Part shown: piece after piece, positions 1-64,000 of the stretch
Numbering within the stretch: position 1 is the first letter of the stretch
How the letters are laid out: every line of letters starts with the position of its first letter
Assembly (NCBI GenBank): GCA_003280025.1
Contig: QCGD01000003.1
Location: 1-64,000, forward strand
From: Prochlorococcus sp. AG-363-P06
Lineage (GTDB): Bacteria; Cyanobacteriota; Cyanobacteriia; PCC-6307; Cyanobiaceae
DNA length: 64,000 nucleotides
Direction of reading: 5' to 3'
Notes under the pieces: model-generated
Database searches by the model: none
What the model saw: only the letters and a program-made list of their open reading frames with translations
What the model was told of the DNA's origin: nothing
Position numbers and translations under genes: made by a program

Positions 1-1731
1 AATTCGCCAATAATTTCGATTATTTTATTTAATGCGAATAAAGAAAAATATAGATTTAAAACATCATTATTTAATCCAAAAAATAATATTAGAATTGTTG
101 ATTTAGATTTAACAATTAAAACTTTTAATTCTCTTAGAAGAAATGATATTAGCTTTTTACATCAATTACCTCAATTTAGTAAAAATGACTTATTAAAATT
201 AAAAAACTTTGGATATAAATCATGTGAAGAATTAATATCTGCAATTATAAATTTCCACAAAAAATTCGATGATAAAAATAAAATTAATGATGAATTTAAA
301 ATTAATATTCAAAAAGATAATCGAATTGAAAAGTTGAATGCAAATAAGAATGTAATTAATTTACTAAAGAGGAATGGAATACAAAATATTTCAGATCTTT
401 CTAGATATACTGAATTTGAGATAAAAAACCTAAATGGATTTGGTCCTATATGTTGGGATAATCTAAAACAAAATTTAGAGATTTATGAAAGGAATTATTC
501 TACAAAAGTAAATTTTAAACTTGGAATTAATAATGATGGAATATTACGTAATACTAATAAAAATGATTATTCAGAAGAATTTTGGAATTTTATACAGGAA
601 AAGTTTCAAAATATAAAAACTCAAACTAATTATTCAGATGTTGAAAATATAGACAAATTATTAGAGTTATTTTTCCAAGAAGCTTATAAGAAAAATAATA
701 ATTTAAGAACTCTAGAAATGATTTACCTAATTAGTGAAGAAGCATTTAAAAAGTTCAATGATTCTTCAATAAAAAAAATCACTCTTGAATATTCACTCTA
801 TAAATATTTAATTTTTAAAAAATTCCTTAATTTAGAAAACACTTTAACAGCATTAACTTGGATAAGCAATTTCAGAAATATTATTGAACGAAATAAAATT
901 ATTATCATTATTTACCTCCAAAGAATTTCAGGAAAAACGTTTGCAGAAATTGGTAGAGAAAGAAATTTATCTAGAGAAAGGATTAGACAATTAGAATTGA
1001 AAATTTCAAAATTCATTGGAACCTCTGCCTCAGAGTTAACAAATATATGTAGGAATTTAAAAGAAAAAATTCTTTTTAAAGAAGAATCTTCTGCTTTCTT
1101 AGAAATTATTAAAAAATTTGGGAGAATACCTCATAAATTGGATGAATTTATTGATGAAAAGAGTTGTAATTACCTTAAATTAAATCTTAAAGAAAGAATC
1201 GACATATATGAAAAATTTAAAGTTGAAATTCCTGCTTCAGAATATGACTTTCATTATGAATACATTACTAACTTAAATGGTATAGCAGGAAGTGGATATT
1301 GGTTAAAACTTGATAACCTAAAAGAATTCCTATTTAGACATGCCCATAAATTAGGTGAGCCTAATCTTATGCCCAAACAGACATCGTTACCTCGTGCAGT
1401 TGGTGGGGTCGTAACAAGGCATGGAGGTCAAAGTAAGGTCGCTTCTTTAATTGGTTTAAAATATCAAGGTCAACTTGTGAATCCTGATGGAGGTAGAACT
1501 TACTGGACCGATGAGAGACTTGAAGAATTGATTGATGACGTAAACATGTTTCTAATACAAGATTTATCAGTAATGCCTGAAAGGACTCAATTTGTTGATT
1601 TCTTCAAAAATACCACGATAAGAAAATATCAAGATAAAAAAGTTTATTCAGCATTTGCAGCATTTACAAAACAAGAAGTTTTAAGCTGGGAAGATGTTGC
1701 CAAAAGATTTAAAAGAAAAATTCTATATTAA
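1..1731 (+). CDS. Partial alpha-CTD-like / sigma-4-like DNA-binding protein (5' end outside window)
   Basis: The reading frame is open from base 1, so the gene begins upstream of the window; the TTG at 334 is only an internal codon. About bases 91-260 encode a helix-hairpin-helix unit very like the RNA polymerase alpha C-terminal domain (LTIKTFNSLRRNDI then LKNFGYKSCEEL). A second, weaker copy follows at about 346-480 (LNGFGPICWDNL). Bases about 930-1000 encode a sigma-70 region-4-type helix-turn-helix (TFAEIGRERNLSRERIRQLE). The C-terminus (about 1355-1731) has a GGVVTRHGGQSKVASLIGL segment followed by a second weaker copy, resembling a repeat I associate with cyanobacterial and plant proteins. 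No sigma region 2 is visible in this part. It probably binds DNA and may regulate the operon that starts 106 bases downstream; that role is inference. Confidence 0.7.
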   Translation, partial: NSPIISIILFNANKEKYRFKTSLFNPKNNIRIVDLDLTIKTFNSLRRNDISFLHQLPQFSKNDLLKLKNFGYKSCEELISAIINFHKKFDDKNKINDEFKINIQKDNRIEKLNANKNVINLLKRNGIQNISDLSRYTEFEIKNLNGFGPICWDNLKQNLEIYERNYSTKVNFKLGINNDGILRNTNKNDYSEEFWNFIQEKFQNIKTQTNYSDVENIDKLLELFFQEAYKKNNNLRTLEMIYLISEEAFKKFNDSSIKKITLEYSLYKYLIFKKFLNLENTLTALTWISNFRNIIERNKIIIIIYLQRISGKTFAEIGRERNLSRERIRQLELKISKFIGTSASELTNICRNLKEKILFKEESSAFLEIIKKFGRIPHKLDEFIDEKSCNYLKLNLKERIDIYEKFKVEIPASEYDFHYEYITNLNGIAGSGYWLKLDNLKEFLFRHAHKLGEPNLMPKQTSLPRAVGGVVTRHGGQSKVASLIGLKYQGQLVNPDGGRTYWTDERLEELIDDVNMFLIQDLSVMPERTQFVDFFKNTTIRKYQDKKVYSAFAAFTKQEVLSWEDVAKRFKRKILY

Positions 1732-1837
1732 AAATTACTTTTTATTTATAAAATTTCTCTCTCAATAATTATTTCTTGATTATTATTATTTCCAATTTAT
1801 TACACAAAATATCTTACAATCTTTAATAAAAAATATT

Positions 1838-4468
1838 ATGTCTAAAGAAAAGATAATAAAAGAATATATAAATCAAATTACAGACCAAGTTAAAGCGCGT
1901 CAAGTTTCAATAGATGAGGCTTGCAATAATTTAAAAATATTTTGTGCAAATGATGAAATGAAAGAGTTTCTCCAAGAAGCTCAGCTTACTTTAATGAGAA
2001 AAGAATCTAAATTTAAAACTGGTACCGTAGTATTAAACTCAAGGAAAAAAGATTATTGGTACTTCCATGGTGAAGGAGACGAAATTTGGTCAAACTATAA
2101 ACGTTTCCTTATTGAACATAAAAAATGGGAAGGAGAGAATATTGATCAACTTGATATGGAATCAACATCAATAGTTAATGAATTATTGAATCCCATAAGT
2201 GACAATGACGGAAGAATTCAGGGCCTAGTTTTAGGTTATGTACAATCAGGGAAAACTTCTAATATGGCTGGAATTATAGCCAAAGCAGCAGATAGTGGTT
2301 ATAAATTTATTATAATTTTTGCAGGTCTTACTGATGCATTGAGGAGACAAACTCAAATCAGAATTGAGAATGATATAACTAATCATTCTAAAGAGAGATG
2401 GCATTGGCTAACTGATCAAAATGATGATTTCATAGCAAGTCCTCAACCTTTGCCTGATACAGCTAATAAAGTAACAAAAATCTGTGTAATAAAAAAGAAT
2501 GTAAATATCTTACAAAGATTACTTGAAAAAATTAATCAGCTTACGACTTCTAGATTAAGAAAAATGACTACTTTGATAATAGATGATGAGTGTGATCAAG
2601 CTTCTTTGAATACTAGGGAAAATAGAGATATTGCAGGTGATATATCTGGAACAAATAAATTAATTAAAGATACACTTTATACCTTAAAGAAGGTCTCATA
2701 CGTTGGTTATACTGCAACTCCTAATGCCCCATTTTTAACAAGTCCAAAATCTGCAGATAGCACAGATAATCTATTCCCAAAAGATTTTATAGTTTCGTTA
2801 AAAGAGCCAAAAAATTATTTTGGAGTAAACAAACTTTTCCAGAATGAAGAAAACAGTGATGGTGAATATGAGTTGCCTTTTATAAGAAGAATTGAAGAGG
2901 AGGAAGTTTCATTTCTTCAACCTCCTTCTCAAAAAGAAAGATTTAATTTTAGACCTAAATTAACAACTAGTTTGGTCAAAGCATGCGACTATTATCTCTT
3001 AGCTTTATCAGCAAGAGCTTGCAGGAAAGAAAATTCAGAACATTGCTGCATGATGATTCATACATCAAGATATACAGAAATGCATGATTCCTTTTTACCA
3101 CTTATCAAAGGAGAATGGTTGCAACCGATTGTAAGAGATCTTAAAGAAAATAAAACTAGAACTTTAAAAAGGCTTGAATCTCTATGGGAAAAAGAAATTT
3201 CAATATTGGAGGATTCAACTAGGTTAAATCTCAATTGTCCTCAAAAGCCTGAAAAATTTGACGATTTGAAACCTCACTTATTAACTCAGGCTTTAACAAT
3301 AGAAGTATTGAGAGAAAATTCAAATAACGAAAATGAGGAGGATAGACTAGATTTTGGGAAAGAAACAATTCACGCAATTGTAATAGGCGGAGATGTTTTA
3401 TCAAGAGGTTTAACTATTGAAGGATTATTATGTAGCTTCTTTCTCAGAGAATCAAGTCAAGATGATACCTTAATGCAAATGGGAAGATGGTTTGGTTATA
3501 GAAAAGGCTATGAAGATTTACCTAGGATTTGGATGACATATTCTGTGGAATATGAATTTAGCAAATTTATTGAAAAAGAAGAGCATATGAGAAGAAGAAT
3601 AACAACTATGCGTGAACAAGGAAGAGCACCAATAGAGTTTCCTCCGGAGGTTGCAATATCTAAAGGTCGCAAGCCAACCGCTAAAGGTAAAATTTCGCGA
3701 AGAATTGAAACATCAAATGGAATGTTTTATGATCGTGAATTTTGGACATTGCGTTTCCCATTGGATCAAAATAAGCATAAAAACAATAAAAAGGCTGTAG
3801 AAAAATTAATTGAAGATTTAATTGAAGAGTCCAAATATAAATTTGAAAAAATCAATAATTGTAATGTTGTAAAAAATGTTGACTGTTCCCACATACAAAA
3901 TTTTATTGACAACTTTTATTTTCATGAAAAAGAGAGTTTTGGAGGTTTGAATAAATTTCTAGAATCAGAAAATAATAATTATCCTAATAATTCTTTAAGA
4001 AAATGGAATATTGGTATTATGGAAGGCAAAGGAGAAGGATTAATTAACATCAGTTCTCTTAGAGATATAAGAACTTGTATAAGAACAAAGGTTTATGATG
4101 CAAATTCAAATAATAAAGAAATTTACATCAAGGCGCTTATGGGCCCAACGGATCTTTTAATTGATGTAGATAGAAACAAATTCAAAGATTTTGAAGCAGA
4201 AAATTCTGAATATAATAAACAGAAAAGAGAACTTACTAGAATTTATAGAAAAAAAATATTTGGAGACAGACCCCTCTTAATCATTTATCCTATAAGCAAA
4301 GATTCTAAACCAAATGAAAATAACGAAAACAGAAAAGCTCTTTTTGAAAATATAGATATACCTTATGAAAAACACGATATATTTGGAGTCGTTATTTCTT
4401 TACCCAGTACACCTAAAAAAAGAGTTTTCATAGAAAAAGCTCTAAGAGTTCAAAGTTATCAAAAATGA
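1838..4468 (+). CDS. Z1-domain superfamily II helicase/ATPase
   Basis: This 876-residue protein has the Z1 domain of the MutL/MORC-associated restriction systems. Visible motifs are Walker A GYVQSGKT (residues 133-140), Walker B DDECD (249-253), GYTATPNA shortly after it (motif III-like), GGDVLSRGLTIEGL (from 517), and MQMGRWFGYRKGY (from 546), the motif VI region with its conserved arginine. Known family role: a superfamily II helicase-like ATPase encoded with an REase-fold protein and a GHKL ATPase, often with a cytosine methylase. It is the first gene of a five-gene same-strand run; the DUF4420 gene starts 58 bases after its stop. Family assignment is firm. Translocation on DNA and the target recognised are not shown by sequence. 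Confidence 0.9.
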   Translation: MSKEKIIKEYINQITDQVKARQVSIDEACNNLKIFCANDEMKEFLQEAQLTLMRKESKFKTGTVVLNSRKKDYWYFHGEGDEIWSNYKRFLIEHKKWEGENIDQLDMESTSIVNELLNPISDNDGRIQGLVLGYVQSGKTSNMAGIIAKAADSGYKFIIIFAGLTDALRRQTQIRIENDITNHSKERWHWLTDQNDDFIASPQPLPDTANKVTKICVIKKNVNILQRLLEKINQLTTSRLRKMTTLIIDDECDQASLNTRENRDIAGDISGTNKLIKDTLYTLKKVSYVGYTATPNAPFLTSPKSADSTDNLFPKDFIVSLKEPKNYFGVNKLFQNEENSDGEYELPFIRRIEEEEVSFLQPPSQKERFNFRPKLTTSLVKACDYYLLALSARACRKENSEHCCMMIHTSRYTEMHDSFLPLIKGEWLQPIVRDLKENKTRTLKRLESLWEKEISILEDSTRLNLNCPQKPEKFDDLKPHLLTQALTIEVLRENSNNENEEDRLDFGKETIHAIVIGGDVLSRGLTIEGLLCSFFLRESSQDDTLMQMGRWFGYRKGYEDLPRIWMTYSVEYEFSKFIEKEEHMRRRITTMREQGRAPIEFPPEVAISKGRKPTAKGKISRRIETSNGMFYDREFWTLRFPLDQNKHKNNKKAVEKLIEDLIEESKYKFEKINNCNVVKNVDCSHIQNFIDNFYFHEKESFGGLNKFLESENNNYPNNSLRKWNIGIMEGKGEGLINISSLRDIRTCIRTKVYDANSNNKEIYIKALMGPTDLLIDVDRNKFKDFEAENSEYNKQKRELTRIYRKKIFGDRPLLIIYPISKDSKPNENNENRKALFENIDIPYEKHDIFGVVISLPSTPKKRVFIEKALRVQSYQK

Positions 4469-4526
4469 AATTAGTTTACATTTACAACTTGAAAATTCTT
4501 AAATTCTATAACTTTCTTTTTTATTA

Positions 4527-5525
4527 ATGTTAGAAACGATCAAAAATACATGGGAAATACTTGAACCCATTCGCAAAATATCAAAAGAACAGTTTGAGAT
4601 ATGTCCTTTTGAAATCTCAGAAAACTTAAAACCTGATTCAGTTTTATTTTTCATAAACGATAAGAATGAAAAAGGAATTTTATTAAAGGATGATAATCTT
4701 GAAACTAAGCTGCCAAAACACGGTTGTTCCAGACTTGAAATAATACGTCAAAATATTTCAATTGAAGGTTTTGAAAATAAATATATAAAAGTAACTTGTT
4801 TAGATGAATCCCTTAATTATGCTTTTTCAATATTAGTAAGCAGAATTCTTCAATTATTAATTGATGGCTCTTCACCTTCTAGTGCGACAATAGATTCTGT
4901 AAATGAGTTAAGAAAGCTTCTTTCTCGTTCTAGAGGTCCCTTACCTAAAGAAGAAGAAATTATTGGCCTTGTTGGAGAATTGATTTTTCTTTTTTCATTA
5001 GTTGAAAAAAAACAAAATTTATGGAAAGGATGGAATGGCCCATTTAAAGCATCCAAAGACTATACCCTAAGTAATGTTGATGTTGAGTTAAAAGCATCAC
5101 TACAATCAGGAGAGCCATCAATAACAGTTAACAATTTAAATCAACTTGAACCAGTAGTAGAAAGATCCCTGTTTTTATTTCATTCAACACTTGTAAAAAA
5201 TCCTAATGGAGATATATCAGTGCCAAGATTAATTAAAAAAATAATAGACAAAATTGATGACAAAGATGATTTCAACAATACTTTATTCACTGCTGGTTAT
5301 TCGAAAGAACATGAAGAGATGTGGGATTCTTTTAGATTTTCTGTAATAGAAAAAACATCATATCAAGTATTAAATGATTTCCCAAGAATAAATCAGAACT
5401 CTTTTATTAATTCTTCAATCCCAGATAGCATTTCAAAGATAAGATACGATATTGAACTAAACAAGCTAAGTAAATTTAAAATAGAAAATAAATCTTTAAT
5501 TGATTTAATTTATCAAAATGAATAA
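4527..5525 (+). CDS. PD-(D/E)XK nuclease-fold protein, DUF4420 family
   Basis: This is a 332-residue protein of the DUF4420 type, the likely nuclease of the operon. A conserved Gly-Glu lies at residues 150-151 (GLVGELIFL), then a W-x-G-W segment. The catalytic signature is D185-x-E187-x-K189 (NVDVELKAS), as expected for an REase-fold core with an upstream glutamate. Its last eight bases overlap the start of the GHKL ATPase gene, so the two are probably translationally coupled. By family association it is the cleavage subunit driven by the Z1 helicase and GHKL ATPase. All catalytic residues appear intact, arguing against decay. Substrate and cut type are unknown. Confidence 0.85.
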   Translation: MLETIKNTWEILEPIRKISKEQFEICPFEISENLKPDSVLFFINDKNEKGILLKDDNLETKLPKHGCSRLEIIRQNISIEGFENKYIKVTCLDESLNYAFSILVSRILQLLIDGSSPSSATIDSVNELRKLLSRSRGPLPKEEEIIGLVGELIFLFSLVEKKQNLWKGWNGPFKASKDYTLSNVDVELKASLQSGEPSITVNNLNQLEPVVERSLFLFHSTLVKNPNGDISVPRLIKKIIDKIDDKDDFNNTLFTAGYSKEHEEMWDSFRFSVIEKTSYQVLNDFPRINQNSFINSSIPDSISKIRYDIELNKLSKFKIENKSLIDLIYQNE

Positions 5526-7482
5526 TCAGGGAACAAGCGTTAATATATATAGTGAGCCTTTCCCAAATAGCGGTGCCATGCCTGGAGAAGGTGCAACTAA
5601 GTTACTTGGTCTATCATTAACCCCTTTAGAAATTCTACTAAGAGAAACACTTCAAAATAGTTGGGATGCATCCATAGAACAAAACTCTAAGCCATCTTTT
5701 GAAATTAATTTGAGGCTTTTAAAAGTAAATGAATCTATTGCACTTAAAAAATTTTTCTTTCAGCTACCTCCCATCGATTCAAAAGAGAGATTGGTATTAG
5801 AAAACTTTTTGAATAAAAAGTATCAATTAATTTTGGAAATTTGTGATTTCGGCACTAAAGGCCTTGGTGGGCCATTTTCAGCATCCGAAGCAATTAGCAC
5901 AGAAGAAGATTATGATTTTGTGAATTTTGTAAAGAATATTGGCAGTCATAGAGACCAAAGAAATGGAGGCGGAACTTATGGTTTCGGAAAATCATCTCTA
6001 TTTAATATGAGTAAATGTAAAACTATACTTATAGATTCATTAACTTCTTACAAAAATAAACTTCAAAATCGCTTTATTGGATATGCTTTGGGCACCTCAT
6101 ACGATGCATTCGAAGATCATGAGAAAAAGCGCAAAAGATTTACAGGTAGACATTGGTGGGGCTCAAAAGGAAACTATCCTAATGATCTCAAAGTAGTGGA
6201 TCCAATTTTAGATGAGGAAGCAAGAATAATTTCCAAGGATCTTGGACTAAAAGTAAGAAATCATGAAAAGGATAAGGGTACTTCATTAGTAATTCTTGAT
6301 CCAAATTTAGATGATCTTGATGAGAATTTCTCTCCTGAATTAATACCCAAAATTCAAAAAAAAATCAACTTAAGATTCCAAGAAATATTACTTTGGTGGG
6401 CATGGCCAAAATTCACTCTTATGAGTAATAATGAAAGGCCAATGAGTTGTCACATATCAGTTTTTGGAGATAAAGAAGAGATCCCAGCTCCAGAGAGATT
6501 ATTACCATTGAGTTTTTTAGCTAACGCTTTAAGAGAAGCTAGAAATAAAAAAAATCCTATTTACTCATCTAGGCCTAGAATAAAGTTAGGACATATTGGT
6601 ACCTATGTTGATGAATCTAAAGGAGATCTATATAGTGATTCAAGATTTAGAAATGTTTTAGAAACAACACTTATTCCTAAAAAATTGGGACATTTTGCCT
6701 TGCTTAGGCCAGCAGAATTGGTAGTTAGGTATGTGACACGTAGTAGTATTTTGGATGATAACCAACCGCAATGGGCAGGAGTCTTTATATGCAGTGAGGA
6801 AGAAGATATCGAGAGAGTTTTTGCAAAGTCCGAGCCTCCTACACACGACGACTGGAAGCCAAGTTCATCACATGATCTTTCAAAAGATCAAAAAAAATTA
6901 GTTGGAAGTGCAAAAAATCAAATCTATAAAGAAGTAAAACAATTATCTGGCGAAGAAACATCAGATTCTTGGGAAGACTCCTCGGAAACCGATAGAAATT
7001 CTATTGCTTGGTTAATGGATGATATTGGATCTTCAATTATTGGCAGAGGAATTGGAGGCGCTGATGGCTCAAAGAAACTAGGCAAGAAAAAAAGTAAAAA
7101 TAAAATTACAACGAAATTAACCAAGCCAACTTATTTTAAAACAAGCTTTATAAATGAAAAAATAGTTGCTGAATTCAAAATGACTCTTACTGGCAAAGAA
7201 GGTAAAAATGTTCAGATAGATTTTAAACCATGGATTTTAACCGAGGAAGGTAAGGTTGAATCCGCACCAAATGGTTTAAAGCCTAAAATAATCAAATTAA
7301 AATCATCAAACCTTTATGAGGTAAACGAAGAACAAATTCAAAAACAAATAAATCAAAATGGGGGAGGGATATTTAGTTTGCCTTTTGTATTACAGAAAAA
7401 TCAAATAAATATTGAAGTTAGTGTTGAGATTCCAGATAACGTAGTTATTACATTAATTGCTAATTTAAATAATAATTTATAA
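5518..7482 (+). CDS. GHKL (Hsp90/MutL/MORC-type) ATPase
   Basis: This 654-residue protein carries an N-terminal Bergerat ATP-binding fold. The N-box has E43 and N47 (RETLQNSWDA), motif D-x-G is D110-F-G112 with a following GLGG, and a glycine-rich lid GGGTYGFGKSS lies at 150-160. This arrangement fits the MutL/MORC-like branch used in predicted restriction systems rather than a histidine kinase: there is no His-phosphotransfer domain or membrane segment. Residues about 440-560 are charged and low in hydrophobics (linker), followed by a beta-rich C-terminal part. The start overlaps the DUF4420 stop by eight bases and the next gene begins two bases after its own stop. It is probably an ATP-dependent clamp or switch in the complex. 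Confidence 0.88.
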   Translation: MNNQGTSVNIYSEPFPNSGAMPGEGATKLLGLSLTPLEILLRETLQNSWDASIEQNSKPSFEINLRLLKVNESIALKKFFFQLPPIDSKERLVLENFLNKKYQLILEICDFGTKGLGGPFSASEAISTEEDYDFVNFVKNIGSHRDQRNGGGTYGFGKSSLFNMSKCKTILIDSLTSYKNKLQNRFIGYALGTSYDAFEDHEKKRKRFTGRHWWGSKGNYPNDLKVVDPILDEEARIISKDLGLKVRNHEKDKGTSLVILDPNLDDLDENFSPELIPKIQKKINLRFQEILLWWAWPKFTLMSNNERPMSCHISVFGDKEEIPAPERLLPLSFLANALREARNKKNPIYSSRPRIKLGHIGTYVDESKGDLYSDSRFRNVLETTLIPKKLGHFALLRPAELVVRYVTRSSILDDNQPQWAGVFICSEEEDIERVFAKSEPPTHDDWKPSSSHDLSKDQKKLVGSAKNQIYKEVKQLSGEETSDSWEDSSETDRNSIAWLMDDIGSSIIGRGIGGADGSKKLGKKKSKNKITTKLTKPTYFKTSFINEKIVAEFKMTLTGKEGKNVQIDFKPWILTEEGKVESAPNGLKPKIIKLKSSNLYEVNEEQIQKQINQNGGGIFSLPFVLQKNQINIEVSVEIPDNVVITLIANLNNNL

Positions 7483-7484
7483 AT

Positions 7485-8375
7485 ATGTCAACACTTGCTT
7501 ATCCTTATCCTAATTTATTTCCTTATATTGAAAGTAAATGTCTTTGGTTATATTCGGTAGATGGTGAGGAACACAAGGAATTTAAGGAACCATTAAGTAA
7601 TTGGGATTATAAAGCTTCTCTTGAAATAAAATGCAAATTAACTTGGGATATAAGAGATATTTTTGAGCAAGCTAATCTTCTTACAATCATTAATTATTCA
7701 AGAATAGCGATAATAGAAATATCCTCGCCAGGGCAAATATGCTCAGGTAGAAAAAAAATTTTTGATTATCCGCTTATAGATTTGAATAAATTACCAGACC
7801 AAATAATCTTAAAAACTAATTCTTTAAATAATTCAAGTAATATTCAATTTCGTCTTATTATTTATACAGAAAATTGTGAGTTAAATAGATTTAAATATAA
7901 GAAAGGAAGCATCTTATATGATGAAATTTCAACCTTAGTGCTTGAAGGAGAACGTGCAAGGATTTCTTTGCAAAGAAGGGACTTCAAAGATTTCAATAAT
8001 GAAAATGCTATGTGGTTTGTAAAATTTTATCCGGAGAATTTATATCAAACCTTTAATGAAACTTATACCCTTTTTTTAAACAGTAATAAGAAAAACCTAG
8101 AAGATCAAATACGGCGTAGTATTTATCTTAAAGACGCACTGAAAACAGATTTTGTAATTACTATTATGTGCTCCACTCTTCTTAATGAAGATTTAGATAT
8201 TGATTTGGATGAAGATTACCCAGATAGTTCATTAGGTTTTCGAATAAAAGAATGGTTAAAAGACTTTGGTATAGAATCTAAAACTAACTTAGAAAAATTC
8301 AAATTTGAAATTACATACAATCAAAATATTATTAAAACAAAATGCCAAAATCTTTTCTGTTCTGATTTTGATTAA
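7485..8375 (+). CDS. Unrecognised operon protein of the Z1/DUF4420/GHKL system
   Basis: I do not recognise this 296-residue protein. It has no signal peptide or membrane segment. The N-terminal half alternates short hydrophobic strands and looks beta-rich; the C-terminal half holds an acidic patch near residues 235-250 (DLDIDLDEDYPDSS) before a short helical end. It starts two bases after the GHKL ATPase stop and ends eleven bases before the next gene, so it is cotranscribed and probably present in fixed stoichiometry. A structural or specificity subunit is plausible by position only. Confidence 0.6.
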   Translation: MSTLAYPYPNLFPYIESKCLWLYSVDGEEHKEFKEPLSNWDYKASLEIKCKLTWDIRDIFEQANLLTIINYSRIAIIEISSPGQICSGRKKIFDYPLIDLNKLPDQIILKTNSLNNSSNIQFRLIIYTENCELNRFKYKKGSILYDEISTLVLEGERARISLQRRDFKDFNNENAMWFVKFYPENLYQTFNETYTLFLNSNKKNLEDQIRRSIYLKDALKTDFVITIMCSTLLNEDLDIDLDEDYPDSSLGFRIKEWLKDFGIESKTNLEKFKFEITYNQNIIKTKCQNLFCSDFD

Positions 8376-8386
8376 AAATAAAAACA

Positions 8387-9178
8387 ATGTATTTATTACC
8401 ACAACTCAAAAAAGATACTGGCCAAGAAGCAATTTTTAATTTTATTAAAAAAGGAAAAATTGATGAATCAGATATTTTAAAAAATTATGATGGATTATGT
8501 TATACCCTTTCTGAAAATAGAAAAGTAAAAAATGAAGATTTACATTTACTGCGTAATAGGATTTTAGATCTAGCAACAAAAAATGGATTTAGAAATGAGA
8601 GCCCAAATCGTTTTAGGGAATTCGAATATGATGTAGCTATTTGTCTAAGTAATTGCAGCTTTCTTTGGCACAACTCATTACCTACTGGGGAAGCTTTGAG
8701 AAACAACTTTTGGACTTACCTAACAATTGTTTTATTGCCTGATTTGGCAGCTTGGAGATGGCCAATACCTAAAGACGGTGAACTGAGTACTGCATGGAAT
8801 GGAAGAATTTTGGGAGGGACTAGAAATACCTTCCAAAGAATATTTAGAAGAGTATTAAGTTTTGATAGAGGATCAAATCATCCCGAACGCTTTACTTTAA
8901 TAAAAGACCTAATGGAAGATGATTTTAGTGCAATTTTGGAAAGAACCAGTATAGGTTGTAATCCGAAAATTGCGATTGCATTAGCAGAGGAATTTCTTTT
9001 AATGAGAAAAAGGAATGAAAACAAAAGTAAGCAAATTCAGACTTTAATTTATAGAGAATCAACCAAAGATTTAACTGCTTATGGCAAGGTACAATCTTTA
9101 GATTTACTTGAAGAAAAAGATTTAAAAGAATTAATTTCTCAAGTATTTGATCAAAAAGAGAATCAATTATTAAATTAA
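8387..9178 (+). CDS. DUF6339-like protein, last gene of the defence operon
   Basis: This 263-residue protein is rich in Trp and Arg in its middle (LRNNFWTYLTIVLLPDLAAWRW, about residues 104-125, then GGTRNTFQRIFRR). That pattern recalls the DUF6339 family, which I remember as a neighbour of Z1/DUF4420/ATPase genes; the identification is tentative. The N-terminus (LPQLKKDTG) lacks any signal peptide. It closes the five-gene run and converges with the HNH gene on the other strand, 64 bases away. No catalytic motif is evident. Role in the system unknown. Confidence 0.55.
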   Translation: MYLLPQLKKDTGQEAIFNFIKKGKIDESDILKNYDGLCYTLSENRKVKNEDLHLLRNRILDLATKNGFRNESPNRFREFEYDVAICLSNCSFLWHNSLPTGEALRNNFWTYLTIVLLPDLAAWRWPIPKDGELSTAWNGRILGGTRNTFQRIFRRVLSFDRGSNHPERFTLIKDLMEDDFSAILERTSIGCNPKIAIALAEEFLLMRKRNENKSKQIQTLIYRESTKDLTAYGKVQSLDLLEEKDLKELISQVFDQKENQLLN

Positions 9179-9242
9179 TAATTTTTTCAAGAAATGTTAT
9201 AAATTATCCATAAATTTTTTGATCCATTAAATAACTATAAAT

Positions 9243-10235
9243 TCAAATTTTATTTTCAAATCTTTTTTTTAGTGCGTCTCTAGATGGATAAAATTCTTCA
9301 CTAGCTGGCAATCTTAAATATTTACTATCAAAATTTCTGTATTCATTATCTTCTATAGTTTTATCAACATAAATTATATAATTTTCATCAATTCGAAATA
9401 AATTCAAATCAAATAATGTGTGTATATCTGCTCTAAGAAGAATACCATTTTGAATATGATTGGTTGAAGATCCTTTATAGGGTATTATGTGCGCTGCTTC
9501 AAGAGTTTCAGGAATAGTTGAATTAGTAATCGCACATTTATTGTCATAGACCTTTAATAATTTTCTTCTGAATTCTCCTTGACCTTGCCGCCTACAAATA
9601 GAGGCTAGTATCCTATCTCTTGAGTCTTGAATATCTTTTACATTAAAAAAATCTTGGTCATTAATATTTTCTCTGAAAATATCTAAATCAATTCTCCTAA
9701 TTTTATTTGGAATAAATTTCAAGTTAAAATTTTGCTGAACAAAATCATCAAGACTTGAATATTTCTTTTTAATATCATTTATCCTATTATCTGAAATTCT
9801 CGAGAATCCCCCAAAACTTTTAATAGGTGATGAACCTATTTCTAAATTATTTAAATGTATATCTATTGCTAATGGCGTAGATAAGAAATAAATATATTCC
9901 CAAGTCTTATTATCTAACGATCCCCATATGTTATTTGCTAATTTAGAACTATGAATTTTCCCCGTGCATCTAGAAATGAATCTATAGTGACTTGAATAAA
10001 CACATATGACGTAATCATCTTTTTGCATAAGATTCCAATTTCTAAGATTATTTTTCCCAGGCATAGCTCCCCAGCAAAAAATACTTTTTTTATTGTTTGA
10101 TATAAGCAATCTCTCAATTTGAGATTTATCTAAAGAAATTTCAACTTTTCTAAAATCTATAGGATTGATTATTGAATCATCTAAATGAGATCTGGCAGAG
10201 GAATTTCCGGCAGTAAAAATAAAAATTTGAGTCAT
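9243..10235 (-). CDS. HNH endonuclease with possible PUA-like reader N-terminus
   Basis: The C-terminal third of this 330-residue protein is an HNH_2-type nuclease: H249 (AAHIIPYKG), N263 (NGILLRADIH) and H272 (DIHTLFD) give the expected His-Asn-His set. The N-terminal half has a NWNLMQKDDYVICVY... TWEYIYFL pattern, which looks like the PUA-like fold shared by EVE, ASCH and SRA modules. Those modules read modified bases in other restriction proteins, so a modification-dependent nuclease is possible, but the domain call is inference. Its start overlaps the stop of the MazG-like gene by four bases (ATGA), so the two are one transcript. It faces the Z1 operon convergently. Confidence 0.75.
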   Translation of the reverse strand: MTQIFIFTAGNSSARSHLDDSIINPIDFRKVEISLDKSQIERLLISNNKKSIFCWGAMPGKNNLRNWNLMQKDDYVICVYSSHYRFISRCTGKIHSSKLANNIWGSLDNKTWEYIYFLSTPLAIDIHLNNLEIGSSPIKSFGGFSRISDNRINDIKKKYSSLDDFVQQNFNLKFIPNKIRRIDLDIFRENINDQDFFNVKDIQDSRDRILASICRRQGQGEFRRKLLKVYDNKCAITNSTIPETLEAAHIIPYKGSSTNHIQNGILLRADIHTLFDLNLFRIDENYIIYVDKTIEDNEYRNFDSKYLRLPASEEFYPSRDALKKRFENKI

Positions 10236-10579
10236 TTTAAATCAGTATATTTTTCACTTTTCCCCTTAGAAAGTTTTACAGGATATTTAACACCATTTTT
10301 TTCAATTTTTTTATTTGCGATACTGATTGGATCTAATCCCATAATCTCACAAAGCCTAATTGAGTAGATTAATACATCAGCAATTTCATCCGAAATTTTA
10401 ACAACATTTTCTTTATCTAATGTTAAATCTTCTTTAGCCCATTGGAAATTCTCTAAAAGTTCAGCGGCTTCAATACAAATAGAAATAGCTAAATTCTTTG
10501 GAGTATGAAATTTATCCCAATCTCTTTCTTCACAAAAACTTGAAATTTTTGATTGAAGTCTTTTTATATCTTGATTCAT
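10232..10579 (-). CDS. MazG-like nucleotide pyrophosphohydrolase (dCTPase-like)
   Basis: This 115-residue all-alpha protein matches the short MazG/RS21-C6-like NTP pyrophosphohydrolases. The metal-binding pattern is visible as IEAAELLENFQW followed by ISDEIADVLIYSIRL (E-x-x-E then E-x-x-D), and the usual WDKFHTPKNLA N-terminus is present. The family hydrolyses (d)NTPs to NMPs and pyrophosphate, often favouring dCTP or modified dCTP. It is upstream of, and overlaps by four bases, the HNH nuclease gene. That pairing could link nucleotide-pool cleaning to DNA restriction, though it may simply be housekeeping. Confidence 0.85.
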   Translation of the reverse strand: MNQDIKRLQSKISSFCEERDWDKFHTPKNLAISICIEAAELLENFQWAKEDLTLDKENVVKISDEIADVLIYSIRLCEIMGLDPISIANKKIEKNGVKYPVKLSKGKSEKYTDLK

Positions 10580-10739
10580 TTCTCAATTTCATTATTAATC
10601 TTTATTATAAATTTTAATTTTGTAAGATTTATTTTTTTTAATGTTTTAGCAAAAGAAGAATATTTACACTCCTACTATTCAATTCTTTTTTTTAAACTTA
10701 TTTAAAATCGAAACTAAAAACCATCTTATAAATATTAAT

Positions 10740-11255
10740 TTATCTACAAATTGACCCTTCAAGTAATAATTTTTCTTTCGAAACTTTTATACCTGCTGCT
10801 TCATAGCGAGCTAGAGGGTCATCGCCCCAAACCCATCCGTTAGGCATTTTCCTTGCTAATTTTATTGAACTTAATTTTTTATCCTCTTCTCTAAGAATTA
10901 TTACTACAGAACCTGCAGATAAAAAAATCTTTTCAACTTCTGATTCTACTAATGGATTACAGTTAAGTAGTTTAGATCTAACTATTGATGCAGGTATAGA
11001 ATGCTCATAAACAAAAGGTTGTTTTTTTCCATAAAACTTACTTCTTTTATATCGTTTTTTTAAATCCACCTTCATTAGATTAAACATTCTTAATGCTCCA
11101 ATGGAGAGAGGGTATTCACTATTGGCTAAGGTGACTTTAGCAATCATATTGTTTAAGAGATAACCAGAATCACCTTTTAAATCTCTTACTTCCTTTATCT
11201 TTAATCCTGATGTAATCCATTGAATTAGAGCTTTCTGATCAGAATTCCAGTTCAT
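10740..11255 (-). CDS. Hypothetical protein, 171 residues
   Basis: I do not recognise this protein. It is soluble and basic in the middle (DLKKRYKRSKFYGKKQPFVYEHSIPASIV, about residues 73-101), with a C-terminal GWVWGDDPLARYEAAGI segment. There is no signal peptide, membrane segment or known catalytic motif. It stands alone: 160 bases from the MazG-like gene on the same strand and divergent from the MoxR gene. Sensible composition and length support a real gene. A nucleic-acid-binding role would fit the basic stretch, but nothing proves it. Confidence 0.55.
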   Translation of the reverse strand: MNWNSDQKALIQWITSGLKIKEVRDLKGDSGYLLNNMIAKVTLANSEYPLSIGALRMFNLMKVDLKKRYKRSKFYGKKQPFVYEHSIPASIVRSKLLNCNPLVESEVEKIFLSAGSVVIILREEDKKLSSIKLARKMPNGWVWGDDPLARYEAAGIKVSKEKLLLEGSICR

Positions 11256-11564
11256 ACTTTTATATTATTCAAACTTAGCATAGAAGAAAACTTTCATAAG
11301 TGATTCCCATAAAGGAAAGGAAATATAAACGTTTAAGGTTTTAAAACTTAAATTATTTATAAATTAAATTTGATGGATACTTAATTCTAAATATCTAAAA
11401 GATCTAAATATTGTCTGAATTTAGATATCTAAAAATTATATTTAAGTAAAAAGTTTTAAATTTAAAATATTTTTAATTTATATAAATTGTTGAAGCTTTT
11501 TATATTAAATTGAGAATTGAATTATTAGTATTTATTTAAACTAGTTTGATATTAAATAAAAATA
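11256..11564. other. 309-base divergent intergenic region with inverted repeats
   Basis: This gap separates the divergent 171-residue gene and the MoxR gene, so it must hold both promoters. It is extremely AT-rich. A perfect palindrome TTTAGATATCTAAA lies at 11420-11433, and related CTAAATATCTAAAAGATCTAAA blocks lie just before it (about 11384-11409). These could be operator sites. In such AT-rich DNA short palindromes also arise by chance. No ORF or RNA gene was recognised. Confidence 0.3.
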
Positions 11565-12584
11565 ATGGTGCCCTCAGAATTAGCTCAATTTTTAGAGAAA
11601 GTAATTACTTCCTCATTGCAAAAAAGTATTATGATTTGGGGAGCCCCTGGCATTGGGAAGTCAAGTATTGTTAGTTCGGTAGCAAATAAATTAAATCTAG
11701 AATTTATAGATCTAAGACTTAGTCAATTAGCCCCTACTGATTTACGCGGTCTGCCTGTTCCGCAGCCTGAAACTCCAGATCGCAAAGGAATTGTCAAATG
11801 GTATAGACCAGAATTTCTGCCTAATGATGGTAAGGGTATTTTATTTCTTGATGAAATTAATATGGCCCCGCCAGCAATGCAGGGAGTCGCACAACAATTA
11901 ATTCTTGATAGAAAAATTGGTAATTATAAAGTTCCTAATGGTTGGTTTGTTTTTGCTGCTGGGAATAGAAAAGAGGATAAAGCATCTGTTTTTGATATGC
12001 CTGCTCCACTTTCCAATAGATTTTTACATCTTTTTGTAGAAACAAATTTTGATTGTTTTAAGGCTTATTCATTTGAAAAAAATATATCTGAAGAAGTTAT
12101 TTCTTTTTTATCTTTCAGACCAAATTTATTGCATAAATTTTCTGATCATGAGATGGCATGGCCTTCTCCAAGAACATGGGAATTAGCAAGTGATTTATAC
12201 AAAATCAATTTACCAATTCAGTCCGCTGTTGGAGAAAGTGTTGCACTCGAATTTGAGTCTTACCTTGAGGTCTATGGTAAGATTCCAAACCTTAAATTGA
12301 TAATAGAGGGCAAAGCAAAATCAATAAAATTTCCAGATGAAATATCATGTAAATGGGCAACATTAACAGGTTTGATTACTAGGTGTAACAAACCAAATGA
12401 TGTCTTAATAGTATTTAATTGGCTATTTGGAAATGCAGGTGAAGAATGGATTCAACTATTCGTATCAGACATAGTAGATAAATTTGAGAAAAAAAAGCAA
12501 TTAGCGAATTTATCAAAAATCTTAATTAAAGAGAAATCGATTCAGAAATATATGATCAAAAAAAATGAATTGTTGAAGAAATAA
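11565..12584 (+). CDS. MoxR-family AAA+ ATPase
   Basis: A 339-residue AAA+ protein: Walker A GAPGIGKS at residues 26-33, Walker B LFLDE ending at D96-E97, then NMAPPAMQGVAQQLILDRKIG and a sensor-1-like AAGNR, typical of MoxR proteins that act as chaperones with VWA partners. It starts at the ATG at 11565. The VWA/metallopeptidase gene begins seven bases after its stop, so they form one operon. Family knowledge: MoxR-VWA pairs remodel or metallate client proteins; the client here is unknown. Confidence 0.88.
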   Translation: MVPSELAQFLEKVITSSLQKSIMIWGAPGIGKSSIVSSVANKLNLEFIDLRLSQLAPTDLRGLPVPQPETPDRKGIVKWYRPEFLPNDGKGILFLDEINMAPPAMQGVAQQLILDRKIGNYKVPNGWFVFAAGNRKEDKASVFDMPAPLSNRFLHLFVETNFDCFKAYSFEKNISEEVISFLSFRPNLLHKFSDHEMAWPSPRTWELASDLYKINLPIQSAVGESVALEFESYLEVYGKIPNLKLIIEGKAKSIKFPDEISCKWATLTGLITRCNKPNDVLIVFNWLFGNAGEEWIQLFVSDIVDKFEKKKQLANLSKILIKEKSIQKYMIKKNELLKK

Positions 12585-12591
12585 TCTGATC

Positions 12592-13728
12592 ATGATTAGC
12601 GAAAATGATCAACTACATGATCTTATAAGAGCAACTCAACTTAGATTAAGAAAAGTATCCCCTTTTTTTGCTGCTCTTTCCCTTTTTTCAAAAGTAGAAT
12701 TTATTACAAATGTTCCAATAGCTGCAACTGATGGAATTAAAATTTATTTTCATCCTTTAAATTTCTCAAAATTAAAACCATCGGAAAGAGATGCCATTTT
12801 TCTTCATGAGCTTCTTCATATCGCTCTTCTTCATCCTTCTAGAAAAAAAAATAGAGATTCTTTAATTTTTAATATTGCAGCAGATATTGTTGTTAATGGC
12901 ATGATTGCAGAATTAAAAGATTTTAAACTTCCAAAAGGAGCCATAAGAGATATGAACTTGGAAGATTTAAGTGTTGAGGAGATTTATGAAATCATTCATA
13001 GTAGAACTGAATTTCCTAAATTAGAAATGATTGATTTAATAAAAGGGGTTCAAGATAAAGATAACTTAAAAGAAAAAGATGAAAATAAAATTTTGAATGA
13101 TATAGATGTTGAAACTTATTGGAAAAGAGCAATTAATAATTCTCTAGCAATGACATCATCTAAAAATCAAGGAAATATTTCAAATAAATTAAAAAGAAAT
13201 TTAGATCAAATAGTTAATCCTCAATTAGAATGGAAAACCATTCTATGGAGATATTTAGTAAAAACCCCTTCTGATTTCTCAGGATTTGATAGAAGATTTT
13301 TATACAGAGAATTGTACTTAGAAGAATTATCAATTGAAACCTTAGAAGTTTTCTGTTGTATTGATACCAGTGGTTCAATTTCACAAGAAATCTTATCAAA
13401 ATTTATTAGCGAATTAAAAGGAATTTTATCTTCCTACCCATTAATAAAATGTCAATTATTCTATGCGGACAGTGAATGTTACGGACCTTATGATATTGAT
13501 CTACATGGTGAATTACCAATGCCAAAAGGTGGAGGAGGCACTGATTTTGCTCCTTTTTTTAAAGCAATTAAAGATAAAGGTAACTATAGTTTGCCTATCT
13601 CTGTTTATTTGACAGATGGATATGGTACATTCCCAGAAGAAACTAGTTTGGAAACTTTATGGGTTATAACTCCAGGTGGAATTAAATCTGAAGACATACC
13701 ATTTGGTGAGGTATGTAGGTTAATTTAA
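12592..13728 (+). CDS. Putative metallopeptidase / VWA-like protein (DUF2201 type)
   Basis: This 378-residue protein combines two modules. The N-terminal part has a zincin motif H72-E-L-L-H76 followed by a further His at 81 (HELLHIALLHPSR). The C-terminal part is a von Willebrand A-like domain with a MIDAS D258-T-S-G-S262, a later GGGGTDF (threonine of the MIDAS) and YLTDGYG. This is the DUF2201-type partner of MoxR ATPases. Both the zinc and MIDAS residues look intact. It lies seven bases after the MoxR gene and ends ten bases before the convergent leucine-rich-repeat gene. Confidence 0.85.
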   Translation: MISENDQLHDLIRATQLRLRKVSPFFAALSLFSKVEFITNVPIAATDGIKIYFHPLNFSKLKPSERDAIFLHELLHIALLHPSRKKNRDSLIFNIAADIVVNGMIAELKDFKLPKGAIRDMNLEDLSVEEIYEIIHSRTEFPKLEMIDLIKGVQDKDNLKEKDENKILNDIDVETYWKRAINNSLAMTSSKNQGNISNKLKRNLDQIVNPQLEWKTILWRYLVKTPSDFSGFDRRFLYRELYLEELSIETLEVFCCIDTSGSISQEILSKFISELKGILSSYPLIKCQLFYADSECYGPYDIDLHGELPMPKGGGGTDFAPFFKAIKDKGNYSLPISVYLTDGYGTFPEETSLETLWVITPGGIKSEDIPFGEVCRLI

Positions 13729-13738
13729 TATGATCAAA

Positions 13739-16051
13739 TTAAGATGATAATATTTTCATTTTTAATTTTGCAATCTGACCTTCAGTATCAAACACTCTCT
13801 TCTTTAAGGACCTTGTTAATTCATTAGCTTGAAGTCTAAGATATTTCAAATTTTCCATAGAAGTAATGAAATTTAGGTCTTCAATGTAAAGGTTATCTAA
13901 ATCTAATGATTCAATATTGTTTAAGGATGAAATATTAGAAATATCCTCAACTTCTTGAGCATAATACCCCTTTGATATTGACATTTTAAAGTTTTTTAAT
14001 TTTGATAAACCTTCGCAAAGGTCTTTTGAGATAAGCGAAATCCCCTCTAAACCATCAAATTTCTCGAAATGTATTGCTAGTTCAAGATCATCTTTGTCAG
14101 AGATGGCATCCAAATTAGTTATATAAGGAGAAATAAATATTTTATTTATATGTGGCTTATTTTCTAGACCTTCAAGATTTATAAGGGACGGACATGAACT
14201 CAGATCAATTTGTTTTTCGTTATAAAAACCTCTTGAATCAGATTCATTTAACTTTGAACAAAGTTTTAATTCTTTTAAACTTTTAAGTTTAGTACAATTA
14301 TTTAATTCTATATTCTCTAGATTTTCTGGAAGATCACCGAGGCAAATAGCTGAAGTGGATAACCTTAAAAACTTAAGAGTTTCAGGCCATTTCTTAGGAA
14401 GCATATCTTGTTTATTATCCTTTTCTTTTTGAGTTATTGAGTATCTATCACCTAAGAAGCAAGTCTCTAAAGAAACCAATTCAGACAAAACACTATAGTC
14501 TTGTATATTTGGACAAGAACTTATTTCGATTTTCTTTAATTTCTTAAAATCTGATAATGCATTTATATCATTTAAAGAGATTGTATTGTTTATATATAGC
14601 TCTTCAAGAAGATTGGATGATTCTACTCCTTTTAAATTAGAAATATTTACTTCTCTTATTTGTAGTATTTTAGTCTTTAAGTTTGGAAGATTTTCAATAG
14701 ATACTAGAGAATTTAACCTGGTTAAACTTGATTCATCAAAATCCTTATTTTCATTATTTATATTAATATCTGTAATTTTTAAATTAAGATTTTCTAGACC
14801 TTTTAAACTGTTTAATGAATTACAATCTGATATAGATATTATTTCTAAGGAGGATAGGTCTCGTAATGGAATTAATGTATTAACTGATGTTCTATTCAAA
14901 TTCAATATTTGTAATTTTGAACAATTCTTTATAGGATCAATATCCTCTAATTCATCGTTATTGTCTAAACTTATATGCAATAATTCTTTGCAGTCATTTA
15001 ATGATTTGATATTGCTTATTCCAAGATCAATAGCATTTAATATTTCGAGATTCGGAGCATTAAGACCATCTAGAGAGGAAATAACTACTTTTTTATCTTC
15101 ATCAGACCAACTTGGCCTGAGATCATCCAAAACTGATGTATCAAGTTGAATATTTAAGGTTTTTAGGTTTTTGAATTCGCCAAACGAACTTAAATCTTTT
15201 TTAATTAATTCGTTTTTATTAATGATAGTAATTGTAAGATGCTCTAAAGAATGAAATCCTTTTATTGTTGGAATTTCCTGAACGGTAATATCTATTTTCC
15301 TTATAGCATTTCTTATCTCATATCCTTTAGAGTTATCTGATGAAATAGAAAGCAATTTTAAAAGTCCCAAATCTGTAAAAGATAATGCAGGTTTTGTTCC
15401 TTTAAAATGTGTTCCTCTTTCTATCTCTCCCTCTTCATTTACGCTTACACTGCTTAAAATCGAATCAATCTCCTCTTGATTAGATAATAGATCTTTTATA
15501 GCTTTTTCTATTTGATTTAAATCACGTTTCTGCAGATCCTTAATAGCTGCCTTTGTAGTACTAGATAATTTCTGAGTTATTTTTTTCGGCTTAGGATTTA
15601 TCAAGGGAAATCTTCTTATAAGCTCATCAACCGAAACATTGATAAAACTGTTTTTAGGTTGTTCTTTAGTTGAATTTGAAGAAGACTTTGTTATGTAAAG
15701 ATTACACATATCTTTGGCTACTATCTCTCCATCATTTTTTTCAATAAAATTTTTTATCTTTTTTACTAAATCTTTATCAATATTATTATCAACATTAACA
15801 AGTACTTTACTGAATTGTTTTTTAAAAGATCCCTCTAAATACCACTTTGAATGGAAATTATCTCCTAATCCTAAATTTGAAAAACTACCATATCCCCCAA
15901 AATTTATTGAGAATCCTCCTCCTGCAATTATATTTTTAGTTAATTCTTCTTCATGTTTTTTATGCAATACCTTAGCATCATTTAACTCAGTAATCTTTAT
16001 CAAATTATAAGCATGTTCTTGTGTATTGATTAGTTTTAATAAGGCTTTCAT
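13739..16051 (-). CDS. Large cytoplasmic leucine-rich-repeat protein
   Basis: A 770-residue protein whose residues from about 230 to the end are irregular SDS22/internalin-like leucine-rich repeats of about 20-24 residues (for example LEILNAIDLGISNIKSLNDC and LQILNLNRTSVNTLIPLRDL). The N-terminus has a Gly-rich stretch (IIAGGGFSINFGGYG) and a segment near 100-120 (IKNFIEKNDGEIVAKDMCNL) that faintly recalls a BRCT domain. There is no signal peptide or LPXTG anchor, so it is probably intracellular. It converges with the MoxR/VWA operon. The repeats suggest protein binding. A long open frame on its opposite strand (14586-15149) is a shadow. Confidence 0.75.
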   Translation of the reverse strand: MKALLKLINTQEHAYNLIKITELNDAKVLHKKHEEELTKNIIAGGGFSINFGGYGSFSNLGLGDNFHSKWYLEGSFKKQFSKVLVNVDNNIDKDLVKKIKNFIEKNDGEIVAKDMCNLYITKSSSNSTKEQPKNSFINVSVDELIRRFPLINPKPKKITQKLSSTTKAAIKDLQKRDLNQIEKAIKDLLSNQEEIDSILSSVSVNEEGEIERGTHFKGTKPALSFTDLGLLKLLSISSDNSKGYEIRNAIRKIDITVQEIPTIKGFHSLEHLTITIINKNELIKKDLSSFGEFKNLKTLNIQLDTSVLDDLRPSWSDEDKKVVISSLDGLNAPNLEILNAIDLGISNIKSLNDCKELLHISLDNNDELEDIDPIKNCSKLQILNLNRTSVNTLIPLRDLSSLEIISISDCNSLNSLKGLENLNLKITDININNENKDFDESSLTRLNSLVSIENLPNLKTKILQIREVNISNLKGVESSNLLEELYINNTISLNDINALSDFKKLKKIEISSCPNIQDYSVLSELVSLETCFLGDRYSITQKEKDNKQDMLPKKWPETLKFLRLSTSAICLGDLPENLENIELNNCTKLKSLKELKLCSKLNESDSRGFYNEKQIDLSSCPSLINLEGLENKPHINKIFISPYITNLDAISDKDDLELAIHFEKFDGLEGISLISKDLCEGLSKLKNFKMSISKGYYAQEVEDISNISSLNNIESLDLDNLYIEDLNFITSMENLKYLRLQANELTRSLKKRVFDTEGQIAKLKMKILSS

Positions 16052-16319
16052 ATTTAAAAAATTTTAATAAGGTAATATAACTCTAAACAAATATAAAATT
16101 ATGTTTTGTTGCTAAAATAAAATAATTTTGGTTTCAAAAGATACTTCAGAAATTCACTTAAAAGCATAGATTTATAGAAATTTAAAAAAATTTTTAACTA
16201 TATATCAAATCTAATAAATCAAGAGGTGGGTTTTTGATTGTTCTTTTTTAGAATTGTCACAATTTCTCGATCATAATTTAACTAGATCATCTAAATTAAT
16301 ATTAGATTCATAAATTACA

Positions 16320-16739
16320 ATGTCATCACTAGAAATAGAGAACGGTTCACTTTATTATTTTCAAGCATGGGAGTATGTAAAAGGAGAATATAGTAGGGAA
16401 TTTTATCTTGAGAAAGATCCTGAATATGAAAAAATAATAACTGTTCTTGAGGGTTATTTTGTTAAACCTCATTCTAATGTTGATATTAATGAGGGTGGTG
16501 TAAAAAAAATAGGTGACTTTATTAAATATAGATTAAAAGAATCTGAATTAGATACTTCAAAAAAACCTGTTATTGTTTTTGCTTCCGAGCAAGATTGCGA
16601 AGAAGTTTTTATAGAAGAGGAAGGGTTTACCCCGGAATGTAATTCTGATATGGAAGATGGTACAACTATTACAAATATAATTAAGGATGGTACAGTTTGG
16701 AATCAAGCGATTTTTCAGACAATGATTGAAAAAAAATAA
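16320..16739 (+). CDS. Small acidic hypothetical protein, 139 residues
   Basis: I do not recognise this protein. It is acidic (a run such as CEEVFIEEEGFTPECNSDMED at about 98-118), soluble, without signal peptide or membrane segments. The 268-base gap before it holds its promoter and that of the leucine-rich-repeat gene, which is transcribed the other way. There is no clear ribosome binding site, normal for this organism. Coding composition supports a real gene. Confidence 0.55.
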   Translation: MSSLEIENGSLYYFQAWEYVKGEYSREFYLEKDPEYEKIITVLEGYFVKPHSNVDINEGGVKKIGDFIKYRLKESELDTSKKPVIVFASEQDCEEVFIEEEGFTPECNSDMEDGTTITNIIKDGTVWNQAIFQTMIEKK

Positions 16740-16925
16740 ATATTATGGAAAAAAACTGAAAGTAATTTGATATTCCAATACTTGCGAGATAAACAACAAA
16801 GTTCAGCAAGCTTATAAAGAAGAATTAAAGAAAATAATGCTAAAGAGTCTTAATTTGTTAAGTATTAAAAAGGAGTGGATAATAAGATTTTCAGCAGATC
16901 CTTCGTGGTGGAGTTTGAGTACCTA

Positions 16926-17081
16926 ATGAAAAAATATCTAATCTCAGGACAAGTTGATACATACAGAGTAAAAGTAAATTTATTTGCTTCATCACCAAGT
17001 AGTGCGATTAATGTCTTTAAAAATAAATATCCAAATGCAAAAGATATTTATGTGATTCAAGATTTATTCAAAGGTAAATAA
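16926..17081 (+). CDS. Small hypothetical protein, 51 residues
   Basis: The preferred start is the ATG at 16926; the in-frame GTG at 16875 would give 68 residues but sits on its own GGAG and is less likely. The product (MKKYLISGQVDTYRVKVNLF...) looks like a beta-beta-alpha mini-domain with the sense of a DUF-type small protein: SPSSAINVFKNKYPNAKDIYV. I cannot name a family. The next small ORF starts one base after its stop codon. Confidence 0.5.
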   Translation: MKKYLISGQVDTYRVKVNLFASSPSSAINVFKNKYPNAKDIYVIQDLFKGK

Positions 17082-17082
17082 A

Positions 17083-17256
17083 ATGGAAAATAATAGAGTT
17101 TTTCCAATCAACAAGAATAAAGAACCAGAAATTGATTCTATAGAATTTATCTGCAAACAATTAGAATCTTTCCCGACACTAGAAAGAGCAATTCTGGAAT
17201 TAACTTCTAAAAGTGACATCTCATTAATTTTATTTATTTCTGTTGATATTGTTTAA
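17083..17256 (+). CDS. Small hypothetical protein, 57 residues
   Basis: An ATG-started frame of 57 residues beginning one base after the previous gene's stop, suggesting cotranscription. The first half is polar (MENNRVFPINKNKEPEID), the second half helical (FICKQLESFPTLERAILELT), and the end is hydrophobic (ISLILFISVDIV). No family recognised. It may be a genuine small protein or a chance frame. Confidence 0.4.
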   Translation: MENNRVFPINKNKEPEIDSIEFICKQLESFPTLERAILELTSKSDISLILFISVDIV

Positions 17257-17341
17257 ATAGTTTTTTCTTTACGCCAAATAATAATCGAGTCCATAAAGAT
17301 CTTTATAATTAAATTCATATCAAAAGAAAAGTTTTTGAGAA

Positions 17342-18580
17342 ATGAGCAAATATTTCCAAAATAAGTTTCTTGTCTTTATCTCAGCATGCTTTACGTTTCT
17401 ATCACCTCTAGAGTTAAAAGCATCTCTTAACTTACCAAGTTGTGGTTGGAATAATTATTCCGTAGAACGTATAAACAAAGAAGCTCTGCCTGGAGTAGTC
17501 ATTGTTAAGCATAAAAAGGGATTCGGTAGTGGATTTGTTATCAGTCATAGTCGAAATAAAACATATATTATTACTAATCATCATGTTACTAATCTGCTCA
17601 GGAATGTAAAAGTACTTTGGCCTGATGGTACAGAACATAGAGCTCAAGTTCTTTTTTCTGCTACACAAGATTTTATTGCTGATGATCCAATTAAAGACTT
17701 AACTTTATTAGTTATTCCTGGGGAAAAAGGCAAACCTTTACCTCTTCAAACAAAGAAGCTATCAATAGGTAGTGAGGTTGTTGCTATTGGATCACCAAAA
17801 GGATTCCGCTTTACAGTTACAAAAGGGATAATAAGTAGCCTTAGAGATCAGGGAAGAATTGTACAAACTGATGTTGCTCTTAATCCTGGTAATTCTGGTG
17901 GACCACTTCTAGATAAAAGAGGCTGTGTCGTAGGAGTCAATACAAGGGCTCGTTTAGACAGTATTGGCTTAAACTTTGCAGTTTCAAGTAATAGGATAAA
18001 AGAGTTTATTAATGAATACCTTTTCTTCAATAAAGAGCTTGAAAAATCGAAAGACTCTCGGTTAATAGGACGAAATAATTTCCCATCCTCTTGGGATCTC
18101 TTAGATCACCGACTTGATCCAATGTATAAAAAAGCTACCAAGGTTAATTTTAAAAGGTCTTTAAGAGAAGCTTGTCGTAATTGGGAAAAAGTTTATAAAC
18201 AAGCAGAAGCTAGTGATGAGGCATATAAAAAAATAAGCGACCCAGCTCTTGATGACTACCTAAAGGGTTTAATTACTGAGGATCAGTTTATGACTAGAAC
18301 AAAAATGTCAGGCCATATATCACGTCTTCACCAACATTGGTTACTTGCAGAAAGTGTTGAAGTTTTAAGACAAGTTGGTCATGATGACTGGTATATTTAC
18401 TCTCGATTTAATTTATATGGAGTCGAGGATTTGAGCTGGAAAAGAGTTAGGGAAAAAAGACAAGGAATTCTGCAAACTGATATTGCTGAATATGTTGACG
18501 GAATGTATAGCATAGTTCCAAAGTTTGCAAGAACTATTGATGATATATGTAGTGATTATGGATATGAAGTATATAACTGA
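17342..18580 (+). CDS. Secreted trypsin-like serine protease (S1C/HtrA-like, no PDZ seen)
   Basis: This 412-residue protein starts with a signal peptide (hydrophobic FLVFISACFTFL, cleavage probably near LKA-S at about 28). The protease domain has a complete triad: H81 (ITNHHVTN), D119 (PIKDLTLLV) and S185 (NPGNSGGPL). The chemistry is that of HtrA/Deg proteases, but the roughly 200 residues after the protease domain do not look like a PDZ domain; they are helical and charged. It would act in the periplasm. It is the last intact gene before the tRNA pair. Confidence 0.85.
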   Translation: MSKYFQNKFLVFISACFTFLSPLELKASLNLPSCGWNNYSVERINKEALPGVVIVKHKKGFGSGFVISHSRNKTYIITNHHVTNLLRNVKVLWPDGTEHRAQVLFSATQDFIADDPIKDLTLLVIPGEKGKPLPLQTKKLSIGSEVVAIGSPKGFRFTVTKGIISSLRDQGRIVQTDVALNPGNSGGPLLDKRGCVVGVNTRARLDSIGLNFAVSSNRIKEFINEYLFFNKELEKSKDSRLIGRNNFPSSWDLLDHRLDPMYKKATKVNFKRSLREACRNWEKVYKQAEASDEAYKKISDPALDDYLKGLITEDQFMTRTKMSGHISRLHQHWLLAESVEVLRQVGHDDWYIYSRFNLYGVEDLSWKRVREKRQGILQTDIAEYVDGMYSIVPKFARTIDDICSDYGYEVYN

Positions 18581-18637
18581 TATTTCAGAAAAATTTGATG
18601 CTGACCTTTAATAAAAAGAGGGGGAGTAGTAAGCGTT

Positions 18638-18733
18638 TTATTTATTTAATCCGCTTCTTCTTATAAAGCCTACATAATTCTTTCTTCTGATAAGGACCTG
18701 CCATCCGCTGCCGCTTCTTCTGATTGTTGCCAT
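18638..18733 (-). pseudogene. Remnant of a tyrosine integrase N-terminus
   Basis: A 31-codon frame encodes ATIRRSGSGWQVLIRRK after its ATG, which closely resembles the arm-type DNA-binding start of phage and island tyrosine recombinases (MATIRKRG..WQVQIRRKG). It stops after SGLNK, with no catalytic domain anywhere nearby, so it is a fragment. It lies 140 bases downstream of tRNA-Thr on the same strand, the usual position of an integrase next to its attachment tRNA. The frame can be read further upstream without stop as far as about 18850, but without a clear start. The similarity is short, so chance cannot be excluded. Confidence 0.5.
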
Positions 18734-18787
18734 TTCGGTATCATCGTTTGTGTGATGCACCTCCAGATATCCGCCTTTAAAACAGAA

Positions 18788-18815
18788 AAGTGGACCCGAA
18801 AACGGATGTCCACTT
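18788..18815 (-). terminator. Probable terminator of the tRNA-Tyr/tRNA-Thr transcript
   Basis: Arms AAGTGGAC (18788-18795) and GTCCACTT (18808-18815) are perfect complements with an inner CCG/CGG extension around an AAAA loop. On the minus strand the hairpin is followed by a T-rich run (TTTTCTGTTTT). It sits 59 bases beyond the 3' end of tRNA-Thr. Confidence 0.55.
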
Positions 18816-18873
18816 CTTAATAATTTCTTTGTGCGATAGTGGTAATCTCATTGATACCAAGCCATCCCGCGAG

Positions 18874-18945
<72 letters not shown>

Positions 18946-18956
18946 AATATTTAAAG

Positions 18957-19038
18957 TGGGCCGGGTTGGATTTGAACCAACGTAGGCAGAGCCAGCGGAT
19001 TTACAGTCCGCCCCCTTTAACCACTCGGGCACCGACCC
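18957..19038 (-). tRNA. tRNA-Tyr (anticodon GUA)
   Basis: On the minus strand the acceptor GGGTCGG pairs with CCGGCCC (one G-U pair) and is followed by discriminator A. The anticodon loop ACTGTAAAT carries GTA, and a long variable arm typical of bacterial tRNA-Tyr is present, giving 82 bases. CCA is not encoded. This tRNA pair separates the accessory region from the core genes that start with aroQ. Confidence 0.95.
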
Positions 19039-19139
19039 CTACTATTTGAACTTATCAGTTAATGGTCACTTTGTGTGAAAATGTTTTGGTTTTTTTGTTT
19101 CTTTCTAGATAGCATTTAGTAGAAAAGACTTTATTGCTG

Positions 19140-19577
19140 ATGAATATTTTATTGATAAATGGTCCAAATTTAAATTTATTGGGTACAAGAGAACCTGAAA
19201 TATATGGAAATCAAACCTTGAGTGATATCCAAAAAGACTTAATCAAAGTTGCACAACAAAATGGTATTAATCTTGAATGTTTTCAAAGTAATCATGAAGG
19301 AAAGATAGTGGATAAAATTCAAGATTCTGTTGCTAATACTCAAGGAATACTTATAAATGCTGGAGCTTTTACTCATACTTCAATTTCAATTAGAGATGCT
19401 TTAGTTGGATCAAAAATTCCATTTGTAGAATTACATATTTCAAATATTTTTAGTCGAGAAGAATTTCGCAAAGAATCTTTTCTTACTGACAAAGCAATTG
19501 GAATTATCAGTGGGTTTGGTATATCAAGTTATTCTCTAGCTCTTGAAGGAATGATTAAATACTTAAAAAATAATTAG
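19140..19577 (+). CDS. aroQ: Type II 3-dehydroquinate dehydratase
   Basis: Converts 3-dehydroquinate to 3-dehydroshikimate in the shikimate pathway. The ATG at 19140 gives a 145-residue protein, the usual length; a TTG six bases upstream is less likely. The N-terminal [18 protein letters not shown] holds the catalytic arginine and tyrosine loop, [12 protein letters not shown] the substrate loop, and [16 protein letters not shown] plus VELHISN the active-site Asn and His. It is the first core gene after the tRNAs, with miaE three bases downstream. Confidence 0.95.
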
Positions 19578-19580
19578 TCA

Positions 19581-20189
19581 ATGTTAGTAGATTTTAAAAG
19601 ACCGTCTTCCCATATTAAATATTTATCATCATTAACCTCAGATGACTGGATTAATTTAGCCTTATCAAATCCAATAGAGATTTTAATTGACCATGCTCAC
19701 TGTGAGAGGAAAGCTGCAGGAGTCGCAATCCAATTAATGTTTAGATATCCGGCAGAACCTAGTTTGGCAGAAGTTTTGAGTCCAATAGCCAGAGAGGAAT
19801 TAGAGCATTTTGAAAAAATAATTTATTTCCTAAAAGATCTTGGACATTCGCTTAAAGCTATAAAACCTCCTCCATACGGAGCTGAACTTGCTAAAAATAT
19901 TAGAAAAGAAGAACCTAATAGGATGTTGGATAGTTTCTTAATAGCAGGCCTTATAGAAGCCAGAAGTCATGAAAGGTTAAGTCTACTTGCTTTGAATTCT
20001 GAAAATAAATCTTTTAAGTTTATGTATGAGTCTTTGCTTGAAAGTGAAGCAAGACATTTTGGCATTTATTGGAAATTAGCTAATACTAAATTTCCTAAAG
20101 AAGAAACCTATAAAAGGTTAGATGAATTATCTAAAGTCGAGTCAGAAATTCTATCTAAGACTTTTTTTCTGCCAAGGGTACATAGTTAA
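19581..20189 (+). CDS. miaE: tRNA-(ms2io6A)-hydroxylase-like diiron protein
   Basis: MiaE hydroxylates the isopentenyl group of ms2i6A at tRNA position 37. The 202-residue ferritin-like protein shows the diiron ligands as DHAHCERKAAG, REELEHFEK, GLIEARSHERL and ESEARHFGIY (Glu and E-x-x-H pairs). It starts three bases after aroQ and ends ten bases before cobI, so it belongs to the same operon. The length matches cyanobacterial MiaE proteins. Confidence 0.9.
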   Translation: MLVDFKRPSSHIKYLSSLTSDDWINLALSNPIEILIDHAHCERKAAGVAIQLMFRYPAEPSLAEVLSPIAREELEHFEKIIYFLKDLGHSLKAIKPPPYGAELAKNIRKEEPNRMLDSFLIAGLIEARSHERLSLLALNSENKSFKFMYESLLESEARHFGIYWKLANTKFPKEETYKRLDELSKVESEILSKTFFLPRVHS

Positions 20190-20199
20190 AAAATCTTTA

Positions 20200-20970
20200 A
20201 TGAATTTTATAATTATGAGAATAAAAAAATATCTAAATAGATTTCTAGGTTTTAAATATGATTTGCCATCATTAACAATTGTTGGGGTTGGGCCTGGAGA
20301 TCCTTCACTATTAACCATTGCTGCAGTAAAAGCAATTAAAAAGTCAAAAGTTATAGTTTTCCCTATTTCGAGTGATGATCATAAGAGTGTGTCAGCAGAA
20401 ATAGTTAGGGAACATATCAAATTTAAGAAAAAAATACCTATCATTTTCCCAATGGCGAGGATGGAATTTGATCCTGATGAAATATGGTCTAATGCTGTAG
20501 AGATAATTTTGGAATGTATAAGAAATTACGAATCAGTTGTTTTACTTTGTCTTGGGGACACTTCGATTTTTGCAAGCTCCTCTAATATTCTAAGAATACT
20601 ACAAAAAAGGTTCCCTGAAATAGTCACCAAAACTATACCTGGCATCTCATCTCTTTCTGCAACAGCAGCTATAAGTAATTTTGATTTAGTAAAAAAGGGA
20701 GAGACTTTGATAATCAAAGAATGCCCTTCATCTGAATCAGAATTAATATCTCTCGTAAGCCATGTTAGAGAGAATAAAACGGTATTGGCATTAATGAAAG
20801 TTGGCAAGAGATGGAATTATGTCAAAGAAATCTTAAAAAAAGAGCATATTATGGAAAAATCCTTAATTGCTTTGAATGTAGGTATGCCTGATCAAATTAT
20901 CCAATATGCTTCAAAATATAATTCGGATATTATGCCTTATTTCTCTCTGATTTTAATAAGATTAAATTAA
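20200..20970 (+). CDS. cobI: Precorrin-2 C20-methyltransferase
   Basis: Transfers a methyl from S-adenosylmethionine to C20 of precorrin-2 in cobalamin synthesis. The tetrapyrrole methylase signature VGVGPGDPSLLTIAAVKAI is near the N-terminus, followed by LCLGDTSIFASSSNILRIL and TIPGISSLSATAA. The frame opens upstream inside miaE, but the ATG at 20200 (or 20215) is the sensible start, giving about 256 residues. Its stop shares one base with the ATG of the next gene (TAATG). Confidence 0.92.
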   Translation: MNFIIMRIKKYLNRFLGFKYDLPSLTIVGVGPGDPSLLTIAAVKAIKKSKVIVFPISSDDHKSVSAEIVREHIKFKKKIPIIFPMARMEFDPDEIWSNAVEIILECIRNYESVVLLCLGDTSIFASSSNILRILQKRFPEIVTKTIPGISSLSATAAISNFDLVKKGETLIIKECPSSESELISLVSHVRENKTVLALMKVGKRWNYVKEILKKEHIMEKSLIALNVGMPDQIIQYASKYNSDIMPYFSLILIRLN

Positions 20971-21455
20971 TGGATAAAAAAGAAAATTTTTTCAAAAATC
21001 AATTTACTTGGCCTATAAGTAGGAAGCTATTATTTTCGGTTCTTGACGATAAAGTTAGTGACATATTTGTTTGTGAATTGGTATGGGAAAGACTTTTTTA
21101 TACTAAGCAAACTTCTTTAAATAAATGGAAATCATGTGAATTGACACCCTCTTATTGGTCAGAGAAATTCGTTGAGGCTCCTCAAATTATTTCTGAGCGA
21201 CCTGCATCAATTCACCTTACACGCTCAATACCGAAGGAACATAAGCAAGGTTTAAAAGAATTTCTTAATTTTGGAGGTTATAAGATTAACGAACTGTATC
21301 CAAGGAGAACTAGAAGAGCAACTGCAGTAAATTGGTTGATTTATTGGGCTATTGAATCAAGATATAATATTGATGAAACTAATTGCTTGCCTAAATTATC
21401 TTATCCGCCTTCTGATCCAGTAAAAGGACATTATGGAGATCCTGATATCAAATGA
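20970..21455 (+). CDS. DUF1823 family protein
   Basis: A 161-residue soluble protein of the DUF1823 family, found almost only in cyanobacteria and plastid lineages. Recognisable features are YWSEKFVEAPQIISERPASI in the middle, the basic LYPRRTRRATAVNWLIYWAI, and the C-terminal LPPVKGHYGDP-like end (SDPVKGHYGDPDIK). Function unknown. It begins on the last base of the cobI stop codon, so it is translationally coupled to cobI. Confidence 0.85.
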   Translation: MDKKENFFKNQFTWPISRKLLFSVLDDKVSDIFVCELVWERLFYTKQTSLNKWKSCELTPSYWSEKFVEAPQIISERPASIHLTRSIPKEHKQGLKEFLNFGGYKINELYPRRTRRATAVNWLIYWAIESRYNIDETNCLPKLSYPPSDPVKGHYGDPDIK

Positions 21456-21528
21456 ATAGTTTCTTTAAAATAAAAGATAATATTGAGGTTATAGTTGTAT
21501 TAGCTATTAATTTCTCAGGAGATAATAA

Positions 21529-22905
21529 TTGACTCTTCCTTCAATAGCAATTATCGGAAGACCTAATGTTGGAAAATCTACTTTGGTCAATAGATTATGC
21601 CAAAGTAATGATGCAATTGTCTTTGATAAGCCTGGAGTTACAAGAGACAGAACTTATCAACAAGCTTCTTGGGGAGGGAAAGAATTTCAAATAGTTGATA
21701 CAGGAGGACTGGTATTTGATGATGATAGTGAATTTCTGCCTGAGATCCGCGCACAAGTTTATTTAGCTTTGGAAGAGGCTTCCCTTGCTTTATTCGTTGT
21801 TGATGGAAATCAGGGTATAACTGATGGTGATTTATCAATAGCTAAATGGTTAAGGAATTCTAATTGTAAAACTATTGTTGCTGTTAACAAGTGCGAATCT
21901 ATAACTCTGGGAATTTCTTTGGCTTCTGAATTTTGGAAACTTGGATTAGGTGAACCCTACCCTGTTTCTGCTATTCATGGTTCTGGTACTGGAGATCTTC
22001 TTGACTCGGTTATTAATACACTGCCTGAAAAATCTAATATTGAAGATGAAGAAGATAAAATAATGATGTCAATTATTGGCAGGCCAAATGTTGGCAAGTC
22101 TAGTTTGCTTAATTCAATTTGTGGAGAAAAACGAGCAATTGTAAGTGATATTAGTGGAACTACTACTGATTCAATAGATACTCTTATTAAAAAAAATTCC
22201 AAGCAATGGAAAATCGTAGATACTGCAGGAATAAGGAGAAAGAAAAATGTAAAATATGGCACTGAATTTTTTGGTATTAATAGAGCTTTTAAATCTATTG
22301 ATAGAAGTGATGTTTGTTTATTAGTAATAGATGCAATAGATGGGGTTACTGATCAAGATCAGAAGTTGGCAGGACGCATAGAAGAGCAAGGAAGAGCCTG
22401 TGTAATCGTAGTCAACAAATGGGATATTGTAGAAAAAAATAGTTCTACAATCTATCAAGTAGAAAAAGAACTTAGATCAAAATTATATTTTTTAAATTGG
22501 TCAAAAATGATTTTTATTTCAGCTTTAACAGGACAAAGAGTGGAGAATATTTTTGAGCACGCGCTTAATGCTGTTAATCAGCATAGAAGAAGAGTTACTA
22601 CATCTGTTGTTAATGAAGTACTGAAGGAATCTTTAAGTTGGAAAAGCCCGCCAACAAAAAGGAGTGGAAAGCAAGGCAGATTATATTATGGTACTCAAGT
22701 GAAGAATCAGCCTCCCACATTTACTCTTTTTGTTAATGACCCTAAATTATTTGGAATAACATACAGAAGATATATAGAAAAACAAATTAGAAGCAATTTA
22801 GGCTTTGATGGTACACCAATAATCTTACTATGGAGAGGAAAACAGCAAAGGGCATTAGATAAAGAGATATCAAGAAAAAATATTGAAATAATCCAAAAAG
22901 ATTAA
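21529..22905 (+). CDS. der: Ribosome-assembly GTPase Der (EngA)
   Basis: A 458-residue double GTPase required for 50S ribosome assembly. Two G domains are obvious: GRPNVGKST near residue 10 with DTGG and NKCE, and GRPNVGKSS near residue 184 with DTAG and NKWD. A C-terminal KH-like domain ends with [16 protein letters not shown]. The start is TTG at 21529, immediately before the first GTPase domain. The ecfT gene begins on the last base of its stop codon. Confidence 0.97.
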
Positions 22906-23819
22906 TGAATATAATTACTAAATTTTCTATTGGTCAATATGTCGATGGCAATAGAAGTTGGTTAAGAATTATTGATAGTAGGTTAAAAATAATTTTAGTG
23001 TTTATATTCCTAATTACACCAATTTGGGCAGGTCCTGTTTGGAGATTAGGCTTAGTTGTTTCCTTATTATTGATTACTTTTTTAAGTTTATTGCCTGCAA
23101 GAGTTTGGTGGCGCTCAGTTCTTATTCTCTCAATATTATCATTGTTAATTGGATTCTTATCAATACTAGCTTCTTCTGATATTCATTCACTGGAAAGCTC
23201 TTTAAGAGATCCAAATGAATTGAATGTGATTTTGGCAAGTCATGAAAAATGGAATATTTTAGAAATTCCCTCCAAGAAAATAGGCTTCATAAGTTTTGGC
23301 TCATATGACTTATCTAGAAAAGGGTTTGAATTAGGAATAAAAACCTCAACTTTAATATTTACTGTAATTCATAGTGTTAATTTGATGCTTTTAACCACAC
23401 CTCAAGAAAATATAGTTTGGGCTTTAAGTTGGTTTTTGAATCCTGTTAGGAAAATCGGATTGCCTATCGATAAGTGGCTTTTTCAATTATTAATAGCTCT
23501 TCGCTTTATTCCTTTAGTTCAGGAAGAGTTCCAGAATTTAGTTAAATCAGTTTCTGTGAGATCAATAAATGTTCGACACCTAGGCCTAAAAAAATCTATT
23601 AATGTCTTAATAACTTTAGTTGAAAGACTATTTTTAAATATATTTTTAAGGATTGAACAAGGAGCGGATGCATTACTGTCTAAGAAAAAAATTCTTATTA
23701 AAACTAATAGATTTAGAACTTTTCAAAAAACAACCTTTCTTACCTTTATTGTAAATACATTGTCGATATGTTTTATTGGCATAGCAATTTTTCTTAGAAA
23801 ACTGTATGGTGCATTATAA
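22905..23819 (+). CDS. ecfT: Energy-coupling factor transporter T component (CbiQ/EcfT family)
   Basis: Membrane subunit linking ECF ATPases to substrate-binding S proteins. The 304-residue protein starts with the characteristic FSIGQYVDGNRSWLRIID-R-LKI motif, has about five to six hydrophobic segments, and carries the cytoplasmic coupling motif region EEFQNLVKSVSVRSINVR (a variant Ala-Arg-Gly-like box). No ATPase or S component is next to it, so partners must be elsewhere. It overlaps the der stop by one base. Confidence 0.88.
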   Translation: MNIITKFSIGQYVDGNRSWLRIIDSRLKIILVFIFLITPIWAGPVWRLGLVVSLLLITFLSLLPARVWWRSVLILSILSLLIGFLSILASSDIHSLESSLRDPNELNVILASHEKWNILEIPSKKIGFISFGSYDLSRKGFELGIKTSTLIFTVIHSVNLMLLTTPQENIVWALSWFLNPVRKIGLPIDKWLFQLLIALRFIPLVQEEFQNLVKSVSVRSINVRHLGLKKSINVLITLVERLFLNIFLRIEQGADALLSKKKILIKTNRFRTFQKTTFLTFIVNTLSICFIGIAIFLRKLYGAL

Positions 23820-23837
23820 ATAACTTAATATTTCAGT

Positions 23838-24104
23838 TTGAGTTCAGAGCGTTATTTAAACCATCCAACATTTGGAATGTTGTATCAAGTCTCTTCTGGT
23901 AATGATGGAAGAGATATTTATGCTACTTTATATGCCCAAAAAATGTTTTTTTTAGTCGAAATTAAACAAAGAGAGATTTTTTTTGAAGTTATTCCTTATT
24001 TGGATGCTCGTAATCAATCTGAATTAAATTTACAAAAAGCTAGAAGAAAAGGGGCAGATGATTTCTCTAAATGGGAAAACTTATTCACACAAACTTTTTT
24101 ATAA
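23838..24104 (+). CDS. pipX: PII-interacting transcription coactivator PipX
   Basis: PipX bridges nitrogen status sensing: it binds NtcA as coactivator or PII (GlnB) depending on 2-oxoglutarate and ADP. The 88-residue protein begins at TTG 23838 (SSERYLNHPTFGMLYQVSS) and has the Tudor-like beta barrel (FFLVEIKQREIFFEVIPY) followed by two helices (SELNLQKARR). It is followed after three bases by pipY, the conserved cyanobacterial arrangement. Confidence 0.95.
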   Translation: MSSERYLNHPTFGMLYQVSSGNDGRDIYATLYAQKMFFLVEIKQREIFFEVIPYLDARNQSELNLQKARRKGADDFSKWENLFTQTFL

Positions 24105-24107
24105 AAT

Positions 24108-24746
24108 GTGAACATTAGAAATTACTTAAAAATTAAGAATTTAATCCCATCAACTGTAAATTTACTTGCAGTGAGTAAGGGATTCAAAAGTCAAGAAATT
24201 AAAATAATTAATGATCTTGGTCAAAAGGATTTTGGCGAGAGTAAATTTCAAGAAGGATTTCAGAAGCAAGAAATTTTAAAAGACCTTAAAGAGATAAATT
24301 GGCATTTTATTGGAAGAATACAGAGTAATAAAATTCGAAAGATAGTTCAGAATTTTAAATATATTCATTCAGTTGATTCCTATGAAACATTAGAAAAGAT
24401 TTCTAATGCTTCATTTGAAGAAATGAAACATCCATCAATAATGTTGCAAGTCAAGTTAAGTGAGGACCCAAATAAAGTAGGTTTTGATCCTAAATTATTA
24501 ATAGAAAAATGGCTAGAAATTCAAAAATTTAAGAATGTTAATATAACTGGCTTAATGACTATAAATCCCAAAGGATTAAGTGCTATAGAAAATAAAGAGT
24601 TATTTAGAAAATGCCGATCCCTAGCTGATTCGCTAAACCTTCCTGAATGTTCAATGGGAATGTCAGGCGATTGGGAGCAGGCGATTGATTCTGGAGCTAC
24701 TTGGATAAGGTTAGGATCCATCATCTTTGGGGATAGGATAAGATAG
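24108..24746 (+). CDS. pipY: YggS-family PLP-binding homeostasis protein PipY
   Basis: A fold-type III pyridoxal-phosphate-binding protein that maintains vitamin B6 and amino/keto acid balance. The 212-residue chain shows the PLP lysine (LLAVSKGF), FGESKFQEG, WHFIGRIQSNKIRKI, GLMTINP and the phosphate-binding SMGMSGDWEQAI with the terminal GATWIRLGSIIFG. It starts at GTG 24108, three bases after pipX. Confidence 0.95.
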   Translation: MNIRNYLKIKNLIPSTVNLLAVSKGFKSQEIKIINDLGQKDFGESKFQEGFQKQEILKDLKEINWHFIGRIQSNKIRKIVQNFKYIHSVDSYETLEKISNASFEEMKHPSIMLQVKLSEDPNKVGFDPKLLIEKWLEIQKFKNVNITGLMTINPKGLSAIENKELFRKCRSLADSLNLPECSMGMSGDWEQAIDSGATWIRLGSIIFGDRIR

Positions 24747-24913
24747 TTATTTATCGTTTGATTAATTATTTTTTTATAAAAATCTTGTTTATAAACTTGC
24801 AGTAAAGTATAAGTAACGTTATTTAAGTATAGGTAGTTTATTCATTCAAAAAAAAATGGATCTATTACTTAAGGTTTTTAGACCTTAGTAATCAATTTCA
24901 AGAGGATTTAAAC

Positions 24914-25486
24914 GTGTCACTTATTTCGCGATTAAAGGCAGTTGTAGCAGGTGATGATTATCTCGATGATGAGTTCGATGAGTTCGATTATGCTTCAGAG
25001 GATGAATTGAATGAGATAAATGATTTTAAACAAAATCAAAGGAACTCAAATGCCCTTGCGAATTCAAACCCATTCGAATTCATGAATAAAAATAGATCAC
25101 CAAAGGTTGTTGGCATGCCTGGTATCTCAAATTCTTCTGATTTAAGCTTGATGGAGCCACGTAGTTTTGATGAGATGCCTCAAGCTATACAAGCATTAAG
25201 AGAGAGAAAAACAGTAATTCTTAACTTAACTATGATGGACCCTGATCAAGCTCAAAGAGCAGTTGATTTTGTTGCAGGAGGAACATATGCTATTGATGGT
25301 CATCAAGAGAGAATAGGAGAAAGTATTTTTCTTTTTGCCCCAAGTTGTGTAAATGTAACTAGTTCTTTCCCAGAAGAGGCTTCTCCTTCTAGTGTTCCAA
25401 TAAAAAATACACCACAATATAGTTTGGAAAATAATACTACTCCACCACCAGCCTGGGGAAGTTCTAAATTAAGGGCTTATTCATAA
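24914..25486 (+). CDS. sepF: Cell division protein SepF
   Basis: SepF anchors FtsZ filaments at the division site. The 190-residue protein has a short amphipathic N-terminal region ([12 protein letters not shown]), an acidic linker ([17 protein letters not shown]), and the SepF core from about residue 80 ([41 protein letters not shown] with [14 protein letters not shown]). Start is GTG at 24914 in front of SLISRL. A 167-base gap before it contains its promoter; proC begins seven bases after its stop. Confidence 0.95.
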
Positions 25487-25493
25487 TTAATCT

Positions 25494-26306
25494 GTGAATA
25501 TTAAAATTGCAGTTATTGGTTTTGGAAATATTGCAAAGGCTATAATAACCCCATTATTAGATAAAAATTTAATAAGTCCAGAAGATATTTATTGCTTAGT
25601 AAATTCCAAAGAAAGTTTAGAGAAGATTAAAAAAAATTTTAAATATGATGTAAACATTTTTCAGTCAGATTCTAAAGAATCTAAGTTGATTTGGGACTGT
25701 CAAGTCAAACTTCTCTCAGTGAAACCTCAGCAGCTAAAAGAAATAAATGAGTTAAATAATCACAAAATAAATGAGAATTTATTAGTTTCAATTTTAGCTG
25801 GAGTTTCTCTTGATAAACTTATCCAAAAATTTCCAAATCATAGATGTGTAAGAGTCGTTACAAATATTCCAATAACGGTTGGCAAAGGTTTAACTGGAAT
25901 TGCCTGGGGTGAAGATATTTCAGAAGATCAGAAACAGTTTACAAAAAAATTATTTGAAAATTCTAGTAAAATTTACGAATTTACTGAAGATTATCTTGAT
26001 ACATTTCTAGCCTTAACTTCATCAGGGCCTGCAATTATTGCTTTAATTATTGAAGCCTTAAGCGATGGAGGATTAAGCGGCGGATTACAAAAAAAACTTT
26101 CAGAAGAGCTTGTTGTGGATATGATTTTAGGAACTATTAGTTTAATAAAACAGAATAATATAACAACTGCAGACCTTAAAAATATGGTCACTTCCCCAGG
26201 TGGAACAACTATTTCTGCTTTGAGGGTTTTAGAAAACAAGAATTTAAGATCAGCCTTAATTGAATCAATAGTTTCTGCTAGTAATAGAAGTAAAGAGTTT
26301 CGTTAA
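25494..26306 (+). CDS. proC: Pyrroline-5-carboxylate reductase
   Basis: Catalyses the last step of proline synthesis with NAD(P)H. The 270-residue protein has an N-terminal Rossmann motif (AVIGFGNIAKAI), SVKPQQL, VRVVTNIPITVGKG and the C-terminal substrate signature (VTSPGGTTISALRVLE). It starts at GTG 25494, seven bases after sepF. Its end overlaps the convergent glycosyltransferase gene by four bases. Confidence 0.95.
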   Translation: MNIKIAVIGFGNIAKAIITPLLDKNLISPEDIYCLVNSKESLEKIKKNFKYDVNIFQSDSKESKLIWDCQVKLLSVKPQQLKEINELNNHKINENLLVSILAGVSLDKLIQKFPNHRCVRVVTNIPITVGKGLTGIAWGEDISEDQKQFTKKLFENSSKIYEFTEDYLDTFLALTSSGPAIIALIIEALSDGGLSGGLQKKLSEELVVDMILGTISLIKQNNITTADLKNMVTSPGGTTISALRVLENKNLRSALIESIVSASNRSKEFR

Positions 26307-27469
26307 TTTTTAAAAGAATTTTTTAACTCTATATAAACTTTTTCAATAGCATCGATATTTTTTTTAAGTGTATATCTCTCTATTACACGTTCTCTCGCTT
26401 TTTCTCCTAGAGCTTTTGTAAATGCAGGGTGTTCTATCAAAATTGGGATTATTGTTTTTAATTGCGTGCTTACATTATCAGTTGAGATAACTATACCGGC
26501 TCCATTATCTAAAACTTCACCGTCTGCTCCAGCATCTGTGGCTACACAAGCGGTACCAGTAGCCATAGCTTCTAGAAGTGATAAAGATAAACCTTCAACT
26601 AAGCTTGGTAAGAAAAATACTTCTGCTATTTGCATTATTGCGACTCTAGTTTCTAAATCCATTTCGGCACCCCACCATATTAATTTATCTTCACTTAGGT
26701 TAGAAAAACTGTTTTCAAGAGTTGGTTTCATTGGTCCATCTCCAACTATAACTAATTTGCAATTATAGGTTTTTGTTTTTCTCCAAGATCTTAAAAGTGC
26801 TTCGATATTTTTCTCATTGGCAATTCTGCCCATATATAAAAAGATTCTTCCATCTCCAAGTTTTTTTCTAACTGCATCATATTTTTTATTTTTTTCGATC
26901 AAAGGTCCCCAAATATTTTCATCCACACCATTTGGAATAACTATTTGTTTTTCTTTTTTAACTCCTAATTTTGCAAGAACTTTTTTCTGTGTTTCTGAAA
27001 AAACAATTATCCTATTAAACTTACCTAGAGATGGAGCATAAAGTTGATAAGTCAGTTGCTGAGTATTAGCAGTTAAATTTCGGTTCTTTATATCAAATGC
27101 TGGGTGGAATGTTCCTACAAGTGGCAGATTAATTTGATTACACAGTTCAGGGAGCCTAAAGTCTAAAGGAGATAAGGTTAAACTAGCATGCACTATATCT
27201 GGCTTTAATTTTTTTAGTGAAATTTTTAATTCTTTTTCTGCTCTCGGAGAAGGTATTGTATAAACCTGCGATTTTATTAGATATGGGAGACTTACTTCAG
27301 GATTATTGGCAAGGAATAATGGGGTTGATGCTTTTGAATTAGACGGATTATCAAAATGAATAAAACTGACTTTATGCCCTCTATGCTTTAATTCCTTAGT
27401 GGTCGAATTCCCGTAACTAACATTTCCACAAAAAGGAGATTTTTTACCTAACCAGGCAATGTGAGCCAC
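26303..27469 (-). CDS. GT4-family glycosyltransferase
   Basis: A 388-residue GT-B fold glycosyltransferase. The C-terminal domain has the GT4 pattern: FLYMGRIANEKNIEALLRSW, VIVGDGP, FFLPSLVEGLSLSLLEAMATG with the E-x7-E, and DAGADGEVL. The N-terminus (WLGKKSPFCGNVSYGNS TKELKHRGHKV) is the acceptor domain. Donor and acceptor cannot be read from sequence; a glycolipid or cell-envelope sugar is the usual role in this family. It converges with proC. Confidence 0.85.
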   Translation of the reverse strand: MAHIAWLGKKSPFCGNVSYGNSTTKELKHRGHKVSFIHFDNPSNSKASTPLFLANNPEVSLPYLIKSQVYTIPSPRAEKELKISLKKLKPDIVHASLTLSPLDFRLPELCNQINLPLVGTFHPAFDIKNRNLTANTQQLTYQLYAPSLGKFNRIIVFSETQKKVLAKLGVKKEKQIVIPNGVDENIWGPLIEKNKKYDAVRKKLGDGRIFLYMGRIANEKNIEALLRSWRKTKTYNCKLVIVGDGPMKPTLENSFSNLSEDKLIWWGAEMDLETRVAIMQIAEVFFLPSLVEGLSLSLLEAMATGTACVATDAGADGEVLDNGAGIVISTDNVSTQLKTIIPILIEHPAFTKALGEKARERVIERYTLKKNIDAIEKVYIELKNSFKN

Positions 27470-27554
27470 ATTAATTTACTTAACTATTTATTAACTTACC
27501 AGTCAATTTTCTAAACACCGCAATTTTAAAACTTATTAATATTATTAGAAGATA

Positions 27555-28334
27555 TTAAATATATAGTTCTTTCATCATTTTTAGTGAAGATAGTTCTTTG
27601 TCTAATTGAGCAAATATCCAAGTTTCAATAATTAATAATATTTTAAGCCAAACTTTTTTAGGTCCTAATAATTCTCCGTTTGATTTGATTGGTAATTCTG
27701 GGAAAATAAGTCTCTGTAATAGAGCAACTTCTGAAGCATTTATTTTAAGTATACTTTGCGAATCTTCAATTGTTGAGAACCCTTCATGTGGTAAATAATA
27801 ACACTCCCATTGCCAGTCTCCTAAAGGAGCGATAATAGGTGAGCCTGTTTTACAACAATGATTTATAGGTAAATTAATCCCTCCGATTGCTAATAAATGT
27901 ATTAGAGATTGAATACTCATTGAGAGCATTTTTATATCTTCTTCTTTTGGGACTTTGTATAAATAAATTCTATCTAAATGGGCAAGAACGCAAGATAAAT
28001 AATTTTGTTGTTTATCATTATTACCTACTAATAAAAACGTTAGTTCAGTTATGGCTTGGGCGGCTGCAAGAGTTTCAATATTTTTCCCCAGACCAGTATA
28101 GCTTTTAATAATTTTAATTTGACGTATTGATTTAAGACTTCTTTTGCCGAAAATCTGCAAACTTAAATAGTTTAATGGAGAAGCCGAGGTAAGACTACTT
28201 TTTGGCCGCCTTGCACCAGGAGCAGCTAATCTTAAAATACCTACATCATCTGTAAGGATAGTTATTAATCTATCATTCTCACCCAATGGACTTGCTTTAA
28301 TACAAAGACCTTCTAGCCTACTTTCGCCGTTCAT
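27555..28334 (-). CDS. recO: DNA repair protein RecO
   Basis: RecO helps load RecA onto SSB-covered DNA in recombinational repair. The 259-residue protein begins with the OB-fold pattern RLEGLCIKASPLGENDRLITILTDDVGILRLAAPGARRPKS, followed by the helical domain with Cys residues (NHCCKTGSP). It starts directly after the deoC-like stop codon with no gap, so it is part of the hpf-deoC-recO transcript. Confidence 0.92.
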   Translation of the reverse strand: MNGESRLEGLCIKASPLGENDRLITILTDDVGILRLAAPGARRPKSSLTSASPLNYLSLQIFGKRSLKSIRQIKIIKSYTGLGKNIETLAAAQAITELTFLLVGNNDKQQNYLSCVLAHLDRIYLYKVPKEEDIKMLSMSIQSLIHLLAIGGINLPINHCCKTGSPIIAPLGDWQWECYYLPHEGFSTIEDSQSILKINASEVALLQRLIFPELPIKSNGELLGPKKVWLKILLIIETWIFAQLDKELSSLKMMKELYI

Positions 28335-28994
28335 TTAAATATTTCTGACTTCTTCAAAAATTTTGCTAAAATTTGAGGTCCCAACACAGCTAATGCCAGA
28401 ATCAAATAAATCAATAACTTGAGAAAGGTTTTTAATTCCTCCTACAATCTTTATATGGTTTTTTTTGCTTATCATTTTTAATATCTCATCTACATCTAGA
28501 GTAGAAATAGGAGGTCCAAAACCATCACCAAATTGAAAGCTTTTAATTCCCAATTCTAAGGATATTTCTATCGCTTTTACAAAAAGTTCTTTGTCTAATT
28601 TTGTCTTATTAATTATAAGAGTTACAGGGATTGCAGATCTCTTGACCATTTCAATCTCCAGACCAAAAGTATCTATATTTCTTGTTGATAAATTAATAAA
28701 GTTAGGCATATACTCTATGCGATTTGCCCCTTTATCTTTTGCAAAGCCAACAAATTCGTCAATAAAATAAATGGGTAAATCTGCAAATGGATATGAAATA
28801 AGCGCATTTATATTTACACTATGGTTACTCATCGCATTTTTTAAATAGCTAAGATAATTAAGAGAAGTGGAGATGTTTTTTATATTATATTTTTTAATGA
28901 GATCGCAGTTTGATATGAAATCATCCCAATTTAAATAGGGATTAATAATAATTGCATGTATCTTCTGATTTAATTCATATTCAATATTGGACAT
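28335..28994 (-). CDS. deoC: Deoxyribose-phosphate aldolase family protein (DeoC-like)
   Basis: This 219-residue TIM-barrel protein aligns by eye with DeoC, which cleaves 2-deoxyribose-5-phosphate to glyceraldehyde-3-phosphate and acetaldehyde. The Schiff-base lysine position is kept as GIKSFQFGDGFG, though the usual K-T-S-T-G is changed, and the proton-relay lysine as IKIVGGIK. The sequence is diverged, so activity on the canonical substrate is uncertain. It lies between hpf (eight bases) and recO (no gap). Confidence 0.8.
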   Translation of the reverse strand: MSNIEYELNQKIHAIIINPYLNWDDFISNCDLIKKYNIKNISTSLNYLSYLKNAMSNHSVNINALISYPFADLPIYFIDEFVGFAKDKGANRIEYMPNFINLSTRNIDTFGLEIEMVKRSAIPVTLIINKTKLDKELFVKAIEISLELGIKSFQFGDGFGPPISTLDVDEILKMISKKNHIKIVGGIKNLSQVIDLFDSGISCVGTSNFSKIFEEVRNI

Positions 28995-29002
28995 TTTATA
29001 GA

Positions 29003-29587
29003 TTATTTAGCCTGAATTAATCCATACCCACCATGATTTCTTTTATAAATAACTTGAAGCTCATTATTTTTTTTATTGCGAAAAAAATAAAAATTATGAT
29101 CAATTAGATCTAATTGTTTGAGTGCTTCTTCTGATGAAATTGGATTCATTTTGAAGTATTTATTCTTAATATAAGGTTCAGGTAAAATTGCTTCATTTCC
29201 TTCTTTAAATAATTCTTTAACTACAGAATTAGATTCCTCATTTTCATTTAAGAAGGAGTCTTTAGTCTTTAAAGAATTATTGGTTATTGCTTTATTATTT
29301 CTCTCTTTATATTTGCGTAATTTTCTGCAAAGTTTATTTGAAACCAAATCAATACTTGAGTAGAGATTCTCAGTTTTTTCTTCGGCTCTGATAACAGTAC
29401 CATTAGCAAAAATGGTAACTTCTGCAGTTTGGAATGGAATCTTACGATTTTTTTCTATTGATAAGTGAATATCTGCTTCTTTAACGATATCCTTATAATG
29501 ATGAGTTGCTTTTTCTATCTTTGCTTCAGTATATTCTTTTAAAGCTCCTGTAAGTTGAAGATTTTTACCATGGATTAAAATTTTCAT
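29003..29587 (-). CDS. hpf: Long-form ribosome hibernation promoting factor (LrtA)
   Basis: Dimerises 70S ribosomes into inactive 100S particles in stress or darkness; the cyanobacterial version is light-repressed LrtA. The 194-residue protein has the N-terminal S30AE domain (ILIHGKNLQLTGALKEYTEAKI) and a C-terminal dimerisation domain (KYFKMNPISSEEALKQLDLIDHNFYFFRN ending in NHGGYGLI). The long form is complete. It is the first gene of a transcript with deoC and recO, divergent from lipB. Confidence 0.93.
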   Translation of the reverse strand: MKILIHGKNLQLTGALKEYTEAKIEKATHHYKDIVKEADIHLSIEKNRKIPFQTAEVTIFANGTVIRAEEKTENLYSSIDLVSNKLCRKLRKYKERNNKAITNNSLKTKDSFLNENEESNSVVKELFKEGNEAILPEPYIKNKYFKMNPISSEEALKQLDLIDHNFYFFRNKKNNELQVIYKRNHGGYGLIQAK

Positions 29588-29630
29588 AACAAATCTAAAA
29601 ATATTTCTTACTTTCTAAATCTACTTAAAT

Positions 29631-30281
29631 ATGATAAATAGAACAGCAATAATTAAACAACCTGATAAAATTTCATTTTTTAATGACATTTATCAATTAC
29701 AAAATGAATATCAAGAAGCTTTAATTTCGGGTAAATTAAATTCAGATTTTATTTGGATAGGAGAACACCAACTTTGTTATACCTTGGGAAGAGGTTCTAA
29801 TTATCAAAATTTACTATTCTCATTAAATGATCAAATATATGATGTGTTTTTTATCAATAGAGGAGGAGAGGTCACTTGCCATATGCCAGGGCAATTAGTG
29901 ATTTATTTGGTTTTAGATTTGAAAAATTTCAAAAAGGATTTAAATTGGTATTTAAGAAAAATTGAAAAAACTATCATACAAATTCTTAGAAGTTTCAATA
30001 TTAACTGCAATACTAAAAAAGGTTTAACGGGTGTTTGGATAGGGAATAAGAAAATTGCTTCAATTGGTATTGGATGCAAAAGATGGGTAACAATCAATGG
30101 ATTCTCTATTAATGTTGATTGTGATTTATCTAATTTTAATAAGATTATTCCATGTGGAATTAAAGATTGTCTTATGGCAAATATGTCTGATTACACTGAA
30201 AATATAACTATTGAAAAAGTTAAGAGAATTGTTAAAAAAGTCATTAAGGAAGAATTTAATTTTAATTTTGTACCAAAATAG
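29631..30281 (+). CDS. lipB: Octanoyl-[acyl-carrier protein] transferase
   Basis: Moves the octanoyl group from ACP to lipoyl domains, the first step of lipoate synthesis. The 216-residue protein has [32 protein letters not shown], the catalytic lysine in [11 protein letters not shown] and the nucleophile cysteine in [10 protein letters not shown]. One obvious client in this window is the E2 subunit encoded by pdhC. The acyl-CoA synthetase gene follows 30 bases later. Confidence 0.94.
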
Positions 30282-30311
30282 AAAAATAAAAAGCTTTTAA
30301 AAGTTTTAAAT

Positions 30312-32261
30312 ATGAATGATTTAGCATATTGTCGTGGAGACAAATCTATTTCTAGAAATGATAAATTTACTAGTAATAGAAATGACATAGAGAACCTTAT
30401 TCATGTAGATCAAATATGGGAGTACTTAAAATTCAAATGTGGAGATATCTTAGCGGTAAGTGATTTAAGGGGTAAAAACAAAGAAAAATTTTCTTATTCT
30501 GAATTGGCAGATTTAATAACAAAAGTCTCTAAATCTTTTAAAAATTATGGATTAGTAAAAGGTGATGTCGTTACTGTAATATCTGAAAATTCGCCAAGAT
30601 GGTTAATAGCTGATCAAGGTTTAATGCGCTTAGGAGCTATAAATGCTGTAAGAGGTATTAATTCACCATCAGTAGAATTGGAATATATTATTGAACACTC
30701 AAATTCAGTTGGGCTAATAGTCCAATCAAAGGAGACTTGGCTGAAGTTAAACCAAAAAGAAGAATTAACAAAAAGGCTTAAATTTATAATCAATCTAGAA
30801 GATGAGGAATTTGAAAGTTTAATTAGTTGGAGTCAATTTATTAAAGGAGCAGAAAAAGAAAATTCTCAAAATAATGTTTTTGAAAAAGATAATCTCCAAA
30901 TTAATGATATTGCCACAATACTCTATACATCTGGAACAACAGGCAAGCCAAAAGGAGTACCTTTGACACATGCAAATTTCTTACATCAAATAATAAATCT
31001 AGCCTACATTGCAGATCCAGATCCAGGTACTTCTGTATTAAGTGTATTGCCTATCTGGCATTCTTATGAAAGAAGCGCAGAATACTTCTTCTTTTCATGC
31101 GGTTGTACTCAATATTATACAATTCCAAAATTCCTGAAAGACGATATTACTCAAATCAAACCTGTTGTCATGGCTACTGTACCAAGATTATGGGAGGCAA
31201 TACATGACGGTTTTTTTCAGGCTTTAAAAAAAATGCCATCTAATAAACAGAGACTTTTGAAGTTTTTGATAAAGAATAGTTCTTCTGTTAAAAAGAATCT
31301 TAGAAAGATAAAAAATTTAGATATTAATCAAATTAGTTTAATTGCTAAAATACCCCTATTAGGTTCTTGTTTTGTAAGATTCCCTTTGCATAAATTGGCT
31401 ACTGTTTTTTTATGGCCAAGTATCCTTAGACAATTATGTGGTGAGAAACTTAAATTCCCAATTAATGGAGGAGGTGCTCTTCCAGAACATGTGGATTTGT
31501 TTTTTGAATCTCTAGGTATAGATGTTTTGGTGGGGTATGGATTAACAGAAACAAGTCCAGTATTAACTTGCAGAAGAAGAGATTTGAATGTTAGGGGATC
31601 TTCTGGGCAGCCTTTGAATTTTACAGAAATTAAAATAGTCAATGAAGATAAAACAAAGATTTTGAATTTTAGAGAAATAGGCAAAATTCTTGTTAAAGGA
31701 CCTCAAGTGATGAAAGGTTATTTAAATAATGAGTTAGCTACAAAAGATGTTTTATCCAAAGATGGTTGGTTTGATACTGGCGATTTAGGTTTTCTAATAC
31801 CGAATGGATCTCTATTCATAACAGGAAGAGCCAAAGATACAATCGTTCTTTCCAGTGGAGAAAATATAGAGCCTAATCCTTTAGAAACTGAAATTCTTAG
31901 TTCTGAATTTATTAATCAGATTCAATTGGTCGGCCAAGATAAAAAATGTTTAACTGCTCTTGTTGTTCCCAATATTGAATTGGTAGAAAATAAATTCTTA
32001 GAGAAAGATCTCTCAAAATTAAATTTAAATAAAAATGTTGGTTCATTTTTTAAATCGCAAATCAATAATTTGCTTAAAAACAGATTAGGCTCAAGATTTG
32101 AGGAACAAATTTTAGATTGTTATTTTGTGGATGCTTTCAATTTGGAAAATGGGTTATTAACTCAAACTCTTAAGCAGAAAAGAAAAGAAATAGAAAAACT
32201 ATATTCAACACAAATAGAAAGTATGTATGAAAAACAAATTAAAACAGAAAATCTCATTTGA
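30312..32261 (+). CDS. Long-chain acyl-CoA/acyl-ACP synthetase (AMP-forming)
   Basis: Activates fatty acids through an acyl-adenylate. The 649-residue protein shows the AMP-binding P-loop YTSGTTGKPKGVPLTH near residue 204, the VGYGLTETSPVL A5 motif, the GWFDTGDLGFL A7 motif, and GRAKDTIVLSSGENIEPNPLE (hinge). Length and motif set match the cyanobacterial synthetase (Slr1609/Aas type) that recycles free fatty acids released from membranes. A soluble or peripherally membrane-bound location is expected. Confidence 0.92.
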   Translation: MNDLAYCRGDKSISRNDKFTSNRNDIENLIHVDQIWEYLKFKCGDILAVSDLRGKNKEKFSYSELADLITKVSKSFKNYGLVKGDVVTVISENSPRWLIADQGLMRLGAINAVRGINSPSVELEYIIEHSNSVGLIVQSKETWLKLNQKEELTKRLKFIINLEDEEFESLISWSQFIKGAEKENSQNNVFEKDNLQINDIATILYTSGTTGKPKGVPLTHANFLHQIINLAYIADPDPGTSVLSVLPIWHSYERSAEYFFFSCGCTQYYTIPKFLKDDITQIKPVVMATVPRLWEAIHDGFFQALKKMPSNKQRLLKFLIKNSSSVKKNLRKIKNLDINQISLIAKIPLLGSCFVRFPLHKLATVFLWPSILRQLCGEKLKFPINGGGALPEHVDLFFESLGIDVLVGYGLTETSPVLTCRRRDLNVRGSSGQPLNFTEIKIVNEDKTKILNFREIGKILVKGPQVMKGYLNNELATKDVLSKDGWFDTGDLGFLIPNGSLFITGRAKDTIVLSSGENIEPNPLETEILSSEFINQIQLVGQDKKCLTALVVPNIELVENKFLEKDLSKLNLNKNVGSFFKSQINNLLKNRLGSRFEEQILDCYFVDAFNLENGLLTQTLKQKRKEIEKLYSTQIESMYEKQIKTENLI

Positions 32262-32294
32262 ATTATCTATATTAAAAATGTAATTTAATTTTTT

Positions 32295-32738
32295 ATGGAA
32301 ACAAAAAACTCAATATCTATTAAACGTTCAATAGCTATAAAAGCTATAGTTACCCGAACTTGGAAAGAAGATGCTGAAAAGGAATTAAGTAGAGCAATTT
32401 CTAACATTGATCAACAATTATCACAATTAGAACAAGAGGGGCAGCAAATAGCTAATAACATTAGATCCCAATCAGTAAACCCTTTAGATCCTCGGGTTCA
32501 AGAACAAGTTAGTCAAGTGCAGCAACAAGTCGCAGCAAAAAGGAATGAAATTGAGGAGCAAAAAAGAAATCTACTTCAACAACAGAGCCAAGTGCGTGAA
32601 TTAAAAATGGATGAAATTGTTGATCAAGGGCAAGTAGATAGCTTCTGTGATGTCTCTGTTGGAGATAATCTTATTGAAAAGATGCAAGTCTCAATAACAG
32701 TGAAAGATGGAATTATTCAATCTATAGATAATAACTAA
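32295..32738 (+). CDS. YlqD-family coiled-coil protein
   Basis: A 147-residue protein with a short N-terminal strand (ISIKRSIAIKAIVTRTWKED), a long Gln/Glu-rich coiled coil (about residues 25-105), and a C-terminal beta hairpin (VSVGDNLIEKMQVSITVKDG). This layout is that of YlqD-like proteins, function unknown. It follows the acyl-CoA synthetase by 33 bases. No catalytic motifs. Confidence 0.8.
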   Translation: METKNSISIKRSIAIKAIVTRTWKEDAEKELSRAISNIDQQLSQLEQEGQQIANNIRSQSVNPLDPRVQEQVSQVQQQVAAKRNEIEEQKRNLLQQQSQVRELKMDEIVDQGQVDSFCDVSVGDNLIEKMQVSITVKDGIIQSIDNN

Positions 32739-32848
32739 ATAAAATTATCCTTTTTAAAACAAAATTTTTATAAAAAGGTCTTAATTGCTGCCTATCAAAA
32801 ATATTACTTTCTTTAGTTTGAAGAGTTCCCAGCGTGATCATGATTTCG

Positions 32849-32854
32849 TATAAT
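32849..32854 (+). promoter_or_regulatory. Likely -10 box of the pdhC promoter
   Basis: TATAAT lies 91 bases before the pdhC start within a 206-base intergenic gap. No good -35 is spaced correctly, common in this genus. The resulting leader would include the palindromic AGGGGCCCT (about 32870-32879) and ACTGTAGACAGT (about 32891-32902), which could form small hairpins. Confidence 0.4.
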
Positions 32855-32944
32855 AAGTTCAAGAGTTTAAAGGGGCCCTAACCATTAAGACTGTAGACAG
32901 TTTGGTAGATAATCCCTAAAAACCAATGTAATAACAATTTTCTT

Positions 32945-34312
32945 ATGTCTCACGAAATATTCATGCCTGCGTTGAGTTCTACTATGACAGAAGGCAAGAT
33001 TGTGGAATGGTTGAAAAATCCTGGAGATAAAGTTGAAAGAGGAGAATCTGTCTTGGTAGTGGAATCGGATAAGGCAGATATGGATGTGGAATCTTTTCAG
33101 GATGGATATCTTGCAGTAGTTTTAATGCCTGCTGGTAGTACTGCACCAGTAGGAGAAACTATAGGGATTATTGTGGAAAACGAGAATGATATAGCTTCAG
33201 TTCAAGAACAAAACAAAGTAAATAAGCCTAAAGTGTCTAATTCAGACCAAGTTGATTTAGCGAGTAAAAAGACTGAAGAAAAGCCCAAAATTAACAATAA
33301 ATCTACTAAAAAAGAAGAGCCAGAAGTCATCTTTAAAAGTGAACAGCCTCTTTCCACTTTTAATAGGGATAAAGTTAATGCTGCTACAAATAATAATTCT
33401 TCTAGGGTAATAGCATCTCCAAGAGCAAAGAAACTTGCTTCTCAAATGGGTGTTGACTTGACAAAAGTTAATGGGTCGGGACCTCACGGTAGGATTCAGG
33501 CTGATGATGTTTTAAAAGCTAATGGGCAACCTGTATCTATCCCATGGATTGGAGAAGGTAGTTCCCCTGCTAGCCTTTCTAGTGCCAATCTTCGAGTTGA
33601 AAGTAAATCAGAAACATCTGGGAAGAGTTTTGGGAATCCAGGAGAAACTGTTCAATTTAATACTCTTCAAAAAGCGGTAAATAAAAATATGGAGTCTAGT
33701 TTAGATGTTCCATGTTTTAGGGTTGGATACTCCATTAATACAGATAAGTTGGATAATTTCTACAAAAAGGTAAAACAGAATGGGGTTACTATGACTGCCT
33801 TACTAGTAAAGGCAGTTGCAAAGACACTTAAGAAACATCCTCAAGTTAATTCAAGTTTCTCAGAAAATGGAATCTCTTATCCAGAAAATATAAATATTGC
33901 TGTAGCTGTTGCTATGGAAGATGGTGGTTTAATAACTCCAGTATTAAAAGAACCCTGCAATACTGATTTATTTGAATTATCTAGAGCTTGGAAAGATCTT
34001 GTAAAAAGATCAAGAGCAAAACAATTAGAACCTGATGAATACTCAACTGGAACCTTTACTTTGTCTAATCTAGGAATGTTTGGAGTTGATAGATTTGATG
34101 CAATACTTCCTCCTGGTACCGGAGCTATTTTAGCCATAGCATCTTCGAAGCCAACAGTTGTTGCTAATAGTGATGGTTCTATATCGGTTAAAAAAATAAT
34201 GCAAGTGAATCTAACCGCTGATCATAGAGTCATTTATGGAGCTGATGGAGCTTCCTTCTTAAAAGACTTATCTTATCTAATTGAAAATGAGCCAGAGATA
34301 CTTGTATCCTAG
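32945..34312 (+). CDS. pdhC: Pyruvate dehydrogenase E2 (dihydrolipoamide acetyltransferase)
   Basis: E2 core of the pyruvate dehydrogenase complex, transferring acetyl to CoA. The 455-residue protein has a lipoyl domain with the modified lysine in ESDKADMDVES (about residue 43), a Lys/Glu-rich linker, a peripheral subunit-binding domain (ASPRAKKLASQMGVDLTKVNGSGPHGRI), and a catalytic acetyltransferase domain ending with the active-site LTADHRVIYGADGASFL. A single lipoyl domain is usual in cyanobacteria. queA begins six bases downstream. Confidence 0.95.
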   Translation: MSHEIFMPALSSTMTEGKIVEWLKNPGDKVERGESVLVVESDKADMDVESFQDGYLAVVLMPAGSTAPVGETIGIIVENENDIASVQEQNKVNKPKVSNSDQVDLASKKTEEKPKINNKSTKKEEPEVIFKSEQPLSTFNRDKVNAATNNNSSRVIASPRAKKLASQMGVDLTKVNGSGPHGRIQADDVLKANGQPVSIPWIGEGSSPASLSSANLRVESKSETSGKSFGNPGETVQFNTLQKAVNKNMESSLDVPCFRVGYSINTDKLDNFYKKVKQNGVTMTALLVKAVAKTLKKHPQVNSSFSENGISYPENINIAVAVAMEDGGLITPVLKEPCNTDLFELSRAWKDLVKRSRAKQLEPDEYSTGTFTLSNLGMFGVDRFDAILPPGTGAILAIASSKPTVVANSDGSISVKKIMQVNLTADHRVIYGADGASFLKDLSYLIENEPEILVS

Positions 34313-34318
34313 ATTTAA

Positions 34319-35443
34319 TTGAATTTGAAAATTGATAATCAAGAAATAGATCATAAGCTTGAAGCATATGATTACTTTCTTGATTCATCATTAATTGCGA
34401 GTAAACCTTCTAAGATTAGGCACGAATCTAGATTGATGATAGTTAGAGATAGTTCGTTAGAAGAAGACTTTTCAACTAATAAATTTACTAAGAATCTTGT
34501 AGATGAATTCAGAGAGGGAGATCTGGTTGTTGTTAATGATACAAAGGTAATGAAGGCAAGGTTAAAGGTTGAATTAGAAAATGGAAGAATAGTCGAATTA
34601 TTAGTTTTGGAGAAATCACATAAATCTACTTGGCTATGTTTGGCAAAGCCTGCTAAGAAATTAAAAAAAAATAGAAAATTAAATTTAACAGCTCCCTTGG
34701 CACAAAATATTCAATTGAATATTTCTGGGGTTGATGAAGAAACTGGAGGGAGACTTATTAAGTTCCCAGAAAATATAAATGATCTCAATTCAATGAATAA
34801 ACTCCTTGAAATATATGGAGAGATTCCACTCCCTCCATATATAAAAAGTACAGAAAAAGAGTCTTTTCATGAGAATAGTTATCAAACTGAGTATGCAAGT
34901 AATCCAGGCGCAGTTGCTGCCCCAACAGCAGGTTTACATTTAAGTAAAAGTCTTATCTCAAATTTAAAAAAAAAAGGAGTTTTGGTAATGGCTATAACCT
35001 TGCATGTGGGTTATGGAACATTTAAACCAATTGATCAAGAAGATTTATCTAACTTAAAACTTCATAAAGAGTGGGTTAGCGTTAGTAGGAAAGTAGTGGA
35101 AGAAATAAAAAGAATAAAGCAAACAGACAGAAGAATAATAGCTATTGGAACAACTAGCGTAAGAGCTCTTGAAAGTTGCTATTCACATGAAATTAATAAC
35201 TTTATTCCTATCGCCAAGTATGTTGATTTAGTAATTAAGCCAGGTTATAAATTTAAGGTGGTTGATGGATTATTAACTAATTTTCATCTACCTAAAAGTT
35301 CATTATTACTATTAGTAAGTGCGATGATCGGGAGGCAAAGATTATTAGATTTGTATAAAAAAGCCATAAAAGAAAAATTTAGGTTTTTCTCTTATGGCGA
35401 TGCGATGTATATTTCACCAGAGTCATTTCTGGAGAAAAAATAA
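34319..35443 (+). CDS. queA: S-adenosylmethionine:tRNA ribosyltransferase-isomerase
   Basis: Adds the epoxycyclopentane ring of epoxyqueuosine to tRNA from SAM. The 374-residue protein shows DYFLDSSLIASKP, LVVVNDTKVMKARL, NPGAVAAPTAGLH, HVGYGTFKP, and TTSVRALES, followed by NFHLPKSSLLLLVSAM. It starts at TTG 34319, six bases after pdhC. It ends three bases before the convergent cysK stop. Confidence 0.95.
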   Translation: MNLKIDNQEIDHKLEAYDYFLDSSLIASKPSKIRHESRLMIVRDSSLEEDFSTNKFTKNLVDEFREGDLVVVNDTKVMKARLKVELENGRIVELLVLEKSHKSTWLCLAKPAKKLKKNRKLNLTAPLAQNIQLNISGVDEETGGRLIKFPENINDLNSMNKLLEIYGEIPLPPYIKSTEKESFHENSYQTEYASNPGAVAAPTAGLHLSKSLISNLKKKGVLVMAITLHVGYGTFKPIDQEDLSNLKLHKEWVSVSRKVVEEIKRIKQTDRRIIAIGTTSVRALESCYSHEINNFIPIAKYVDLVIKPGYKFKVVDGLLTNFHLPKSSLLLLVSAMIGRQRLLDLYKKAIKEKFRFFSYGDAMYISPESFLEKK

Positions 35444-35445
35444 AT

Positions 35446-36432
35446 TTAAGCTTTGACTGGTTCTTGAATTATGCCGCTTGGAACATCATTAAACATAATT
35501 GATGATAAATACCTCTCTGCTAAATCAGGTAGAACAACTACGATAGTTTTGCCAGCATATTCGTCTTGTTCTGCTAATCTAACAGCAGCAGCAGCAGCAG
35601 CTCCACAAGATATACCTACTAATAAACCCTCCTCTTTAGCTAATCTAAGAGCCATTTCAACTGACTCGTCATTTGTAACCTGTTCAACTTTATCAACAAT
35701 TGATAAGTCAAGGTTCTTAGGAATAAATCCAGCTCCGATCCCTTGTATTTTATGAGGTCCGGATTTAACTTCTTCTCCATTCATGGTCTGAGTAATAACA
35801 GGACTATGTGATGGTTCTACAGCTACAGAAGTAATATTCTTACGCTTTTCTTGCTTAATGTATCTTGAGACTCCTGTAATTGTGCCGCCTGTTCCAACTC
35901 CTGCAACCAAAACGTCAATTGCACCATCACAATCATCCCAAATTTCTGGTCCAGTAGTTTTGAAATGAATTTCAGGGTTTGCTGGATTATCAAATTGACC
36001 TGGCATGAAATATTGAGAAGGATTACTGTCTGCAATTTCTTTAGCTTTAGCGATTGCTCCAGGCATACCTTTAGAGGCCTCTGTTAAAACAATTTCAGCC
36101 CCTAATACTGCCATTACTCTTCTCCTCTCAATTGACATAGATTCTGGCATTGTAAGTATTAGTTTGTAACCTCTTGCTGAAGCAGTAAAAGCGAGGGCAA
36201 TTCCTGTATTCCCAGAAGTAGGCTCAACAATCGTTTTTTCTTTTGTAAGCTTCCCACTTTTCTCTGCATCCCAAATCATATTTGCGCCAATCCTACATTT
36301 CACACTGTATGCAGGGTTTCTCCCCTCGATTTTTGCTAATACAGTAGCCTTAGCGTTTTTGGTAACTGATTTTAATTTTACTAATGGAGTGTTTCCAATA
36401 GCAAAACTGTTGTCCTCATAAATTCTTGCCAT
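35446..36432 (-). CDS. cysK: Cysteine synthase A (O-acetylserine sulfhydrylase)
   Basis: Makes cysteine from O-acetylserine and sulfide with PLP. The 328-residue protein starts with [11 protein letters not shown]. The PLP lysine position is within the [11 protein letters not shown] block (S-V-K), and further motifs are [10 protein letters not shown] (phosphate loop), the [14 protein letters not shown] loop and [11 protein letters not shown]. Most CysK proteins read PSFSVKDR here, so the Cys after the lysine is a minor variation seen in cyanobacteria. It is the last gene of a sulfur amino acid cluster on the minus strand. Confidence 0.95.
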
Positions 36433-36516
36433 TTATATATTGAGAAAATATATTTTCATACTAACTATTTTTTAAGAAAAGACTATATAAGTTTCTAAAC
36501 AGTAAAGACTAGGAAT

Positions 36517-37986
36517 TTACAAATTATTTAATGCTTCAGAAAAGCTTCTCCATAAGTGATCTTTATCTTCTAGTCCAACGGATACTCTAATAAGATGCGA
36601 TGGTATCCCAAAACTTTCAGCCCAATCCAATTCGTCATAATGAGCTAATAACACATATGGACATACAAGAGTAAATTTTGTACCTAAACTTGGCCCTTTA
36701 GATATATGAAGAGAATCATAAAACTTTTTAGCTTTGTTTATTCCTCCTTTTAATTCAAATGATAATAAGCAGCCGTATCCCCCATTAGACGTAAGTATGG
36801 AATTGAAATTTGGACAATTTTCGGGATGGAAAATATTTTTAATCTCTTTATTTGTCTCTAATCTTTTTTTTAATTCTAAACATGTTTGATTTTGTTCAAA
36901 AACTCTTTGATTTACATCTCTACTAACTTTTTCTAGGGAAACAATATCTCCATCTGAAAGCATTGGAAGATTAATTTCGCTTAATGCATTTCTAAACTGA
37001 TCAATCCATTTACTTTTTGGATTTAGTATTAATGAGCCAGCAAGAATATCTCCGCTACCTGAAAAGATTTTTGTAAGTGAAGTGAAAACTATATCTGCAT
37101 GCTCTAAGGAATTTATATTCAGATTGGAACCAATAGTATCGTCAACAATTACAGGTATATTCAATTTATTTGCTATTTTTGAAATTTTTTTAATGTTTAC
37201 ACATTTGAGCATTGGATTACTTGGTAATTCAATTATCAAAGCTGCTGGATTTATTCTTTTAATTTCTAATTCAATATCTGAACAATTTTCTTCTGTTATT
37301 AACTTTGCTCCATGAAAGATATGCATTGGTAATTTAAGTACATCTACATATGGAAAACCTATTTGAAGTGTAGGTTTTTCTGGAAATAATTTATATAGGA
37401 TTTCTAAAGATGTGTGCAACGCAGACATGCCAGATGAAGTTAAGTGAATATTGTTAGAGTCTGTTTTTGAAGATTTAGAAATTCTATTTTTTATTATTTG
37501 ATGTTTCTCATTAACTAAAGATTTTGGAAGGCTATCCTCCAGTTCTAATTCAATTGCAGCAGCTCTTGAAGATATACCAAGACCCGTATGTTGCCAGAAA
37601 GATTTTGCATATATGCTTGCTGTTTTTTTAGTTATTAAAAAAGCGAAATTATACTTTATTTCGATAAATGAATATTCTTGAGAAGTATTTCTATCACAGT
37701 ATTTCTTTGCTTTTAATGCTATGGTTTCATTTGGATATGGCCAGATACTGTGATTATTGTATTGATTTTCTTTTTGTACTTTTTCACATAATCTTTTTAC
37801 TAAGTGGTTGAGCCCAAAACGTGGATAGATTGACCTTAATGATTTAATGCATTCTGGATTTTTTTCCTCATAATTTATTACATCATTCCAAGTTGGTAAT
37901 GCTACTGAAACAGCATGATCACTATCAGGAATAGAATACCCTAACTCTACATTTTTCCATATAGGATTTTTAAGTAAATCTCTCAA
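36517..37986 (-). CDS. Cys/Met-metabolism PLP enzyme with extended N-terminus
   Basis: This 489-residue protein is related to cystathionine gamma-synthase but carries an extra N-terminal region of about 150 residues (through the FAFLITKKTASIYAKSFWQHTG block) not seen in the classical enzyme. The PLP core has HLTSSGMSALHTSLEILYKL, VIVDDTIGSNLN and the PLP lysine in FTSLTKIFSGSGDILAGSLI, ending with HLIRVSVGLED. It starts four bases after the downstream end of the metB-like gene and lies in the same transcript with cysK. Precise substrate unclear; cystathionine gamma-synthase is likely. Confidence 0.8.
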   Translation of the reverse strand: MRDLLKNPIWKNVELGYSIPDSDHAVSVALPTWNDVINYEEKNPECIKSLRSIYPRFGLNHLVKRLCEKVQKENQYNNHSIWPYPNETIALKAKKYCDRNTSQEYSFIEIKYNFAFLITKKTASIYAKSFWQHTGLGISSRAAAIELELEDSLPKSLVNEKHQIIKNRISKSSKTDSNNIHLTSSGMSALHTSLEILYKLFPEKPTLQIGFPYVDVLKLPMHIFHGAKLITEENCSDIELEIKRINPAALIIELPSNPMLKCVNIKKISKIANKLNIPVIVDDTIGSNLNINSLEHADIVFTSLTKIFSGSGDILAGSLILNPKSKWIDQFRNALSEINLPMLSDGDIVSLEKVSRDVNQRVFEQNQTCLELKKRLETNKEIKNIFHPENCPNFNSILTSNGGYGCLLSFELKGGINKAKKFYDSLHISKGPSLGTKFTLVCPYVLLAHYDELDWAESFGIPSHLIRVSVGLEDKDHLWRSFSEALNNL

Positions 37987-37989
37987 TTT

Positions 37990-39153
37990 TCAGAATTGAT
38001 TTAAAGCAAATAATATATCTGATATTAAATCGTTGGTATCTTCACAACCAATCGATAATCTTATAAGTGCATCATCGATACCAAGTGAATTTTTTGTTTT
38101 CTTATCAACAGAAGCATGAGTCATTGTTGCTGGGTGACAAATTAAACTTTCAACTCCTCCAAGGCTCTCTGCTAAAGAGAAATATCTAAGCGATTTACAA
38201 AATTTAAAAGTATTCTCTTTGTTTAAATTCAATTTTAGTGTGATCATTGAACCCCCAGATCTCATTTGTGATTTTGCTAAATTAAATTCTGGATGGTTTT
38301 GATTGAATGGATAAATTACTTTGTTAATTATTTTGTGATGTTCTAATTCCTCAGAAATTAACTCTGCGCTTTTTGTTTGTTGTTCTATTCTTAACGGAAG
38401 AGTTTTTACACCTCTAGTAATTAGCCAAGAATCAAAAGGAGATGGTTGAAGGCCTAGAGCTTTTTGAGAGAAAAGCATCTTACTATTCCATTCTTCATTA
38501 TTTGTTAGAACTGCTCCACCAAGAGCATCACTATGTCCGTTAATAAATTTTGTTGTGCTTATAAGCGATAGTGTTGCTCCAAGTTCCAATGGTTTTTGAA
38601 TGAGTGCGGTGGAAAAGGTGTTATCTACAACCACAGGTATTTGTTGTTTATTGGCTTCATCACAAATCACTTTAATATCAAGTACTTTTAAAAGGGGATT
38701 TGTTGGACTTTCTAGCCATATTAAGCTTGGCTTAAAATCTGAAATATTTTTGATATTATTTTTATTTGTAAAATCTGTGTATAAAACTTCTATCCCAAAT
38801 TTCTTGAAAACTTTTTCAAACATTCTTACTGTACAACCATAGAGATTCGACTCGCATAGTATCTTATCTCCTGATTTTAAAGCAGATGTTATTGCAGTTA
38901 CGGCACTTATGCCAGATCCAAACACTGTACAGTATTTAGAATCTTCTATTGATTTCAGTATATTTTCTAGAATTTTAAAGTTTGGATTACCTGACCTGGT
39001 GTAGTCAAAATTTCCTTTATTTCCATGTTTGAAAGTAGATGTAGAGAAAATAGGAGGCATAACACATCCTGTCTCTTCTGCAAATGTTTCTCCATGGTGA
39101 ATAGATAAGGTTTTAAAGCCTGGCTTTTTGATGATATTTTTCTTATCTTCCAT
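37990..39153 (-). CDS. metB: Cystathionine gamma-synthase/lyase family enzyme
   Basis: A 387-residue PLP enzyme of transsulfuration: it joins or splits cystathionine. Visible motifs are HHGETFAEETGCVMPPIFSTST, FGSGISAVTAI, VVVDNTFSTALIQKPLELGA, the PLP lysine in ISTTKFINGHSDALGGAV, and SLGGVESLICHPATMTHA near the C-terminus. Synthase, beta-lyase and gamma-lyase cannot be separated by eye. It is first in the metB / PLP enzyme / cysK run on the minus strand, with the rpsD terminator just upstream. Confidence 0.88.
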   Translation of the reverse strand: MEDKKNIIKKPGFKTLSIHHGETFAEETGCVMPPIFSTSTFKHGNKGNFDYTRSGNPNFKILENILKSIEDSKYCTVFGSGISAVTAITSALKSGDKILCESNLYGCTVRMFEKVFKKFGIEVLYTDFTNKNNIKNISDFKPSLIWLESPTNPLLKVLDIKVICDEANKQQIPVVVDNTFSTALIQKPLELGATLSLISTTKFINGHSDALGGAVLTNNEEWNSKMLFSQKALGLQPSPFDSWLITRGVKTLPLRIEQQTKSAELISEELEHHKIINKVIYPFNQNHPEFNLAKSQMRSGGSMITLKLNLNKENTFKFCKSLRYFSLAESLGGVESLICHPATMTHASVDKKTKNSLGIDDALIRLSIGCEDTNDLISDILFALNQF

Positions 39154-39177
39154 TATTTTAAAAAATAATAATGAATT

Positions 39178-39206
39178 AAATCTCTCGTCGATAAGATGAG
39201 AGATTT
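39178..39206 (-). terminator. Probable terminator after rpsD
   Basis: Inverted repeat AAATCTCTC (39178-39186) and GAGAGATTT (39198-39206) lies just downstream of rpsD on the minus strand, 23 bases past its stop. The following sequence is A/T-rich but lacks a long T tract, so it may be moderate in strength. Confidence 0.5.
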
Positions 39207-39228
39207 AATAATCCAAAGAAAAGTTTTA

Positions 39229-39837
39229 TTAGACTTTTCTTGAATAGTATTCAACAACTAGTAGTTCGTTTATTTCAAGAGCAACCCACTCTCTATCACA
39301 TTTGCCATTTATTTTTCCTGTTAATTTAGGTTTATCTAAATCAAGATGAGGTGGGACATTTGCTAAACCAGGGAATTCTATATTTCCTTCAACAAGTTTT
39401 TTACTTGCTTTGTTTTCTTTAATTCCGATAACATCTCCTGATTTGCATTGATATCCAGCGATATCAAGAACCTTGCCATTTACAGTTACATGGCCATGAT
39501 TTACTAATTGTCTTGAGCCTGGGATAGTACCACCAAAACCTAATCTAAAACAAACATTATCTAGTCTGTTTTCTAAAAGTCTTAGTAGGTTTGTTCCTGT
39601 TGATCCTTCCTGAGCTCTGGCTTTTTTGACATAACGTACTAGCTGTCTTTCAGAAACACCGTAATTAAACCTTAGTTTTTGCTTTTCTTCTAGACGAATC
39701 GCATATTCTGATCGCTTGCGACGGGCTTGGCCGTGCTGACCTGGAGGATTTGACTTCTTTGAAGCTTTCCTAGTGAGACCTGGTAGTTCTCCCAAGCGAC
39801 GCGTAACCCTTAATCTGGGGCCGCGGTATCTTGACAT
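39229..39837 (-). CDS. rpsD: 30S ribosomal protein S4
   Basis: Primary 16S rRNA binding protein of the small subunit. The 202-residue protein starts [21 protein letters not shown], contains [22 protein letters not shown], and the S4 RNA-binding domain [31 protein letters not shown]. Length and motifs match cyanobacterial S4 without zinc cysteines. Divergent from yidD, 97 bases away. Confidence 0.97.
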
Positions 39838-39934
39838 AATTTTAAATTAAATAGAAATTTGCAATAAATTTGGATAATTGATTTAATTCAATTAAACTAA
39901 ATTACTACTGAAAGACTTATTTTACATCATTAAA

Positions 39935-40171
39935 GTGATCAAATTTATTAATAAATTAATTACCTCAATACTTCTTTTTATGATTGCGTTTTATCAAAAG
40001 TGGTTTTCTCCTTTTTTCGGACCTAGATGTAGATTTATACCAAGTTGTAGTTGTTATGGATATGAGGCGATTACTAGACATGGTCCTTGGAAGGGAGGAT
40101 GGTTGACTTTAATAAGGTTAAGTAAATGTCATCCCTTAACTCCTTGTGGATGCGATCCTGTACCTGACTAA
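39935..40171 (+). CDS. yidD: Membrane protein insertion efficiency factor YidD
   Basis: YidD assists YidC-dependent membrane insertion. The 78-residue protein starts at GTG 39935 and has an N-terminal amphipathic/hydrophobic helix ([19 protein letters not shown]) followed by the Cys-rich core [15 protein letters not shown] and the C-terminal [12 protein letters not shown]. The length and cysteine pattern are typical. A broken glutaredoxin-like gene follows five bases later. Confidence 0.93.
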
Positions 40172-40175
40172 ATTA

Positions 40176-40476
40176 ATGAAAATATTTATTTTTGTTAGGC
40201 AAGGTTGTTGCCTTTGCGATTCATTAAAAAAACAAACTAGCAAAAATAAATTTTAAAGAGATACTGCCCAATCTAGAGCTTAAAGAAATTGATATAGATA
40301 GGGTTGATTTATATCAAGATAAATATAAAAAATATGATTATGAAGTACCTATTATTGCTATTGAAGGAATAAACTCCAAGGAAATTATAGAATTACCTCG
40401 TATTTCTCCAAGATTAAAAGATGATCAATTAAAGAATTGGTTTCAAAAAAATATTAATACTATTCTGAATAAATAA
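40176..40476 (+). pseudogene. Frameshifted glutaredoxin-like protein
   Basis: Reading from ATG 40176 gives FIFVRQGCCLCDSLKK, with a C-x2-C-like redox site (CCLC), then a stop at 40254. The rest of the protein (KEILPNLELKEIDID ... VPIIAIEG ... RLKDDQLKNWFQ) continues in the +1 frame to 40476, matching the glutaredoxin/DUF836-like layout. The frames join if one A is removed from the seven-A tract at 40226-40232 (giving SLKNKLAKINFK). It is therefore either a recent slippage mutation, a sequencing error, or a gene rescued by polymerase slippage. It follows yidD closely. Confidence 0.75.
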
Positions 40477-40486
40477 TTTTTTATAA

Positions 40487-42022
40487 ATGAGATCTATAAA
40501 ATTACATAAGCTTTTAGATTTAGTAGGCATTACCCCTTCATTAGAACTATTAGATCAAGAAATCAATAATATTTCTTTTAACTCTAAAGAAGTACAAAAA
40601 GGAACTTTGTTTTTAGGTATGACAGGTTTAAATGTTGATGGAGGAAAATATTGTATTGAGGCAATTGAAAATGGTGCAGAGGCTGCAATTATTGGATCAG
40701 CGGCAAAACAATATATTGGATCTTTTGACCGAGAAAGGGTTTTGGTTTTAGATGATAATTTAGATTATATTTTTGGTCAAATAGTTGCCGAGTTTTGGAA
40801 TAGGCCCTCAAGAAAACTAAAACTTATTGGTGTTACTGGTACCAATGGAAAAACGACAATTACTTTTTTGTTGGAATATCTCTTAAAAAAATCAGGGAAA
40901 AAGACTGCATTATTTGGAACCTTGTTCAATAGATGGTCTGGCTTTTCTGAGGTGGCTTCACATACGACTGATTTCGCGGATAAACTTCAAAGGAAATTAA
41001 ATGCTGCAGTTGAGGCAGAATCTGAATTCGCGATATTAGAAGTAAGTTCTCATTCTATTGCTCAAAATAGGATATCAGGCTGCGAATTTGAGGCGGCTAT
41101 TTTTACTAATTTAACTCAAGATCATCTTGATTATCACTCAGATATGGAATCTTATTTTCAAACAAAAAGAAAGTTATTTTTCCCACCTTACTTAACAGAA
41201 AAAAAAGGAATTTCTGTTTTGAATATTGATGACCTTTGGATATCTAAATTATCATTTGATCTTGAGAAAAGATCTTCATTAGTATCTACAAAGATTGACA
41301 AGAGTGAATTTAAAAATGATGATTTTTTTTACGTAACAGATAAAAAATTTACTGCAAGTGGTTCCACCTGTATTTTTCATACCCCTAAGGAAAAAATTAA
41401 ACTTTTTGTGCCCCTGGTTGGTGAATTTAATTTAATGAATGCGATTCAAGCAATAACAATTTTGTATAAACTTAATTTCTCTTTAAAAGAGTTATCAAAA
41501 TCAATACAATCATTCCCTGGAGCTCCTGGAAGAATGGAAAAAATAGAAATTGATAATAATGACGTTTCAGGACCACTTCCAACAGTAATTATTGATTATG
41601 CCCACACTCCTGATGGATTAAAAAAAGTTTTGCAATCAATAAAAAGACTTTGTGAAGGGAAACTTATAACTGTTTTTGGCTGTGGTGGTGATCGAGATCG
41701 TAGTAAAAGGCCTTTAATGGGATCAATAGCTGAACAGTTTTCTGATCATTTGTATATTACATCAGATAATCCAAGATCAGAAGAACCTCAAAATATAGTA
41801 AATGATATTTTGATGGGTATAGAAAAAAGAGAAAAAATAACAATTGAGATTGATAGATTTAAAGCAATAAATGAATCTATTAAATTTGCCAATAAAGAAG
41901 ATATTGTTTTAATTGCAGGAAAAGGCCATGAAGACTATCAAATTCTCAATGATAAAGTGATTGATTTTGATGATAGAAAAATAGCTTATAAATTATTACA
42001 AGAAAAAAGTAAATCTAAATAA
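40487..42022 (+). CDS. murE: UDP-N-acetylmuramoyl-tripeptide synthetase MurE
   Basis: Adds the third amino acid (normally meso-diaminopimelate) to UDP-MurNAc-L-Ala-D-Glu in peptidoglycan synthesis. The 511-residue Mur ligase has GVTGTNGKTTITFLLEYLL (ATP P-loop), ATVE-like LEVSSHSIAQNRI, TNLTQDHLDYH, and the C-terminal DNPRSEEP motif typical of DAP-adding MurE, then AGKGHEDYQ. It starts 10 bases after the broken glutaredoxin-like gene. Confidence 0.96.
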   Translation: MRSIKLHKLLDLVGITPSLELLDQEINNISFNSKEVQKGTLFLGMTGLNVDGGKYCIEAIENGAEAAIIGSAAKQYIGSFDRERVLVLDDNLDYIFGQIVAEFWNRPSRKLKLIGVTGTNGKTTITFLLEYLLKKSGKKTALFGTLFNRWSGFSEVASHTTDFADKLQRKLNAAVEAESEFAILEVSSHSIAQNRISGCEFEAAIFTNLTQDHLDYHSDMESYFQTKRKLFFPPYLTEKKGISVLNIDDLWISKLSFDLEKRSSLVSTKIDKSEFKNDDFFYVTDKKFTASGSTCIFHTPKEKIKLFVPLVGEFNLMNAIQAITILYKLNFSLKELSKSIQSFPGAPGRMEKIEIDNNDVSGPLPTVIIDYAHTPDGLKKVLQSIKRLCEGKLITVFGCGGDRDRSKRPLMGSIAEQFSDHLYITSDNPRSEEPQNIVNDILMGIEKREKITIEIDRFKAINESIKFANKEDIVLIAGKGHEDYQILNDKVIDFDDRKIAYKLLQEKSKSK

Positions 42023-42103
42023 AATTTCCTAATCAAATAAGAAAGATCTTTACGCAAATCACAAGAAAAGTTTCTTAGAATCTATGAAGTTATTTTTGAC
42101 AAG

Positions 42104-42808
42104 ATGAAAGGGTTAGCCTTAGTTGCAGGCGCAGGTGGAATTGGAACGCAACTAGCTAAAGATCTGAGTGAAAGTGAAAAAGGTTTAGATGTTGTTTTGT
42201 GTGGAAGAAAAAGTGAATTTAATTCTTTTTGGGAATTAGATATAGAGGATTCTCAATCACTTTTGCAGTTGAAAAATAAAATATCAAATCATCCTTCAAA
42301 ATTAAGATTAGTCATTAATGCTACAGGGAGACTTCATAGTGATTCTCTTAAACCAGAAAAAAGATTACAACATCTTGATAAAGAAAATATGATGGAAAGT
42401 TTTTCAATAAATGCTTTTTCTCCTATCTTATTAGCTAAAACTATTGAAGAATTTATACCAAAAGATAGTGAGTTTAATTTTGCGAGTATAAGTGCAAGAG
42501 TGGGTAGCATCGGTGATAATCAAACTGGTGGGTGGTATTCATATAGAGCTGCAAAATCTGCGCAAAATCAGTTTTTCAAATCTTTAAGTATAGAGTGGGC
42601 TAGACGTTTTCCAAAAGCTACTATTTCGTTACTTCATCCAGGAACAGTAGATACTGATTTATCTAGACCTTTTCATAAGTTTGTTCCAGCACATAAATTA
42701 TTTAGTACAGAAAAATCAGCCCAATTTTTGATCCATAATGTTAAAAATCAATCGCCCGCATCTACTGGAAAATTTATTTCATGGGACAGCTCGGAGATAC
42801 CTTGGTAA
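42104..42808 (+). CDS. Short-chain dehydrogenase/reductase
   Basis: A 234-residue SDR protein with an N-terminal GAGGIGTQLAKDLSE nucleotide-binding loop, NATGRLH as the N-N-A-G-like segment, and the active-site S-x-Y-x3-K as SYRAAKSAQNQFFKSL, then LHPGTVDTDLSRPF. NAD(P)H-dependent oxidoreduction of an unknown small molecule; it resembles the CsgA/carbonyl-reductase-like subgroup. The canonical serine and Tyr/Lys are present, so it is probably active. Confidence 0.9.
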   Translation: MKGLALVAGAGGIGTQLAKDLSESEKGLDVVLCGRKSEFNSFWELDIEDSQSLLQLKNKISNHPSKLRLVINATGRLHSDSLKPEKRLQHLDKENMMESFSINAFSPILLAKTIEEFIPKDSEFNFASISARVGSIGDNQTGGWYSYRAAKSAQNQFFKSLSIEWARRFPKATISLLHPGTVDTDLSRPFHKFVPAHKLFSTEKSAQFLIHNVKNQSPASTGKFISWDSSEIPW

Positions 42809-42838
42809 ATTAAATTTTATCTTTATATCAATAGAGCT

Positions 42839-44014
42839 TTAAGTCAATATTTTTTTAATTTCTTTAGAAAGTAAATCAATCTCAGCTTCTGTAGATATTT
42901 GATGTATGCATGCTCTAAACCATTTTGGATCTTCTAAAACTCTAATCCAAATTTTTTTTTCTCCAAGTTTATTCACAAATTTTTCCTTATCTTCAATATT
43001 CTCGATATTAAAACTAACTATCCCATTTAAGTATTTTTTTTCTAAAACTAATTCAATTTCTTTTAATTGATTTAATTTATCCCAAAGTGTTTCACTTAAT
43101 CTTTTTATCTTTTTGCTTTTTTCTTTTTCATTACAGTCTTTATCCAAAAGATCTAAAGAATTCCGCAGCCCTGCAAGTAAAGGGATACAAGAGGTAGCTA
43201 CTTCAAACTTCCTTGCATCATCATGAAAAAGATTATCTGAAGGCTCATATATGCCTTGTTCTTTTTTTAATGATTTCCAACCAATTATTGTTGGATCTGT
43301 TTCATGAATAAATCTATCTGAGACATAAATGGCTCCAAGTCCTTCTGGACCACATGCCCATTTATGTGAAGTTATTGAATATAAATCAGAATAAAAAACT
43401 TCTTCTTGAATGTTTATGTGCCCAAAGGTTTGAGCACCATCAATAATTAGATAAGAATTTTCTCGATTGTTTTTTAATTCGCTAGAAATTTGTTTTAAAG
43501 GAATTTTATATCCAAAGTTCCATAAAATATGAGAAATAATTAGGATCTTAGTCTTACTATTTAGATTTTTATAAATCTCTAAAATTATATTTTCGTCGTT
43601 TAGATTTTTAATTTTCTGGATTGGCAAAATTTTGAATATTAATTTATTCCTTCTGCAAAATTCTCGACTTGCAGCTACTACTCCAGGATGTTCACAGTCA
43701 CTTATTAACAACTCTTCTCCCTCTTCTACTTTTATTCCCCAAAAAGGCAAAATCATCCCAGAAGAGATATTCTCAGTTAAAGCTATATTCTTTGAATTGA
43801 CACCTAATTTTTTCGCAATGATTCTTTTTGTAGTCAATATTTCTTTGTAAATAAAAGGCCACATATCATTGGTAAATGGTCCTAAGTCTTGGATAATTTC
43901 CCAAGTTTTAACTATTGCTTCAAGAGAAGATTTTGGCAATGGTCCTTGACCGCCATAGTTGAAGTAATACTTATTTTTTAATGCTGGTATTTGATCTCTT
44001 AGATTATTTCTCAT
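42839..44014 (-). CDS. Class V aminotransferase-fold PLP enzyme
   Basis: A 391-residue fold-type I PLP enzyme of the class V aminotransferase / cysteine desulfurase / isopenicillin-epimerase-like group. Motifs are NYGGQGPLPKSSLEAI, TENISSGMILPFWGI, SDCEHPGV, LIIDGAQTFGHINI and the PLP lysine in SITSHKWACGPEGLG. There is no clear C-terminal desulfurase cysteine loop, so its substrate remains open. It lies downstream (39 bases) of the ArsM-like gene on the same strand, perhaps cotranscribed. Confidence 0.82.
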   Translation of the reverse strand: MRNNLRDQIPALKNKYYFNYGGQGPLPKSSLEAIVKTWEIIQDLGPFTNDMWPFIYKEILTTKRIIAKKLGVNSKNIALTENISSGMILPFWGIKVEEGEELLISDCEHPGVVAASREFCRRNKLIFKILPIQKIKNLNDENIILEIYKNLNSKTKILIISHILWNFGYKIPLKQISSELKNNRENSYLIIDGAQTFGHINIQEEVFYSDLYSITSHKWACGPEGLGAIYVSDRFIHETDPTIIGWKSLKKEQGIYEPSDNLFHDDARKFEVATSCIPLLAGLRNSLDLLDKDCNEKEKSKKIKRLSETLWDKLNQLKEIELVLEKKYLNGIVSFNIENIEDKEKFVNKLGEKKIWIRVLEDPKWFRACIHQISTEAEIDLLSKEIKKILT

Positions 44015-44052
44015 GGAAAATTTAAATTAGATTATTAGACTTTTGAATTTTT

Positions 44053-44847
44053 TTAAATATTGCCTACTAAAGTTACTGTTCTAAATTCAATATCTTCAAT
44101 AACTTTCCAAGGTTCAGCACTCCGTTCTGCAAATTCTAAATTTTTAAAACCTAGTTCTTTAAAATCACTTAGAAATTCTGGCTCATACCATGCTCCACTT
44201 ATACATCCTGTCCATAGATCATGATCATTTTGCAATCTTAAAGGAACTTTTTTGTTTGAGACAATATCGCTAATTGCAATTCTTCCATTATCGTTTAAAA
44301 CTCTTTTTATATTTCTTAGCAGGTTCTTTCTAGATTCTGGACTTACCAAGTTTAAAACACAATTACTTAAAATAATATCAACGGATTTGTCGGCTATTAA
44401 TGGATTTAAATCTTCATCTAATTCATCGAGTTTTTCAATTGATCCTTCTAGAAATTCTGTATTTTTGAAACCTATATTATTTGTAACTTCTTTAGATGCT
44501 GATCTAGATAAAGAAAGCATGTCAGGATTCTGATCAACTCCAATAACTTTCCCTTCTTTTCCAACAATTTGGGCACAAATAAAAGCATTTTTGCCACTAC
44601 CACTTCCAAGATCTAAGACAATATCATTTTTTTGAACATATTTTGTTGGATCACCACATCCATAGTCCCTATCTATAACCTCTTGAGGAATTGCTTCAAG
44701 TAAAACGGGATTAAACCCAACTGGTGTACAAAGACAACTCTCTTTTTCTAATGCGGCTGAGCCATATCTTTCTTGAATAGCATCTTTATGATCGAAATTA
44801 CTAGATGCTTTATTCGATGGATTATTATTACAGCAATTTTCGGACAT
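44053..44847 (-). CDS. ArsM-like SAM-dependent methyltransferase
   Basis: A 264-residue class I methyltransferase with motif I VLDLGSGSGKNAFI. Three cysteines match the arsenite-binding positions of ArsM: YGCGDPT before motif I, ILSNCVLNLVSP, and WTGCISGAWYEPEF. An extra CLCTPVGFNP lies near residue 40, and a CCNNN stretch at the N-terminus. ArsM methylates arsenite to volatile or less toxic forms; the cysteine set makes that plausible, but I cannot exclude another thiol- or metal-related substrate. A strong hairpin lies between it and the DUF4278 gene. Confidence 0.75.
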   Translation of the reverse strand: MSENCCNNNPSNKASSNFDHKDAIQERYGSAALEKESCLCTPVGFNPVLLEAIPQEVIDRDYGCGDPTKYVQKNDIVLDLGSGSGKNAFICAQIVGKEGKVIGVDQNPDMLSLSRSASKEVTNNIGFKNTEFLEGSIEKLDELDEDLNPLIADKSVDIILSNCVLNLVSPESRKNLLRNIKRVLNDNGRIAISDIVSNKKVPLRLQNDHDLWTGCISGAWYEPEFLSDFKELGFKNLEFAERSAEPWKVIEDIEFRTVTLVGNI

Positions 44848-44882
44848 GTTTTTAAAGGACTCTCGATAAATATAGCCAAAAA

Positions 44883-44908
44883 AAAAGCCCCTTAATCTAG
44901 GGGCTTTT
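44883..44908 (-). terminator. Strong intrinsic terminator of the DUF4278 gene
   Basis: A 10-base stem (AAAAGCCCCT and AGGGGCTTTT) with a six-base loop lies 16 bases beyond the DUF4278 stop. On the minus strand it is followed by a run of T residues, the form of a classical rho-independent terminator. Confidence 0.85.
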
Positions 44909-44923
44909 ACTTTATTAATTAAA

Positions 44924-45097
44924 TTATTTAGTGTAGTTCACACCTCTATAATTTAATTCTGCTTTTTCATTACTTGAAGAAGCGTCTCCTATTCTGTTTG
45001 AATATACGTTTCTTCTGTAGGTAAGTTCAACGAATTGCTTTTCAGCAGCTTCTTTGTTTTGAACGTAGCTTTTACCTCTGTAAGTTAAAGTAGTCAT
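44924..45097 (-). CDS. DUF4278 family small protein
   Basis: A 57-residue protein (TTLTYRGKSYVQNKEA at the start, ELNYRGVNYTK at the end), with the paired Y-R-G motif of the DUF4278 family that is repeated many times in picocyanobacterial genomes. Function unknown. It has its own promoter, a conserved-looking structured leader and a strong terminator, so it is an independent small transcription unit, perhaps stress or nitrogen responsive. Confidence 0.85.
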   Translation of the reverse strand: MTTLTYRGKSYVQNKEAAEKQFVELTYRRNVYSNRIGDASSSNEKAELNYRGVNYTK

Positions 45098-45189
45098 GGT
45101 TCAATTTAACAACACGGCCATCCCCCGTTCCATGGTATGACTCGGACTGCGCCCTTAAAATAGGGTGAACGAAAAGTAGCAATTGCTAC
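45098..45189 (-). promoter_or_regulatory. Structured mRNA leader, possible Downstream-peptide-type glutamine riboswitch
   Basis: The roughly 92-base leader of the DUF4278 mRNA is G+C-rich in a very AT-rich genome, a sign of functional RNA. Reading the minus strand: the palindrome GTAGCAATTGCTAC (45176-45189), CGTTCACCC (45163-45171), a CCCT/AGGG hairpin, GCGCAGTCCGAG, and GGAACGGGGGATGG (45118-45131). CGTTC can pair with GAACG to enclose a junction. CGTTCA-CCC with a downstream short peptide gene recalls the glutamine-binding glnA/Downstream-peptide RNA class of cyanobacteria. I have not aligned it to that family. Confidence 0.5.
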
Positions 45190-45195
45190 ATAACT

Positions 45196-45225
45196 ATTAT
45201 ATACATTTTTTTTGAGTCAAGTAAA
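45196..45225 (-). promoter_or_regulatory. Promoter of the DUF4278 gene
   Basis: On the minus strand, TTTACT (45220-45225) and TATAAT (45196-45201) are separated by 18 bases, a good sigma-70 promoter. Transcription would start near 45189, at the beginning of the structured leader. Confidence 0.65.
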
Positions 45226-45354
45226 GAGTTTACAGCTAGAAACAAATTTTTAATTTTTTGTTAATTATTATCTTAGGTAAATTTTATTTTGAATAGTCTC
45301 CACAAGGGATTATGTTTATATTTGGCTTAAGCTTTACGAAATCAATTTTTATTT

Positions 45355-45612
45355 ATGACGGGTTTTTTATATTTTTTGGGTAATACTTTGAGATGGCCTG
45401 CCCTAAAGCCAAAAGAGTTTTTCTCTTTACATGCATATTTTTCAATTATTTATTTGATAACTTTTATTCTTAGTACAAATCACGTTGATCAGTCTAATTT
45501 AGTTTTTACTTTAGGTATTTTAGCCCCTCTCTTGATAGCTATTGGTCAAGGTCTTCCTATAGATTGTTTGGATCTTAAGTCTTCTTTGTTGAAGGAATCA
45601 AAGGGTCAATAA
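45355..45612 (+). CDS. Small membrane protein, 85 residues
   Basis: An unrecognised protein with two probable membrane helices (about FSIIYLITFILS and LVFTLGILAPLLIAIGQGL) and a short N-terminal NTLRWPALKPKEFFSLHAYF segment. It is likely an inner-membrane or thylakoid protein. The opposite-strand DUF4278 promoter lies in the gap before it. No family name can be given with confidence. Confidence 0.55.
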   Translation: MTGFLYFLGNTLRWPALKPKEFFSLHAYFSIIYLITFILSTNHVDQSNLVFTLGILAPLLIAIGQGLPIDCLDLKSSLLKESKGQ

Positions 45613-45631
45613 TGAAATTTTATTCTAATTT

Positions 45632-45877
45632 TTATAGAACCTGAACAACTTCGCTGATTTCAGGAATCATTTCTTTTAACTTTCTTTCAATACCCATTTT
45701 TAATGTCATAGTACTACTTGGGCAACTACCACAGGCTCCTTGAAGTCTTACTTTTACAATGGGACCATCGATTTCTGCAATTTCTACGTTCCCTCCATCG
45801 GATATTAAAAAAGGTCTAAGTTCATCAAGGACTTTTTCTACATTTTCATTAGTAAGTGCAAGTGTTTCGGTACTCAT
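45632..45877 (-). CDS. nfu: NifU-like C-terminal domain iron-sulfur scaffold (Nfu)
   Basis: Assembles and delivers Fe-S clusters, in cyanobacteria to photosystem I and other targets. The 81-residue protein is a lone NifU_N-less Nfu domain with the cluster-binding C-G-S-C in [20 protein letters not shown] and the opening [21 protein letters not shown]. Length is typical of cyanobacterial NfuA/NifU-like proteins. Divergent from mqo, 70 bases away. Confidence 0.93.
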
Positions 45878-45947
45878 GATTTTAAATTAACTTTATAATA
45901 AGACTATAAAGGAATCTGATTAATTGCAAAAAATATAGTTTTCTATT

Positions 45948-47447
45948 GTGACTTCTGTTCAAACTATAAAAGAGAATAATCACTATGACGCAGTTTTAGT
46001 TGGCGCAGGAATAATGAGTGGGACTTTAGCCTTGCTACTTGCAGAAGTTTTACCTGATATAAAAATACTAATTATAGAAAAATTAAATTCTCCAGGGAGC
46101 GAAAGTACTGGAGCTTTTAATAATGCAGGAACTGGACATGCTGCTAATTGTGAATTGAATTACACTCCTATTGATGAAAAAGGAAACATAATTATAGATA
46201 AAGCTCTTTCTATAAATCGTTCATTTGAAAATTCAATGTCCTTATGGGCTTCCTTGTATGCAGCAGGGAAAATTGATATTAAAAAGTTTTTAAAATTTAT
46301 TCCACATATTAGTTTTGTTTCTGGGAAGGAAAATATTTCTTTTTTAAAAAAAAGATATCAGGCAATGGCTAATAATCCTGAGTTTAAAGATATGGAATTC
46401 ACTTCATCTTTTGGTCAAATTTCATCATGGTCTAGTCTTATTACAAAAGATAGAAATCCATTAAATGAAATTGCTGCTACTAGGGTAGAAAGAGGGACTG
46501 ACATTAACTTTGAAGCTCTGACTAAGGAATACTTATCATTCGTTTCTAAAAATAAAGATGTTGAAGTTAGCTATAAAACAGAATTAATAGATTTAAAAAA
46601 AATTGATCAAAAACAATGGGAATTAGAACTTAGTCTCAATGGTAGAAAAATTTCTGTTAGAACAGCTTTTGTTTTTCTTGGGGCTGGTGGAAAAACAATA
46701 AATTATTTGCAAAAATCAAAAATTCCAGAGGCAAATAATTATGGAGGATTTCCAGTTAGTGGGAAATGGCTTATTTGCGAAGAAAAATCTCTAACAGAAA
46801 AACACAATGCAAAAGTTTATGGTAAGGCTGATATTGGTTCGCCACCAATGTCAGTTCCTCATTTGGATACTAGGTGGATTGACGGCAAAAGACTTCTTCT
46901 CTTTGGACCTTTTGCTGGCTTTACAACAAAATTTCTAAAGCAAGGGTCTTACTTTGATTTATTTAATTCTATTAAAAAAAATAATATAGTTTCTATGTTA
47001 GACGTTGGGTTTAAAAATAATGATCTGATTAATTATCTGATTTCGCAATCACTAAAGAACCATAACTCAAGAGTTGATAATTTAAAGAATATGATGCCAT
47101 CAGCAGATCCCTCTAACTGGTATTTAAAGAATGCCGGACAAAGAGTCCAAATAATCAAAAAGACAAATAAGGGAGGTTCTTTGAAATTTGGAACTGAGAT
47201 AGTGACTTCATCTGATGGATCATTATCGGCACTTTTGGGAGCTTCTCCTGGAGCAAGTACTGCAGTTTCAATAATGGTGAAAGTTCTAAAAAGATCTTGT
47301 TTATTTGTAAATGACAAAATTAACCTTCAGAATAAAATTAATGATTTGCTTTATCAATCTCAATTGACATATGAAAGTGATAAAGATTTTCTAATAAACA
47401 TCAAAAAAAGAAACAATTCTATTTTAGGTTTCCATCGAGAATTCTAA
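45948..47447 (+). CDS. mqo: Malate:quinone oxidoreductase
   Basis: Membrane-associated FAD enzyme oxidising malate to oxaloacetate and reducing quinone. The 499-residue protein begins at GTG 45948 with a FAD-binding [19 protein letters not shown], then the characteristic [22 protein letters not shown] and, near the end, [13 protein letters not shown]. Length fits the family. A function in the incomplete TCA cycle is expected. Confidence 0.95.
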
Positions 47448-47496
47448 TTAGCTAATATTAGTCAAGATGACATCAGAGGAGTAGTTATTTTATTTA

Positions 47497-49305
47497 ATGA
47501 CTGATATATCCGTTTCAAAAATAAGGAATTTTTGCATAATAGCTCATATCGATCATGGTAAATCTACTCTTGCAGATAGGTTGCTTCAAGATACTGGCAC
47601 TGTTCAGCAAAGGGATATGCAAGAACAATTTTTGGATAGTATGGATCTTGAAAGAGAGAGGGGAATAACTATCAAATTACAAGCCGCGAGGATGAAATAT
47701 AAGGCAGACGATTCTCAAGAATATGTTTTGAACTTAATAGATACTCCGGGACATGTTGATTTCTCTTATGAGGTCAGTAGATCTTTGCAGGCTTGTGAAG
47801 GTGCTTTATTAGTCGTTGATGCAAGTCAGGGCGTCGAAGCTCAAACTCTAGCTAATGTTTATCTTGCTCTTGAAAATAATCTTGAAATAATACCTGTTTT
47901 AAATAAAGTTGATTTGCCCGGGGCTGATGCTGAAAAAATAAAACAAGAAATTGAAGAGATTATAGGATTAGATACATCTAACGCAATAAATTGTTCAGCA
48001 AAAACTGGAGTCGGAATTAAAGATATTTTAGAAGCAATTGTTAAAAGAGTACCACCACCTCAAGATGAAATAAAGTTGGCTACTAAGGCACTGATTTTTG
48101 ATTCTTATTATGATCCTTACAGGGGAGTAATTGTTTATTTCAGAGTAATATCTGGTGCAATTAATAAAAGAGACAGAATATTACTAATGGCTAGTAAAAA
48201 GAACTATGAACTTGATGAAATTGGAATAATGGCCCCTGATCAGCAGCAAGTCAATGAATTGCATTCAGGAGAAGTAGGATATTTAGCTGCATCAATTAAA
48301 TCAGTTGCTGATGCGAGAGTCGGAGATACAATTACTCTTTTTAATTCACCTGCCAATGATCCCTTGCCTGGTTATAAAACAGCAAACCCCATGGTTTTTT
48401 GTGGGTTATTCCCAACTGATGCAGATCAGTTCCCAGATTTAAGAGTATCACTTGAGAAATTACAATTATCTGATGCTGCTCTTAAATATGAGCCTGAAAC
48501 TAGCAGTGCAATGGGCTTTGGATTTAGATGTGGATTCTTAGGACTTCTTCATATGGAGATTGTTCAAGAACGATTGGAAAGAGAATATGATTTGGATCTA
48601 ATCGTTACCGCACCATCAGTTATCTATAAGGTTAATTTAAATCAACAGGAACATATCTTTATTGATAATCCTTCTACTATCCCAGATCCTCAACTAAGAG
48701 AATCAATAGAAGAACCTTATGTAAAAATGGAAATTTATGCTCCAAATGAATTTAATGGAACTTTAATGGGTTTGTGCCAAGAAAGAAGAGGGGTTTTTAT
48801 TGATATGAAATACATAACAACTGATAGGGTTACTCTGATTTATGAAATCCCGTTGGCGGAAGTCGTTACAGACTTTTTTGATCAGATGAAAAGTAGAACT
48901 CAAGGTTATGCATCAATGGAATATCATTTAATTGGCTATAGAAAAAATGAACTTGTTAGATTAGATGTCCTTATAAATTCTGAAAGAGCAGATCCTTTAA
49001 CTTCTATTGTTCATAAAGATAAGGCTTATGGAATTGGTAGAAGTTTAGTCGAGAAATTAAAAGAACTTATTCCAAAACAACAATTTAAAATACCTATTCA
49101 GGCATCTATTGGTAGTCGAATAATCGCTAGTGAAAGTATAAGCGCATTGAGAAAAGATGTTTTATCTAAATGTTACGGGGGAGATATTTCAAGGAAAAAG
49201 AAACTGTTAAAGAAACAAGCCAAAGGTAAAAAAAGGATGAAGGCAATGGGTAAGGTAGAAGTTCCCCAAGAAGCTTTTATGGCAGTTCTGAAATTAAATC
49301 AGTAA
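47497..49305 (+). CDS. lepA: Elongation factor 4 (LepA)
   Basis: A ribosome back-translocating GTPase. The 602-residue protein has the G1 [30 protein letters not shown] and NKVDLPGA motifs, the EF-G-like domains II, III and V, and the LepA-specific C-terminal basic end ([20 protein letters not shown]). Start at ATG 47497. The ABC permease gene lies 80 bases downstream. Confidence 0.97.
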
Positions 49306-49385
49306 TCTCTTAAATTAAAAATTAAAAGCTATTATTATTTTTAAGAATTAGGTATATTTTATTTGAATCTATTCTTAGAAAGATT

Positions 49386-50219
49386 GTGGATATAAATTCA
49401 TCCAATCGCGTAGGTCAAAATATTAGAAAAACAGGATTTTTAATAGTATTTGTTTATCTTCTTATAGTTTTAATTATGAAATTTTTAGAAGTAAATAATT
49501 GGTTTGGTTATTCATTCTCAGGTTTGAGTAGTGATATTTTTGCTCCCCCCTCTATAGAGCATTTATGCGGCACTGATAGATTAGGAAGAGACGTTTGTTT
49601 TAGGACTTTGCAAGGCTCTTCTTTGGCAATAGAGGTTGTATTCCTTGCTATTTTCTTTGCATTAATTTTGGGTTTGCCATTGGGATTATTGAGTGGATAT
49701 TTTGGAGGTGTATTTGATAAATTCTTGTCATTAATTATGGATACTATTTTTTCAATCCCTGTAATTTTGCTTTCAGTTGTTGTTGCTTTTGTATTAGGTA
49801 AGGGCATTCTCAACGCCGCTTTAGCTTTATGTATAGTTTATTCTCCCCAATATTTTAGATTAATTAGGAATCAGACAATATTGGTTAAATCTGAAACTTA
49901 TGTAGAGGCAGCTAGAGTTTCCGGAGCTGATCTTAAAACAATTATTTTTAAATATATTCTCCCTAATGTAATAACTCCTTTGCCTATAGTACTCACTTTA
50001 AATGCCGCAGATGCTGTTTTGGTTTTAGGTAGTTTAGGCTTCTTGGGCCTTGGTGTTCCAGCAGATATTCCAGAATGGGGTAGTGATTTAAATCTTGCTC
50101 TTGCAGCTCTGCCTACTGGTATATGGTGGACGGCTTTATTCCCAGGACTAGCAATGTTCTTTTTAGTATTAGGGCTTTCTTTTATTGGAGAGGAACTAGA
50201 AAACATCTTTGAAAAGTAA
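49386..50219 (+). CDS. DppC-type ABC transporter permease
   Basis: A 277-residue inner-membrane permease of the peptide/nickel family. It has the GTDRLGRDVCFRTLQGS motif at about residues 60-75, five to six hydrophobic segments, and the EAA loop (VEAARVSGADLKTIIFKYILPNVITPLP) that docks on the ATPase. It starts at GTG 49386. Normally such genes sit with a DppB permease, ATPases and a binding protein; none are adjacent here. Confidence 0.88.
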   Translation: MDINSSNRVGQNIRKTGFLIVFVYLLIVLIMKFLEVNNWFGYSFSGLSSDIFAPPSIEHLCGTDRLGRDVCFRTLQGSSLAIEVVFLAIFFALILGLPLGLLSGYFGGVFDKFLSLIMDTIFSIPVILLSVVVAFVLGKGILNAALALCIVYSPQYFRLIRNQTILVKSETYVEAARVSGADLKTIIFKYILPNVITPLPIVLTLNAADAVLVLGSLGFLGLGVPADIPEWGSDLNLALAALPTGIWWTALFPGLAMFFLVLGLSFIGEELENIFEK

Positions 50220-50232
50220 AATAATTTAAAGA

Positions 50233-50904
50233 TTAATTACTTTTAAATGCTTCAAACTCTCCTCCTTCATTCAACTTTGGATATGTTTTGCCAGATTTTT
50301 TGTATATAGAAGCTAATTCTGGATAACTCCATTCAAATAAAGTTTCTTGATATTCATTTTCATTTAAACCTTCTCCATTTGTAGGAAGTTCCCCCTTTTT
50401 TTTTCTCTGGCGAATAGCTTCAAATAATAATATAGAAGCTGCTACTGAAACATTTAAAGATTGAACCATCCCTCTCATAGGGATAAAAATCGATTGGTCA
50501 ACCATTGATATGAGTTCATCACTTAATCCCCATTTTTCTGCTCCTAAAACAAAACATGTATTTTCAGAATAATCAAAATTTCTATAATCAATAGATTCAT
50601 GATTAAGAGTAGTTCCATATAATTTAAAGCCCTTTTTTTTTAATTCAGATATAGCACTGATGGGACTTTCATGAGTATTTAAATTTACCCATTTCTGACT
50701 GCCTTGGGCAGTGCTATTGAAAGTTTTAACTATATTTTTTTTGCTAATAAAATTTGCTTCAAAAACTCCTGCAGCATCGCATGTCCTCAATATCGCGGAT
50801 AAATTATGAGGTTTATTTACATCCTCTACTAAAACAGTTAAGTTTTTCATTCGGCAATTTAAAACATTTTTGATTCGCTCAAATCTTCTGGGCAAAATTG
50901 ACAT
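50233..50904 (-). CDS. trmH: tRNA (guanosine-18-2'-O)-methyltransferase
   Basis: SPOUT-class enzyme that methylates the ribose of G18 in the tRNA D loop. The 223-residue protein shows LVEDVNKPHNLSAILRTCDAAGV, the SAM-binding knot elements FVLGAEKWGLSDE and MVQSLNVSVAASILLFEAIRQR. It converges with the DppC-type permease gene. Length and motif set match TrmH rather than TrmL. Confidence 0.92.
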   Translation of the reverse strand: MSILPRRFERIKNVLNCRMKNLTVLVEDVNKPHNLSAILRTCDAAGVFEANFISKKNIVKTFNSTAQGSQKWVNLNTHESPISAISELKKKGFKLYGTTLNHESIDYRNFDYSENTCFVLGAEKWGLSDELISMVDQSIFIPMRGMVQSLNVSVAASILLFEAIRQRKKKGELPTNGEGLNENEYQETLFEWSYPELASIYKKSGKTYPKLNEGGEFEAFKSN

Positions 50905-51070
50905 TAAAATGTTTTAATAATTTCTTTAATTATATTCAATTCATAAAATATTATTCAATAAGACAGATAATAGTCTTAATTAATTAATTTTTAATCACTA
51001 TAAGTAGAATTCTTGGATTAATTATTTAACACTCTAGTTTATACTTATTATGTAATTTAATTTTGACCAA

Positions 51071-51274
51071 ATGGCTTACATAGAATGGGATTACACCGTT
51101 ATAACAAGTATGGTTGAAAATCAAGGTTGGAATTTACCGGAGCGCGACTCGAAAGAATGGAATAGATTTAACGATGAACTAGGAGAAAAAATGAGAGGGG
51201 TTGGCCTTGTGTTTGAGAAATATTGTAAATTTACGCCGGATGTAGGCGAAGGTGTTCATCTTTTAGATGAATAA
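51071..51274 (+). CDS. Conserved small protein, 67 residues
   Basis: A small soluble acidic protein (MAYIEWDYTVITSMVENQGWN ... VGEGVHLLDE). I cannot assign a family, though the compositional style suggests a conserved picocyanobacterial protein. It stands alone with AT-rich gaps of about 166 and 206 bases on either side; a hairpin follows it. No signal peptide or membrane helix. Confidence 0.6.
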   Translation: MAYIEWDYTVITSMVENQGWNLPERDSKEWNRFNDELGEKMRGVGLVFEKYCKFTPDVGEGVHLLDE

Positions 51275-51288
51275 CTCTTCTAAAAAAT

Positions 51289-51322
51289 TAAACCATTGAT
51301 GTATCCCTTAATCAATGGTTTA
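51289..51322 (+). terminator. Possible terminator after the 67-residue gene
   Basis: The 12-base arms TAAACCATTGAT (51289-51300) and ATCAATGGTTTA (51311-51322) form a perfect stem with a 10-base loop, 15 bases past the stop. Only a short T/A-rich stretch follows, so strength is uncertain. The rest of the 206-base gap is AT-rich with nothing recognisable. Confidence 0.55.
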
Positions 51323-51480
51323 TTAATATTTAAGATAAGGTACTTTTACCAAATTAGAACCGGCAATTATTAAGGCTTTATAAAGCTTCTATGGAAAATT
51401 CTTATTAAGAAGAAATTATTTTTTATTTTCCCTAATCGGCCACAAATAACTTATTTAAATTTTATATTTAAATAAAAAAT

Positions 51481-51873
51481 ATGAAAAATAAATTAACTTT
51501 TTTATTCGACGGAGGGTGCCCACTTTGTCTAAGAGAGACTAAGTTTTTAAAAAGCAAAGATATTTCAAATCAAATTAGATTTATAGATATTAATAGTGAA
51601 GATTATAATCCAAATTTATTTAATGAAATTTCATATGCAGAAGCCATGTCTAACCTACATGGCATATTGAAAAATGGGGAAATAATTAGAGGCCTGGATG
51701 TCCTTGCATTTTCATATGAATTAATTGGTTTAGGATGGGTTTATTATCCTTTGAAATTAAAAATTTTATCACCAGTTTTGAGGTTGGGTTATCGATATTG
51801 GGCAAAATATAGGCTTCAAATTACAGGAAGATCAAAAATTAAGAAACTTTGTACCGTTGCATGTGAGAAATAA
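51481..51873 (+). CDS. DCC-family (DUF393) thiol-disulfide oxidoreductase
   Basis: A 130-residue protein of the DUF393 family, named for its D-x-x-C-x-x-C motif, seen here as FDGGCPLCLRETKFL near residue 12, followed by a LHGILKNGEIIRG segment typical of the family. The family is thought to be thioredoxin-like. It is soluble with a short hydrophobic stretch (GWVYYPLKLKILSPVL). The TIGR03643-like pseudogene starts three bases after its stop. Confidence 0.88.
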   Translation: MKNKLTFLFDGGCPLCLRETKFLKSKDISNQIRFIDINSEDYNPNLFNEISYAEAMSNLHGILKNGEIIRGLDVLAFSYELIGLGWVYYPLKLKILSPVLRLGYRYWAKYRLQITGRSKIKKLCTVACEK

Positions 51874-51876
51874 GAT

Positions 51877-52093
51877 ATGTCAAATTTTGATTTAGATAGA
51901 ATCATAGAGATGTGTTGGGACTATTAAGTATCAATTTGGTTTAAAAGAGGAAGATGCTATAAAAATTATGCGCAGAAACCTAAAATCTAAATCATTCAGA
52001 GTTTGGAGGCAAAGAGTTTCAGTAAGGAATACTAAACATATGGCGCTTAAGGGTTCAACTAGATTTAAATCCACTCACAAAAGAAAATTATAA
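51877..52093 (+). pseudogene. Broken TIGR03643/DUF2805-like small protein gene
   Basis: From ATG 51877 the frame reads SNFDLDRIIEMCWDY and stops at 51925. The rest of the same family appears in another frame from about 51923 to 52093 (IKYQFGLKEEDAIKIMRRNL then WRQRVSVRNTKHMAL). The family normally reads W-E-D-R-T-P-F-E-A-I-x-F-Q-F-G-L here, so roughly 17-20 bases encoding the middle are missing and the frame is lost. It is a probable small deletion rather than a homopolymer error. Confidence 0.75.
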
Positions 52094-52174
52094 ATTTTTG
52101 AAAAATTAAGAGAATATTATATTATTACGAAATATTACGAGCTGATGTTAAGTTATATTCGTTGAAGTTTAAAA

Positions 52175-52354
52175 ATGAACATTGGTGCTCTATTTCTAAA
52201 AATTAATTTAACAGGAATAATCACTTTCTACGAATTGGATTGGGTAACTAAAAATCAGTCTGATTTTACAAGATTGGAGAAATCAATTGCTATTAAATTA
52301 GGAAGAATGATTGACTCAGGTTCTATAAACATTGGTTGCCGTTTAAAAGCTTAA
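52175..52354 (+). CDS. Conserved small protein, 59 residues
   Basis: A short frame (MNIGALFLKINLTGIITF ... ELDWVTKNQSDFTRLEKSIA ... GRMIDSGSINIGCRL). The ELDW-x-T-x-NQ and final INIGCRL pattern is one I associate with a small protein conserved in marine picocyanobacteria, function unknown. Coding sense is supported by its composition; no catalytic motif. The 81 bases before it hold nothing recognisable. Confidence 0.65.
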   Translation: MNIGALFLKINLTGIITFYELDWVTKNQSDFTRLEKSIAIKLGRMIDSGSINIGCRLKA

Positions 52355-52372
52355 TTTAGGATTACATTGCTA

Positions 52373-52516
52373 ATGAAAAATCAAGAAGAAAAAAAATTAT
52401 TCTTTAGAGAAAGAGTTCATTCTTTGAATATCTTTATATTTTTAGGATTTAATTTATCTCTCATATCTATACTAGGTTTGTTTTGGTTCAAATCTTCAAT
52501 GGATAATCTAGTTTAA
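52373..52516 (+). CDS. Small single-span membrane protein, 47 residues
   Basis: MKNQEEKKLFFRERVHSLN is followed by one hydrophobic helix (IFIFLGFNLSLISILGLFWF) and a short tail. A charged N-terminus with one membrane span gives the look of a genuine small membrane protein; no family recognised. It lies 18 bases after the previous small gene and 51 bases before rsmB. Confidence 0.5.
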   Translation: MKNQEEKKLFFRERVHSLNIFIFLGFNLSLISILGLFWFKSSMDNLV

Positions 52517-52567
52517 CAATTTCAATTATTAGTATATTTACAATATCTTTAAAAAATAAATTATATT

Positions 52568-53881
52568 TTGGCAATTGGATTTCTACAAAGAAAAGCATCT
52601 TGGGAAACTCTATTAAAGGTAAGTTCTGGAATCTTCGCAGACCAAGCCCTTGAGAAGGTTTTAAAAAGCTACCAATTTAATTCTTTAGATATAGCATTTA
52701 TTACTGAATTATCATTCGGATGCATAAGATATAGGAAATTTCTTGATCTTTGGATTGATCACCTATCAAAAATTCCTCATCAAAAGCAACCTCCAAAATT
52801 AAGATGGCTTTTACATATAGGTTTATATCAATTATTAAAAATGGATAAAATTCCATTTTCTGCGGCTATTTCGACAACTGTGGAGGTAGCAAAAAAAACT
52901 GATTTGAGTGGTTTGACGGGGACTGTAAATGCAATTTTAAGAAATGCAGTTAGAAAAATAGAAAAAGAAAATTTACCGAAAATATCTTCTGATGCTGTTG
53001 AGAGAATTTCATATCTTGAATCATTACCTTTATGGCTTGTTAATGAACTTATTAATTGGTTTGGAATTGAAGATGCCGAAAATATTGCTAAGGCATTTAA
53101 TAAAAAGCCTTCTATTGATTTAAGGATTAACCCAATAAAAACTAATTTAGATATTTTTCTGAAAGTACTTCATGAAAATAACATTAATGCTGAACCAATC
53201 AAGAACTTAAAAAATGGAATCACCTTAATTTCTAATCCAAGGTCAATTAAGACTTTGCCTGGTTATGGTGATGGGTTTTGGACAATCCAAGATAGATCTT
53301 CTCAGTGGGTGGCCCCTCTTTTAAATCCCAAAAAAGGGGAAAAGATATTAGATGCTTGTGCAGCTCCAGGAAGTAAATCTACCCATTTAGCAGAATTAAC
53401 AAATGATAATGCTGAGATACTTGCTGTAGATAGATCAGAAAAAAGATTGAAGATAATACAATCAAATTTAGATAGGTTGAATTTAAATTCTGTAAAGACT
53501 CTTAAAGCTGATGCTACAAGTTTGCTTGATTTAAATCCTAATTTTAGATCGCATTTTGATAAGATTTTGATTGATGCACCTTGCTCTGGGATCGGAACTC
53601 TTTCAAGGAACCCTGATGCAAGATGGTCCTTAAATAAAGATAAAATAAAACAATTAATATTTTTACAGGAAAGGCTATTAAAGAGTCTTGTCCAACTTTT
53701 AAAAAAGGACGGCATTCTAGTTTATTCAACTTGCACAATATGTCCTGAAGAAAATAACTTATTAATTAAAAGATTTATTGACAAAAATGATGAAATACAA
53801 TTAGTTAGCCAAAAGCAAATTTTGCCAAAGATTGATTATCCTGGAGATGGATTTTATGCTGCCGTAATTTCTCATAAATAA
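52568..53881 (+). CDS. rsmB: 16S rRNA (cytosine-967-C5)-methyltransferase
   Basis: Methylates C967 of 16S rRNA. The 437-residue protein has an N-terminal NusB-like RNA-binding domain (about 1-150) and a Rossmann methyltransferase with motif I LDACAAPGSKSTHLAEL, DAPCSGIGTLSRNPDARW (first catalytic cysteine) and YSTCTICPEEN (second cysteine). Start TTG at 52568. Convergent with the class A PBP gene. Confidence 0.94.
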   Translation: MAIGFLQRKASWETLLKVSSGIFADQALEKVLKSYQFNSLDIAFITELSFGCIRYRKFLDLWIDHLSKIPHQKQPPKLRWLLHIGLYQLLKMDKIPFSAAISTTVEVAKKTDLSGLTGTVNAILRNAVRKIEKENLPKISSDAVERISYLESLPLWLVNELINWFGIEDAENIAKAFNKKPSIDLRINPIKTNLDIFLKVLHENNINAEPIKNLKNGITLISNPRSIKTLPGYGDGFWTIQDRSSQWVAPLLNPKKGEKILDACAAPGSKSTHLAELTNDNAEILAVDRSEKRLKIIQSNLDRLNLNSVKTLKADATSLLDLNPNFRSHFDKILIDAPCSGIGTLSRNPDARWSLNKDKIKQLIFLQERLLKSLVQLLKKDGILVYSTCTICPEENNLLIKRFIDKNDEIQLVSQKQILPKIDYPGDGFYAAVISHK

Positions 53882-53894
53882 AAATAGTAAAAAT

Positions 53895-55664
53895 TCATAG
53901 TTTAATAGTTATGTTAAAAATTTTAGTAATAAATTTTTTCCATAAATAAGCAGCATTGCCACTGGATAATTCTGATTTTTTATTTTCATCAAAGCCTAAC
54001 CATACGCCTGTAGTAAGGTTTTTTATTGAACCAATAAACCAAAGGTCTCTGTTTCCATCGGAAGTCCCTGTTTTTCCATATATTTTTTCACCCCTTATGG
54101 AAGCTGCTATTCCAGTCCCATCACTAACAGATTTTTCAAGTAGTTTTTTTAGATTCTTATTTACTTTTATATCTAATATTCTTTTGGCAATAAATTTGTT
54201 TTCCCAAATTGATTTGCCATTAAATGTTTCAACTTTTTCTAGAGTGCTTGGCACATATATTTCCCCATTACTGTTTATCACTGAATAAGCATTTGTAATA
54301 TTTAAGAGATTATCTCCATAAGAGCCAATTGCTAATGATGGGACTTCTTCGAACTTTTGTTTATATCCTAGACCAAATGAATTTGCTAGATTAATAACTT
54401 TTTTAATTCCTATTTGTTTAGATATTTTTATAGGAACTATATTAGATGAAATTTTAAATGATTCAATTAAAGATATTTCACCTCTATATTCTTCGGAAAA
54501 ATTTTTTGGGCAATAATCTTCCCAGCAATTTGGTAAGTCTTCAAACTTGTCACTTAATTTAATACCATCTATTAATCCGGCAGCATAAGTAATAATTTTG
54601 AAAGTAGAAGCTAAAGGTCTTATAGATGAATTCACTCTATTAAATTCGTTTAATGATGGATTCTTACTTGTTATCATTGTTCTTATTAAACCTGTATTAG
54701 ATTCTATTGATAACAAAGCCAATTCAATGTCATTTGGTTTTATAGAAGCCGAAATTTTTTGACCACTTTCCTGCCAATTTTTATTGATACTAGATTTAAT
54801 TCTTAAAAACTTATATTTATTAATCTCTTTGATTTTGTTATTAGTTTCCTCGATAATAAAATTTATTAATAACTTATCATTTAATATATTATTATTTGTT
54901 TGATAATTTAAGGTGATTTTCTCATTAATAGCTTTATTTCTATCATTAATAGATATGTATCCATCTAGATACATAGATTCAAGTATTTGATTTCTATTTT
55001 TAATAGCTAATTCTAAGTTTGCATAAGGCGAATATATTGAAGGCGCTGGAGCTAGTCCTGTAATTAATGCAATTTCTGATAGTGTTAATTCGTTTATAAG
55101 TTTCCCAAAATATACTTGTGAAGCCTCATTTATACCATAGGCTCCTGAGCCTAGATAAATGTTATTTAGATATAGCTTCAAAATTTGATCTTTACTATAT
55201 CTAAAATCTAGGATCAAAGATATCAATATTTCTTTAATCTTTCTTTGAAAACTTATATCATTATTTAAAAAAATTAATCTTGCAACTTGTTGAGTAATCG
55301 TACTTCCGCCCTCTTTAAGATAGCCGCTTTTAATATTGCTTATAAAAGCTCTTGAAAGTCCAATTAGATCTATTCCATTATGTTGTAAAAACCTTTTGTC
55401 CTCAGCAGATATAAAAGAATATTTTAGTAAAAATGGAATTTTGTGTTTATTATTATTTATTTCAAATTTACGGCTTAATTTACTCAATACTTTGTCGTCA
55501 GAAGACAAAATTACATAGGAATATTTTGGTTCTTTTGAAAGATCATTTTTAGATGGATCAAATTTTAAAGTAGTTATAATTATATTAATTATGGGAAATA
55601 ATATTCCAGAAAAAATTAATATGGGAATAATAAAAATTAAATATTTATTTTTTATTTTTTGCAC
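53895..55664 (-). CDS. Class A penicillin-binding protein
   Basis: Bifunctional peptidoglycan glycosyltransferase/transpeptidase. The 589-residue protein has an N-terminal membrane anchor (LIFIIPILIFSGILFPIINIIIT), the GT51 motifs EDKRFLQHNGIDL, GGSTITQQVARL and KEILISLILDFRYSKDQILKLYLN, and a transpeptidase domain with S-T-F-K (PLASTFKIITY), SSN (FKISSNIVP) and KTGTS. All catalytic motifs are present. chlG ends two bases upstream on the same strand, so they may share a transcript. Confidence 0.93.
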   Translation of the reverse strand: MQKIKNKYLIFIIPILIFSGILFPIINIIITTLKFDPSKNDLSKEPKYSYVILSSDDKVLSKLSRKFEINNNKHKIPFLLKYSFISAEDKRFLQHNGIDLIGLSRAFISNIKSGYLKEGGSTITQQVARLIFLNNDISFQRKIKEILISLILDFRYSKDQILKLYLNNIYLGSGAYGINEASQVYFGKLINELTLSEIALITGLAPAPSIYSPYANLELAIKNRNQILESMYLDGYISINDRNKAINEKITLNYQTNNNILNDKLLINFIIEETNNKIKEINKYKFLRIKSSINKNWQESGQKISASIKPNDIELALLSIESNTGLIRTMITSKNPSLNEFNRVNSSIRPLASTFKIITYAAGLIDGIKLSDKFEDLPNCWEDYCPKNFSEEYRGEISLIESFKISSNIVPIKISKQIGIKKVINLANSFGLGYKQKFEEVPSLAIGSYGDNLLNITNAYSVINSNGEIYVPSTLEKVETFNGKSIWENKFIAKRILDIKVNKNLKKLLEKSVSDGTGIAASIRGEKIYGKTGTSDGNRDLWFIGSIKNLTTGVWLGFDENKKSELSSGNAAYLWKKFITKIFNITIKL

Positions 55665-55665
55665 T

Positions 55666-56613
55666 TCAAGCTACTAAATAACTATGGCCTATAGCTATAG
55701 CTGTAACTAACATTCCAAAGATCAAAAATGGTTGAGCACTTGCCTGATATTTGACATCATATTTCAAAGGGTCTCTAAGTAACCACATATCTTGAAAAGT
55801 AATTTGAGGAATTATAAGTAAAACCAAAATTACAGATGCTAGATGCTGTCCAATAATAATTAATACCCCTACCATTGCTAATTGAAAAATGTCAATTAGT
55901 CCTGCACTTATACGACTGGCATTTTTAATTCCAAATACTACTGGTAAGGAAGTCAAGCCCAACTTGGAATCCCCTTCAACACTTTTGAAATCATTTATAA
56001 CGGCTATACCAAGTCCAGAGATACTATAAGCAAGTGTTAGTAATGCAGTAACAAGAGTTAATTTCCCAAACAAAGCTTGTCCTGCCCACCAAGGTAGAGC
56101 TATATAAGATGCTCCCAATGCATAATTTCCTAACCAACCATTTTGTTTTAATTTGAGAGGTGGGGCAGAATATATATAACTAACAAAAGAACCACCTAAT
56201 GCTAAAAGTAAGACAGAGGGGAAAGTATGTTTAGCATATAAATCTAATAGAAAAGCGACTATTAATCCAGAAATAAGTAATACCCATATTTGTATTTTTA
56301 CTTCTTTAATTGAAATTTTTCCAGAGGGGATTGGTCTGTTAGGCTCATTAATTGCATCAATTTCTTTATCAAAAAAGTCGTTTATGGTTTGGGTATAACC
56401 CGTTAGCAATGGTCCACTCATAAGCATGCACGCTAATGATGCCAAAACATTGCTAAATGTCCACGTAAAATTTCCACTCGCAGCTGCACCACAAATAACT
56501 CCCCATATCAAGGGGATCCATGTAATAGGCTTCATTAATTGTATACGGAGTTTCCAAATACTTGAAGTCTCAGTAGCACCTTTAATGCCTAATAGTTGTT
56601 TTGGATCATTCAC
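55666..56613 (-). CDS. chlG: Chlorophyll synthase
   Basis: Prenylates chlorophyllide with phytyl (or geranylgeranyl) diphosphate, the last step of chlorophyll synthesis; in this genus the product is a divinyl chlorophyll. The 315-residue UbiA-family protein has eight or nine membrane segments, the first Asp-rich motif NDFFDKEIDAINEPNRPIPSG and the second region NDFKSVEGDSKLG. It is followed by the DUF2862 gene upstream on the same strand. Confidence 0.94.
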   Translation of the reverse strand: MNDPKQLLGIKGATETSSIWKLRIQLMKPITWIPLIWGVICGAAASGNFTWTFSNVLASLACMLMSGPLLTGYTQTINDFFDKEIDAINEPNRPIPSGKISIKEVKIQIWVLLISGLIVAFLLDLYAKHTFPSVLLLALGGSFVSYIYSAPPLKLKQNGWLGNYALGASYIALPWWAGQALFGKLTLVTALLTLAYSISGLGIAVINDFKSVEGDSKLGLTSLPVVFGIKNASRISAGLIDIFQLAMVGVLIIIGQHLASVILVLLIIPQITFQDMWLLRDPLKYDVKYQASAQPFLIFGMLVTAIAIGHSYLVA

Positions 56614-56622
56614 TTTAGTTAC

Positions 56623-56847
56623 TTAACCTTTTTCAAGTTCTTCAGGGAAAAACCAGCTTTCCTCACCATTTTGGAATTTTGCAGTAATTCCAATACTATT
56701 GCCGTCAGTCATTTTATAACCAGATATCATTGCTCTTGGATTAGAGGATATTTGATCAAGTAATTTTGCAGGTAGTCTATCTTTAACCTTGTTAATGTTA
56801 ATTTTAATTTTACTACCAATCTTAGGTAATACTTTTGTTTCAGCCAT
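56623..56847 (-). CDS. DUF2862 family protein
   Basis: A 74-residue small basic protein with MAETKVLPKIGSKIKININ, VKDRLPAKLLDQIS and SWFFPEELE near the end. It is typical of the cyanobacterial DUF2862 family, function unknown. It lies upstream of chlG on the same strand, nine bases from it, so it is probably cotranscribed. Divergent from hisF, 59 bases away. Confidence 0.8.
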   Translation of the reverse strand: MAETKVLPKIGSKIKININKVKDRLPAKLLDQISSNPRAMISGYKMTDGNSIGITAKFQNGEESWFFPEELEKG

Positions 56848-56906
56848 AAGGGGTAAAATGGAAGCTATTATGCAAGATTAACAGTATTTGGACATTTTTT
56901 TTTAAA

Positions 56907-57677
56907 ATGGTAGCTCTTCGTTTAATTCCTTGTTTAGATGTAGCCAATGGCAGGGTGGTAAAAGGGGTTAATTTTGTTAACCTTAGAGACTCTGGTGATC
57001 CTGTTGAATTGGCTTGTAAGTACTCAGATGAAGGGGCAGATGAATTAGTCTTCCTAGATATTAGGGCAAGTGTTGAAAATAGAAGAACTTTAATTGATCT
57101 TGTTTCTAGGACAGCAAAGTCAGTAAAGATTCCATTTACAGTTGGTGGTGGGATAGATTCCATTTCTTCGATTAATGATCTTTTAAGAGCAGGAGCAGAT
57201 AAAGTTAGTTTGAATTCTTCTGCTGTTAAAAATCCAGATTTGATTTATAAAAGTTCTGAACAATTTGGCTCTCAATGCATTGTGATTGCTATTGACGCTA
57301 GAAGAAAACTTAATAAATGTAATGAATGGGATGTATATATAAAGGGAGGGAGAGAAAATACTGGTTTAGATGTATTAAATTGGGCAAAAAAGGTTGAGGA
57401 ATTGGGAGCAGGAGAAATTTTATTAACTTCAATGGATGGTGATGGCACCCAGAGTGGATATGATTTGCTTTTGACACAATCAGTCGCAAATGCTGTTAAT
57501 ATTCCTGTAATTGCATCTGGTGGAGCTGGCTGTCTGGATGATATTTATGATGTTTTTAAAGAAGGTAAGGCATCTGCAGCACTATTGGCATCATTACTTC
57601 ACGATAAAAAACTTACTATAAATGAAATAAAAACTTTCTTACTAGAGAAGGAACTCCTAATTAGACCAAATGAATAA
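56907..57677 (+). CDS. hisF: Imidazole glycerol phosphate synthase cyclase subunit
   Basis: Forms IGP and AICAR in histidine biosynthesis with the glutaminase HisH. The 256-residue TIM barrel begins [22 protein letters not shown] with the catalytic aspartate (Asp11) and has [10 protein letters not shown], a second aspartate in [13 protein letters not shown], and [16 protein letters not shown]. Length and motifs are complete. menG follows 46 bases later. Confidence 0.96.
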
Positions 57678-57723
57678 ACATTATGATTAATCTTATATAA
57701 GGAGTTTATCTTCAGATTTAAAA

Positions 57724-58425
57724 ATGAAATTTAAAAAAAATATTGAAGTCAAAACTATTTTTAATAAAATTTCTTATAGATATGACTTTTTAAATAGTTT
57801 ATTAAGTTTTGGACTTCACAAATTATGGAAAAAGAAATTAGTTGACTTATTAAAACCCCAACAAGGTGAAGATTGGGCTGATTTATGTTGCGGAACAGGT
57901 GATTTGGCATTCCTAATTTGTAAGAGAGTTGGTCCTAATGGTTCAATAACAGGGATTGATAGTGCAAAGGAAATTCTAAATATTGCAAAGAAAAAGGCAG
58001 AACGTGTTAAAAATAAATTTATCAATTGGGAAAGTAAAGATATTTTAGAAATAGATGAATATGCGAGAAATTTTGATGGGGTTTGTATGTCATATGGCCT
58101 AAGAAACTTAGAAAGCGTTGAAAAAGGAATAAAAAAAGTTTTTAGTCTTTTAAATGATAAAGGAAGAGCTGGATTCTTGGATTTTCATCATTCAAGAAAA
58201 AATTCTTTATCAAATATTTTTCAAACAATATATTTAAGGTTAGTAGTAGTTCCTATTTCAAGAGTTTTTAATTTAAGTCGAGAATATGCTTATATTGAAG
58301 AAAGTATTAATAATTTTCCAAGGGGCAATGAGCTGATCTTAATAGCAAAAGAAGTTGGATTTGAAAGAATTGAATATAGAACTATTTTTTGCGGTCAAAT
58401 GGGGATATTGATTTTAGGGAAATAG
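57724..58425 (+). CDS. menG: UbiE/MenG-type C-methyltransferase
   Basis: A 233-residue SAM methyltransferase of the UbiE/MenG family, in cyanobacteria the phylloquinone (2-phytyl-1,4-naphthoquinone) methyltransferase needed for photosystem I. It shows FNKISYRYDFLNSLLSFGLHKLWK, motif I DLCCGTGDLAF, FDGVCMSYGLRNL and the C-terminal NFPRGNELI. Motifs are intact. Convergent with the DciA-like gene. Confidence 0.92.
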   Translation: MKFKKNIEVKTIFNKISYRYDFLNSLLSFGLHKLWKKKLVDLLKPQQGEDWADLCCGTGDLAFLICKRVGPNGSITGIDSAKEILNIAKKKAERVKNKFINWESKDILEIDEYARNFDGVCMSYGLRNLESVEKGIKKVFSLLNDKGRAGFLDFHHSRKNSLSNIFQTIYLRLVVVPISRVFNLSREYAYIEESINNFPRGNELILIAKEVGFERIEYRTIFCGQMGILILGK

Positions 58426-58434
58426 ATAAATTAC

Positions 58435-58917
58435 CTATATATTCTTTCTCCAACAAAAAGTACATTTCCCCCATCGCGATATCTCTCCCTTAGGAGTTGG
58501 GCAATTACAGATATTGCAGATGCTCATATTATTTCTATTTACTCTACTGGGATGATTCTCCCAAAGTAATTTTGGATTGGGGTTATTAAGATTTACAGGC
58601 TTTAGCTCATAATTTTGTATTATCCTGATTTCATTTAAATTAATTCCAATTTTTTCTATTCTTTCTTTTAATCTATGTTTGTTGTAAATTAACGCTTGGC
58701 GCCACTGTGGATGATTAACTGTAATAGTTAGTATTTTTTTTTCAAATTTTAATGGTTTACATTCCTTAAATAATTCTAAACCTATTAATTGTTTCCAATT
58801 TTCATTAATTTCTGAAAGCTTATTTAAGTCTTCCCAAGATTTCTTGAAATCATCAAGACAATTTTTTAATGATTTTGGATTTCTTTTTTTTAGTATTGGT
58901 AAATATTTTTTGTTCAA
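58435..58917 (-). CDS. DciA-like (DUF721) protein with C-terminal zinc ribbon
   Basis: A 160-residue protein whose core matches DUF721/DciA: a KH-like module (WKQLIGLELFKECKPLKFEKKILTITVNHPQWRQALIYNK) that in bacteria lacking DnaC loads the replicative helicase. The C-terminus adds four to five cysteines (CNICNCPTPKGEI...GKCTFCWRK), a possible zinc ribbon found in some cyanobacterial versions. Helicase-loading activity is inference from the domain. It is divergent from birA. Confidence 0.8.
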   Translation of the reverse strand: MNKKYLPILKKRNPKSLKNCLDDFKKSWEDLNKLSEINENWKQLIGLELFKECKPLKFEKKILTITVNHPQWRQALIYNKHRLKERIEKIGINLNEIRIIQNYELKPVNLNNPNPKLLWENHPSRVNRNNMSICNICNCPTPKGEISRWGKCTFCWRKNI

Positions 58918-58967
58918 TTTGTATAATTATCTTATATAAGATTAAAGTTAATATAATCTTAAAAAAG

Positions 58968-59744
58968 TTGCATATTTATTTTAATAAAAGATTTGTGAAA
59001 GGTATAGGAGCAGCGGCGAAAACTATTTATTACTTAAAAAAAATACAGATTATCCATCCATATTGGAGACTTCAATACAAAATAAAATGTAGAAGTACTG
59101 AAAATGAACTTTCTACTTGGCTTGGTTATTCAGAAATGAAAATAAATCAGCCAATAGCCATAATTGCTAGAGAACAATTTTCAGCTTTTGGTCAGAATTC
59201 AAGGTACTGGTTTTCCCCTAAAGGTGGAATTTGGTTAAGTGCGGCTTATCCAATTTTTTCTAAAAATTTCTCAAGCGAAACCTTTAGCTTGTCTTTAGCA
59301 ATTAATTTATGCCAAATGTTTAGGCAGGAAAATATAAAAGTTAATTTGAAATGGCCAAATGATATTTTTTTTGATTCAAAAAAATTGATAGGGTTTTTGC
59401 CTAGGGTAATCACTAGAGGCAAGGAAGTTATATATGTAAGGATAGGTCTTGGTATGAATGTTTTAAATAAAACTCCTTCAGAGGGGATCTCATTAGCGAA
59501 AGTACTCAGAACCAAAAACATTAGTGAATATTATTGGACTGCAAAAATCCTTAAGGCTTTTCATGATTCCATTGATTGTAATAATAAAAAAGAATATGTT
59601 ATCCAACAAGCAAATAAGTTTCTTGCTACAAGCCTTTTACCTAAAGGTTATAGTCCTAATGAATGGAAGATTAAAGATGTTGATTCTAATGGGAATTTAA
59701 GAATATACAATCAAACCCAAGAAAAAGTACTAACAAGGTTCTAA
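58968..59744 (+). CDS. birA: Biotin--[acetyl-CoA-carboxylase] ligase
   Basis: Attaches biotin to the carboxyl carrier of acetyl-CoA carboxylase. Features are REQFSAFGQNSRYWFSPKGGIWLSAAY (biotin/ATP loop), KVNLKWPNDIFFDSKKLIGFL and IGLGMNVLN. No helix-turn-helix repressor domain is seen. The frame is open back to 58869, but that would overlap the divergent DciA-like gene by 49 bases; the TTG at 58968 (or GTG 58995) gives a normal single-domain ligase of about 250 residues. Start is uncertain. Confidence 0.85.
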   Translation: MHIYFNKRFVKGIGAAAKTIYYLKKIQIIHPYWRLQYKIKCRSTENELSTWLGYSEMKINQPIAIIAREQFSAFGQNSRYWFSPKGGIWLSAAYPIFSKNFSSETFSLSLAINLCQMFRQENIKVNLKWPNDIFFDSKKLIGFLPRVITRGKEVIYVRIGLGMNVLNKTPSEGISLAKVLRTKNISEYYWTAKILKAFHDSIDCNNKKEYVIQQANKFLATSLLPKGYSPNEWKIKDVDSNGNLRIYNQTQEKVLTRF

Positions 59745-59750
59745 ATATAA

Positions 59751-60437
59751 TTAATTATCTTTTAGTTCTATTATTCTTCCGTCTTTAAATTTTGCTATTT
59801 TTTTGGCACGATTTGCAACTTCATTTTCGTGAGTAACTAATACAATTGTTATGCCAGACTTATGAAGTTTGTCGAAAAGATCTAGTACATCCTCAGTTGT
59901 TTTTGAATCTAGGGCACCTGTGGGCTCGTCTGCTAATAAAAGTGCTGGTTTATTAATTATAGCTCTAGCAATCGCTACGCGCTGTTGTTGACCTCCTGAT
60001 AATTGATTAGGGCGATTATTCATTCTTTCAGAAAGTCCAACTTTTTCTAATGCCTTTTTCCCTCTTTCTTCCCTGTGCTCAGCATTAACACCAGCGTAAA
60101 TCATAGGCAAAATTACATTCTCAAGTGCTGTTGCATCTGATAGAAGATGGAATTGCTGAAAAACGAAACCTAATTGTTGGCTACGAATCTCAGCTAATTC
60201 ATCATCAGATAAATTCTCAATTGGGATATCATTTAGTTTATAAATACCACCAGATGGTCTATCTAGGCAGCCAATAATATTCATAGCAGTACTTTTACCC
60301 GAACCACTTGCTCCCATTACTGCCAGATAATCACCTTTATAGATTTCTAGGTTTATGTTATCTAAGGCCTTAACTGTAAGATTACCCCTACCATATGTTT
60401 TGTATATTTTTTCTAAACTTGCAACTTTTTTAGGCAT
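59751..60437 (-). CDS. DevA/LolD/MacB-type ABC transporter ATPase
   Basis: A 228-residue ATP-binding cassette subunit: Walker A GASGSGKST near residue 40, Q-loop GFVFQQFHLL, signature LSGGQQQRVAIARAI, Walker B LLLADEPTGALDSKT, and the switch His in VLVTHE. Sequence style matches the DevA/MacB/LolD group that drives export of lipoproteins, glycolipids or antimicrobials. No permease or membrane fusion protein lies next to it. It lies downstream of ndhB on the same strand, so it may share its transcript. Confidence 0.9.
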   Translation of the reverse strand: MPKKVASLEKIYKTYGRGNLTVKALDNINLEIYKGDYLAVMGASGSGKSTAMNIIGCLDRPSGGIYKLNDIPIENLSDDELAEIRSQQLGFVFQQFHLLSDATALENVILPMIYAGVNAEHREERGKKALEKVGLSERMNNRPNQLSGGQQQRVAIARAIINKPALLLADEPTGALDSKTTEDVLDLFDKLHKSGITIVLVTHENEVANRAKKIAKFKDGRIIELKDN

Positions 60438-60453
60438 TTATTAAATAATTATT

Positions 60454-61974
60454 TTACGAAATATTGCTAGTTATAGCAATAATTTCTTGTAAAAAAGGAG
60501 TCTCTGAAATAGCTGTGTTAGCTAATTTAAAAAGAGGATTAGAAAGTATTCCTCCAAGAGCTGTTATCGCCACGCAAGTATACAGTGCAATTCTTAAGGG
60601 AGGCAATCCTACAATTCCCCAGCTTACTTCAGGATATGATTTAACGATATCTGAAGCTTCCTGAGGTTCTTTAACTACCATCATTTTTATCACTGAAATG
60701 TAGTAATAAATAGAGATAACTGAAGTTACTAGTCCAATGATTACTAATAGATATTGATGATTAGCCCAACCAGCGAAGAATAAATATATCTTTCCAAAGA
60801 ATCCCAACATTGGAGGTAAACCACCAAGAGAAAGAAGACAGAGGCTTAAACCTAATGTAATGAGAGGATCTTTTTGGTAAAGTCCTGAGTAATCAAGAAT
60901 TTTGTCAGACCCAGTTCTTAGAGAGAAAAGTATTACACAAGAAAAAGCACCTAAATTCATAAACAAATATGCAGCTAAATATAAAACAGCCGCTGATAAA
61001 CCATCTTGAGTTCCAGATACTATTCCAATCATTACAAATCCAGCTTGTCCTATAGAACTGTAAGCTAACATCCTTTTCATTGAGGTTTGAGCAAGGGCAA
61101 CAACATTTCCTAGAGCCATGCTCAATATGGCTAAAATAGTAAATAAAAGTTTCCATTCTTCATCGAAGGAAGAGAACGTAGTAATCAATATTCTTATTGC
61201 GAATGCAAACCCAGCTGTCTTAGAACCAACAGATAAAAAAGCTACTACAGGTGTAGGTGATCCCTCATATACATCAGGAGTCCATTGATGAAAGGGAACT
61301 GCAGCAATTTTAAATGCAACAGTTGATAAGACAAATACAAGAGCTAGAGAAGTAATGAATGATGGCTTGTTGATAATCTCTAATCCAATTGTTGCTAAAT
61401 TTGTTGAGCCACTTAATCCATAAAGAAAAGAGGAGCCATATAGATAGATGGCAGCAGCAGCTGACCCAACAAGTAGGTATTTTAAAGCTGCCTCTGAACT
61501 TCTGGGATCTCTCTTGAGATAACCAGATAGTAAATAGCTTGCTACTGATAAAGTCTCAAGAGATATAAATACACTAATAAGGTCAGTAGATCCACACAAA
61601 AGCATAGCTCCAAGAGTTGCCGAAAGAACTATCGCTGCGAACTCGCCAATAGGGCTTCCACTTTGTTCTGTATATCTCCAACTAATAAGTAAAGAAATTA
61701 AAGTTGATAAAGATATTATTGCTCTAAATGCGATTGCCAAATTATCTGAATTAAAGGATCCAAGAAATGCACTTTCTACTGGATTACTCCATTGCAAGGC
61801 CAAACTAAAAAGAGAGCTGCCAATTGATAAATAGCAAATTGTTGGTGCCCATTTTGATGCAGTTTTTTCTCCCGCTAAATCTACAAGAAGAGTCCCAACA
61901 ATACCTAGTAAAATAAAAGCCTCTGGAATAATGGCTTGAGCATTTAAATTAATTGTAAAGATTTCGTTGGGCAC
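60454..61974 (-). CDS. ndhB: NAD(P)H-quinone oxidoreductase subunit 2
   Basis: Proton-pumping membrane subunit of the photosynthetic NDH-1 complex (cyclic electron flow, respiration, CO2 uptake). The 506-residue protein has about 14 membrane helices and the conserved proton-pump motif [17 protein letters not shown]. Length is typical. Divergent from topA with about 174 bases between, which contain both promoters. Confidence 0.95.
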
Positions 61975-62148
61975 TTTATTAAATTGGATTAAATTAGATG
62001 TTTGATTGTAAGGGTCTAAGAGTTAATCTTAACTTGATTATAATTTGTGGGTATGATTTTTGAAATTTTCAAAAAAATTACTTGAAAAAGCTTCAAATAA
62101 TCATAATATGCCCTAGTTGAACAAAAACACCAATTTTTGAAATAAACC

Positions 62149-64000
62149 TTGGATCACACACTTGTTATTGTTGAAAGTCCCACCAAAGCGAAAACTATAA
62201 GAAAGTTTTTGCCTTCTAATTATGAAGTTCTTGCTTCAATGGGGCACGTTAGAGATCTTCCAAAAGGAGCTGCTGAAATCCCTGCTGCGGTTAAAAAGGA
62301 AAAATGGTCAAGGATAGGAGTTAATACAACAGAAGATTTTGAACCACTTTATATTGTTCCAAAAGATAAGAAAAAGGTTGTTAAAGAGTTGAAAGATGCA
62401 TTAAAAGGTGCGACCCAATTATTACTTGCAACTGATGAAGATAGAGAGGGAGAAAGTATTAGCTGGCATCTTATGCAAATACTTAAGCCTAAAATTCCAA
62501 CTAAGAGAATGGTTTTTCATGAAATTACGAAAAAGGCAATTAATAAAGCTTTAGATCAAACTAGAGAAATTGATATGGAACTTGTTCAAGCTCAAGAAAC
62601 TAGAAGAATCTTGGACAGGCTTTTTGGATATGAATTATCTCCACTACTTTGGAAGAAAGTAGCCCCCCGATTATCTGCTGGTCGTGTTCAATCAGTCTCT
62701 GTAAGATTGCTTGTCAGAAGAGAGAGAGAAAGAAGATCATTTAAAAAAGCAAGTTACTGGGGAATTAAAGCTTCTTTAGTAAAAGATAATATTACTTTCG
62801 AAACTAAATTATTTAGCTTAAACGGTCAAAGAATTTCTAATGGTTCCGATTTTGATGAACAGAAAGGTAAATTAAAACAAGGAAATAAATCTTTAATAAT
62901 TGGAGAAGAAAAAGTCAATGATTTATTGATGGCTTTGTCTTCGGAGGATTGGTTAGTTTCAAAAATCGAGAAAAAACCAGCTACTCGTAAACCAGTACCT
63001 CCATTTACAACTAGTACATTACAACAAGAAGCAAACAGGAAGCTTCGTTTATCTGCAAGAGAAACTATGAGATGTGCTCAAGGGCTATATGAGAGAGGCT
63101 TCATAACATATATGAGAACTGATTCAGTTAATCTATCCGAACAAGCCATAAAAGCTGCGAGAGAATGCGTCAGCTCAAAGTATGGTAAAGAATATTTATC
63201 TAACTCACCAAGACAATTTAGTTCATCTGCAAGAAACGCTCAAGAAGCACACGAAGCTATTAGGCCTGCAGGTGAGGTCTTTAAAACACCAAAGGAAACC
63301 AACCTAACTGGTAGAGACTTATCTCTTTACGATTTAATTTGGAAAAGAACTGTAGCTAGTCAAATGGCGGAAGCTAAGTTAACAATGATCAATGCTGAAA
63401 TTAGTGTAGGGGATGCTTTATTTAAATCAAGCGGGAAAAGTATTGATTTCGCAGGATTCTTCAGAGCTTATGTCGAGGGAAGCGATGACCCAAGTTCATC
63501 CCTTGAACAACAAGAAATTATTCTTCCAAACTTAACAACTGGAACATGCCTTGACGTTGTTAATAAGGAATCTACTTTTCATGAAACTAAACCACCTGCA
63601 AGATATACAGAGGCTGCATTAGTTAAAGTCCTCGAAAAAGAGGGGATTGGGAGGCCTTCTACCTATGCAAGCATTATTGGAACAATTGTGGATAGAGGAT
63701 ATGCGAATATATCTTCCAATACTTTGGCTCCAACCTTTACTGCTTTTGCTGTTACTGCTCTATTAGAAGAACATTTTCCTGATCTAGTTGATACTACTTT
63801 TACTGCAAAAATGGAATCTTCTTTGGATGAAATATCATCAGGTAATCTTGAGTGGCTTCCATACCTTGAGACATTTTATAAGGGTACAAATGGGCTCGAG
63901 GTGAAAGTTCAGAAAACCGAGGGTGATATTGATGGTAAAGCTTATAGGCAAGTTGATTTTGAAGACCTTCCTTGCGTAGTCAGAATAGGCTCTAACGGAC
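62149..64000 (+). CDS. topA: DNA topoisomerase I (3' end outside window)
   Basis: Type IA topoisomerase relaxing negative supercoils. The frame starts at TTG 62149 ([20 protein letters not shown]) and has no stop before the window ends. The TOPRIM motif [15 protein letters not shown] and the active-site tyrosine region [16 protein letters not shown] are present. The zinc-ribbon end is beyond the window. No in-frame disruption is seen. Confidence 0.95.

What the first reader, a model, noticed from the sequence alone, without database searches (positions are those of the whole stretch)
1838..9178. Methyltransferase-less Z1/DUF4420/GHKL operon: possible new variant of the MORC-associated restriction system
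Seen: five same-strand genes, spaced by 58, -8, 2 and 11 bases, encode a Z1 helicase, an intact D-x-E-x-K REase-fold protein, an intact GHKL ATPase, an unknown protein and a DUF6339-like protein. Known: comparative genomics has predicted restriction systems built on MutL/MORC-type ATPases with Z1 helicases and REase domains, usually with a cytosine methylase. Inferred: no methylase is visible here, so either it lies upstream of base 1 or the system attacks modified or otherwise distinguishable DNA. A plain phage-defence system in a tiny-genome picocyanobacterium would be notable.
Basis: partly seen in the sequence, partly recalled or inferred. Interest (0 to 1): 0.8.

Follow-up and report, generated by a model that had tools for sequence, protein, structure and literature searches.

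The report
Two-part DNA restriction system, split
These five genes look like the cutting half of a bacterial anti-virus system whose self-marking half (a DNA methylase operon) sits elsewhere in the same genome, so it is a variant of an already predicted system rather than a methylase-free one.

Summary
The five-gene operon (Z1 helicase, DUF4420 nuclease, GHKL ATPase, unknown protein, DUF6339) is real, with intact catalytic motifs. 'Methyltransferase-less' is not supported. The window begins at a contig end, and the genome carries one cytosine-C5 methylase match, in a second operon (GHKL'-X'-DUF6339'-methylase) on another contig. In 5 of 5 Prochlorococcus genomes with both operons on one contig they are neighbours, tail to tail; of 7 genomes with this GHKL gene, 6 also have the methylase and the seventh is 51% complete. 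A Synechococcus elongatus plasmid carries both operons side by side; many actinobacterial copies lie near related methylases, though two Corynebacterium MAGs lack a clear one. The kind was predicted before (Iyer 2008; Miller 2022 'Type I'). Less expected: both operons carry an ATPase/X/DUF6339 triplet, and a well conserved methylase (84-98% identity) stands beside three kinds of partner cassette, including strongly diverged versions of this one (37-53%). Best reading: a restriction module that spares DNA marked by the methylase module; the DNA-cutting mechanism is inferred. Whether the methylase operon is a shared hub for swappable effectors is open.

The parts
1838..4468 (+). Z1-domain SF2 helicase/translocase (876 aa)
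   Evidence: Pfam Z1 3.8e-60; MzaC-like 2.2e-87 but 293.9 of 1500 bits needed; Walker A GYVQSGKT, DDEC, DTLMQMGRWFG
4527..5525 (+). DUF4420 PD-(D/E)XK nuclease (332 aa)
   Evidence: Pfam DUF4420 3.6e-44; DVELK at residue 185
5518..7482 (+). GHKL ATPase of paraMORC2 type (654 aa)
   Evidence: PADLOC PDC-M33A 6.9e-17; GHKL motifs and EPPTH, which fits the ExxxH motif that Iyer 2008 gives for paraMORC2
7485..8375 (+). unknown protein 'unkD' (296 aa): modelled as an N-terminal Ig-like beta sandwich plus a C-terminal helical part
   Evidence: AlphaFold2 mean pLDDT 84.8, pTM 0.61; weak Ig-like matches over residues 9-157; conserved position in the cassette
8387..9178 (+). DUF6339 protein (263 aa), mostly helical model
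   Evidence: Pfam DUF6339 7.4e-09; PADLOC PDC-M33C 6.1e-06; AlphaFold2 mean pLDDT 90.9

Best explanation
The operon is the restriction half of a two-operon, C5-methylation-based restriction system. The modification half (GHKL'-X'-DUF6339'-C5 methylase, beside a Vsr mismatch endonuclease) is on contig C11 of the same genome, most likely in the same genomic hotspot across an assembly gap. Shown: gene content, intact motifs, linkage of the two halves in relatives and on a plasmid, a common clade with methylases near actinobacterial cassettes. Inferred: the methylase marks host DNA at a fixed motif; unmarked DNA is recognised by a complex in which the paraMORC2 ATPase acts as an ATP-gated DNA clamp; the Z1 protein translocates on it, as proposed for N.CglI in the CglI system; this licenses the DUF4420 nuclease to cut. 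unkD and DUF6339 would be recognition or assembly subunits; which part reads the DNA is not known.
For: One C5 methylase match in the genome; no match for PF01555 and one sub-cutoff match for PF02384 (18.5 of 20.4 bits). The methylase is the last gene of an operon with GHKL' (PDC-M33A 1.7e-28) and DUF6339' (Pfam 5.9e-17). Tail-to-tail neighbours in G021, G041, G166, G241, G261: 5 of 5 with both on one contig. Genus of 266 genomes: window-type GHKL in 7, methylase in 16, both in 6; at 90% completeness or more, 5 of 5 cassette genomes have it against 12 of 87 in all, hypergeometric p 2.1e-5, which ignores shared ancestry. Both modules side by side on plasmid pIITB6_1: methylase 40% over 661 aa, GHKL' 40% over 657. 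C5 methylase (profile label; Pfam run on one) in the fetched stretch of 20 of 25 actinobacterial loci, 12 of these 20 in one clade with the Prochlorococcus module methylases (support 99/98). Other Z1 cassettes of the genus also lie by a C5 methylase (G004, G028, G044; Pfam). Vsr at the hotspot, Pfam 2.7e-32. Z1-bearing N-proteins hydrolyse ATP on dsDNA and are needed for cleavage in systems with a C5 methylase (PMC4267653: abstract, one section, passages).
Against: No experiment. In the window's own assembly the two halves are on different contigs, at least 9.7 kb plus an unknown gap apart, and the contig ends share no overlap. Two similar Corynebacterium MAGs carry the cassette without a clear C5 methylase (none in G669, one sub-cutoff match in G668; their completeness was not told), so cassettes may work without one. 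The Agrobacterium plasmid copy, which also shows no DUF4420, has no methylase in 18 kb. Eight of the 20 actinobacterial methylases are of other, more distant groups. The methylase operon also stands beside other cassettes, so its link to this one is not exclusive. Hotspot co-location alone could bring defence genes together.
Confidence: 0.68

Rival explanations
1. The cassette is a self-sufficient, methylase-independent defence system (sensing phage-modified DNA, DNA ends or a replication intermediate); the methylase operon is a separate PDC-M33-like system that shares the hotspot.
For: Two Corynebacterium MAGs with the cassette and no clear C5 methylase; cassette and methylase operon are separated in the window's genome; the methylase operon also neighbours other cassettes; another GHKL-plus-nuclease protein, VcSduA, of an organisation earlier annotated as paraMORC3, defends directly (passages of PMC12137116).
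Against: Direct adjacency in 5 of 5 relatives and on a plasmid of another genus; related methylases within 3 kb of 12 of 25 actinobacterial cassettes in one clade; a 5mC-seeking enzyme would have to live with the genome's own C5 methylase.
Confidence: 0.22
2. The operon is a variant of the MZA anti-phage system.
For: Z1 and DUF4420 resemble MzaC and MzaD; a protein with a weak, sub-cutoff sigma-70 region 4 match lies just upstream, and mzaA is called a sigma factor in PMC9523054.
Against: Scores far below the MzaC/MzaD cut-offs (293.9 of 1500, 81.3 of 420 bits); no AIPR/MzaE and no MzaB match in the operon; the upstream protein has no MzaA match and no relative in the fetched stretches of 25 actinobacterial loci.
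Confidence: 0.06
3. The operon is a decaying remnant, cut off from its methylase by rearrangement.
For: Among the six genomes with both genes, only here are the operon and the methylase module not adjacent, and their order in the hotspot differs.
Against: All five frames are open and catalytic motifs are intact; the tight gene spacing is kept.
Confidence: 0.04

Closest known systems
'Type I' putative defence system of Miller et al. 2022 (PMC9523054, section 11 and passages read)
   Same: Z1 protein, PD-(D/E)XK protein, cytosine methylase and three further genes, associated with DNA repair endonucleases (Vsr here)
   Different: Here the methylase sits in a second operon with its own GHKL'/X'/DUF6339' triplet, and in this genome the two are unlinked in the assembly. 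The paper prints 'DUF4220'; I take this to be DUF4420. That its three further genes are GHKL, unkD and DUF6339 is my inference; figure and supplement were not seen.
Third (Z1-helicase) operon type and paraMORC2, Iyer et al. 2008 (PMC2292703, section 3 parts 1-2 of 3 read)
   Same: SFII helicase with DThhQXuRhFG motif, E-D-ExK REase, GHKL ATPase with ExxxH motif, C5 methylases and Vsr
   Different: The parts read do not describe unkD, DUF6339 or a second triplet on the methylase operon
PADLOC candidate PDC-M33 (A, B, C)
   Same: A and C models match in both operons
   Different: No PDC-M33B match for unkD or X'; Z1 and DUF4420 added
MZA (mzaABCDE)
   Same: Z1 and DUF4420 homologues
   Different: No MzaB-type match and no AIPR in the operon
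CglI / NgoAVII restriction systems (PMC4267653)
   Same: Z1-bearing ATPase, C5 methylase
   Different: PLD-family nuclease with B3 domain instead of DUF4420; the system is described as three genes, so no GHKL, unkD or DUF6339

Membership tests
Miller 2022 Type I | Z1 protein and PD-(D/E)XK protein (printed DUF4220, taken as DUF4420) in one operon | tested here: met
Miller 2022 Type I | cytosine methylase in the gene set | tested here: inconclusive
   not in the window; one match in the genome, on C11; direct neighbour in 5 of 5 relatives with both on one contig
Miller 2022 Type I | three further genes of the published identity | not testable with these tools
   number fits (GHKL, unkD, DUF6339); identities are in a figure and supplement not seen
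Miller 2022 Type I | association with a DNA repair endonuclease | tested here: met
   Vsr Pfam 2.7e-32 beside the C11 methylase; also by Z1 in G021, G041, G166, G261
paraMORC2 (Iyer 2008) | GHKL motifs plus ExxxH in the C-terminal part of the S5 domain | tested here: met
   ETLQNSWDA, DFGTKG, GGTYGFGK, EPPTH; E, P, P and H of the last invariant in six rows; the S5 fold itself was not modelled
MZA | MzaC and MzaD above NCBIfam cut-off | tested here: not met
   293.9 of 1500 and 81.3 of 420 bits
MZA | AIPR (MzaE) and MzaB | tested here: not met
   no match in the five genes
PDC-M33 | A and C components | tested here: met
   6.9e-17 and 6.1e-06; PADLOC's own thresholds were not shown
PDC-M33 | B component | tested here: inconclusive
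   no PADLOC match for unkD; profile comparison with M33B finds nothing, but from shallow profiles
Type IV (modification-dependent) restriction | cuts only modified DNA | not testable with these tools
   needs an assay

The most novel reading that the evidence does not exclude
A modification hub with plug-in effectors: one well conserved operon (paraMORC2'-X'-DUF6339'-C5 methylase) supplies the self mark, and three unrelated or strongly diverged effector cassettes (Z1/DUF4420/paraMORC2; MORC/Z1/DUF4420/AIPR; PDC-M33 triplet) are exchanged beside it, each reading the same mark, with a duplicated ATPase/X/DUF6339 platform used once for marking and once for cutting. Against it: MORC/Z1/DUF4420/AIPR cassettes also stand by other C5 methylases (G004, G044).
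Probability: 0.3. Interest if true: 0.72.

Novelty: new variant of a known kind. Interest (0 to 1): 0.47.

Why it matters
It removes a proposed exception (a methylase-free member) and replaces it with a testable architecture: self-marking and cutting carried by separate operons that differ strongly in conservation. If one methylase operon protects against several different effectors, a strain could change its defence by swapping a cassette while keeping the self mark, in one of the most abundant ocean phototrophs (recalled). The Synechococcus elongatus plasmid copy offers a version in a cultured strain for tests.

Tried and rejected
Methylase-less variant: rejected. Window gene 1-1731 as MzaA or as part of the cassette: no MzaA match; Vsr, not this gene, is upstream of Z1 in G021, G041, G166, G261; no relative in the fetched stretches of 25 actinobacterial loci. 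Contig joining by overlap: none between C11 end and C3 start; a supposed continuation on C8 proved to be an S1-domain-like gene, judged by eye. Homology between unkD, PDC-M33B and X': nothing by profile comparison, but from profiles of 4-5 rows. Folds: DUF6339 model, Foldseek best E 0.51, VIA-align best Z 6.9 over 66 residues (cyclin-like helices); unkD, Foldseek best E 3.7e-3 (antibody domains), VIA-align best Z 7.9 over 101 residues, with the Ig-like AGS-C domain of a Pycsar cyclase at Z 6.5; none convincing. Solved structures by sequence: unkD profile two hits at E 0.35 and 0.92, DUF6339 profile none, Z1 protein none. Phage records: no match to the GHKL protein at 1e-3. Wider cyanobacteria: window-type GHKL in 3 of 386 sampled genomes, all this genus, yet the plasmid collection gave a further cyanobacterial copy, so the sampling misses some. 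The actinobacterial survey rests on two short peptide patterns and is not exhaustive. Plasmids: 26 records matched Z1; I opened 3: Synechococcus (both modules), Agrobacterium (no methylase), Priestia (Z1, PD-(D/E)XK, an AlwI-type gene and a cytosine methylase, without the other three). Tree: of 7 further Prochlorococcus C5 loci asked for, 3 gave a usable ORF and 4 were dropped; long branches were flagged. Eight of 25 actinobacterial loci are not in strict five-gene order: L103 starts inside the cassette, L099 has its GHKL in two pieces, L079 holds N runs; the other five were not examined. Gene labels come from profiles built here; Pfam was run on one locus (L080). Literature: terms DUF6339, PDC-M33, paraMORC, DUF4420 gave 8 papers, none with DUF6339 or PDC-M33; some searches gave or repeated papers used; some searches gave listings only. 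PMC8011034 was seen in passages and not used. No claim that the arrangement is unpublished goes beyond these searches.
Full report
What is there. Five genes on the + strand at 1838-9178 encode a Z1 protein, a DUF4420 nuclease, a GHKL ATPase, an unknown protein (here unkD) and a DUF6339 protein, with gaps 58, -8, 2 and 11. Catalytic motifs are intact: Walker A GYVQSGKT, DDEC and DTLMQMGRWFG in Z1 (the last fits the DThhQXuRhFG motif that Iyer et al. 2008 give for this helicase type), DVELK in DUF4420, and three GHKL motifs in the ATPase. The ATPase also carries EPPTH, which fits the ExxxH motif given for paraMORC2; its E, P, P and H are invariant in six Prochlorococcus sequences.

Where it is. 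The window is the start of contig C3 of a 1.69-Mb, 19-contig genome, estimated 99.97% complete. Upstream lies one gene, cut by the contig end, with an RNA-polymerase alpha-CTD match and a sub-cutoff sigma-70 region 4 match. It is not part of the conserved set.

The methylase. The genome has one C5 methylase match, on contig C11, none for PF01555 and only a sub-cutoff one for PF02384. It is the last gene of a four-gene operon, GHKL'-X'-DUF6339'-methylase: GHKL' matches PDC-M33A at 1.7e-28 and carries EPVTH, DUF6339' matches Pfam DUF6339 at 5.9e-17, and the methylase has the motifs DLFSGAGG, GPPCQPF, ENV and QLRPR. A Vsr mismatch endonuclease, a usual companion of C5 methylases (recalled), is beside it.

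Linkage in the genus. Among the 266 genomes of the genus that are held, the window-type GHKL is in 7 (E up to 1e-5) and the methylase in 16 (E up to 1e-60). Six of the 7 have both; the seventh, G031, is 51% complete and its copy lies on a 4.1-kb contig. In the five genomes with both on one contig (G021, G041, G166, G241, G261) the two operons are neighbours, tail to tail, with Vsr on the other side of the cassette in the four whose contig reaches that far. Among genomes at least 90% complete, 5 of 5 with the cassette have the methylase, against 12 of 87 in all (p 2.1e-5 by the hypergeometric test, shared ancestry ignored). Z1 cassettes of other kinds in G004, G028 and G044 lie by C5 methylases of their own (Pfam).

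The window's genome is the exception. In G041, G166 and G261 the hotspot lies between a SIMPL-domain gene plus Vsr and aroQ. Here the SIMPL gene, Vsr and methylase operon are on C11, towards its right end, while aroQ is in the window at 19134, after two tRNA genes. The simplest reading is that C11 and C3 flank one gap in an enlarged hotspot; the operons are then at least 9.7 kb plus the gap apart. The contig ends do not overlap, so this is an inference.

Cassette exchange. Between the six genomes compared, the methylase is 84-98% and DUF6339' 86-99% identical, but the five cassette proteins fall into three groups that are only 37-53% identical to each other ({G041, G166, G241}, {G021, G261}, {G000}). 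Of the 16 methylase copies, 5 have this cassette next door, 4 a MORC-Z1-DUF4420-AIPR cassette (MzaB and MzaE matches in G055, the one tested), 4 a cassette of two small ORFs and a PDC-M33-like triplet (A, B and C matched in G204 and G022, the two tested), 2 (G073, G256) are cut by contig ends, and G000 is the separated case. Over 14 sequences the methylase is conserved along its length except for its last 45 or so residues, which suggests, but does not show, one target motif.

Outside the genus. A search with the GHKL alignment found 28 loci, 3 Prochlorococcus and 25 actinobacterial. Of the 25, 17 have all five genes in strict order on one strand, 20 have a C5 methylase in the fetched stretch and 9 a Vsr, by profiles built here. 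Twelve of the 20 methylases are long (644-767 aa) and form one clade with the six Prochlorococcus module methylases sampled (support 99/98); the other 13 sampled C5 methylases, 8 of them from these loci, fall outside, with long-branch warnings. The Synechococcus elongatus IITB6 plasmid pIITB6_1 carries cassette and methylase operon divergently side by side across the record origin. G558, another genus of the family, has the methylase operon next to a third-type-like cassette in which only the ATPase matched PDC-M33A. Against this: two Corynebacterium MAGs have the cassette with no clear C5 methylase in the held genome, a Micrococcus copy has none in its stretch though one elsewhere in its genome, and an Agrobacterium plasmid has Z1-GHKL-unkD-DUF6339 without a methylase in 18 kb.

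Mechanism. Z1-bearing N-proteins of CglI and NgoAVII hydrolyse ATP on dsDNA, and this is required for cleavage by their partner nuclease, in systems with a C5 methylase; translocation is the authors' suggestion (PMC4267653: abstract, one section and passages). A GHKL ATPase fused to a PD-(D/E)XK nuclease, VcSduA, of an organisation earlier annotated as paraMORC3, protects against phage and needs both activities (PMC12137116, passages). By analogy I infer a clamp (paraMORC2), a translocase (Z1) and a nuclease (DUF4420) that spare methylated DNA. The roles of unkD (Ig-like sandwich plus helices) and DUF6339 (mostly helical) are unknown; no fold match is convincing.

Known or new. The kind is known: Iyer 2008 and the 'Type I' set of Miller 2022, a Z1 protein, a PD-(D/E)XK protein, a cytosine methylase and three more genes. 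A Corynebacterium diphtheriae island with a Z1 helicase, DUF4420, a C5 methylase, an EcoRII-like gene and three unclassified genes was noted in 2017 (PMC5379612, one passage). The two-operon form with a second ATPase/X/DUF6339 triplet and swapped cassettes was not met in what I read, within the searches named in Tried and rejected.

Noticed in passing
window 1-1731: Protein with RNA-polymerase alpha-CTD matches and a weak sigma-70 region 4 match, cut by the contig start; a 1603-aa relative with an SF2 helicase end lies in the same hotspot of G204 (L064:4731-9542).
   Followed up: partly
window 9243-10579 (-): HNH endonuclease, distantly like the phosphorothioate-DNA-binding restriction endonuclease model (39.9 of 180 bits), overlapping a MazG-like pyrophosphohydrolase gene.
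   Followed up: no
window 11565-13728 (+): AAA ATPase gene followed by a DUF2201 metallopeptidase/VWA gene.
   Followed up: no
L027:13376-19640 (C11 right arm): Row of four genes ending in an ATP-dependent DNA-ligase-like protein and a 1196-aa RNase_H_2/AAA_12 helicase that matches PADLOC MkoA.
   Followed up: no
L062, L064, L065, L071: Two small ORFs (101 and 75 aa) with near-identical starts in four genomes, between the methylase and the PDC-M33-like triplet; no Pfam match over cut-off in the copy tested.
   Followed up: partly
L015:14707-15672; L067, L111, L112: Tyrosine recombinase (Phage_integrase) beside the hotspot near aroQ in several genomes; a tblastn with it found nothing in the window.
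   Followed up: partly
L125:8834-10634: In G408, a relative of the C5 methylase whose match passes three TAA codons, next to a Vsr-like gene.
   Followed up: no
L069:2376-3802: The MORC-like gene of G208 is split into two ORFs.
   Followed up: no
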